Below are positions 1-38,465 of a stretch of 38,465 nucleotides of DNA, piece by piece (the stretch's first letter is position 1; every line of letters starts with the position of its first letter). The notes below the pieces were generated by a model that saw nothing but the letters and a program-made list of their open reading frames with translations, searched no databases and was not told the origin of the DNA. The translations under genes were made by a program, and so were the position numbers. Source of the DNA: Bacteroidota bacterium (GTDB lineage Bacteria > Bacteroidota > Bacteroidia > AKYH767-A > OLB10); assembly GCA_025352785.1 (NCBI GenBank), contig JANXSD010000141.1, positions 1 through 38,465 on the forward strand, in the 5' to 3' direction.

Positions 1-1371
1 TATAAACCTCTTTCTTATGATTCACTTACAAGTCCTTTGCTAATAGGTTTAAATGGAGTTGGAGGAGACGGAACAAGTACCATAAGTCATTTGCAAGATA
101 TTGCAGAAAGGAGACATGCTTTAATTATTGGACCGAATCTAGGTACTAGTAGTGGCATACGTGAAGAAGAGGCTATATATGTTTATGGTGATACTGCTGG
201 TTGTGGAGTTTTGGGTCCAGCATCTATATTTTTCAAGAAAATGTATCGGCAAGTATTAGCTAGAGAAAATAGAATATCAATTCCTTCCTATTTAATTGGA
301 TTTTCTGCTGGCGGTCAATTTGTAACAAGGTATATGCTAATTCGACAAGCATATCCAGATTCAATTCCAATACAAATGGCAGTATCCAGTAATGCATATT
401 ATTATACTTTTCCAACAGATACATTTAATACTGTTGCGATGCCTTGGTTATGTGGCTTTATTCCGCCATTTAATAACCCAATAGTTTACTGTCATGAAAT
501 CGACAGCCTTTACACTTTTTTTTGTGATGAAGATGTTACCCAATATTATAGTGAGAATTATGGGGTATTAATTGGAACAGCAGATATTCAACCTTTAAAT
601 GACAATGCTTGCGCAATGATACAAGGAAGTAATCGTTACGAACGAGCGCAAACTTTTTATAATTTTTGTGATAGTAATGCTACTAATAGAGGATTAACCT
701 TGCAATGGCAATATGTAGAAGTGCCAGGAGTGGGTCACGATGAGTATGGGATGTATAATACAAAAGTATCCCCAACAGATTCTTCAACAATAGCAGAAAC
801 GTTGTTGTTTGATACGCCTCATCACTCTGTTCCAAACATTGCTCCCGTTGTTGGTTTTTATGCAGATACAACTGTTGTTAATTTAAATGGAACGGTTCAC
901 TTTTACAATACAAGTTATAATACCTCAACATATATTTGGGATTTTGGGGATAGTAGTACCAGCGCTGCAACAAACCCTAATCATCAATACACAACTCCAG
1001 GTAATTATACTGTTCAACTAAATGGCTACAACAGCAATGGCTGTAATACGTGGAATGAAATACGACATTATATAACCGTATTAAATACAGTTGGAATAAA
1101 TGAAATTAGCTCACGCAATAAAAGTTTTAAACTTATTCCAAACCCAACAACTGATAAAGCAAGTATCGTTTTTGATGAACCCATTATTCCAGAATCAAAA
1201 ACAACCATTTCACTATTGGATATTTCAGGAAGAATCGTTTATCAAATAAAACAAACCATTAAAAACAATCAATTCGATTTAGATCTTCATTCACTCGCAC
1301 AAGGCACTTATAGCATTACAATTCAAACAACAAATAAAATGTATTGTGGTAGGGTAGATATTATACGTTGA
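1..1371 (+). CDS. Secreted alpha/beta-hydrolase (esterase/depolymerase-like) with PKD domain and T9SS type A C-terminal sorting domain; 5' end truncated by window
   Basis: The frame of ORF 37..1371 is open to base 1 (YKPLSYDSLTSP before the listed TTG start). Nucleophile-elbow motif GFSAGGQ and downstream VGHDEYG; PKD-like segment YIWDFGDSSTSAATNPNHQYTTPGNYTVQL; C-terminus KLIPNPTTDKASIVFDEP...GRIVYQI...GTYSITIQT typical of T9SS type A CTD. Confidence 0.8.
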   Translation, partial: YKPLSYDSLTSPLLIGLNGVGGDGTSTISHLQDIAERRHALIIGPNLGTSSGIREEEAIYVYGDTAGCGVLGPASIFFKKMYRQVLARENRISIPSYLIGFSAGGQFVTRYMLIRQAYPDSIPIQMAVSSNAYYYTFPTDTFNTVAMPWLCGFIPPFNNPIVYCHEIDSLYTFFCDEDVTQYYSENYGVLIGTADIQPLNDNACAMIQGSNRYERAQTFYNFCDSNATNRGLTLQWQYVEVPGVGHDEYGMYNTKVSPTDSSTIAETLLFDTPHHSVPNIAPVVGFYADTTVVNLNGTVHFYNTSYNTSTYIWDFGDSSTSAATNPNHQYTTPGNYTVQLNGYNSNGCNTWNEIRHYITVLNTVGINEISSRNKSFKLIPNPTTDKASIVFDEPIIPESKTTISLLDISGRIVYQIKQTIKNNQFDLDLHSLAQGTYSITIQTTNKMYCGRVDIIR

Positions 1372-1483
1372 TTAATTTTAGGTGATAAATTAATTCGTTT
1401 GAAAAAAATAATCATGTAGATCGTAGCAATCATTTCAATCCTGCTTGCCATGAAGTCTTTTACTTTATGGTTCAAGAAAAATT

Positions 1484-1528
1484 TAATTCTGCTAATCCTG
1501 CAAATTTTGTAAATCCTGCTTCAGACAG
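1484..1528. repeat. Degenerate nonamer tandem repeat
   Basis: TAATTCTGC|TAATCCTGC|AAATTTTGT|AAATCCTGC|TTCAGACAG in consecutive 9-nt units. Confidence 0.5.
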
Positions 1529-1537
1529 CATTCTGAA

Positions 1538-1789
1538 TTATGCTTCCGACAACATAAAGTCGTATGTCTCCATAATTGGATTTGCTAATAATTGTTTGCA
1601 TGCCTGATCTACTTTTTGATGAGCATCATCTTTGCTTGTAGCATCAACTTCTAAAGTGATATGTTTTCCGATTCTTACATTATCGATTTCAGAAAGGTTT
1701 AAGTTTTTCATGCTTGCAGAAACTGCTCTGCCTTGAGGATCTAACAATGCCTTTTGTGGCATTACGGTGATGTGTGCGTTGAATTTCAT
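1538..1789 (-). CDS. purS: Phosphoribosylformylglycinamidine synthase subunit PurS
   Basis: 83 aa; MKFNAHITVMPQKALLDPQGRAVSASMKNLNLSEIDNVRIGKHITLEVDA resembles the PurS family; length fits. Confidence 0.85.
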   Translation of the reverse strand: MKFNAHITVMPQKALLDPQGRAVSASMKNLNLSEIDNVRIGKHITLEVDATSKDDAHQKVDQACKQLLANPIMETYDFMLSEA

Positions 1790-2502
1790 GCGATTTGTTT
1801 TTTATGAGGAGGATAAATGAGTGACAAAATAATGTAATAGATAATGATAACCGGACTAGCAGCGTATCTCAATGTAAGTCCTAAAATAACAGCACCCAAT
1901 ATTAGTAAGAGTTGCGCTTTACTTTCTGACCACTTCAGTGATTTTATCTTTAAAGAGATTAAAGGAATTTCTGCCACTAACAAGTAAGAACAGACAGCCG
2001 CAATCATTAACAACGCAAACGGTTGAAAGAGAAAAGAGGCTATTCCGAATTCATCATGTAAAGCGATAAAAGGAAATGCTAAAATCAATAACGTATTCGC
2101 TGGTGTTGGAACTCCAATAAAATAACTTGCTTGTCGGGGGTCAATATTAAAAAGTGCTAATCGTAAAGCGGAAAATAAAGTTACCGTAAACATGAAAATA
2201 CTTCCAATTTTAAACATCCAATCATCGTGCTGAGCAATAGGATAATGATCAATAAAAAGTTTATATAGGATCATTCCAGGAACGAATCCAAAGGTGACCA
2301 TATCGGCCAATGAATCCAGTTGTTTTCCTAATTCGGAATATGCGTTCATCATTCTTGCTAGAAAACCATCTAAGAAATCAAGGACTAAGGCAGTAAGCAC
2401 CAGTACTCCGCAAAGGTTAATATCCCCATTAAAAATGCTGATCACGGCCAAGCATCCACAGAGGAGATTGAGGAGCGTGATGAAATTTGGGAGGTGCCGC
2501 AT
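1786..2502 (-). CDS. pssA: CDP-diacylglycerol--serine O-phosphatidyltransferase
   Basis: CDP-alcohol phosphatidyltransferase motif region LDFLDGFLARMMNAYSELGKQLDSLADMVTFG; multiple TM segments; 4-nt ATGA overlap with purS start. Confidence 0.88.
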   Translation of the reverse strand: MRHLPNFITLLNLLCGCLAVISIFNGDINLCGVLVLTALVLDFLDGFLARMMNAYSELGKQLDSLADMVTFGFVPGMILYKLFIDHYPIAQHDDWMFKIGSIFMFTVTLFSALRLALFNIDPRQASYFIGVPTPANTLLILAFPFIALHDEFGIASFLFQPFALLMIAAVCSYLLVAEIPLISLKIKSLKWSESKAQLLLILGAVILGLTLRYAASPVIIIYYIILSLIYPPHKKQIA

Positions 2503-2703
2503 TTGGCAAAGGTAATCGTATGCCTATTTGTAAATCGTGAAAAAAAATAAAATATTCACTACCTTCTAACCAAAAGATTGATTGAATGTTAATTAACTTT
2601 GGGTAATTATAACCTTTACTCATTCATTTAAGTATAAAAGCATAATCTTGATGTATACTTTTTGCGTCTATAAAACGTTGAGGTAAATCATCAAACAGAA
2701 ATC

Positions 2704-3801
2704 ATGTACAAAAAAAGCTTATTCCTTCTTCTGGCAGCCGTTGCCACACTGCCTATCAGCCTATTTGCTCAGGCACCAAAATACAGTAATGATTTCCTTG
2801 CCATTGGGGTAGGGGCTAAAGCGCTTGGCATGAGTGGTGCGCAATCTTCCGTTGTAGATGATGTTACAGCTGGCTATTGGAACCCCGCAGGCTTATCGCT
2901 TGTGAAGGCCAACATTCAAATTGCAGCCATGCATAACGAATATTTTGCTGGCATTGCCAAATACGATTATGTGGCCATTGCTGCTCCTATTGATGCAACA
3001 CGTACCATTGGATTTTCTGCCATCCGTTTCGCTGTTGATGATATTATTGACTCAACAAATTTGCTTGATAAAGATGGCAATGTGGATTATGATCGTTTAA
3101 GAACATTTTCTGCAAGTGATTATGCCTTCTTATTTTCTTATGCGCAAAAAATGAAAATTGAAGGATTGCGTGTTGGAGGAAATGTGAAAGTAATTCATCG
3201 TAAGGCGGGCGACTTTGCACAAGCGTGGGGATTTGGTTTTGATCTAGGAGCGCAATACGATCGTAAGAAATGGAAATTCGCTGCAGTTGGAAAAGATGTT
3301 ACTTCTACTTTTAATGCATGGACCTATAACACATCAAGTATCGAAGAAGTATTTAATAAAACAGGAAATGAAATTCCGGAAAATGGTTTAGAAATTACAT
3401 TACCACGATTAATTTTAGGGATGAGTTACAAAACAAATATTACCAAGAAAATCACGTTTCAGCCTGCCTTAGATCTCGATCTTACTTTTGATGGAAAACG
3501 TAATGTTCCAATCAAAACAAATGTATTAAGTATCGATCCGAAAGTGGGCCTTGAATTTGGCTATGATGATTTCATCTTTTTACGTACCGGAATTCAGAAT
3601 ATTCAACAAGTAAAAAATATAGATCAATCAACATCGACTACAGTTCAACCAAACCTTGGCGTAGGAATTAAATTGAATAATATTAGTATTGATTATGCAT
3701 TGACAAATATTGGTGGAGGAGCGGAATCATTGTATTCAAATGTTTTCTCACTTCGCTTCAATATAAATAAGCAGAAAAAATCTGGTACTGCACAAAATTA
3801 A
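2704..3801 (+). CDS. PorV/PorQ family outer-membrane beta-barrel protein (T9SS-associated)
   Basis: Signal peptide MYKKSLFLLLAAVATLPISLFAQ; SNDFLAIGVGAKALGMSGAQSSVVDDVTAGYWNPAGLS is the PorV/PorQ/UPF0164-type N-terminus; lies 30 bp upstream of the C25 protease gene. Confidence 0.8.
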   Translation: MYKKSLFLLLAAVATLPISLFAQAPKYSNDFLAIGVGAKALGMSGAQSSVVDDVTAGYWNPAGLSLVKANIQIAAMHNEYFAGIAKYDYVAIAAPIDATRTIGFSAIRFAVDDIIDSTNLLDKDGNVDYDRLRTFSASDYAFLFSYAQKMKIEGLRVGGNVKVIHRKAGDFAQAWGFGFDLGAQYDRKKWKFAAVGKDVTSTFNAWTYNTSSIEEVFNKTGNEIPENGLEITLPRLILGMSYKTNITKKITFQPALDLDLTFDGKRNVPIKTNVLSIDPKVGLEFGYDDFIFLRTGIQNIQQVKNIDQSTSTTVQPNLGVGIKLNNISIDYALTNIGGGAESLYSNVFSLRFNINKQKKSGTAQN

Positions 3802-3831
3802 TAGAATTTAAATTTCTTTAACAGGAATAAC

Positions 3832-6800
3832 ATGCGCAAGCTCTACTTATCTCTACTCTGCTTTTTTAGTTTTACCGTTTTGGTACAAGCACAGCCTTAT
3901 CATAATGAATGGATTCCATTTGCAACCGGACAGTCGTACTCATCACAGCAATATTATAGAATTGCTATTTGGAAAGAGGGGATTTATCGAGCTACCTACA
4001 ATGATTTATTAAACAAAGGTGTACCTGTTAGCACATGGTTTAATCCACTTCGTTATCAAATTTTCAATAATGGTAAAGAGCAATTTATTCAGGTTGTTGA
4101 TGTAAACACAAATAATATTTTTGATGTTGGAGATTACATTGAATTTTATGGCAAAGGTAATGATGGATTATTGGATGCTGAGATTTATGATTATCCAACT
4201 AGTCAGCCGAATAGTAATGCAAGTTTATTTAATGATACAGCATCCTATTTTTTAACCTACAATCCATTTTCGCTTTCTAATCGACGAATGCCAATAGAGT
4301 CTGATATAAATTATGCTGGATATACTCCAGAGCCTTATGCAATTCATACCGATATTAAAAACTATTTCGATAATTATAATATTGGTTATCGTGATGGAAA
4401 CAGTGTTGGAGATAATCCTTACACTGTTGGGGAGGGATATTATTCGAATGGAGCCTCAAAAAGCTCTTCAATAGGATACTCTTTTACTACGCAAAATTAT
4501 TTACCATCAGGTCCGGCACCGACTGCTGAAATAACGTTGATAGGAGCGAATAGAAATCCACATCCTTATGAAGTTAGAAGTGGAACAGATGTACTGATTA
4601 ACAATTTAATTTATGGATATCAATTGGCTCGTCATGGATTATCGCCAGTAAATTTGCCCATCAATGGAACCTATCCTATTTCACTCGTACCTTTAGATGA
4701 TGGCGATCCAAACAATGCAAATTACATGCAGATTGCTTATATAAAATTATCCTACCCACGTAGTTTAGATTTTGCTTCAGAAACATTTCCACAGTCGTTT
4801 TCCATTAATGCTAGCGGAGCTAAGGCCTATTTAGAATTATCAAATACAACACTATCGAATCCTCGAATGTATGTGATAGCTGGAGATACTGTTAAGTATG
4901 TACTACTTAATCAAACTTCACAACCATTACGCACATTAATAACATCCAACGGATTTTCGCAAACGTGTTACCTGTTAGATAATAGTCAGATATTTTCTAT
5001 GACAAATAATGCAACAATTGCATCCGTAAATAATAATCCTGATCCAAATATTAATTCGCGTTTCACGAATTTTTTAACAGTAGGAGTTAATAAGGATTTT
5101 CTGATTGTTTCCAATAAAGTATTGTGGAATGGTGCATCTGCGTATGCAAATTATCGTACGTTATCTGGCCATCCTTCATTACTTGCAGATGTTGATGAAT
5201 TGTATGATCAGTTTGCCTGGGGAGTTCATAAAGATCCATTAGCAATTAGAAAGTTTGCCGACTTTATGATTGATAATTTTCATTCTGTTCCTAAATATTT
5301 ATTGTTGATTGGAAAATCTGTTACATCGATGGATGCACGATCAGGAACTAATAATGCAATAAATTTGGTGCCTACTTTTGGTGAGCCGCCATCCGATCAA
5401 ATGTTCACTGCTAAATTAAATACTAGTGAATATAAACAAGAGCTAGCTACGGGGCGAATTTCAGCTTGGGAGGAAGCGGATGTAACAGCATATCTCAATA
5501 AGTTAATATCGTTTGAGCTGCAACAAAAACAACCTCCAGCTCTCTGGATGAAAAATGTATTGCACTTTGGGGGAGGTAGTAATATCAATGAACAAGATTA
5601 TCTTTCATCATTTTTAACAGTATATAAAAATATTATTGAAGACACCTTGTTTGGTGGAAAGGTGACTACATTTTTGAAAAGTTCAACATCTCCTATTCAA
5701 ATAAATCAGAGTCAGTATTTGCAACAGTTGATAGATAGTGGTTGTAGTATGATGACGTTTTTTGGACATGCCGCAGGATCTTCATTTGATGTTGCTACTG
5801 ATATTCCAGAAAATTATCATAACAAAGATCGTTATCCATTGATCCTTGCTAATTCATGCTACGTAGGAAACATTCATACAAGTTCGCGACAACTTAATGA
5901 ACGATTTGTGTTAGCTCCTGATAAAGGTGCTATCGCATTTCTAGCTGTTCCTGATGTAGGAGTTCCGGAAGTGCTTACTGATTATTCGGAAAAATTTCAT
6001 CGTGTATTGTTTCAAGAAGAATATGGTAAGTCGGTGGGAGAGTGTATGAAATCAACAGTAGCACAAATCATCACTCCCGATTATGCACGAAGAGGAGTAT
6101 GTATGAACATGACGTTACATGGAGATCCAGCGATTGTATTAAATTCTTATTCGAAACCAGATTATTTTGTGGCAAATTCCAGTATACTATTCGAACCTGC
6201 AAACATCACTACGGAATTGGATTCGTTTACCGTAAAAGTTGCAATATCCAATATTGGTAAGAATACAAATCAAACAATGAATGTTTTAATAAGTAGAACA
6301 TTTCCTGACCATGTAACAAAGAAAGATACCATATTTCATATACCATATATTTCTTATAGAGATACGGTAAGTATTAAACTTCCTGTCGATTTTAAAAATG
6401 GTTCAGGGATAAATGATTTCCTTGTTACCGTTGATGTATATGATGAAGTAGATGAGATTGACAACTTTATTAATAACAATGCAAGAGCACAATTAATCAT
6501 TAACTCTACTGATATTAATCCAGTTTATCCTCAAAAATATTCTATCATCCCCAACGGTACGTTATCATTAAAGGCAACTACTGCAGACTTGTTTGCTAAA
6601 GCTAAAACATATCGTTTTGAGTTGGATACCACACCGTTTTTTAATTCTCCTAAATTGCAAATTGGAACTGTAGCAAATGCGTATGGTATTGTAAGTTGGA
6701 CTACTACCTCTTTACTCGATTCTAATATTGCCTATTTCTGGCGAGTTGGTAACGATTCGATCATGAATCCTGATACAAGTATTTCTAAAAAATATCAATG

Positions 6801-8859
6801 GCGTAATAGTTCATTCATGTACAAGCCGAATACTACAGGATGGTCGCAGGCACATTTTTACCAATTTCAAGAGAGCAATTTAACAAATGTTGTTTTAAAT
6901 AATAGTAATCGTGTTTTTGATTTTATATTATCCAATTATGCATTGGATATGACACATGTTTCCTATAAACCAAGTTACGATATCAATGGAGTAAATATGG
7001 ATTATGGAGGATGTACCGGAGCTCCACAATTAGCAATAGCCGTTTTAGATTCCATCGATTTTACGAATCCATGGACCTCCGATTCTTGTATTCATTTCTT
7101 TGGAAACTATAATTATTTCAGTTGTAATACGAATGTTGGACAATGTCGTCAACGACCAGATAAATATTTTCTTTTTAATACGGCTGACTCAACTCAGAAT
7201 GCAAATATGGTTGACATGATTAATAACAAGGTTCCTAATGGAGATTATATATTAGCATGGACGGTATTCCCAGTTAATTTCGCTTCGCTACCTGCGTCAG
7301 TGAATAATGCTTTTGTACAGCTTGGAGCATCGGCATTTCCCAACCTTACCATAGCGAATAAGTTTATGATGTTTTCACATAAAGGTTATCCCTCACAAAC
7401 TATATTTAAGCAAGGGCATTATCCAGATAGCATATTAAATATTAATTATTCGTTTGTTAGGAATTGGGATAAGGGATTTATCGAATCTACTGTTGTTGGC
7501 CCTGCTAAAAAGTGGACAACCTTTCATTGGGATTATCGACATTTAGAACCAATAAATTCACCTGATAGTATTGCATTACAAATTATTGGTATTGCACCTA
7601 ACAAACAAGAAGTGGTTTTAGTTGATAATATTTTTACTACTGCGGATATTGATTTATCAACAATTGATGCATTACAATATCCTAATTTAAAAATTAAGGC
7701 CTTCATTCAGGATTCTGTTTTTAGAACTCCAGCACAATTAAATCGTTGGCAAGTATATTATGAACCCGTTCCAGAAGGAGCTTTAAATACGCGTTATTAT
7801 TCTTTTTATAAGGATAGTATTCAAGAAGGAGATCAAGTGAAGCTAGATATGGCGTTTGAAAATATTAGTAGTGTTAAAATGGATACATTGTTAGTTGATT
7901 ATTTCATGTACGATGCAAATAATATTCGTCATTCACTTGGTTCTGTCAGAATGAAACGTGACCTTCCTCCTGGTGATACTGTGATGACGCATTTGTCATT
8001 TAGTTCGGCAGGTTATGCAGGCTTAAATAATCTTTGGATTGAAGCGAATCCACATCAAGACCAACCAGAGCAATATCATTTTAATAATCTTGCTAATTTG
8101 CACTTTAATGTTTCAAAGGATATCACTAATCCTTTGCTCGACGTTACATTTGATGGACTGCATATTTTGAATGGTGATATTGTTTCAAGCAAGCCCAATA
8201 TTCATATTCAATTGATGGATGAAAATAAATACATCGTATTGAATGATACTGCTGATTTTCGAGTGAGTTTAATAAATCCATCTGGTGCTTCACGCTTCCT
8301 GAATTTTGAACCAACGTCTGGTTCAAGTTCTGATAATGCTAAATTGAAATGGACACCTGCAACATTGCCCAGCAATAGTTTTAAAATAGATTATAGTCCA
8401 TTTTTAACGCAAGACGGTGTGTATACTTTAGATGTTCAAGCTACTGATAAATCAGGAAATTTATCCGGACTAAACGATTACCGAATTCAATTTGAAGTGA
8501 TAAATAAAAGCACTATCACTGAAGTGATAAATTATCCTAATCCATTTTCTACTTCTACGCGATTTGTATTTGTTTTAACGGGATCAGAAACACCAAGTGA
8601 ATTTAAAATTCAAATTATGACGGTAACTGGAAAAATTGTTCGTGAGATAACGAAGGATGAATTAGGCCCGTTACATATTGGAAGAAATTTAACAGACTAT
8701 GCGTGGAACGGTAAAGATGAATTTGGAGATCAATTAGCAAATGGAGTTTACTTATACCATGTAGTTACGAAAATTGATGGAAATAAAATTGAAAATCGCG
8801 ATGTAGGTATTGATAAATATTTTAAACGTGGTTGGGGAAAGATGTATTTGATGCGATAA
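3832..8859 (+). CDS. C25-family (gingipain-like) cysteine peptidase, putative T9SS sortase PorU/PorU2-like, with FlgD-like C-terminal domain
   Basis: 1675 aa; signal peptide; C25 His/Cys region MMTFFGHAAGSSFDVATDIPENYHNKDRYPLILANSCYVGNIHT; C-terminus NYPNPFSTSTRFVFVLTG...YAWNGKDEFGDQLANGVYLYHVVTK (FlgD-like Ig fold/T9SS CTD). Confidence 0.8.
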   Translation: MRKLYLSLLCFFSFTVLVQAQPYHNEWIPFATGQSYSSQQYYRIAIWKEGIYRATYNDLLNKGVPVSTWFNPLRYQIFNNGKEQFIQVVDVNTNNIFDVGDYIEFYGKGNDGLLDAEIYDYPTSQPNSNASLFNDTASYFLTYNPFSLSNRRMPIESDINYAGYTPEPYAIHTDIKNYFDNYNIGYRDGNSVGDNPYTVGEGYYSNGASKSSSIGYSFTTQNYLPSGPAPTAEITLIGANRNPHPYEVRSGTDVLINNLIYGYQLARHGLSPVNLPINGTYPISLVPLDDGDPNNANYMQIAYIKLSYPRSLDFASETFPQSFSINASGAKAYLELSNTTLSNPRMYVIAGDTVKYVLLNQTSQPLRTLITSNGFSQTCYLLDNSQIFSMTNNATIASVNNNPDPNINSRFTNFLTVGVNKDFLIVSNKVLWNGASAYANYRTLSGHPSLLADVDELYDQFAWGVHKDPLAIRKFADFMIDNFHSVPKYLLLIGKSVTSMDARSGTNNAINLVPTFGEPPSDQMFTAKLNTSEYKQELATGRISAWEEADVTAYLNKLISFELQQKQPPALWMKNVLHFGGGSNINEQDYLSSFLTVYKNIIEDTLFGGKVTTFLKSSTSPIQINQSQYLQQLIDSGCSMMTFFGHAAGSSFDVATDIPENYHNKDRYPLILANSCYVGNIHTSSRQLNERFVLAPDKGAIAFLAVPDVGVPEVLTDYSEKFHRVLFQEEYGKSVGECMKSTVAQIITPDYARRGVCMNMTLHGDPAIVLNSYSKPDYFVANSSILFEPANITTELDSFTVKVAISNIGKNTNQTMNVLISRTFPDHVTKKDTIFHIPYISYRDTVSIKLPVDFKNGSGINDFLVTVDVYDEVDEIDNFINNNARAQLIINSTDINPVYPQKYSIIPNGTLSLKATTADLFAKAKTYRFELDTTPFFNSPKLQIGTVANAYGIVSWTTTSLLDSNIAYFWRVGNDSIMNPDTSISKKYQWRNSSFMYKPNTTGWSQAHFYQFQESNLTNVVLNNSNRVFDFILSNYALDMTHVSYKPSYDINGVNMDYGGCTGAPQLAIAVLDSIDFTNPWTSDSCIHFFGNYNYFSCNTNVGQCRQRPDKYFLFNTADSTQNANMVDMINNKVPNGDYILAWTVFPVNFASLPASVNNAFVQLGASAFPNLTIANKFMMFSHKGYPSQTIFKQGHYPDSILNINYSFVRNWDKGFIESTVVGPAKKWTTFHWDYRHLEPINSPDSIALQIIGIAPNKQEVVLVDNIFTTADIDLSTIDALQYPNLKIKAFIQDSVFRTPAQLNRWQVYYEPVPEGALNTRYYSFYKDSIQEGDQVKLDMAFENISSVKMDTLLVDYFMYDANNIRHSLGSVRMKRDLPPGDTVMTHLSFSSAGYAGLNNLWIEANPHQDQPEQYHFNNLANLHFNVSKDITNPLLDVTFDGLHILNGDIVSSKPNIHIQLMDENKYIVLNDTADFRVSLINPSGASRFLNFEPTSGSSSDNAKLKWTPATLPSNSFKIDYSPFLTQDGVYTLDVQATDKSGNLSGLNDYRIQFEVINKSTITEVINYPNPFSTSTRFVFVLTGSETPSEFKIQIMTVTGKIVREITKDELGPLHIGRNLTDYAWNGKDEFGDQLANGVYLYHVVTKIDGNKIENRDVGIDKYFKRGWGKMYLMR

Positions 8860-8880
8860 CAATTGAATTCAAAAAATAAA

Positions 8881-8924
8881 AAAAAAGCGCCCTGAAGTCT
8901 TCGTACTTCAGGGCGCTTTTTTTC
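8881..8924. terminator. Rho-independent terminator, apparently bidirectional
   Basis: 12-bp perfect stem GCGCCCTGAAGT (8887-8898) / ACTTCAGGGCGC (8905-8916), 6-nt loop, A-tract before and T-tract after; lies between convergent CDSs ending at 8859 (+) and 8935 (-). Confidence 0.93.
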
Positions 8925-8934
8925 TAGATAAGTT

Positions 8935-11703
8935 TTATTTGATGATAATAAATTTTACTTGATGCAATTCACTTTCGGTTTTAACATTGCAAAAATACAC
9001 TTCAGGAGGTAAATTTTCCGCTAATGAATATTTAAATGTCCCGGCAGAAATTTCCTTATTTGTAATAGTGCTAATTACTTCTCCTAAAATGTTTGTTACG
9101 GTGATTAGTAAATGTTGAGGTTTCTTGTTTTCAAGAATTAATAGAACGACACCACTCGATGGATTGGGGAAGATAGATAAATTTAAAAAATCTTTTAGGG
9201 GTTCCTCAATTCCAACGTTGCAATTCGTTTGTGTTGTTACAGTATCTGTAGAAATAGAACATCCTTGTGGGTAATTAACTATCCCATTGTAGGTGCCCCC
9301 AGAATAAACTATTAGTTGTGAAGAAATGGCATTTATAATTGGTGAATTATTTTGATACCATGAATACGTTGCATTTAGTATTACAGGCATATTTAAAGTT
9401 ATACTATCTCCTAAACAAAACACCAAACTATCATTAGTGCTTATAAACGGTGTATCAATTACACTAATGTTTATTGAGTTGGAATTATTGATACAACCAT
9501 CATAATCACGTGTTACTTTTAATGAATAGGTGCCGGTTCTCCTTGCGAAATAAAAATTCGAGGTGGAGCCATTTGCAATAGCAGTTCCATTTTTAAACCA
9601 GTGATAGGATAATCCTACATCATTTATCGCATTTAGTCGCACAAATTGATTTGAACAAATTAAGGTGTCAGAACTTGTAATTTGAACTACAGGTTTTTTA
9701 AAGGTTGTGCTCACTGCAATTCTATTACTAATGCATGAGCCATAATCCACCGCTACATAAAAAGTGGTAGATGAATTTACCGATTGGCTAAATGTTGAAC
9801 CCCCTGTTTGTAATAAGCTTCCAACTGCTAGCGAATCATACCATAAAGTTGTTCCATTCGATGTTACTGTGCAGAGAGGGATGCCCGGACCACATTGAAT
9901 TGAGTCCAAAACAACAGGATCAGGAAAAGGAATATTGGGAATTGTTATTGAATCAGTACACGTACATCCACTAGCATCAGTTATAATAACAAATAAGGTA
10001 TCAGAACCGCTAATAATTCTTGTTTGATTAATATTGCCATCTTGCCAAAGATAATTGTATGGCCCTAAACCACCTCTCGGAGTTACATTTAACGAATAGG
10101 TGTTTGGATTGCAATAACCAGTTTTAACAACGTTAATATTACTACCCATACGTTGAATAAAAACTTTCGATGTGTCAATGGATACACTATCAGATAAAGT
10201 ATAAATTAGTGTATCTGTTGTAAAACAAATTGATGAAGGAGTATAATTAATCTGACTGGTACTAACAGTTGCTATACCATAAATTGGTGCTTGAATTATA
10301 TTTACAATTAACGCACTATTATTTGGAGCAACATCATTCGATTGTATATCCAATAAACGTGGATTCAAATCATTAAGTACAAAATAATCATCACTAGAGT
10401 GAAGTTTTTGAATGTAATTAGAATCAGGTTTAAATAAATCTTCAAATGTTATAAAAGGTATGTTTAGTGAATCAGCATAATTAATTAATCCTAAAGCATC
10501 GTTTTGCATTGTTAATTCTGATTCTTGGAAGAGATTAGAAGAGTCGGTAAGGATAGATCCAAAATCAATAACCAATAAACCTTTGTTAACCTGGATTTTG
10601 TCGACAAAGGATTTCATTTGTTGAGGAGTTAGTGGAGTGCCTCCAACATTGGATCCTGCACTAGCTGATGTCGGACGGAAAAACTTTACATTATATGGAT
10701 TATTGATTGGCAACTCATTATAACCTTGATCTTGTTTTCTGATTGATTTATAAAAATTCCAATCTTTAATTTTTTTAAAAATATCATTGGTACAATCATC
10801 TACAGGAATACTAAAGCACCATTTAGCATCGAAACCATGATTTATAAAGGAATCGAGCGCGCACAATTTATACTGATCTGTTGCACTTAAATAAGGTAAA
10901 TTATCATAGAATGAGCCATGGCTAGTACAACTCCATCCATATTGATGTACTAATGTATCGATCCTATTTAATCCAACATAAGAATAAGTAAGACCCGATT
11001 TTGTTTCTGTAAGTTTTGATTTTGCAAAGGCAAAAACAAAATCAATATTCGCTTTAATATTTTTTTGTAATAAGTAGGGAACTAATAGAGAGTCGGCATT
11101 ACTACGAAATCTGTTAAAATGTATTATACAAGCTGGACCAGTAGGTTTAATTGTTTTAATTTCATCAATCCATAAACTAACATTCACATTTGCATTTGGT
11201 GCCTCAAACGTGATACTTTTAACATGTTCAAGATCTAATGGATTGGCATTGTTTTTTGGTTGACTTGAAATAAAACTTCCAAGTTGATGCCATTCAGTTA
11301 CTGGAAGTGCAAAATTGTTAGTACTTACCTTTGTAGTTGGGCCAATAATAAAACTAGTATTGTTTATAGTATTTACATTTATTGTAATGGAGTTGGGTAT
11401 ATTATTTCTTCTGCAAACCGAATATAATACCGTGTTACTAAGGTCGATATCTCCAGTTAGTAAAGTCAAAACAACATTACCTGAATTAGCTGGAATATCC
11501 CATTTTATACTTGAACTATTGGCATTATGAATTGTTAAATCTTTACTTATTGTTGTTAAACCAGATGACTTATATTGCTCTAAATTATTACCCCTTGATA
11601 AATAATTATAAGCAGTAGAATCTGGCTGCCATTGGTTTTGAGATTTTGCTTCTTTAAAGTTCCCAAGTAATAAAACAAAAATAAGTAGCTTTTGAAATTT
11701 CAT
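8935..11703 (-). CDS. Secreted multidomain protein: CBM-like N-terminus, NodB/polysaccharide-deacetylase-like domain, Ig-like domains, T9SS type A CTD
   Basis: Signal peptide MKFQKLLIFVLLLGNFKEAKSQ; deacetylase-like layout (IIHFNRFRSNADSLLVPYLLQKNIKANIDFVFA ... LVHQYGWSCTSHGSFYDNL); cadherin-like NDVAPNNSALIVNIIQAPIYGIATVS; Ig-like repeats; C-term LSIFPNPSSGVVLLILEN...EVYFCNVKTESELHQVKFIIIK. Confidence 0.75.
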   Translation of the reverse strand: MKFQKLLIFVLLLGNFKEAKSQNQWQPDSTAYNYLSRGNNLEQYKSSGLTTISKDLTIHNANSSSIKWDIPANSGNVVLTLLTGDIDLSNTVLYSVCRRNNIPNSITINVNTINNTSFIIGPTTKVSTNNFALPVTEWHQLGSFISSQPKNNANPLDLEHVKSITFEAPNANVNVSLWIDEIKTIKPTGPACIIHFNRFRSNADSLLVPYLLQKNIKANIDFVFAFAKSKLTETKSGLTYSYVGLNRIDTLVHQYGWSCTSHGSFYDNLPYLSATDQYKLCALDSFINHGFDAKWCFSIPVDDCTNDIFKKIKDWNFYKSIRKQDQGYNELPINNPYNVKFFRPTSASAGSNVGGTPLTPQQMKSFVDKIQVNKGLLVIDFGSILTDSSNLFQESELTMQNDALGLINYADSLNIPFITFEDLFKPDSNYIQKLHSSDDYFVLNDLNPRLLDIQSNDVAPNNSALIVNIIQAPIYGIATVSTSQINYTPSSICFTTDTLIYTLSDSVSIDTSKVFIQRMGSNINVVKTGYCNPNTYSLNVTPRGGLGPYNYLWQDGNINQTRIISGSDTLFVIITDASGCTCTDSITIPNIPFPDPVVLDSIQCGPGIPLCTVTSNGTTLWYDSLAVGSLLQTGGSTFSQSVNSSTTFYVAVDYGSCISNRIAVSTTFKKPVVQITSSDTLICSNQFVRLNAINDVGLSYHWFKNGTAIANGSTSNFYFARRTGTYSLKVTRDYDGCINNSNSINISVIDTPFISTNDSLVFCLGDSITLNMPVILNATYSWYQNNSPIINAISSQLIVYSGGTYNGIVNYPQGCSISTDTVTTQTNCNVGIEEPLKDFLNLSIFPNPSSGVVLLILENKKPQHLLITVTNILGEVISTITNKEISAGTFKYSLAENLPPEVYFCNVKTESELHQVKFIIIK

Positions 11704-11779
11704 TTTAATATAATTCTTTTACTCTATTTTATTGAAATCATTTTATAAAAGGGGATATTTTACTTTTAGGTTAGCTGAA

Positions 11780-12844
11780 TTATCGATCTGATCCCAATTT
11801 ACTAAAGGCAAGTGGATTTGCTGTTATACCATCATACTCCATTCTACGTTTATAAATATCACATGCCAAATAAACCGCTTCACGGAAGGAGTTTTCATTT
11901 GCAATTCCTTTTCCAGCTATATCATATGCTGTTCCGTGATCTGGTGACGTTCTTACGAATGGTAATCCTGCAGTGAAGTTTACTCCTGTTTCAAACGCAA
12001 GTGTTTTAAATGGTATTAATCCTTGGTCGTGATACATAGCTAATATAGCATCAAATTTTCTATATCCACCAGCACCAAATATGCCATCAGCAGAGTAAGG
12101 GCCATAAGCCAAGATCCCAGCACTATTTGCATCTTTAACTGCTGGAATAATTATTTCCATATCCTCATTGCCTATTACGCCATGGTCTCCAGCGTGTGGA
12201 TTCAATCCTAATACAGCAATTTTAGGTTTTCGTATTCCAAAGTCACGTTTCAACGATGCGTGCATAACCTTAAGTTTAGCAAGAATACTTTCCTTTGAAA
12301 CTAAAGCAGCAACCTTCGAAACAGGAACATGACCAGTGACTAATGCAACGCGCAAGTCACCCGAAACCAGAAACATTAAGTAATCAGTTGTGTTAAATGC
12401 TTTAGCAAGATATTCAGTATGTCCTGTAAAGGTTGGATTGTCAGGTTGGATAGTGTGTTTGTCAATTGGAGCGGTCACTAATGCATCAATACTTCCATTT
12501 GCTAAATCAGCGGTAGCTGTTTCTATTGCTTTAAAGGCATACATCCCTGTTAGCTTTGATGCAACTCCAATTTCTATTTTTATTTCTTCTTCCCAACAAT
12601 TTATTAAATTTATTTTACGGGGAATAATTTCCTTTACTGAACGAATATGATTAAAATTAAACTCCTGAATGTTTAATGCCTTACGGTGAAATGACATAGC
12701 TTTTACTGAACCATAAATCACAGGTGTACACGTTTGTAATAATCTAGCATCGTTAAATGTTTTCATGATTATTTCAGGACCTACACCATTTACCTCACCA
12801 ATAGAAATTCCAATTCTTATTGATCCTTCAAGTTCATTGCTCAT
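11780..12844 (-). CDS. pdxA: 4-hydroxythreonine-4-phosphate dehydrogenase
   Basis: IGISIGEVNGVGPEIIMKTF, FTGHTEYLAKAF, LGLNPHAGDHGVIGNED, AMYHDQGLIPFKTLAFETGVNFTAGLPFVRTSPDHGTAYDIAGKG. Confidence 0.95.
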   Translation of the reverse strand: MSNELEGSIRIGISIGEVNGVGPEIIMKTFNDARLLQTCTPVIYGSVKAMSFHRKALNIQEFNFNHIRSVKEIIPRKINLINCWEEEIKIEIGVASKLTGMYAFKAIETATADLANGSIDALVTAPIDKHTIQPDNPTFTGHTEYLAKAFNTTDYLMFLVSGDLRVALVTGHVPVSKVAALVSKESILAKLKVMHASLKRDFGIRKPKIAVLGLNPHAGDHGVIGNEDMEIIIPAVKDANSAGILAYGPYSADGIFGAGGYRKFDAILAMYHDQGLIPFKTLAFETGVNFTAGLPFVRTSPDHGTAYDIAGKGIANENSFREAVYLACDIYKRRMEYDGITANPLAFSKLGSDR

Positions 12845-12892
12845 AATTTTTAAGCGTGTTGCTTAACATTTTTTAGTATTGTAAACATTAAA

Positions 12893-14329
12893 TTACTTAA
12901 CTTTCTTTTTTAAATACTCAAATAATAATCTTACGCCAACTCCTGTTCCGTTTTTGCCACGATAACTGTCTGTACCTCTGTTAAATCCTGGTCCTGCAAT
13001 GTCAAAATGCATGTAAGGAAAATCTGTAAACTGAAGTAAGAACCTTCCTGCCGTAATAGCACCAGCTGTTGGGCCGCCAATGTTTTTAAGATCTGCAATA
13101 TCCGACTTTAATAACTCATCATATTCATCCCAAAACGGAAATTCCGCCAAACGTTCATATACATTATTTCCAGCTTCTCTTAAATCCTCACGTACTTTAT
13201 CATCTACTTTACCCATTGCAACAATTCCATAATGTCCTATTGCTGTTGAAGCAGCTCCAGTTAAGGTTGCAAAATCCATTACTAATTCAGGTTTAAATCG
13301 TTTTGCATAATGAAGTGCATCTGCTAAAATTAATCTTCCTTCTGCATCCGTATTTAAAACCTCAACAGTTTTCCCGCTCATCATCGTTATAACATCACCA
13401 GGAACATATGCATTTCCGTCAACTCTATTGTCAGTTGCAGGTACTAATCCAATTACATGAACAGGAAGTTTGGCTTTTGCTACCGCATACATAGCACCAC
13501 CAACAGCTGCTCCTCCAGCCATATCGCATTTCATATAGTCCATCGAATTTGGGGTAGGCTTAAGGCTCATACCGCCAGTATCGTAAACAACGCCTTTTCC
13601 TACCAGTACAATTGGCTTCTTATTAATAGCATTTTTTGGCTTCCACTCCATAATAGTAAAAGTGGGAGGATCAATACTTCCTAAATTAACAGCAAGAAGA
13701 CCGCCCATTTTAAGTTTTTTTATGGCTACTTTGTTGAGCACTTGGACTTTAAAACCTGCCTCCTTACCCATTCTAGTAAATTGTTTCCCAAGTTCGGTAG
13801 CTGTAAGAAAAGAGAGAGGTTCATTAACAAGGTCTCTTGTTTGATAAACGGAATCAACCATTATTTGAAGTAATTCAATTTCTCTATCTTTAGCCACAGT
13901 TGATTGAATACTAATATTTTGCAATGAATTTTCTTCCTTTTTCGCTGTGGATTTATATTTTAAGAACTGATAATTTGTAAGTGCTATTCCTTCCGCGAAA
14001 GCAAGCGTAATATCGCTAGAAAGTTGACTGCTAATGGTCACGTTCGCCGCTTTTAACGATTGAATTCGAGCAGTTATTGATGATCCTGCTTTACGAGCAT
14101 TTTCAAATAATTGAGGCTTAGGTTTTTCAGAGTCAAGCATTTGAATAAAAACCATTCGTCGATATTGATTAACAACCACAAGTTTTCGTTCGGCTTTGCG
14201 TTCTTGTTTAATAAAGGCTTGTTCTTCTTTATTAAAAAGGTTGTTGGGGATTTGTTGATCCCGTTCAGCAAGGATGATCAGATGGTCATCTTTACGCGGT
14301 GCTGACAAGCGTTTTATGGTGATGTGCAT
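12893..14329 (-). CDS. M17 family leucyl aminopeptidase (start re-assigned to ATG at 14329)
   Basis: Signature NTDAEGRLILADALHYA; VGKGVVYDTGGMSLKPTPNSMDYMKCDMAGGAAV. The ORF-track start at 14437 would overlap the divergent mqnC start; MHITIKRLSAPRKD at 14329 is a more natural start. Confidence 0.92.
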   Translation of the reverse strand: MHITIKRLSAPRKDDHLIILAERDQQIPNNLFNKEEQAFIKQERKAERKLVVVNQYRRMVFIQMLDSEKPKPQLFENARKAGSSITARIQSLKAANVTISSQLSSDITLAFAEGIALTNYQFLKYKSTAKKEENSLQNISIQSTVAKDREIELLQIMVDSVYQTRDLVNEPLSFLTATELGKQFTRMGKEAGFKVQVLNKVAIKKLKMGGLLAVNLGSIDPPTFTIMEWKPKNAINKKPIVLVGKGVVYDTGGMSLKPTPNSMDYMKCDMAGGAAVGGAMYAVAKAKLPVHVIGLVPATDNRVDGNAYVPGDVITMMSGKTVEVLNTDAEGRLILADALHYAKRFKPELVMDFATLTGAASTAIGHYGIVAMGKVDDKVREDLREAGNNVYERLAEFPFWDEYDELLKSDIADLKNIGGPTAGAITAGRFLLQFTDFPYMHFDIAGPGFNRGTDSYRGKNGTGVGVRLLFEYLKKKVK

Positions 14330-14448
14330 GATAAACTTTAACTTTGAGCGCATGAAATTAGGTAAAGCAAATATCATCTTCAAATCTAGTTCACCTTCAA
14401 AGAAAACTTTCTGCCTTTTTGAAGTGTTTAAAAGCAAAAATCAAGTGT

Positions 14449-15576
14449 ATGATGGATAGTGAAGAGTTATTAAAAAGAGCATTAAACTTCGACTTCCTCA
14501 CAGCGGAAGAAGGGAAATTTTTATTTGAAAATGTTCCTACCAGTGAGTTGATGTTTGTTGGAAATGAGCTTCGAAAAAAACAAAAGCCCGATGGCAGGGT
14601 AACGTGGATCATTGATAGAAATGTAAACACGACCAATGTTTGTATTGCCAATTGTAAATTTTGCAACTTTTATCGGATTCCTGGTCACGCGGAATCGTAT
14701 ATCACCACGATTGATCAATACAAGCAAAAAATCGAAGAGACTTTTCGTTATGGTGGGGAACAGTTATTGTTGCAAGGAGGACATCACCCAGATTTAGGAT
14801 TGAGTTATTATACCACACTATTTAGTGAACTAAAACGTTTATATCCTAAATTAAAATTACATTCACTGGGACCACCAGAAGTTGCGCATATTGCAAAGCT
14901 GGAAGGCAAAACGCATACTGAAGTTTTATCTGCACTTAAAAAATCAGGATTAGATTCATTGCCTGGAGCTGGCGCAGAAATATTAAACGATCGCGTTCGT
15001 AGAATGATTTCGAAAGGTAAATGTAGTGGACGTGAATGGTTAGATGTGATGCGTGCCGCACACCAATTAGATATTACAACATCGGCAACAATGATGTTCG
15101 GACATATTGAAACATTGGAAGAACGCTTCGAACATTTAGTAGCATTGCGCGAAGTACAAGCTGAGAAACCTTCACATGCAAAAGGATTTTTAGCATTTAT
15201 TCCGTGGCCATTTATGGATGAAGGAACGTTGTTAAGAAGAGTAAAAGGTATTAGGAATGAAGTGTCCGGTGACGAATATATTCGAATGATTGCTATGAGT
15301 AGAATAATGTTGCCAAATGTGGTGAATATTCAAGCATCATGGTTAACAGTTGGGAAATCAGTTGCTCAGGTTTGTTTACATGCAGGGGCTAATGATTTTG
15401 GCTCTATAATGATTGAAGAAAATGTTGTTTCTGCAGCAGGAGCACCCCATCGATTTACTTCTAATGGAATTCAAGAAGCAATACGCGAAGCAGGTTTCGA
15501 GCCACAGTTAAGAACACAACAATATGAGTTCCGCGAACTGCCAGAAATATTGGAACAACAAGTGATTGCATATTAA
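14449..15576 (+). CDS. mqnC: Cyclic dehypoxanthinyl futalosine synthase (radical SAM, futalosine menaquinone pathway)
   Basis: Radical-SAM CxxxCxxC motif CIANCKFCNFYR; RVTWIIDRNVNTTNVC, GGEQLLLQGGHHPDLGLSYY, LPGAGAEIL. Start chosen at the MMDSEELL ATG. Confidence 0.92.
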   Translation: MMDSEELLKRALNFDFLTAEEGKFLFENVPTSELMFVGNELRKKQKPDGRVTWIIDRNVNTTNVCIANCKFCNFYRIPGHAESYITTIDQYKQKIEETFRYGGEQLLLQGGHHPDLGLSYYTTLFSELKRLYPKLKLHSLGPPEVAHIAKLEGKTHTEVLSALKKSGLDSLPGAGAEILNDRVRRMISKGKCSGREWLDVMRAAHQLDITTSATMMFGHIETLEERFEHLVALREVQAEKPSHAKGFLAFIPWPFMDEGTLLRRVKGIRNEVSGDEYIRMIAMSRIMLPNVVNIQASWLTVGKSVAQVCLHAGANDFGSIMIEENVVSAAGAPHRFTSNGIQEAIREAGFEPQLRTQQYEFRELPEILEQQVIAY

Positions 15577-15605
15577 TATAATTTTAAAATGGATTATTGC
15601 ATATT

Positions 15606-18218
15606 ATGAATAAAGGATTTTTAATGCTTCGCAATTTTTTTACTGCTTTATTATTTTTAATAACAAGTGGAAATATTTTTGCAACACACAATCGTGCCGG
15701 TGAAATTACATTTCGTAAAATCGGCAATAACCTTTTCGAAGCAAAAATTGTGACGTATACCAAATCGAGTAGCCAAGCTGATCGTCCTAAGTTAGAATTT
15801 TGGTGGGGAGATGGTGATCGTGATACGTTGGATCGTGATACTATTATTTTTAATGTTGGACCAGATATCCAACGTAATGAGTATACTGGAATTCATACTT
15901 ATCCCGGCAACGGAACATATACCATGTATTTTTTAGATGAGAATAGAAATGGTGGGGTCGTTAATATTCCTGGTTCAGTAAATGTTCCTTTTTATGTTGA
16001 AACAAGAATGGCGATTTCTCCATTTACATCACAAAATAGTTCACCACAATTATTGCAACCACCCATTGATGATGGTGCAGTTAATCGTCTCTTTATTCAT
16101 AATCCAGATGCCTATGATCCTGATGGTGATAGTTTGTCGTATGAATTGGTTCATTGCAAAGGAGTAGGAGGATTACCAATTCCTAATTATTTTTATCCAT
16201 CAGCAAGTAGTTCTTTTACATTGAATCCTGTTACGGGTGATTTGATATGGGATTCGCCTCAGGCTATAGGAGAATATAATGTTGCGATGCTTATTCGTGA
16301 ATGGAGAAATATTCAAGGAATTGGAGCTGTAAATATTGGATATGTAACACGCGATATGCAGATTACAATTTATCCTCCTGTAAATGATCCTCCAGCAATT
16401 ACTGCAATAAAAGATACCTGTGTTGAAGCAGGTGCTTCATTGAATCTTGTGATTACAGCGAATGATCCGAATGGCGAAACAATAACCATGACTGCATCTG
16501 GTGGTCCGTTTACGTTGAGCTCAAGTCCTGCTACATTTAGTTCAACACCAACGGTTGGCACTGCAACTGGGAATTTTGATTGGAATACCACTTGTGCTCA
16601 TGTTAGAAAAAGTCCGTACGCTGTTGTATTTAAAGCAAAAGATAATAACCAATCAATTTCATTAGCTGATCTTGAACAAGTTTTTATAAGAGTAGTAGGA
16701 CCTTCTCCAAAAAATCCAACGGTTGTTCCGCAAGGAAATAGTTTAATTTTAAATTGGAATAGAAGCGCTTGCGCTGAAGCCATTGGATACAATATTTATC
16801 GACGAGTAAGTACATTTGGCTTTACTCCTTCGTATTGTGAAACAGGAGTACCTACGTATACCGGATATGTTTTTATCGGAACAATAAATGGTTTGTTAGA
16901 TACTACGTTTGTAGATAATAATAACGGACAAGGTTTATCACCTGCAGTAAATTATTGTTATATGGTTACCGCTTTTTATCCTGATGGAGCTGAAAGTTAT
17001 GCCTCTGTTGAATTTTGTGGATTGTTAAAACGCGATTTACCTGTCATCACCAATGTAGATATAACAAATACAAGTGCAACAACAGGAAGTATTTTTGTTG
17101 CATGGTCGAAACCAACACAACTTGATTTCACACAAACTCCCGGACCATTTCATTATGTGATGCAACGTGCAACAAGTGCAGGAAGTTACACAGATATACT
17201 TTCAACATCTAATTTAGACGATACTATTCATGTGGATAATAATTTAAACACGACTGATAATCAATACCAGTATAGAATTCAATTTTGGAATGATACTCCT
17301 GGTAATATTTTTCAAATTGGAACCACTCAAGTTGCTTACTCTGTTTATTTATCTGTTTCTCCTGGCGATAAGAAAAGCAAATTGAGTTATGCAGTAAATG
17401 TTCCATGGACAAATGCAGAATATATTATTTATCGACAAACGAGTGGTGGAACTTTTGATTCCATAGATGTAACAAGCTCTTTAAATTATGTAGATGATTC
17501 ATTGATTAACGGAACAGAATATTGCTATTATGTAAAAAGTATTGGCGCATATAATGATACAGCGTTAGTGAACCCTATCATTAACCGTTCAGAAATTAAA
17601 TGCTCCACACCAATTGATAATGAGCCTCCATGTGCTTTATTGTTTTCACAGTTTCCAAATTGTATTGGACTTACGGACTCGTTATTATGGAAGTTACCAG
17701 ATAGTTGTATAAATGATGTTGCAAGTTATCAATTGTATCATTCTGTAGCTGGATCATCAAGTTATACTTTGGTTGCAACTATACAAGCAGGATCGAATCT
17801 GTATGTGTATACTAATCCAATTTCTATTTCTGGATGTTATTATATTACTGCTACAGATTCAACAGGAAATATTAGTCAGCCTTCCACTGTTTTATGTGTA
17901 GATGGCTGTCCCTTTTATGAGTTGCCAAATGTTTTTACACCTGATGATAATGGCATCAATGATTTGTTTCATCCCTTTCCCAAATACCGTGATGTAAAAG
18001 ATGTAGAGATGAAAATTTACAATCGATGGGGAGCGCTAGTGTATGAAACCAATGATCCGGAAATAAGATGGAATGGCAAGAAAAATAATACTGGTGATGA
18101 TTTACCAGAGAGTGCTTATTTCTATATTTGCATAGTAAATGAAATTTTCTTAGATGGTATTAAGCCACGCATTTTACATGGATATATTCAATTATTTAGA
18201 GGAGAGAAATCGAAATAG
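15606..18218 (+). CDS. Secreted protein with gliding motility-associated C-terminal domain (T9SS type B sorting)
   Basis: Hydrophobic N-terminus MNKGFLMLRNFFTALLFLITSGNIFA; fibronectin/Ig-like repeats; C-term ELPNVFTPDDNGINDLFHPFPKYRDVKDVEMKIYNRWGALVYET... is the CHU_C/gliding CTD pattern. Confidence 0.88.
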   Translation: MNKGFLMLRNFFTALLFLITSGNIFATHNRAGEITFRKIGNNLFEAKIVTYTKSSSQADRPKLEFWWGDGDRDTLDRDTIIFNVGPDIQRNEYTGIHTYPGNGTYTMYFLDENRNGGVVNIPGSVNVPFYVETRMAISPFTSQNSSPQLLQPPIDDGAVNRLFIHNPDAYDPDGDSLSYELVHCKGVGGLPIPNYFYPSASSSFTLNPVTGDLIWDSPQAIGEYNVAMLIREWRNIQGIGAVNIGYVTRDMQITIYPPVNDPPAITAIKDTCVEAGASLNLVITANDPNGETITMTASGGPFTLSSSPATFSSTPTVGTATGNFDWNTTCAHVRKSPYAVVFKAKDNNQSISLADLEQVFIRVVGPSPKNPTVVPQGNSLILNWNRSACAEAIGYNIYRRVSTFGFTPSYCETGVPTYTGYVFIGTINGLLDTTFVDNNNGQGLSPAVNYCYMVTAFYPDGAESYASVEFCGLLKRDLPVITNVDITNTSATTGSIFVAWSKPTQLDFTQTPGPFHYVMQRATSAGSYTDILSTSNLDDTIHVDNNLNTTDNQYQYRIQFWNDTPGNIFQIGTTQVAYSVYLSVSPGDKKSKLSYAVNVPWTNAEYIIYRQTSGGTFDSIDVTSSLNYVDDSLINGTEYCYYVKSIGAYNDTALVNPIINRSEIKCSTPIDNEPPCALLFSQFPNCIGLTDSLLWKLPDSCINDVASYQLYHSVAGSSSYTLVATIQAGSNLYVYTNPISISGCYYITATDSTGNISQPSTVLCVDGCPFYELPNVFTPDDNGINDLFHPFPKYRDVKDVEMKIYNRWGALVYETNDPEIRWNGKKNNTGDDLPESAYFYICIVNEIFLDGIKPRILHGYIQLFRGEKSK

Positions 18219-18220
18219 TT

Positions 18221-18961
18221 ATGAAGATCCTTGGAATTATTCCAGCACGATTCGCGTCTACTCGTTTTCCTGGTAAACCATTAGCAATGATTGGTGATAA
18301 AAGTATGATTGAACGTGTTTACTATCAAGCAAAATTAGCAAAGGGATTAGATGCAGTAATCATTGCAACGGATGATGAACGCATCGCGGAACATGTTCGT
18401 GGGTTTGGAGCCAAAGTGGTTATGACTTCACCAAATCATCTTAGTGGAACAGATCGTTGTGCTGAAGCAGTTTTAAAATATGGTCATGGTTGGGATGCTG
18501 TTGTGAATATTCAAGGCGATGAGCCTTTTATCAAACCTGAACAAATTGATCTAATTGTAGATTGCTTAATGGAAGATGCTGTTCAAATTGCAACGTTAGT
18601 AAAAGTGATTTCCGATGCTTCGGATCTAATGAATCCCAATAACCCTAAGGTGATTTTGAAATATAATAGAGAGGCTATTTATTTTTCGCGACAAGCACTT
18701 CCCTATTTTAAAGGTAAGGAAATTGGTGAATGGCTAAAGCATCATACTTATTATAAGCATATCGGTATTTATGGTTATCGTACTAGCATTTTACCACAGC
18801 TTACGGCGATGCCACAAGGGAAATTAGAAATCGCTGAATCATTAGAGCAGTTACGCTGGTTAGAATATGGGATGCATATCAAGACAAAAATTACTGAATT
18901 TGAGACTATTGCTATAGATACCCCAGAAGATTTAGTAAGAGCAAAATTACTACTTAGCTAA
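18221..18961 (+). CDS. kdsB: 3-deoxy-manno-octulosonate cytidylyltransferase
   Basis: MKILGIIPARFASTRFPGKPLAMIGDKSMIERVYYQA; VVNIQGDEPFIKPEQI; 246 aa; 2-bp gap after the upstream stop. Confidence 0.95.
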   Translation: MKILGIIPARFASTRFPGKPLAMIGDKSMIERVYYQAKLAKGLDAVIIATDDERIAEHVRGFGAKVVMTSPNHLSGTDRCAEAVLKYGHGWDAVVNIQGDEPFIKPEQIDLIVDCLMEDAVQIATLVKVISDASDLMNPNNPKVILKYNREAIYFSRQALPYFKGKEIGEWLKHHTYYKHIGIYGYRTSILPQLTAMPQGKLEIAESLEQLRWLEYGMHIKTKITEFETIAIDTPEDLVRAKLLLS

Positions 18962-19032
18962 AATTCGGTAAGATCTATTCAATTCTGCTTTGCCTTAATG
19001 CATGGAAGAACTATCTTAGCCCTCAATAAATA

Positions 19033-20154
19033 ATGGCTTTGCGAATAGACCAATACATAAGTGATCTTCTTTATAATGCTGATTGTGTGATCATTCCAGG
19101 TTTGGGAGGTTTCGTTGCGAACACACGTAGCGCCTTTCTTAATCCCTCACAACATACATTTTCTCCACCTGCTAAGCGAATTGCATTTAATGCAAGTCTT
19201 CGTAGTAATGATGGATTATTAGCAAATCATATTAGTAATCAATTAGATATTTCGTATTCGGAGGCACTTCTGCAAATTCAAGAGTATGTAGATGCTTCCT
19301 TAAGCGCCTTAAATAGTGGAGAAGTGCTACAAATTATTAAAGTGGGTTCAATTTCGTATGATCGCGAACATCATCTTCAATTTGAGCCAGATTTATCAGT
19401 AAATTATCTTACAGAAAGTTTTGGTTTGATAACCATTCACTCACCAGCAATTCGTCGTGATGAAGTAGCAGGTGTAATTCGCAATATTAAGTCAGCGAAA
19501 CATAAATTAGCAACTACAAAAAAATCAGGTTGGCGTTTATTAGAATTAATACCTGCGGCGGCAGTGTTGGCATTTTTGGCTTTTAGTCCTAGCTTGATAA
19601 AAAATCTGAATTCCAGTTTGAGTTCAATTATTCCATTCGGATCATTTTCCTCCAATAATACGATTTCTGATAGCGCATCAGCAAACACTATAAATGTTGC
19701 AGCAGCATATCCCGAAACAAAGTTTGAAGAAACAGCAATTATTGATTCTAATCAAACGTCAATTAAGATGAGTGATACTTCCATCACAGCACTTTCAGCA
19801 ACTGTAAATAATGCTTCTGAAAATAAGGCTGTTGATGAGATAAAAACGATTGAACCCACGCAGCCCGTTTCTACGAAAGTGGTTACAAATAATAAGGCTG
19901 AATCGGATCAAAAAATAGTAGTTGGGAACTATTATGTAATTGGTGGATGTTTTAAAATTTATGAGAATGCTGTTAAGTTTCAGCAAGAGGCTTTTGATCA
20001 TGGTTTTGATGCAGTAATCATTGGCACGAATAACAAAGGACTGCACATGGTAAGTTTGTTTTCAAGTAATAGTTCAGGTGCTACGATTAAAGAGATGGCT
20101 CAAATTAAAGTTGAATTTGAAAAGGATGCTTGGATGTATTCTGAGAAAAATTAA
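19033..20154 (+). CDS. HU-CCDC81-type domain protein with TM segment and C-terminal SPOR domain
   Basis: MALRIDQYISDLLYNADCVIIPGLGGFVANTRSAFLNPSQHTFSPPAKRIAFNASLRSNDGLLANHIS is the bacterial HU-CCDC81 pattern; TM LLELIPAAAVLAFLAFSPSL; C-term GNYYVIGGCFKIYENAVKFQQEAFDHGFDAVIIGTN SPOR-like. Confidence 0.85.
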   Translation: MALRIDQYISDLLYNADCVIIPGLGGFVANTRSAFLNPSQHTFSPPAKRIAFNASLRSNDGLLANHISNQLDISYSEALLQIQEYVDASLSALNSGEVLQIIKVGSISYDREHHLQFEPDLSVNYLTESFGLITIHSPAIRRDEVAGVIRNIKSAKHKLATTKKSGWRLLELIPAAAVLAFLAFSPSLIKNLNSSLSSIIPFGSFSSNNTISDSASANTINVAAAYPETKFEETAIIDSNQTSIKMSDTSITALSATVNNASENKAVDEIKTIEPTQPVSTKVVTNNKAESDQKIVVGNYYVIGGCFKIYENAVKFQQEAFDHGFDAVIIGTNNKGLHMVSLFSSNSSGATIKEMAQIKVEFEKDAWMYSEKN

Positions 20155-20219
20155 TCAAACAATTTATTTTTTCATTCAAGATAAATTACCACAGAAAATA
20201 TTTCACGAATTTTTATTGA

Positions 20220-21701
20220 TTACTTAATACGTTTAATGATTACTAATTTATCAGAATTCAAGAGCAATTCGAAGCCTGAATTTTTATAAACTTCCTTGGC
20301 GCAATTTTTCATTCCTAGCATTTCAATATGTGGAGGAGATAAGAGAATATAATCGATATGATACTTTTTTGTTGCCTGCAAAAACCCCAATTGGTAAAGT
20401 GTAGTATCCTTTTTCTGCATCTCTGTGTAGTACATTTCCCCTTGAATAGATTTAAAGCTATCTATTTCATTAAAGATGAAAGTCATGGGTGCAACGATCC
20501 TTAAACTGCTCGTATTTTCATGGATATAAGATTTTACAATGTCGCTATTTTGTTTGGGATAGAATTTATCGCTGCATAACCTAACATTAAAAACACTATT
20601 GGCTGTGAAGTAAAATAGGAGGAGAACAGTGCTAAATCCTATTGCAAATTTATGATTAATTGGTTGATTAAATATTTGCAACTCATTTCTTTTATCATGG
20701 ATAATTTGCAATCCATAAGTAACTAGTAACATTAAATATGGTAAATAGATGATAGAATATTTTGATGATTTGTGAACAGAAAATAATGAAATAGTCATGA
20801 TTAGGATGAATGAATACATTAAAATCAATTTATATTTTTTCAAAAAACTTATTGTAAAGGAGAATACAAATATCAATAGAAGTGTAAAACTTAGTTCGAT
20901 TGGGCTATGAAAAAAACGCTTATGTTCGGTCAGAAAATTAAATAGAATTCTCATTGCAAGAGATTTGTTGGGTGATTCATCTATTGAAGGAATATTATTC
21001 ATCTGGTACGACCAAAATGCGAAATCAGACATGGATCTAAAGTCGTAAAAATAAATTGCGATGGTGGGTAAAGTAAAAATGCCGAAAATAAAAGCTGGAA
21101 GAAACTTTTTGTTCAATGCTAACAGCAAAAATCCTGCAACAGGAAATACAACTCCGTTTAAATGTGTAGCAACACACAATCCTGCGAAGAGGCCTGCAAT
21201 TGCAGCGTTAAAGAGAATTTTATTTTTTTGTTCAAATGATTTTTCAAGAAAGATAAAAGAGAGAAATCCTAAAGCCATTACAGGTAATTCAGGACGATAG
21301 ATAAACGAAAACTCGAATACTAATGCGTTCGCCATCAACAATGAAAAAAAGAGTATTATTGATTCTTTTGAAAGAGATTTACTTTTAGCATAATGCCAAA
21401 AGCTACCGATAAATATTAGAAAGTACATCAAGCTTACTGATTTCAATGTATACAGTGACCATCCAAATAAATTCACAAACCAACCACCTTGAATCGTAAG
21501 AAATTTATGATGACATACATGACGAATCTCTTGCATGGTAACGCCTCTCATCAACTCCGATCTTGCAAAACCTAACTTAGATTGGAAATATGCCAACTCT
21601 CCAACCCATGCATCATCAACATCGGCAATACGATGAATCAAACTGTAGATGTAAAGTATGATCGTTGATACAAGAAAGTATTGAAGGTATTTTTTATTCA
21701 T
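20220..21701 (-). CDS. Polytopic membrane protein, glycosyltransferase family 39 / PMT_2-like
   Basis: 493 aa, many TM segments; early acidic motif IADVDDAWVGELAYF; soluble C-terminal segment; overall GT-C layout. Family assignment by pattern only. Confidence 0.6.
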   Translation of the reverse strand: MNKKYLQYFLVSTIILYIYSLIHRIADVDDAWVGELAYFQSKLGFARSELMRGVTMQEIRHVCHHKFLTIQGGWFVNLFGWSLYTLKSVSLMYFLIFIGSFWHYAKSKSLSKESIILFFSLLMANALVFEFSFIYRPELPVMALGFLSFIFLEKSFEQKNKILFNAAIAGLFAGLCVATHLNGVVFPVAGFLLLALNKKFLPAFIFGIFTLPTIAIYFYDFRSMSDFAFWSYQMNNIPSIDESPNKSLAMRILFNFLTEHKRFFHSPIELSFTLLLIFVFSFTISFLKKYKLILMYSFILIMTISLFSVHKSSKYSIIYLPYLMLLVTYGLQIIHDKRNELQIFNQPINHKFAIGFSTVLLLFYFTANSVFNVRLCSDKFYPKQNSDIVKSYIHENTSSLRIVAPMTFIFNEIDSFKSIQGEMYYTEMQKKDTTLYQLGFLQATKKYHIDYILLSPPHIEMLGMKNCAKEVYKNSGFELLLNSDKLVIIKRIK

Positions 21702-21859
21702 TGAAAATGGTGAGTAGCTTGAATTTATTTCACCTCAAAAGTGCAATATTTTAATATAAATGCATAATTTATTTAATGATTCATCCTCTTAAAATATAAA
21801 AATACAATGTAAATGAGCTGTCGGTTACAACAAATCATTTTAACCATTTTGATTTATTA

Positions 21860-22093
21860 TTAAAATAAATGATCAATAGCTTTTGCTAAAAGATGATCTT
21901 TTTCTGTTACCATATCTCCAGCATCATGGGTATTCAATTTAATGTCTACAACATTGTAAATATTAGTCCATTCAGGATGGTGGTTCATTTTTTCGGCTAT
22001 CAAAGCAACTCTAGTCATAAAAGAGAAAGCTTCGCTAAAATTTTTAAATTTAAAGCTTTTGCAAAGATGGTTGTCAATTTCTTCCCACATCAT
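21860..22093 (-). CDS. 4a-hydroxytetrahydrobiopterin dehydratase (pterin carbinolamine dehydratase)
   Basis: 77 aa; [51 protein letters not shown] is the PCD family pattern. Confidence 0.92.
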
Positions 22094-22214
22094 AATTCAT
22101 TTAGATATGTAAGGTAGTTATAATTGGAATTATAAAAGTGTAATTTATTGGAATATTTTTATGTTTTTCATGATCAAATTTTCACATGTAACTGTAACTT
22201 TGCAAAAAAATACG

Positions 22215-22610
22215 ATGTCATTTTCTCATATCTTAAAAAGCAGTTTAACGCATAAGTGTCCTCGATGTTTAGAAGGTAATTTATATCCCGATATGAACCC
22301 ATACCATTTGAAGCATACTACGGAAATGTATTCGCATTGCCCAAAGTGTGATTTAAATTTCTTTCCCGAGCCTGGTTATTATTATGGTGCAATGTATGTT
22401 AGTTATGCTTTCACTATTGCCATTGGAGTTGCAGTGTTTCTCCTTTATTTTTTCTTGGTACCAACTTTTAGTCCGATGCCGTTCTTACTATTATTTACGT
22501 TAATATTATTGGGTTTAGCTCCGTATACCTTTAGAACCAGTCGTGCTATTTGGTTGAATTTTTTCAATCGATATAGTCCAAAGCAACAATCATTGACCTC
22601 AAAAAAATAA
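22215..22610 (+). CDS. DUF983 domain-containing membrane protein
   Basis: CxxC pairs KCPRCLEGNLYP and HCPKCDLNFFPEPGYYYGAMYVSYA followed by two TM segments. Start likely MSFSHIL at 22215 rather than 22161. Confidence 0.85.
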   Translation: MSFSHILKSSLTHKCPRCLEGNLYPDMNPYHLKHTTEMYSHCPKCDLNFFPEPGYYYGAMYVSYAFTIAIGVAVFLLYFFLVPTFSPMPFLLLFTLILLGLAPYTFRTSRAIWLNFFNRYSPKQQSLTSKK

Positions 22611-22617
22611 TCTTTGA

Positions 22618-23610
22618 TTATGTATTTTTCAATGCAATGCACGTATCAATTATTGTATCGCTAAATGGTCTAAATTGAAAACCTAGTGCTTTAATTTTAT
22701 CAGTGTTATAGTGATAATGTTGCTGACTTGAATGAGCGGTTTCTTTGGTAATAAAGGGACTTTTACCGCTAATGAGGGATCTAATTTTTTCTAGTCGCCA
22801 AATAATTGCGCTTACCCATGGTTGAACACGTATAGAAGGAGCTTTTACATTTAACTCCTTCGCGATCTGATTAAAGAATTTGTGAAAACTTATATTTTCT
22901 CCATTTAAAATATATCGTTCTGCTGTAATTTTTTTTTCAACAAGGAAACGCATCGCTAAACTTACATCGCGAACATCCACAAATCCACTCTCGCCATCAG
23001 TATAAAATTTAAATCCATTTTTTATTTTCAAAAAAAGTTCAGAGCTTCCTTTCGACCAATCACCAGGCCCTAAAATAATGGTTGGATTAACTATGACTGC
23101 ATTTAGTCCTTCTGAAATCCCTCTCCATACTTCACGTTCCGCACCATATTTACTAATTCCATAATTTGAATTATGCGAACCCGGTATCCAATCGCTGTGC
23201 TCATCTATCATAACGCTGTCAATCATTCTTCCTAGTGATGACACAGAGCTTACATGGCAAAAGTGTTTAAATTCCTTTTTTTCTAAACAAAGATTTACAA
23301 GATTAGCCGTTCCTTCAATATTTATTTGCTCCATTAATTTTGCTTTACTTGGATCAAATGAAATGAATGCTGAACAATGGTAAACGATAGTAACATCTAT
23401 TAATGCGTGTTCTAAACTAAATATATCTAATAAATCCCCATCCACCCATTCTATATTTTTTTTTAATTCTATCGTTTCTTTTGTCCAGTTATTAAATAAT
23501 TCTACTGAGGAAGAATGTCGCTTTAAAGCTCGAACCATTTTACCTTCTTTGGCAAGATCATATAATAAACGTGATCCTAAAAGTCCTGTTGCTCCAGTTA
23601 CTAAAATCAT
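22618..23610 (-). CDS. NAD-dependent epimerase/dehydratase (extended SDR)
   Basis: MILVTGATGLLGSRLLYDL Rossmann motif; YGISKYGAE active-site YxxxK; NPTIILGPGD. Confidence 0.9.
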   Translation of the reverse strand: MILVTGATGLLGSRLLYDLAKEGKMVRALKRHSSSVELFNNWTKETIELKKNIEWVDGDLLDIFSLEHALIDVTIVYHCSAFISFDPSKAKLMEQINIEGTANLVNLCLEKKEFKHFCHVSSVSSLGRMIDSVMIDEHSDWIPGSHNSNYGISKYGAEREVWRGISEGLNAVIVNPTIILGPGDWSKGSSELFLKIKNGFKFYTDGESGFVDVRDVSLAMRFLVEKKITAERYILNGENISFHKFFNQIAKELNVKAPSIRVQPWVSAIIWRLEKIRSLISGKSPFITKETAHSSQQHYHYNTDKIKALGFQFRPFSDTIIDTCIALKNT

Positions 23611-23641
23611 AAGGTGTAATGTAGATAATTTTTCGTTGTAC

Positions 23642-26600
23642 TTAATTTGTTAATCCAACAATTTGAATAGCTCCTTTGTTTTTACCAACGATAATACATG
23701 GTTTGTTATGAATCATAATTTTTTTCATACATTTCACATCACCCGGAATGTAAAAGCCAGATTGAGTAACAGGTTCAGCTTTGAATTTGTTGTTTGTTCC
23801 ATCTAAAAATAAGCCAATACCTGCATCATTTCTTCCTGACTCCACTTCTGTGGAATAATCATTTCCACCAACTACTAGATCGATGATTCCATCTTTATTA
23901 AAATCATCAGAAACAATTGCATTGATAGGAAATATTTGTGCTTTTACAGGCAAATATTGTTGTGTAAAATTGCCCTTTCCATCGTTTATAAAGGTGGTAT
24001 TTGCAATGTCATTAACTTTAAGTTTGGAAGCGTTACGTAGTTGTAAGGGTGTAAAAATTTCATTAATTGTTGCATTTGCATAATCGCGATAACGCAAGAA
24101 TTTCTTTTTTAAATACACCATTTGATCTAATAAATTATCGCGATAAGCAATGGGATAACTTACTCCATCTTGATACATACTAATTACGCAATCTGTACTT
24201 CCATTATTGTCAAAATCACTTACGATCATTGTTAAGGGATATTGTTCATTACCTTTATATCGGGTATTGAAACTTATATTGCCTCCAATTAAATCTATGT
24301 CACCATCACCATCGATATCTGCTTGTTGTATAGTATTCCATAATCCATACGAATTTTCCATTATCGTTGGGACAGAATCTAATTTTCCATTATAATTTTT
24401 ATAAATAGTTAACGGCATCCACTCACCAACAAGAACTAAATCTTTCCATCCATCACCGTTTACATCAGACCAAATTGCATCCGTTACCATTCCTATTTTT
24501 GATAAAGAGGGAATGGAATTTGTGATATCTGTAAAATTCCCTTTATTATTTTGTAGTAAATAACTACTTGGAATTAATCCGTAATGTCCAGGAACAACTC
24601 TTCCACCAATAAAAATATCTTGATCTCCGTCTTTGTCGAAATCGTTTATTGCAATTGCTTTACCACTAGTGAAAATATTTTGTAGTGCATTACTTTTTGT
24701 AAAATTACCTTTACCATCATTCGTATATAATCGTACTGGATACATGGTAGGCATTTCAGGATATTCATTTCCCCCACTCACAACAAGTAGATCATTGTCA
24801 CCATCGTTATCGGCATCAAAGAAGGCAGCGCCCGTATCTTCGAATTTTTTATCTGCAAAAATAGCTGGTTCATTTTTCAATTTAAATTTTCCAGAAGAAT
24901 CTTGAATAAAGAGTGATCCTTCATTATCTTTACTTCCACCTGTGAAGAAATCATCCGTATTATCACCATTAACATCAGCAACAGCAATACAGGGTCCCAT
25001 TTGAGAAAACTGATGTGGTAGAAGGGGCTCCAGTTTAAAGTCGATGTATGAATTTTCCTTTTGCTTGTAATTAACATTCGTCAGTTTAGTAATGTCAGTA
25101 AATAAGGCAACATTTTTTTCTTCTGATTTAACACTTGGTCGTGCATTTTTTATGTTCAGAGAATAAAGTGCATTAGCAGAATCATTTTCGATGGTTTGTA
25201 TAAATCCATTCGGCCATGTGATAGAAACATTGGCAATGGTATTTTGCCCAATTCCAAAATGTACGAACCATTCGTTGCAGGAGAGATATCCTTTATCAGG
25301 ATTAAAATGTTGCACTTGTTTTTTACCATCAGGAGTTTCTATTTTAACAACAGCGCCAATGCCTGAAGGATTCTTTTTATCACCAATTAATTTGAATCTA
25401 ATGAAGTTTGCCGATTTATTTTCTGTAGTATTATTTCGATAAAGAAAAGGTGTATCATAAATATTGTTGACGATAATATCGAGATCGCCATCGTTGTCAA
25501 GATCAGCATAAATAGCACCGTTGCTCCATGATGGAATATCCATGCCACTTGCTTTAGTGACATTGTTGAAAGTAAGATTTCCATTATTTTTATAGAGATA
25601 ATTCTGCAACTTAAAAGAAGGAACAACCGATAATGCTTTCATTGCATCATCAATTTTGCTCGATTTAAAAACTACTTTTTTAATAGAATCAGCATTGTAC
25701 ATCATAAAATCCATATCGGTAACATCACGTAGATAGCCATTGGTAACATATAAATCTTTTAAGCCATCATTATCGAAATCGGCGAGTAAGGGGGTCCAAC
25801 TCCATTCGGTGGCGGGTACACCTGCTAAGTAACTTATATCTGAATAGGTATGATTGCCATTATTAAGTTGCAAAACATTTTTCACATATTGATTTCCAAA
25901 TCCATATTTAGCAAGCTTATTAAAATTGTCATAATTGCCGGCAGCAATTAAAATTTTTTGACGTGGGTATGACTCTGGGAGCATGTCCAATGTAATTAAA
26001 TCTAAAAACCCATCGTTATTTATATCAGCATAATCGGAGCCCATAGAAGAATAACTAAAATGTTTAAAATAATCTTCCGCTTTATTGGTAAAAGTTTTAT
26101 TTTTATTGTTGATGAAAAGGTAATCCGGTTCTTTCACATCATTACATATATAAATATCTGGATAACCATCGTCGTTGAAGTCATCAATAATGGCACTTAA
26201 TCCAAATGAATAAGTGCCAAGACCAGATGATATAGTTTCGTCCTTAAAAACATTATTTATATTCTCATAATATCTGCAACTTACATTTTCTCGAAGCGTA
26301 TCTTTGCGTGCATTTAAATTCCCTTCTTTGTCATATCCTACTAATACATTGTTTGCGAAATTCATTTCTGAAGGGTGGTTTAATAAAAACATATCTAGAT
26401 CCCCATCCATATCCATATCGTAAAAATATGCTTGGGTACTAAAGCTAGCATCGTCAAGTCCATATTCTTTTGCTTTTTCTGTGAAAGTTAAATTTCCGTT
26501 GTTGATGTATAAAATATTTCTACGTAGTTCAACATCGTTGAGTGCAGATTTACAAACGTAAATATCTAAAAAACCGTCACCATTAATATCAACCATCGTT

Positions 26601-26938
26601 ACCCCTGTCTTGTAACCATCGCCACCATTTACATGAGCGCTGTCAGTAATGTCTTTAAACTTTAAATTTCCTAAGTTTAAATATAATTTATTTGGAACGG
26701 TATTGCCTGTAAAATATAAATCAGGTAATCCATCATTGTTAATATCACCAACTGCGACACCGCCACCATTGTATAGATAATAATAGGTGAATTCATTTAA
26801 CGCATTAGATTCTAAAATAATATTTTTAAAATCAATACCAGAATATTCTGATTTAATTTGCGTGAATGACATTTGTGCACTTGTAATTATACACAGGTGT
26901 AATAACAAAAAAAATAGCAGAGTGGTGATTTTTTTCAC
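23642..26938 (-). CDS. VCBS/FG-GAP repeat protein with ASPIC/UnbV domain (CRTAC1-like), GTG start
   Basis: Repeated DxNxDGxxD(L/I)Y motifs (GDINNDGLPDLYFTGN, VDINGDGFLDIYVC); ASPIC/UnbV-like GIGAVVKIETPDGKKQVQHFNPDKGYLSCNEWFVHFGIG; N-terminal signal peptide; first codon is GTG. Confidence 0.9.
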   Translation of the reverse strand: MKKITTLLFFLLLHLCIITSAQMSFTQIKSEYSGIDFKNIILESNALNEFTYYYLYNGGGVAVGDINNDGLPDLYFTGNTVPNKLYLNLGNLKFKDITDSAHVNGGDGYKTGVTMVDINGDGFLDIYVCKSALNDVELRRNILYINNGNLTFTEKAKEYGLDDASFSTQAYFYDMDMDGDLDMFLLNHPSEMNFANNVLVGYDKEGNLNARKDTLRENVSCRYYENINNVFKDETISSGLGTYSFGLSAIIDDFNDDGYPDIYICNDVKEPDYLFINNKNKTFTNKAEDYFKHFSYSSMGSDYADINNDGFLDLITLDMLPESYPRQKILIAAGNYDNFNKLAKYGFGNQYVKNVLQLNNGNHTYSDISYLAGVPATEWSWTPLLADFDNDGLKDLYVTNGYLRDVTDMDFMMYNADSIKKVVFKSSKIDDAMKALSVVPSFKLQNYLYKNNGNLTFNNVTKASGMDIPSWSNGAIYADLDNDGDLDIIVNNIYDTPFLYRNNTTENKSANFIRFKLIGDKKNPSGIGAVVKIETPDGKKQVQHFNPDKGYLSCNEWFVHFGIGQNTIANVSITWPNGFIQTIENDSANALYSLNIKNARPSVKSEEKNVALFTDITKLTNVNYKQKENSYIDFKLEPLLPHQFSQMGPCIAVADVNGDNTDDFFTGGSKDNEGSLFIQDSSGKFKLKNEPAIFADKKFEDTGAAFFDADNDGDNDLLVVSGGNEYPEMPTMYPVRLYTNDGKGNFTKSNALQNIFTSGKAIAINDFDKDGDQDIFIGGRVVPGHYGLIPSSYLLQNNKGNFTDITNSIPSLSKIGMVTDAIWSDVNGDGWKDLVLVGEWMPLTIYKNYNGKLDSVPTIMENSYGLWNTIQQADIDGDGDIDLIGGNISFNTRYKGNEQYPLTMIVSDFDNNGSTDCVISMYQDGVSYPIAYRDNLLDQMVYLKKKFLRYRDYANATINEIFTPLQLRNASKLKVNDIANTTFINDGKGNFTQQYLPVKAQIFPINAIVSDDFNKDGIIDLVVGGNDYSTEVESGRNDAGIGLFLDGTNNKFKAEPVTQSGFYIPGDVKCMKKIMIHNKPCIIVGKNKGAIQIVGLTN

Positions 26939-28233
26939 TTACGATAATATATTTTTTGTAAAACGTAATTTCCGATTTTTCGACCTTGATCTGCACCATT
27001 GTTTAGAGAAGGCATGTAATGAATTCCGCCATAAAACCGACTAACACTTGCTTCTTGCGCTGCAGCATTAAATGAATCAAATGTGCGCGGAGGAATATTA
27101 ATATACATTTCCGAAGAATCTGTATAAGAATATGGTTGAGGAATAATTTCCATTAAAATGGTTGCCGAGGAAGCAGAAAGTACACTGTGTCCACTTGGAT
27201 ATTCGGGGAACGGTGGTGTTTGTATGTAAGGCAGCCATTGCGGATCAATTAAACTATTGATATATGTTTCTGGTCGCATCGCTTGACTGCGATATTTTTC
27301 CGACCAACAACTTATGAATGATTCAAAAAGACCTACTGTTACAAGCGTATATGTTTCTGAGGTTTTTAGTTCATTAAAATTTAAATTAATACATGCCTGA
27401 CCTGTGATTTTTAACCAATGACCACCCGGTGAAATCTTATGAATAAAATAAGTGAGATGTCCTTCTGAAAATGATATGTTAGGATTGCAATCCCAAAATT
27501 GTGCGATCGTTTTTTTTAATGTGTCCAATGATTTTGAAGTAGTATATAAATCCATCGCATTTTTGTAATACATCGAATTCTTCTTCTCACTGAATGGAAC
27601 ATTAGCCACTGGTTTAATTTGTGATGACGAATCAGTGACTAATGGGCGAATAAGATTCCAATGGGGCTCAATTGCGTTTGTATATGCTGGAGCAGTAGGT
27701 TTCCATGCACCAACGTTATCACATAACACATAACGTTCCATGGTTTTTACTTGAATATAATTGTCTTTTATAACCCATTCAATTATTTGTTTTCCTGCTT
27801 GGATTCCATATTCAATAGATTTATTGATAAGTATTGTGTCGATATTTTTATTTTTCCAAAGATCTTTTTCTTCTTTTTCAAAATCAGTTATCATGTATTC
27901 GGAAAGGACAAGTTTTTTTGCGACTGTTGTAAAAGCAAATTCAGCAGCTATTGAATAATTAATTTCTGTTTTTGTAAATCCTAATTTTGGTAAATGTTTG
28001 ATGGGCCCACTTAATGATTTTAATTGTGCATTACCAATACACAATACTTCATAAGCTGCAATGTTTGGATAAACGTGTACTCTACTTGCTACTGGTGGGG
28101 TGAAAAGATCTTCCATTACAACTTCTATCAATTTTTCGTTGCAACGTACTAAATAGTTATCTTTAAATGAAGCACTAAAACCAGTATTGAAACTAAGCAA
28201 ATTGACGAAGCAAATGATCCAATTTTTTTTCAT
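26935..28233 (-). CDS. Vanadium-dependent haloperoxidase / PAP2-superfamily protein
   Basis: PAP2 signature complete in order: KYRSQAMRP ... PSGH ... SRFYGGIHYMPS; N-terminal signal-like segment. Confidence 0.9.
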   Translation of the reverse strand: MKKNWIICFVNLLSFNTGFSASFKDNYLVRCNEKLIEVVMEDLFTPPVASRVHVYPNIAAYEVLCIGNAQLKSLSGPIKHLPKLGFTKTEINYSIAAEFAFTTVAKKLVLSEYMITDFEKEEKDLWKNKNIDTILINKSIEYGIQAGKQIIEWVIKDNYIQVKTMERYVLCDNVGAWKPTAPAYTNAIEPHWNLIRPLVTDSSSQIKPVANVPFSEKKNSMYYKNAMDLYTTSKSLDTLKKTIAQFWDCNPNISFSEGHLTYFIHKISPGGHWLKITGQACINLNFNELKTSETYTLVTVGLFESFISCWSEKYRSQAMRPETYINSLIDPQWLPYIQTPPFPEYPSGHSVLSASSATILMEIIPQPYSYTDSSEMYINIPPRTFDSFNAAAQEASVSRFYGGIHYMPSLNNGADQGRKIGNYVLQKIYYRK

Positions 28234-28496
28234 GTGATCCCTAATATAGAATCCAAATATACTACCAAATTGTTAAACCGTAAGTTAGTATCTATATAAA
28301 TTAGAAAGCAAAAAAACGAATGGTCGTCATTGTTATTTTACTCACCCTTTTAGTAAATTTCAAATGGGGAAGATAGAAGGGGAATTCTTAAATTAGTCCT
28401 TAAAACTTGAGTAGTGAATTAGTTCATCTATTATCATCTCATCATGATCTTTGCCGCATTACGTTGTATATACTTAATGAATTATCTTTGCGATAT

Positions 28497-29786
28497 ATGT
28501 CGAATACGCCGAATTTTATTGACGAATTACGCTGGCGCGGAATGCTCCATGATGTGATGCCAGGTACCGCCGAACAGTTTGAAAAAGAACTCACTACTGC
28601 CTATGTAGGGTTCGATCCTACTGCTGAATCTTTACATGTTGGGAATTTGGTTCCAATTATGTTGTTGAAACACTTACAGGTAAATGGGCATAAACCAGTT
28701 GCTTTAGTTGGAGGTGCAACGGGAATGGTAGGCGATCCCTCTGGAAAAAAAGAAGAGCGCAAATTGTTGAAGGAAGATGTCCTAGATCGTAATGTGAATT
28801 GTATTCGTAAACAGCTTTCTAAGTTTCTTAATTTTGATGATGGTCATAACAAAGCAGAGCTTGTAAATAATTTTGATTGGTTTAAAGAATGGAGCCTGCT
28901 CGATTTTCTTCGTGAAGTCGGAAAACATATCACTGTTAGTTATATGATGTCGAAAGATTCCGTTCAGAATCGATTAGAGTCGGGGATTTCTTTTACAGAA
29001 TTTAGCTATCAATTAATTCAAGGATATGATTTCTTTCATTTGTATAAAAACTATAATTGCAAAGTGCAAATGGGCGGTTCTGATCAATGGGGGAATATCA
29101 CGACGGGCACTGAACTTATCCGAAGGATGGAAGGCGGTGAAGGCTTTGCTATAACGTGCCCACTCATTACGAAGGCTGATGGAAGTAAATTTGGTAAAAG
29201 TGAAAGCGGTAATGTTTGGTTGGATCCATTATTAACATCACCGTATAAATTTTATCAGTTCTGGTTAAACGCTAGTGATATGGATGCTGCAAAATATATT
29301 CGCATTTTCACTTTACTTACAAAAGAAGAAATTGTTGGGATAGAAGTGGAACATACACAAGCGCCACATTTAAGAGTTTTACAAAAAGCATTAGCAAAGG
29401 AAGTAACGTGTACTGTTCATTCACTGGAGGCATATAATGGTGCCGTTGAAGCATCCGATATTTTATTTGGCAATGCCCCTACTGATGCTCTTTCACGATT
29501 AGACGAAGAGACGTTGTTGAGTGTATTTGAAGGAGTCTCACAAGTGTATCTCTCTTTAGTAGAATTACAAACGGGAATTAATGTTGTTGAATTGTTATCT
29601 GATAAATCAAATATCTTTATATCACGTGGTGAAGCTAGAAAGATGATTCAAGGTGGTGGGATTTCTCTAAATAAGGAAAAGGTAAGCGATGTTGCACTTA
29701 CCATAAATGCAAATAATTTGTTGAATAAAAAATACCTGCTCGTTCAAAAAGGCAAGAAGAATTATTTCTTATTAATTGCTTCATAA
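28497..29786 (+). CDS. tyrS: Tyrosine--tRNA ligase
   Basis: [48 protein letters not shown]-terminal S4 domain ([22 protein letters not shown]). Start moved to ATG 28497 ([17 protein letters not shown]). Confidence 0.95.
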
Positions 29787-29789
29787 AAA

Positions 29790-29996
29790 TTATAGACCTT
29801 TCTTCTTTCTCCAAAGAAATAAAAATCCAACAGAAAGTATAATGAGTATGGAGAAACCAAAATTTGTCCAAAGTGTGAATTCATCATTCCCCGTTAATTC
29901 AGCACCACCTCTCTTTAACTTGAAAACTAAAAATGATAATCCTGTTCCAAATAAAACGGAAATTAATATGATGGTTACTCGTCTGTTGTTCGACAT
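29790..29996 (-). CDS. Small two-TM hypothetical membrane protein
   Basis: 68 aa: MSNNRRVTIILISVLFGTGLSFLVFKLKRG...FGFSILIILSVGFLFLWRKKKGL; two clean TM helices with positive flanks; convergent with tyrS 3 bp apart. Confidence 0.6.
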   Translation of the reverse strand: MSNNRRVTIILISVLFGTGLSFLVFKLKRGGAELTGNDEFTLWTNFGFSILIILSVGFLFLWRKKKGL

Positions 29997-30159
29997 GATT
30001 ATTTAATTTATCACTTAGAGTTAATCTGCTCTAAAACGATTATCCGACGAAGATACACATAAGAGATAATACATTAGAGAACCTTTGTTATTTCATTTTA
30101 ATTCCTATTTTTAGATTGAAATTCATTTGTGTAAATAAAATTATTCTCAATAGTCTACT

Positions 30160-32190
30160 ATGGCAAATTCGTTGATAAATGCTTCTAGTCCATACTTGAA
30201 ACAGCATGCAAACAATCCTGTTGAATGGTATGTATGGGGCGAAGAAGCGCTATCGAAAGCAAAGGAGGAAAACAAATTATTAATCATCAGTATTGGTTAT
30301 TCTGCATGTCATTGGTGTCATGTAATGGAACGTGAAAGTTTCGAAGACGAAGAGATCGCAACGATCATGAATAAATTTTTTGTTTGTATTAAAGTTGACC
30401 GTGAAGAACGTCCCGATATCGATCAGATTTATATGGACGCAATTCAATTAATGACTGGAAAAGGAGGTTGGCCACTGAATTGTATCACCTTGCCAAATCA
30501 AAAACCAATTTATGGCGGCACTTATTTTCCTAAGGAACAATGGCGACAAATACTCCTTCAAGTTGCTAAATATTATGAAGAGGATACCGGAAAATGTATT
30601 CAATATTCTGAAGAATTGACAGCAGGTATTCGACAAATCGAATTGTTGAAATCCGAAGAGGCAGAATCGAAAACCATCATTAATATCGATGAAATATTTT
30701 CGAAGTGGGAGCAGCAGTTGGATAACGAAGAAGGGGGTTCCAATCGTTCACCCAAATTTCCGATGCCTGATAATTATCAATACCTTTTGCAGTATTGGTT
30801 TTATTCGAAAAATAAAAATTGTGAAAATCATATCCAGCTTACATTGCGGAAAATAGCTCACGGAGGAATCTATGATCAATTAGGGGGTGGCTTTGCACGA
30901 TACAGCACGGATATATTTTGGAAGGTTCCGCATTTTGAAAAAATGTTGTATGACAATGCGCAACTAGTTTCCTTGTATTGCAAAGCATATCAAGCATTCA
31001 AAAATCCATTGTATAAAGATGTTGTTGCTGAAACCTTGTCGTTTATTAAAATCGAAATGACTAGTCCTTCTGGTGGGTTTTATACTGCATTAGATGCAGA
31101 TAGCGAACACGTGGAAGGGAAATTTTATACATGGTCAAAGGCAGAAATCGATACCGTTTTGCTAGATGATGCAAAATTATTTTGTGAGTATTATAATGTC
31201 AATGAAAGAGGCTTTTGGGAGGATGGTCAATATATTTTATTGCGTCATGATACGGATGAAGTAATCGCTTTACGAAATAATATTTCTATCGCTGATTTGC
31301 GCAAATCTATCAACGATATGAAAGTTAAATTAATCGCTATCCGAAATCATCGTATCAGACCTGGGTTAGATGATAAAATTATTTGTAGTTGGAATGCGCT
31401 AATGATGAAAGCATATTCGGAAGCTTATATGACTTTTGCTAATGAAGAGTATCTCATCGCTGCAAAGATGAATGCTGATTTTATTCTTTGCAATTTAACA
31501 CGTGAAGATGGTCGTCTAATGCATACTTGTAAAGATGAAGGTGGAGCAAAGTCTATTATTGTTATCGATGGTTTTCTTGAGGATTACGCTTTTGTGATTG
31601 ATGCGTTTATAACCTTGTATCAAGCTACGTTTGATGAAAAATATTTGCATCAAACGAATTTATTGATGCAATACACAATTGAACATTTCTCGGATGATGC
31701 AGACATTATGTTTTATTTTACATCATCAAAATCAACATCTCTAATTGCACGTAAAATTGATGTTCAAGATAATGTAATGCCGTCTGCCAACGCAGTAATG
31801 GCAATAAATTTATGGATGTTGAACAAGTACTTTGAAATGGAATCGTATCAGATTCGTGCTAAAAAAATGCTTAATGCCATGAAGGGAAATATTGAGCAAT
31901 CAACTCCGTGGTTTGCACATTGGGCTCAATTAAATTTGATGATTTCTCACCCAGTTTTGGAAGTTGTTTTCACTGGGCCTAATGCGGAAATCTTACGAAA
32001 TGAATGGTGCATGGAGTACATGCCGAACACAATTATTGCTGGCTCGAAAGAGCGTTCTGTAATGCCACTTCTCGATGGAAGGATGGTGAATGATGAATCC
32101 TTAATTTATGTTTGTAGAGATAAAGCATGTGGTTTGCCTGTAAAAACTGTGAAGGATGCGCGATCACAAACCTTGCTATCAACAAATTAA
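30160..32190 (+). CDS. DUF255 / thioredoxin-domain protein (YyaL/SPATA20-like)
   Basis: [81 protein letters not shown]; 676 aa. Confidence 0.95.
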
Positions 32191-32217
32191 TATCTTTGGA
32201 TCCCTATCTAATAAATT

Positions 32218-34266
32218 ATGAAAAAACTATTTCTTCTCGTTGCATTTACTGCACTTATTTTTTCTGCTTGTAAACCAAAAACTACAGCAACAAAAGAAGC
32301 TTCTTCTTTTAAAGATCCATTGATCGAAAATATGGATACTACTGTTAATCCAGCTACTGATTTTTTCCAGTATGCTTGCGGACGATGGCTAAAAAACAAT
32401 CCAATTCCTGGTAATGAAAGAAGTTGGGGCGTTTGGAGTCTTGTTCAAAATGAAACGTTTGATCGTATGCGTACATTAAGCGAGGATGCAGGAAAAGCAA
32501 ATGCAAAAGTAGGATCGGCCGAGCAAAAAATTGGCGACTATTTTCATACTGGTATGGATACTGTTGCTATCGAAAAGCAAGGTTTAGATCCATTGAAAGC
32601 AGAATTTGACAGGATTGATGCAATAAAGGATCAAAAGGATTTACAAAATGTAATTGCTTTATTTCAGACGTATGGTGTGAGTCCTTTGTTTGGTGTTTAT
32701 ATTGCACAAGATGAAAAACGAAGTGACGTACAAACATTACATCTTTTGCAAGGTGGATTAGGATTGCCTGAACGTGATTATTATTTCAATACAGATAATC
32801 GCACAAAAAATATTCGTAAAGAATACGTTTCCCATATCGCGAACATGTTTACATTAATGGGGGAAGACGATGCATTAGCGATGAAGCATTCTCAGATTAT
32901 AATGAATCTCGAAACTAATCTTGCGAAAGCATCACGTAAGTTAGAAGATCTTCGCGATCCATATAAGAATTACAATAAAATGGCGGCTAATGCTATGAAG
33001 TCACTCACACCTTCTGTAGATTGGCAATCCATGTATGTTGGGATGCACATGAATGCTATTGATACGGTAATTGTTGGTCAGCCTGAGTTTTTTAAAGAAG
33101 TAGAACATAGCCTGAAAACGGTTTCTATCGATGATTGGAAAACCTATTTACGTTGGAATTTAATTTCGAATTTTGCTGGTGACATAAGTAGTAAATTCGA
33201 TAAAGAACATTTTCATTTCTATGGAGCTGTATTATCTGGTGTTAAAGAACAACGTCCTCGTTGGAAACGCGTTTTAGCTTCTCAAGAAGGTGCTATCGGA
33301 GATTTATTAGGTGAGCTTTATGTAAAGAAATATGTATCACCAACAGTTAAGAAGCGTTATCAAGTATTAACAGATAATATTCTGCAAGCATATCGTGAAC
33401 GCATTCAACAATTGACATGGATGACTGATTCAACAAAGCAAAAAGCAATTGCAAAATTAAATGCTGTCATGACAAAAGTTGCTTATCCAGATAAGTTTAA
33501 GGATTATTCAAAATTGACGATTGATAGAAGTTCGTATGTGGCAAATGTAATTCGTGCTAATGTATGGGCTCATGATTTCCAAGTAAATAAATTAGGAAAA
33601 CCCGTTGATCGCACAGAGTGGGATATGACACCACAAACATATAATGCCTATTACAATCCTTCAAATAATGAAATTGTTTTACCAGCTGCTATGTTTATTA
33701 TTCCTGGCTTGCCAGATACGTTAGCTGATGATGCAATTATTTATGGTTATGCTGGAGCATCAACAATAGGACATGAAATTACACATGGTTTCGATGATCA
33801 AGGAAGGCAATTTGATGCACAAGGAAACTTAAGTAATTGGTGGTCGAAAAGTGATGAAGAAGAATTTACTAAACGTGCGGAACTGATCATCAAACAATTT
33901 AATGGTTTTACGATTGCGGATAGTTTACATATTAATGGTACTGCAACGCAAGGTGAAAATATTGCAGATCTTGGTGGAGTAGTATTGGGATTAGAAGCAT
34001 TTAAAAAAACAGAGCAGTACAAAGAAGGGAAAAAGATCAACGGATTAACGCCTGTACAACGATTTTATCTTGGATATGCATTATCATGGCTAGGACATAA
34101 TCGTCCAGAGTCGTTAGCGATGAGTGTTATGACTGATGTTCACTCTCCCAATTTTTTACGCATCAACGCACCAGTTGCAAATCAAACAGAATTCTATAAA
34201 GCGTTTGGAATTAAACAAGGTGATGCCATGTGGAGAGCAGATAGCTTACGCGTAAATATCTGGTAA
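32218..34266 (+). CDS. M13 family metallopeptidase (PepO/neprilysin-like), lipoprotein
   Basis: Lipobox-like LIFSAC; zinc motif STIGHEITHGFDDQGRQFD; ENIADLGG; 682 aa. Confidence 0.95.
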   Translation: MKKLFLLVAFTALIFSACKPKTTATKEASSFKDPLIENMDTTVNPATDFFQYACGRWLKNNPIPGNERSWGVWSLVQNETFDRMRTLSEDAGKANAKVGSAEQKIGDYFHTGMDTVAIEKQGLDPLKAEFDRIDAIKDQKDLQNVIALFQTYGVSPLFGVYIAQDEKRSDVQTLHLLQGGLGLPERDYYFNTDNRTKNIRKEYVSHIANMFTLMGEDDALAMKHSQIIMNLETNLAKASRKLEDLRDPYKNYNKMAANAMKSLTPSVDWQSMYVGMHMNAIDTVIVGQPEFFKEVEHSLKTVSIDDWKTYLRWNLISNFAGDISSKFDKEHFHFYGAVLSGVKEQRPRWKRVLASQEGAIGDLLGELYVKKYVSPTVKKRYQVLTDNILQAYRERIQQLTWMTDSTKQKAIAKLNAVMTKVAYPDKFKDYSKLTIDRSSYVANVIRANVWAHDFQVNKLGKPVDRTEWDMTPQTYNAYYNPSNNEIVLPAAMFIIPGLPDTLADDAIIYGYAGASTIGHEITHGFDDQGRQFDAQGNLSNWWSKSDEEEFTKRAELIIKQFNGFTIADSLHINGTATQGENIADLGGVVLGLEAFKKTEQYKEGKKINGLTPVQRFYLGYALSWLGHNRPESLAMSVMTDVHSPNFLRINAPVANQTEFYKAFGIKQGDAMWRADSLRVNIW

Positions 34267-34285
34267 TTTCATAAATAATAAATTG

Positions 34286-34324
34286 AAAATACGCTCTTTG
34301 AAATTATTCAGGGAGCGTATTTTT
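34286..34324 (+). terminator. Rho-independent terminator downstream of M13 peptidase gene
   Basis: Stem AAAATACGCTC (34286-34296) / GAGCGTATTTT (34313-34323) ending in a T-tract. Confidence 0.8.
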
Positions 34325-34469
34325 ATTCGCACTAATTGCTAAAAATATTTCGATTCAAAGAATTTTTCATCCTCCTTAGACGAATATTAATTCAGTTCGG
34401 TAATCGTCAGTGTTTTTTAAGCGATCATTCATTACCTTTGAAAAATAATAAGGCAATTCCCAATTTGAA

Positions 34470-35714
34470 ATGTTATATTTAAGACTATTTCGTGAGAGTG
34501 TGATTATGGCTTGGCAATCACTTGTGGTGAATAAGCTTCGTACAGTTTTGTCGTTGCTAGGAGTTACCATAGGTATCTTCGCAATCATTAGCGTTTTTAC
34601 TGCGGTAGATGGTTTAAAGGCAAACGTTCAAGGGAGTATCGACCAATTAGGGAGTAACGTTATTTATATTGAGAAATGGCCTTGGGCTTTTGGTGGTGAT
34701 TATCCTTGGTGGAAATATTGGCAACGACCATTAGTAAGCGTTAAAGAATTAGATGAGTTGAAACAACGAAATACTTTAGCAGAAAGTTTTGCCTTTGATG
34801 CAACGTTAAGTAATCAAGTTTTAAAATACAGAAGCAATACTGTTGAGAATAGTGATATTGATATATACTCGCATGATTATGAAAAATTAGCTACATTTAA
34901 TTTACAAGAAGGACGATATTTTACAGATGCAGAATCCAATTCAGGTTATCCTGTTGTGATACTTGGTTTTAATATTAAAGATGCATTATTTCCTAACGAA
35001 GACCCAATTGATAAACAGATAATTTTAAAAGGACGAAGAGTTACGGTGATTGGTGTTTATGCCAAAGAAGGTGAAAGTACCATTGGAAATAGCAATGATA
35101 ATATCGCTGCTATTCCTGTTAACTTTGCTAGAAAATTTATTGATATAAAATCTGATCGCGTGCATCCTATCTTGATGGTGAAAGGAAAAACAGGAGTAAC
35201 AAATCAGGAATTGATGGATGAGTTACGAGGAAATATGCGCTCGATACGGCGATTACGTCCTGTGGAAGATGATAACTTTGCATTGAACGAAACAAAATTA
35301 TTATCTACACAAATTTCTGGAATATTTGACGCTGTCAGTATAGGAGGATGGATCATTGGCGGATTCAGTATTCTCGTGGGTGGTTTTGGTATCGCAAATA
35401 TCATGTTTGTATCAGTGAAAGAGCGTACACCAATTATTGGAATTCAAAAATCATTGGGAGCAAGAAATTCATTCATACTCGTACAATTTTTAACAGAAGC
35501 AATTGTATTGTGTTTATTCGGAGGATTGCTAGGAATATTATTAGTGTATCTTGTCACCGTCGTTGCTGGATTTTTCGACATGGACTTTGCATTAACACTT
35601 CACAATATTATTCTTGGATTAAGTGTCTCTGTCATCATCGGATTAATTTCCGGATTTGTACCAGCTTATACAGCTTCACGGCTGGATCCAGTGGAAGCAA
35701 TAAGAGCGAATTAA
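34470..35714 (+). CDS. ABC transporter permease, MacB/FtsX family
   Basis: N-terminal TM VVNKLRTVLSLLGVTIGIFAIISVFTAVDGL; periplasmic MacB-PCD-like region; FtsX C-terminus (GIANIMFVSVKERTPIIGIQKSLGARN...YTASRLDPVEAIRAN). Confidence 0.92.
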   Translation: MLYLRLFRESVIMAWQSLVVNKLRTVLSLLGVTIGIFAIISVFTAVDGLKANVQGSIDQLGSNVIYIEKWPWAFGGDYPWWKYWQRPLVSVKELDELKQRNTLAESFAFDATLSNQVLKYRSNTVENSDIDIYSHDYEKLATFNLQEGRYFTDAESNSGYPVVILGFNIKDALFPNEDPIDKQIILKGRRVTVIGVYAKEGESTIGNSNDNIAAIPVNFARKFIDIKSDRVHPILMVKGKTGVTNQELMDELRGNMRSIRRLRPVEDDNFALNETKLLSTQISGIFDAVSIGGWIIGGFSILVGGFGIANIMFVSVKERTPIIGIQKSLGARNSFILVQFLTEAIVLCLFGGLLGILLVYLVTVVAGFFDMDFALTLHNIILGLSVSVIIGLISGFVPAYTASRLDPVEAIRAN

Positions 35715-35748
35715 TTCAAAATTCAAAATGCAGAATTAAGAATTTTAG
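35714..35748. repeat. Degenerate heptamer array
   Basis: ATTCAAA|ATTCAAA|ATGCAGA|ATTAAGA|ATTTTAG in consecutive 7-nt units beginning at the permease stop codon. Confidence 0.5.
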
Positions 35749-36130
35749 CAGAATTTATCATCTTCCTTTTGGAGGAAGACAGGAGATGGAGCCAGACCAA
35801 CTGAGAATTTAATAGCATCTAGTGAACAAAAAAAGATTATAAAAAACTACGCCTTATTATAGCCATAACATAATTTTTTCATTTCTCAGACCTGTATACT
35901 TATGTGCAAAATTGTATTTGGTTGTGATTATTTTTAGAATAAATTAGCTTTAAATATAGAAACTAAAGTTAAAGTAATGGGTTTAAAGCAAAATTTACGA
36001 GGGTAAACTTGAAAATTACCATTCGATATGTTCAAAATTAAAATATATTGTTTATTTTTATTTAAAATTAGTTAAAATCAATTAGAAAAATAGAGAGGTG
36101 AAGCGTTTAAAGGGAGATTTTTAGGGATTT

Positions 36131-36138
36131 TAGGTTTG
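36131..36138 (+). promoter_or_regulatory. Bacteroidota-type -7 element TAnnTTTG (TAGGTTTG)
   Basis: Exact match to TAnnTTTG located 26 bp upstream of ATG 36165; no convincing -33 TTG found. Confidence 0.35.
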
Positions 36139-36164
36139 ATGTATTAATTCTAAATATAATTTTT

Positions 36165-36272
36165 ATGAAACCAACAACCAACATTAAATGCGCTGCTTCG
36201 AAAGCCGAACCAGCTATCAGCTATCAGCTATCAGCTATCAGCTATCAGCTATCAGCTATCAGCTATCTTTAA
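36165..36272 (+). other. Leader reading frame from ATG 36165 through the heptamer repeat, terminating at TAA 36270-36272 in this repeat state
   Basis: Translates as MKPTTNIKCAASKAEPAISYQLSAISYQLSAISYL*; AT-rich leader TAAATATAATTTTT immediately before ATG. Confidence 0.45.
36211..36267 (+). repeat. Perfect heptanucleotide tandem repeat (CAGCTAT)x8 plus 1 nt
   Basis: Read directly: 57 bp of uninterrupted 7-bp periodicity; no stop codon in any + frame, but TAG/TGA on the - strand. Confidence 0.98.
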
Positions 36273-36360
36273 ATTTAAGAGCGAAAAATTAGGTAATCTC
36301 TTAATCCAAAGAGTAAGGAATTTACTCTTAAAAGAACCCCATTTTAGGAAACTCAGTTTA

Positions 36361-38465
36361 ATGTGTAGTTTAACTATATTAATGTTTATTTCTAGTATTT
36401 TAAACGCCCAACAAGCAACATGGCGTATTGGAGATACTGAAATTGAATTTGGCGCAAGTTCCATATCTTCAAGCATCGTTGGATCCGATCCTTTTAATAC
36501 TTACGGTTATAATTCAATGACGGATCCTTCAGGAAAAATAATGTTTTATGTTGATAACGGTAGCGTATTCTTAGGAAACGGAACTTTAATTGGTAACATT
36601 ATGGTTGATTATTACGCTAATAATGTTCTTAGTACTAAAAAACTAGGTGGATATCCTGAAATTTGTATCGTGCCTAAACCAGGTTCTTGTACTCATTATT
36701 ACATTATTGGTGGTTATGCAAAATATGAATCATCTAATTTTGGTACGGGTGGAACCGATCCCGATCTGGTTTTTGCAGAAATTGATTTAGAGAAACAAAA
36801 CCCTCTTTATCCTACTCCTAATTCAATTGGAAATTTTGTTGGTACTGCTTCAAACCCAAATGCAATTGCTCAGCCTGTTGTACCGGTTGGGGGTACTCGT
36901 TTTGGAAATTTATCATACCATACATCCGATATCCATTTGGCAGTAACCAGACTAAGAAGTGATGGTTCTAGATTCCTTTTCGTATCTCGTGGGTCTGAAA
37001 TTTATGAAGCATCCATTACTAGTAATGGATTTTCAACAGCATCCCTGTTGGGTTCTGTAGTAAATGCTGGTTCAGGATCAAGTAAAATCAAATCCGAGTT
37101 AGAAGTATACGAGCCAGCTAATATTATGCAAAATGGTTATAAATTAGCAGTGCCTAGTGGATCAAGTGCAAGTTATATATCATTAGTTACAATTAGTTAT
37201 AATGGAACTGGAATCACTAATCAAGTTACTCTACCACCTTTTGCTGCTGCTCAAAATAATCCATTAAAAGGACTTGAGTTTAGTCCGAATGGCCAATATG
37301 TTTATGCCACATTTACCGATGGTGATTATTTACGTTGTTTTAATAGTACTACTGGTGCTCAAGTTGCATTACCACTTATTACTCAAAGTAATCTTAATGA
37401 TTTTAAATATTCAATGATTGAAGCAAATGCTGATGGGAATTTTTCTGTTATTAATCCCGGTGATGTAAATACAAATACGTTATCTGAATTAGGACAAATT
37501 ATTAATCCTAATACTCCATCTTTATGTACGTTTCAAAGGCATACTGTTGATTGGCAAAATAATTATGCTTTTACAAATGGACAAACAGGAAATATTATCG
37601 GAACATTTTATTACCATGGTAATGACAATGCTCAAATTGGGGTATTGCCTGATCAAATTGATGGAAGTATTAATGACCCACTTAGCCCCGAACACGAAGA
37701 GGAATGTTGTAATTTCTTTAAAGATTTTGATGTAAAATATTTTACTCTAGATCATTCTGAAACATGGACGGGTTCTAATAACGGAATTAATAATGGGTCA
37801 CCAGTTGTATTGATAAAAAACGAACTAAGAGTTCAATCTGGAGTTACATTAAATGTAGAAGATATTAAATTTATCTTTGGATTGCATGCTCGATTGATTC
37901 TTGAACCAGGTGCTACATTAATTTCTCATGGTTGTACTTTTACTGGAAATGAGGCGTGTTTAGCCATGTGGGATGGAATTTTTGTACAGAGTGATTTAAC
38001 AACTAGACTAGCAGCAAATGTTTTTATGGATGATAATAATAATGGACGAAGAACAATTGTTGAACATTCAATTTATGGTGTAAACGTAGGTTGTGTACCT
38101 GAAAATATTTTCAAAATAGCTCCTGGTGGATATATCAATTTAAATCATGTTTCGTTCGAAAATAATACTACATCAATTATTTATTGGGGTCACCCATTGA
38201 ATGGTAATCAATCACTAGTTAATAATTGTGATTTTAAAGCTGATTATTACAATGGTGGTTTTGGAAAAATGTGGTTCCCATTTACCGGTCAAAAGCCATC
38301 AACATTCATTTCTGCTTTTAATGAAAATGTCCAAAACATTGCATTTACTGGAACTAATACTTTTGACCAAGCTGAAATCGCTTTTAGTATTACTGATTGT
38401 GAAAATATGGAAATAAATCAATGTCATATTTCAAATTGTCATTTTGGAATTCATGTGAATAATAC
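36361..38465 (+). CDS. Large secreted surface protein (beta-propeller-like N-terminal half, right-handed beta-helix-like C-terminal half), truncated by window end; not in the supplied ORF track
   Basis: Manual translation from ATG 36361 gives MCSLTILMFISSILNAQQATWRIGDTEIEFGASSISSSIVGSDPFNTYGYNSMTDPSGKIMFYVDNGSVFLGNG...; no stop through 38465 (about 701 codons). The same frame is also open upstream to 36169. Confidence 0.85.
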   Translation, partial: MCSLTILMFISSILNAQQATWRIGDTEIEFGASSISSSIVGSDPFNTYGYNSMTDPSGKIMFYVDNGSVFLGNGTLIGNIMVDYYANNVLSTKKLGGYPEICIVPKPGSCTHYYIIGGYAKYESSNFGTGGTDPDLVFAEIDLEKQNPLYPTPNSIGNFVGTASNPNAIAQPVVPVGGTRFGNLSYHTSDIHLAVTRLRSDGSRFLFVSRGSEIYEASITSNGFSTASLLGSVVNAGSGSSKIKSELEVYEPANIMQNGYKLAVPSGSSASYISLVTISYNGTGITNQVTLPPFAAAQNNPLKGLEFSPNGQYVYATFTDGDYLRCFNSTTGAQVALPLITQSNLNDFKYSMIEANADGNFSVINPGDVNTNTLSELGQIINPNTPSLCTFQRHTVDWQNNYAFTNGQTGNIIGTFYYHGNDNAQIGVLPDQIDGSINDPLSPEHEEECCNFFKDFDVKYFTLDHSETWTGSNNGINNGSPVVLIKNELRVQSGVTLNVEDIKFIFGLHARLILEPGATLISHGCTFTGNEACLAMWDGIFVQSDLTTRLAANVFMDDNNNGRRTIVEHSIYGVNVGCVPENIFKIAPGGYINLNHVSFENNTTSIIYWGHPLNGNQSLVNNCDFKADYYNGGFGKMWFPFTGQKPSTFISAFNENVQNIAFTGTNTFDQAEIAFSITDCENMEINQCHISNCHFGIHVNN

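Follow-up and report, generated by a model that had tools for sequence, protein, structure and literature searches.

A heptanucleotide tract in the leader of a T9SS cargo gene, a probable translational phase-variation switch in a Bacteroidota bacterium

The best-known cases of repeat-driven phase variation come from pathogens adapted to a host. At the hmw locus of Haemophilus influenzae, a heptanucleotide tract located in the promoter grades transcription. In the autotransporters AutB and AutA, known from Neisseria and Haemophilus, the start codon is immediately followed by AAGC repeats, within the DNA of the signal sequence, and AutB of Neisseria is nearly always OFF with its gene intact (PMC5118866). 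For Bacteroides, passages of a 2025 review describe phase variation as DNA inversion driven by recombinases (PMC11868660). The heptamer TAACTGA has been described as a dispersed repeat of Beggiatoaceae, Cyanobacteria and a few Bacteroidetes (MacGregor 2015, PMC4679880).

We analysed a window of 38,465 nucleotides, the entire contig C80 of a draft Bacteroidota genome (3.46 Mb, 197 contigs), in which an array of CAGCTAT units precedes a large gene for a T9SS cargo. The nearest known mechanism for the switch that we propose here is that of Neisseria AutB. In both cases non-triplet repeats lie in the DNA that encodes the signal sequence of a large exported protein, the gene is intact and mostly OFF, and the ON and OFF states would arise by slipped-strand mispairing, which has been demonstrated experimentally in AutB/AutA and is only inferred for the window locus. 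The systems differ in that AutB/AutA combine a tetranucleotide with a type V autotransporter in Proteobacteria of the human airway, whereas the window combines a heptamer with a T9SS cargo. With hmw the locus shares a heptanucleotide tract that would govern a large surface protein, but the hmw tract is in the promoter and the window tract in the reading frame. According to those passages of the review, Bacteroides likewise offers ON/OFF variation of surface structures in Bacteroidota, through recombinase-driven inversion and not through the repeat slippage proposed here. TAACTGA repeats and cyanobacterial STRRs are also 7-bp direct repeats, known in some Bacteroidetes, and the window heptamer, which reads TAGCTGA on the other strand, is one base away from TAACTGA. 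In contrast to those repeats, which occur many times per genome and mainly between genes, the window has one array, in a coding leader and in the stop-free orientation. The unit sequence is already known, and what differs is its single-copy placement in a coding leader. A literature search limited to open-access papers returned no report of repeat-driven phase variation for T9SS cargo or Bacteroidota.

Anatomy and reading frames of the window locus

The array, by far the strongest tandem array of the window, consists of eight perfect CAGCTAT units plus one base, and no dinucleotide shuffle of the window attained its match count. All three of its frames on the forward strand are free of stops. 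The features of the locus are as follows:

36131 to 36138, forward strand: TAGGTTTG, a candidate -7 element of the Bacteroidota promoter type (TAnnTTTG), located 27 bp upstream of ATG 36165
36165 to 36167, forward strand: ATG (ATGAAA...), probably the main start; 7 or 10 units place it in the cargo frame, the assembled 8 do not
36188 to 36190, forward strand: another upstream ATG, sharing the cargo frame when the array has 6 or 9 units
36211 to 36267, forward strand: (CAGCTAT) x 8.1 array, the proposed slippage tract (tandem-repeat call, 100% matches, score 114)
36270 to 36272, forward strand: TAA closing the ATG 36165 frame at 8 units (frame reading of the sequence)
36290 to 36292, forward strand: TAG closing the remaining off frame (frame reading of the sequence)
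36340 to 36408, forward strand: signal peptide code assigned by eye, with an HFRK n-region upstream of ATG 36361 and the hydrophobic core LSLMCSLTILMFISSILNA
36361 to 38465, forward strand: first 701 codons of the T9SS type A cargo, which continues on contig C149

Because ATG 36165 and ATG 36361 are 196 bp apart, eight units leave the upstream start out of frame, and seven or ten bring it in; at eight it encodes a 35-aa peptide that ends at TAA 36270. The nearest upstream stop of the long frame is a TGA overlapping ATG 36165, and between the array and ATG 36361 the gene's frame contains no ATG, GTG or TTG. The original prediction, made from the sequence of the window, had described the array as (CAGCTAT)x8 and had led seven or ten units into the long frame, eight to TAA 36270 and the third frame to TAG 36290, all of which we could reproduce. 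Its frame account is correct for ATG 36165 and overlooked ATG 36188; since this second start adds six and nine units to the permissive states, two thirds of copy numbers are potentially ON from one or the other of the two starts. Gain or loss of a unit shifts an otherwise intact gene in or out of frame, the downstream frame being open as far as the sorting domain, and the tract has the sequence features expected of an SSR contingency locus: it is perfect, its unit is not a multiple of three, and the order is start codon, tract, gene. On whether further (CAGCTAT)n arrays exist, a question that the original prediction had also raised, a search of the whole genome returned no other array of three or more units, the single one lying within the leader frame, and no (CAGCTAT) array was present in the 60 relatives searched. 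The match of TAGGTTTG to TAnnTTTG, which we take to be the consensus of the Bacteroidota -7 element, is weak evidence for a promoter, being a single match in an AT-rich stretch with a chance that we estimate by hand at around a few percent.

The end of the contig falls within the cargo gene. C80 and C149 share an exact overlap of 141 bp, and C149 carries the rest of the gene, giving a protein of ∼1,170 aa counted from ATG 36361. The C149 part contains beta-helix/NosD-like repeats and a C-terminal T9SS type A sorting domain (TIGR04183, PF18962; 31.5 bits for TIGR04183 against a cut-off of 23). No Pfam family matched the first 701 aa. A sequence search of the PDB with the cargo gave only a weak match, to the 6-phosphogluconolactonase 4qrj (E 0.003), which hints at a possible beta-propeller in these 701 residues. 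The hydrophobic core, basic n-region and AQ site of the signal peptide were recognised by eye, without a predictor, and are complete only with a start upstream of ATG 36361: the basic residues of HFRK lie in the same frame just before this codon, and initiation at the codon itself would yield MCSLTILMFISSILNA, without a basic n-region. Also by eye, this stretch aligns with the ordinary signal peptides of homologues, those without a tract opening with sequences such as MKNLKNIIAALCIAWLTIIGNNTYAQ and MKTNFLTLSLILILSSVIFKGFGQ. In the ON state, the window protein would have a leader of unusual length, with ∼60 residues ahead of the hydrophobic core. The genome holds at least 150 T9SS sorting domains. 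Two adjoining genes place T9SS-related machinery on the contig of the proposed switched cargo itself (2704-8859):

2704 to 3801, forward strand: PorV2-type protein of the type IX secretion/sorting system (NF052325, above cut-off)
3832 to 8859, forward strand: PorU2-type sortase-like protein, peptidase family C25 (NF052324, above cut-off)

Leader tracts elsewhere in the genome

Arrays of at least five copies with units of 5 bp or more were sought in a sample of ∼1.17 Mb (34%) of the same genome. Outside the window the scan found four, namely an octamer x5.9 on C51, CAGTCAC x7.6 on C52, CAGTCAC x8.3 on C64 and an octamer x8 on C86. Runs of C or G of ten or more occur only twice in the genome, on C83 and C151, and both lie in leaders of secreted-protein genes. 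The tracts found in such leaders are:

C51, 17277 to 17323: octamer x5.9
C52, 107 to 159: heptamer CAGTCAC x7.6
C64, 1 to 58: heptamer CAGTCAC x8.3
C83, 4009 to 4018: C10 tract
C151, 1967 to 1976: G10 tract

The layout of ATG, tract, signal peptide and cargo is thus common to at least five other secreted-protein genes. A T9SS type A domain scores above the NCBIfam cut-off in four of the five sister products, and that of C83 has DUF7948 and beta-propeller repeats instead. Start and phase could be read in four of the five loci; each of these is assembled in the OFF state, with ON a single unit away, as in the window locus, and the fifth, on C64, lies on a contig that begins inside the array, so that its start is not readable. 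The original prediction held that a heptamer switch would be unusual, which fails for this genome. An order-wide search with the C52 protein recovered nothing but paralogues in this genome. At the end of C47 we noticed a CAGTCAC leader of ∼3.4 units, preceded by DNA that is almost the same as the DNA upstream of the C52 tract, and on C124 a paralogue with a few octamer-like units in its leader. The array on C86 (TTAATGGG) was rejected as a leader tract, having stops in every frame; at 3671-3734 of this contig the octamer CCCATTAA x8, with degenerate copies, stands at the contig end and looks intergenic.

Placement of six of the seven tracts of the genome in leaders would occur by chance with p 5e-13 to 2e-11, assuming 150 to 284 cargo genes and leaders of 150 bp. 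This count is optimistic because it includes the window locus, which prompted the search; without it, five of six tracts lie in leaders (p roughly 2e-9, calculated by hand).

Tracts in the leaders of homologues

In a profile search, 29 of 395 Bacteroidia genomes contained homologues, as did 26 of the 45 genomes of genus g31. The closest full homologue belongs to another genus of the same family and is 29% identical. It carries (TC)22 between ATGAAAAATTCC and the signal peptide, out of frame as assembled and in frame at 21 or 24 units, and this tract is the sole (CT)10 tract of that genome. For 50 homologues with sufficient upstream DNA, we inspected the stretch of 210 nt that leads up to the estimated cleavage site. 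A frame-shifting tract was present in 16 of these leaders, compared to 1 of 498 coding windows and 3 of 227 windows taken further upstream (Fisher p ∼3e-17 and ∼9e-11, respectively). These values are optimistic because the homologues share ancestry and are not independent samples. No such tract was found in the remaining 34 of the 50 leaders. The recurrence and enrichment of leader tracts are observed, as are the anatomy and frames of the window locus, and with the (TC)22 homologue and the sister genes they lend the phase-variation reading of the original prediction good comparative support.

The tracts of homologue leaders comprise poly-C, poly-G, TC and other types. Those of g31 are poly-C or poly-G, mostly of 9 to 15 bases and once of 21, within the signal-peptide code, and a change of one or two bases is enough to complete the signal peptide, as in MKTHNLLKGLLVAAFLAPPPLNPLVGAGLLMAQ. 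Several of these genomes have few runs of at least ten C or G; G102 and G424 have two distinct ones each, and one of each pair is in the leader of the homologue. A codon-position test on g31 leaders found too few differences. Tract lengths differ between species and between paralogues, an indirect indication only, in the absence of reads or conspecific strains.

Other repeats were kept apart from this count. The (CT)10 tracts of G006 and G046 lie outside the leaders of secreted proteins, and the homologue of G025 (C4) was set aside since it has a mid-gene frameshift without a repeat tract, due to sequencing error or decay. Poly-T runs before AT-rich homologues (G199, G169, G388) were not counted as frame switches. 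In G073 (C61, C40), two paralogous homologues have (AG)23.5 and (GA)20, respectively, ∼140-150 bp upstream of their frames; these tracts were left out of the frame-switch count, and it is possible that they act as switches of promoter spacing rather than of frame. In g31 genomes, some other poly-C/G runs directly precede hydrophobic segments of proteins outside this family; the genus may possess an extensive set of such switches on exported proteins.

Throughout, the units of leader tracts are of 1, 2, 7 or 8 bases, and none is divisible by three. Despite the out-of-frame leaders, the downstream frames remain open for hundreds to more than 1,000 codons, and the first in-frame ATG downstream is usually within or past the signal-peptide core. 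Nearly all tract loci sit one or two units away from ON. Among ∼21 loci to which a start could be assigned, only one or two are ON (19-20 OFF), against one third expected (p ∼0.002 to 0.013). This OFF bias may reflect a cost of expression, or it could arise from the misassignment of some starts.

Interpretation and alternative explanations

We interpret the window locus as a translational phase-variation switch (contingency locus), with a probability that we put at roughly 0.86; slippage, use of the upstream start, export and a bet-hedging benefit are inferences within this interpretation. Against it weigh the shortage of ON loci, the 34 homologue leaders without a tract, the kinship of the homologues and the length of the ON leader, and the window genome is represented by a single copy. 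Translation would begin at ATG 36165 (or 36188) and pass through the heptamer array, and seven or ten units (six or nine for ATG 36188) would link the start to the signal peptide and the frame of the T9SS-exported protein. The assembled eight-unit state would be OFF from ATG 36165. Slipped-strand mispairing would gain or lose 7-base units, so that a clone would hold both ON and OFF cells. Since other secreted-protein genes and Bacteroidia homologues have the same layout with unrelated tracts, the window locus would be one member of a switchable set; these sequence comparisons make it very likely that its array belongs to a group of on/off switches of differing repeat kinds, through which exported proteins are turned on and off at random in this bacterium and its relatives.

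The array could instead be an inert dispersed heptamer of the cyanobacterial STRR or TAACTGA kind that lies before the gene by chance, an alternative that the original prediction had already raised. The motif is indeed widespread: the exact five-unit array was found in at least 117 stretches from many phyla, and among the matches listed 75 of the 90 interior arrays fall outside any long frame, in keeping with the dispersed habit of its one-base relative. That part of the alternative stands. Dispersed repeats are expected as many arrays per genome, mainly intergenic, which does not fit one array in a leader frame, in the stop-free orientation. We reject an inert heptamer as the main reading, and consider it unlikely, because homologues, and other genes of the genome, have unrelated tracts at this position. 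Even less weight goes to translation from ATG 36361, or re-initiation after TAA 36270, whatever the repeat number, with the array as a 5′-UTR that at most tunes expression. ATG 36361 is the first standard start after the array in the gene's frame, and in Beggiatoaceae a role in the control of translation has been proposed for heptamers close to start codons. But such a product would lack the basic n-region, the equivalent downstream ATG in several sister loci would remove most of the signal peptide, and a tuning array has no need for unit lengths that avoid multiples of three.

Full-length protein might also be made without any change of the DNA, if ribosomes shift frame or RNA polymerase slips at the tract. 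The predominance of OFF frames in assemblies would suit such recoding, as would the poly-C/G runs of homologues, which are plausible sites of polymerase slippage; heptamer and octamer arrays, however, are not recoding sites to our knowledge, and from the diversity of tract types we infer that DNA slippage is their common property. We consider recoding highly improbable. What we find hardest to credit is an error of assembly or copy number, or a decayed gene. The assembly is a draft without coverage data, and C64 and C47 end at or in arrays of this sort, but the perfect array of 57 bp is shorter than the 141-bp contig overlap and should therefore assemble, and decayed genes would not keep intact downstream frames over hundreds of codons, as many of these loci do.

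The phase-variation reading has a wider form, towards which we lean with only modest confidence: Bacteroidota that are not classical pathogens would carry genome-wide sets of phase-variable T9SS-exported proteins, with unrelated leader tracts that arose repeatedly, and these sets would be OFF by default, each cell displaying a small random subset of a large exported repertoire. If true, the usual OFF state of the reference copy would lead annotation pipelines to overlook such genes or to assign them a wrong start, and these bacteria would randomise their choice of exported proteins, perhaps against phages, predators or changing surfaces.
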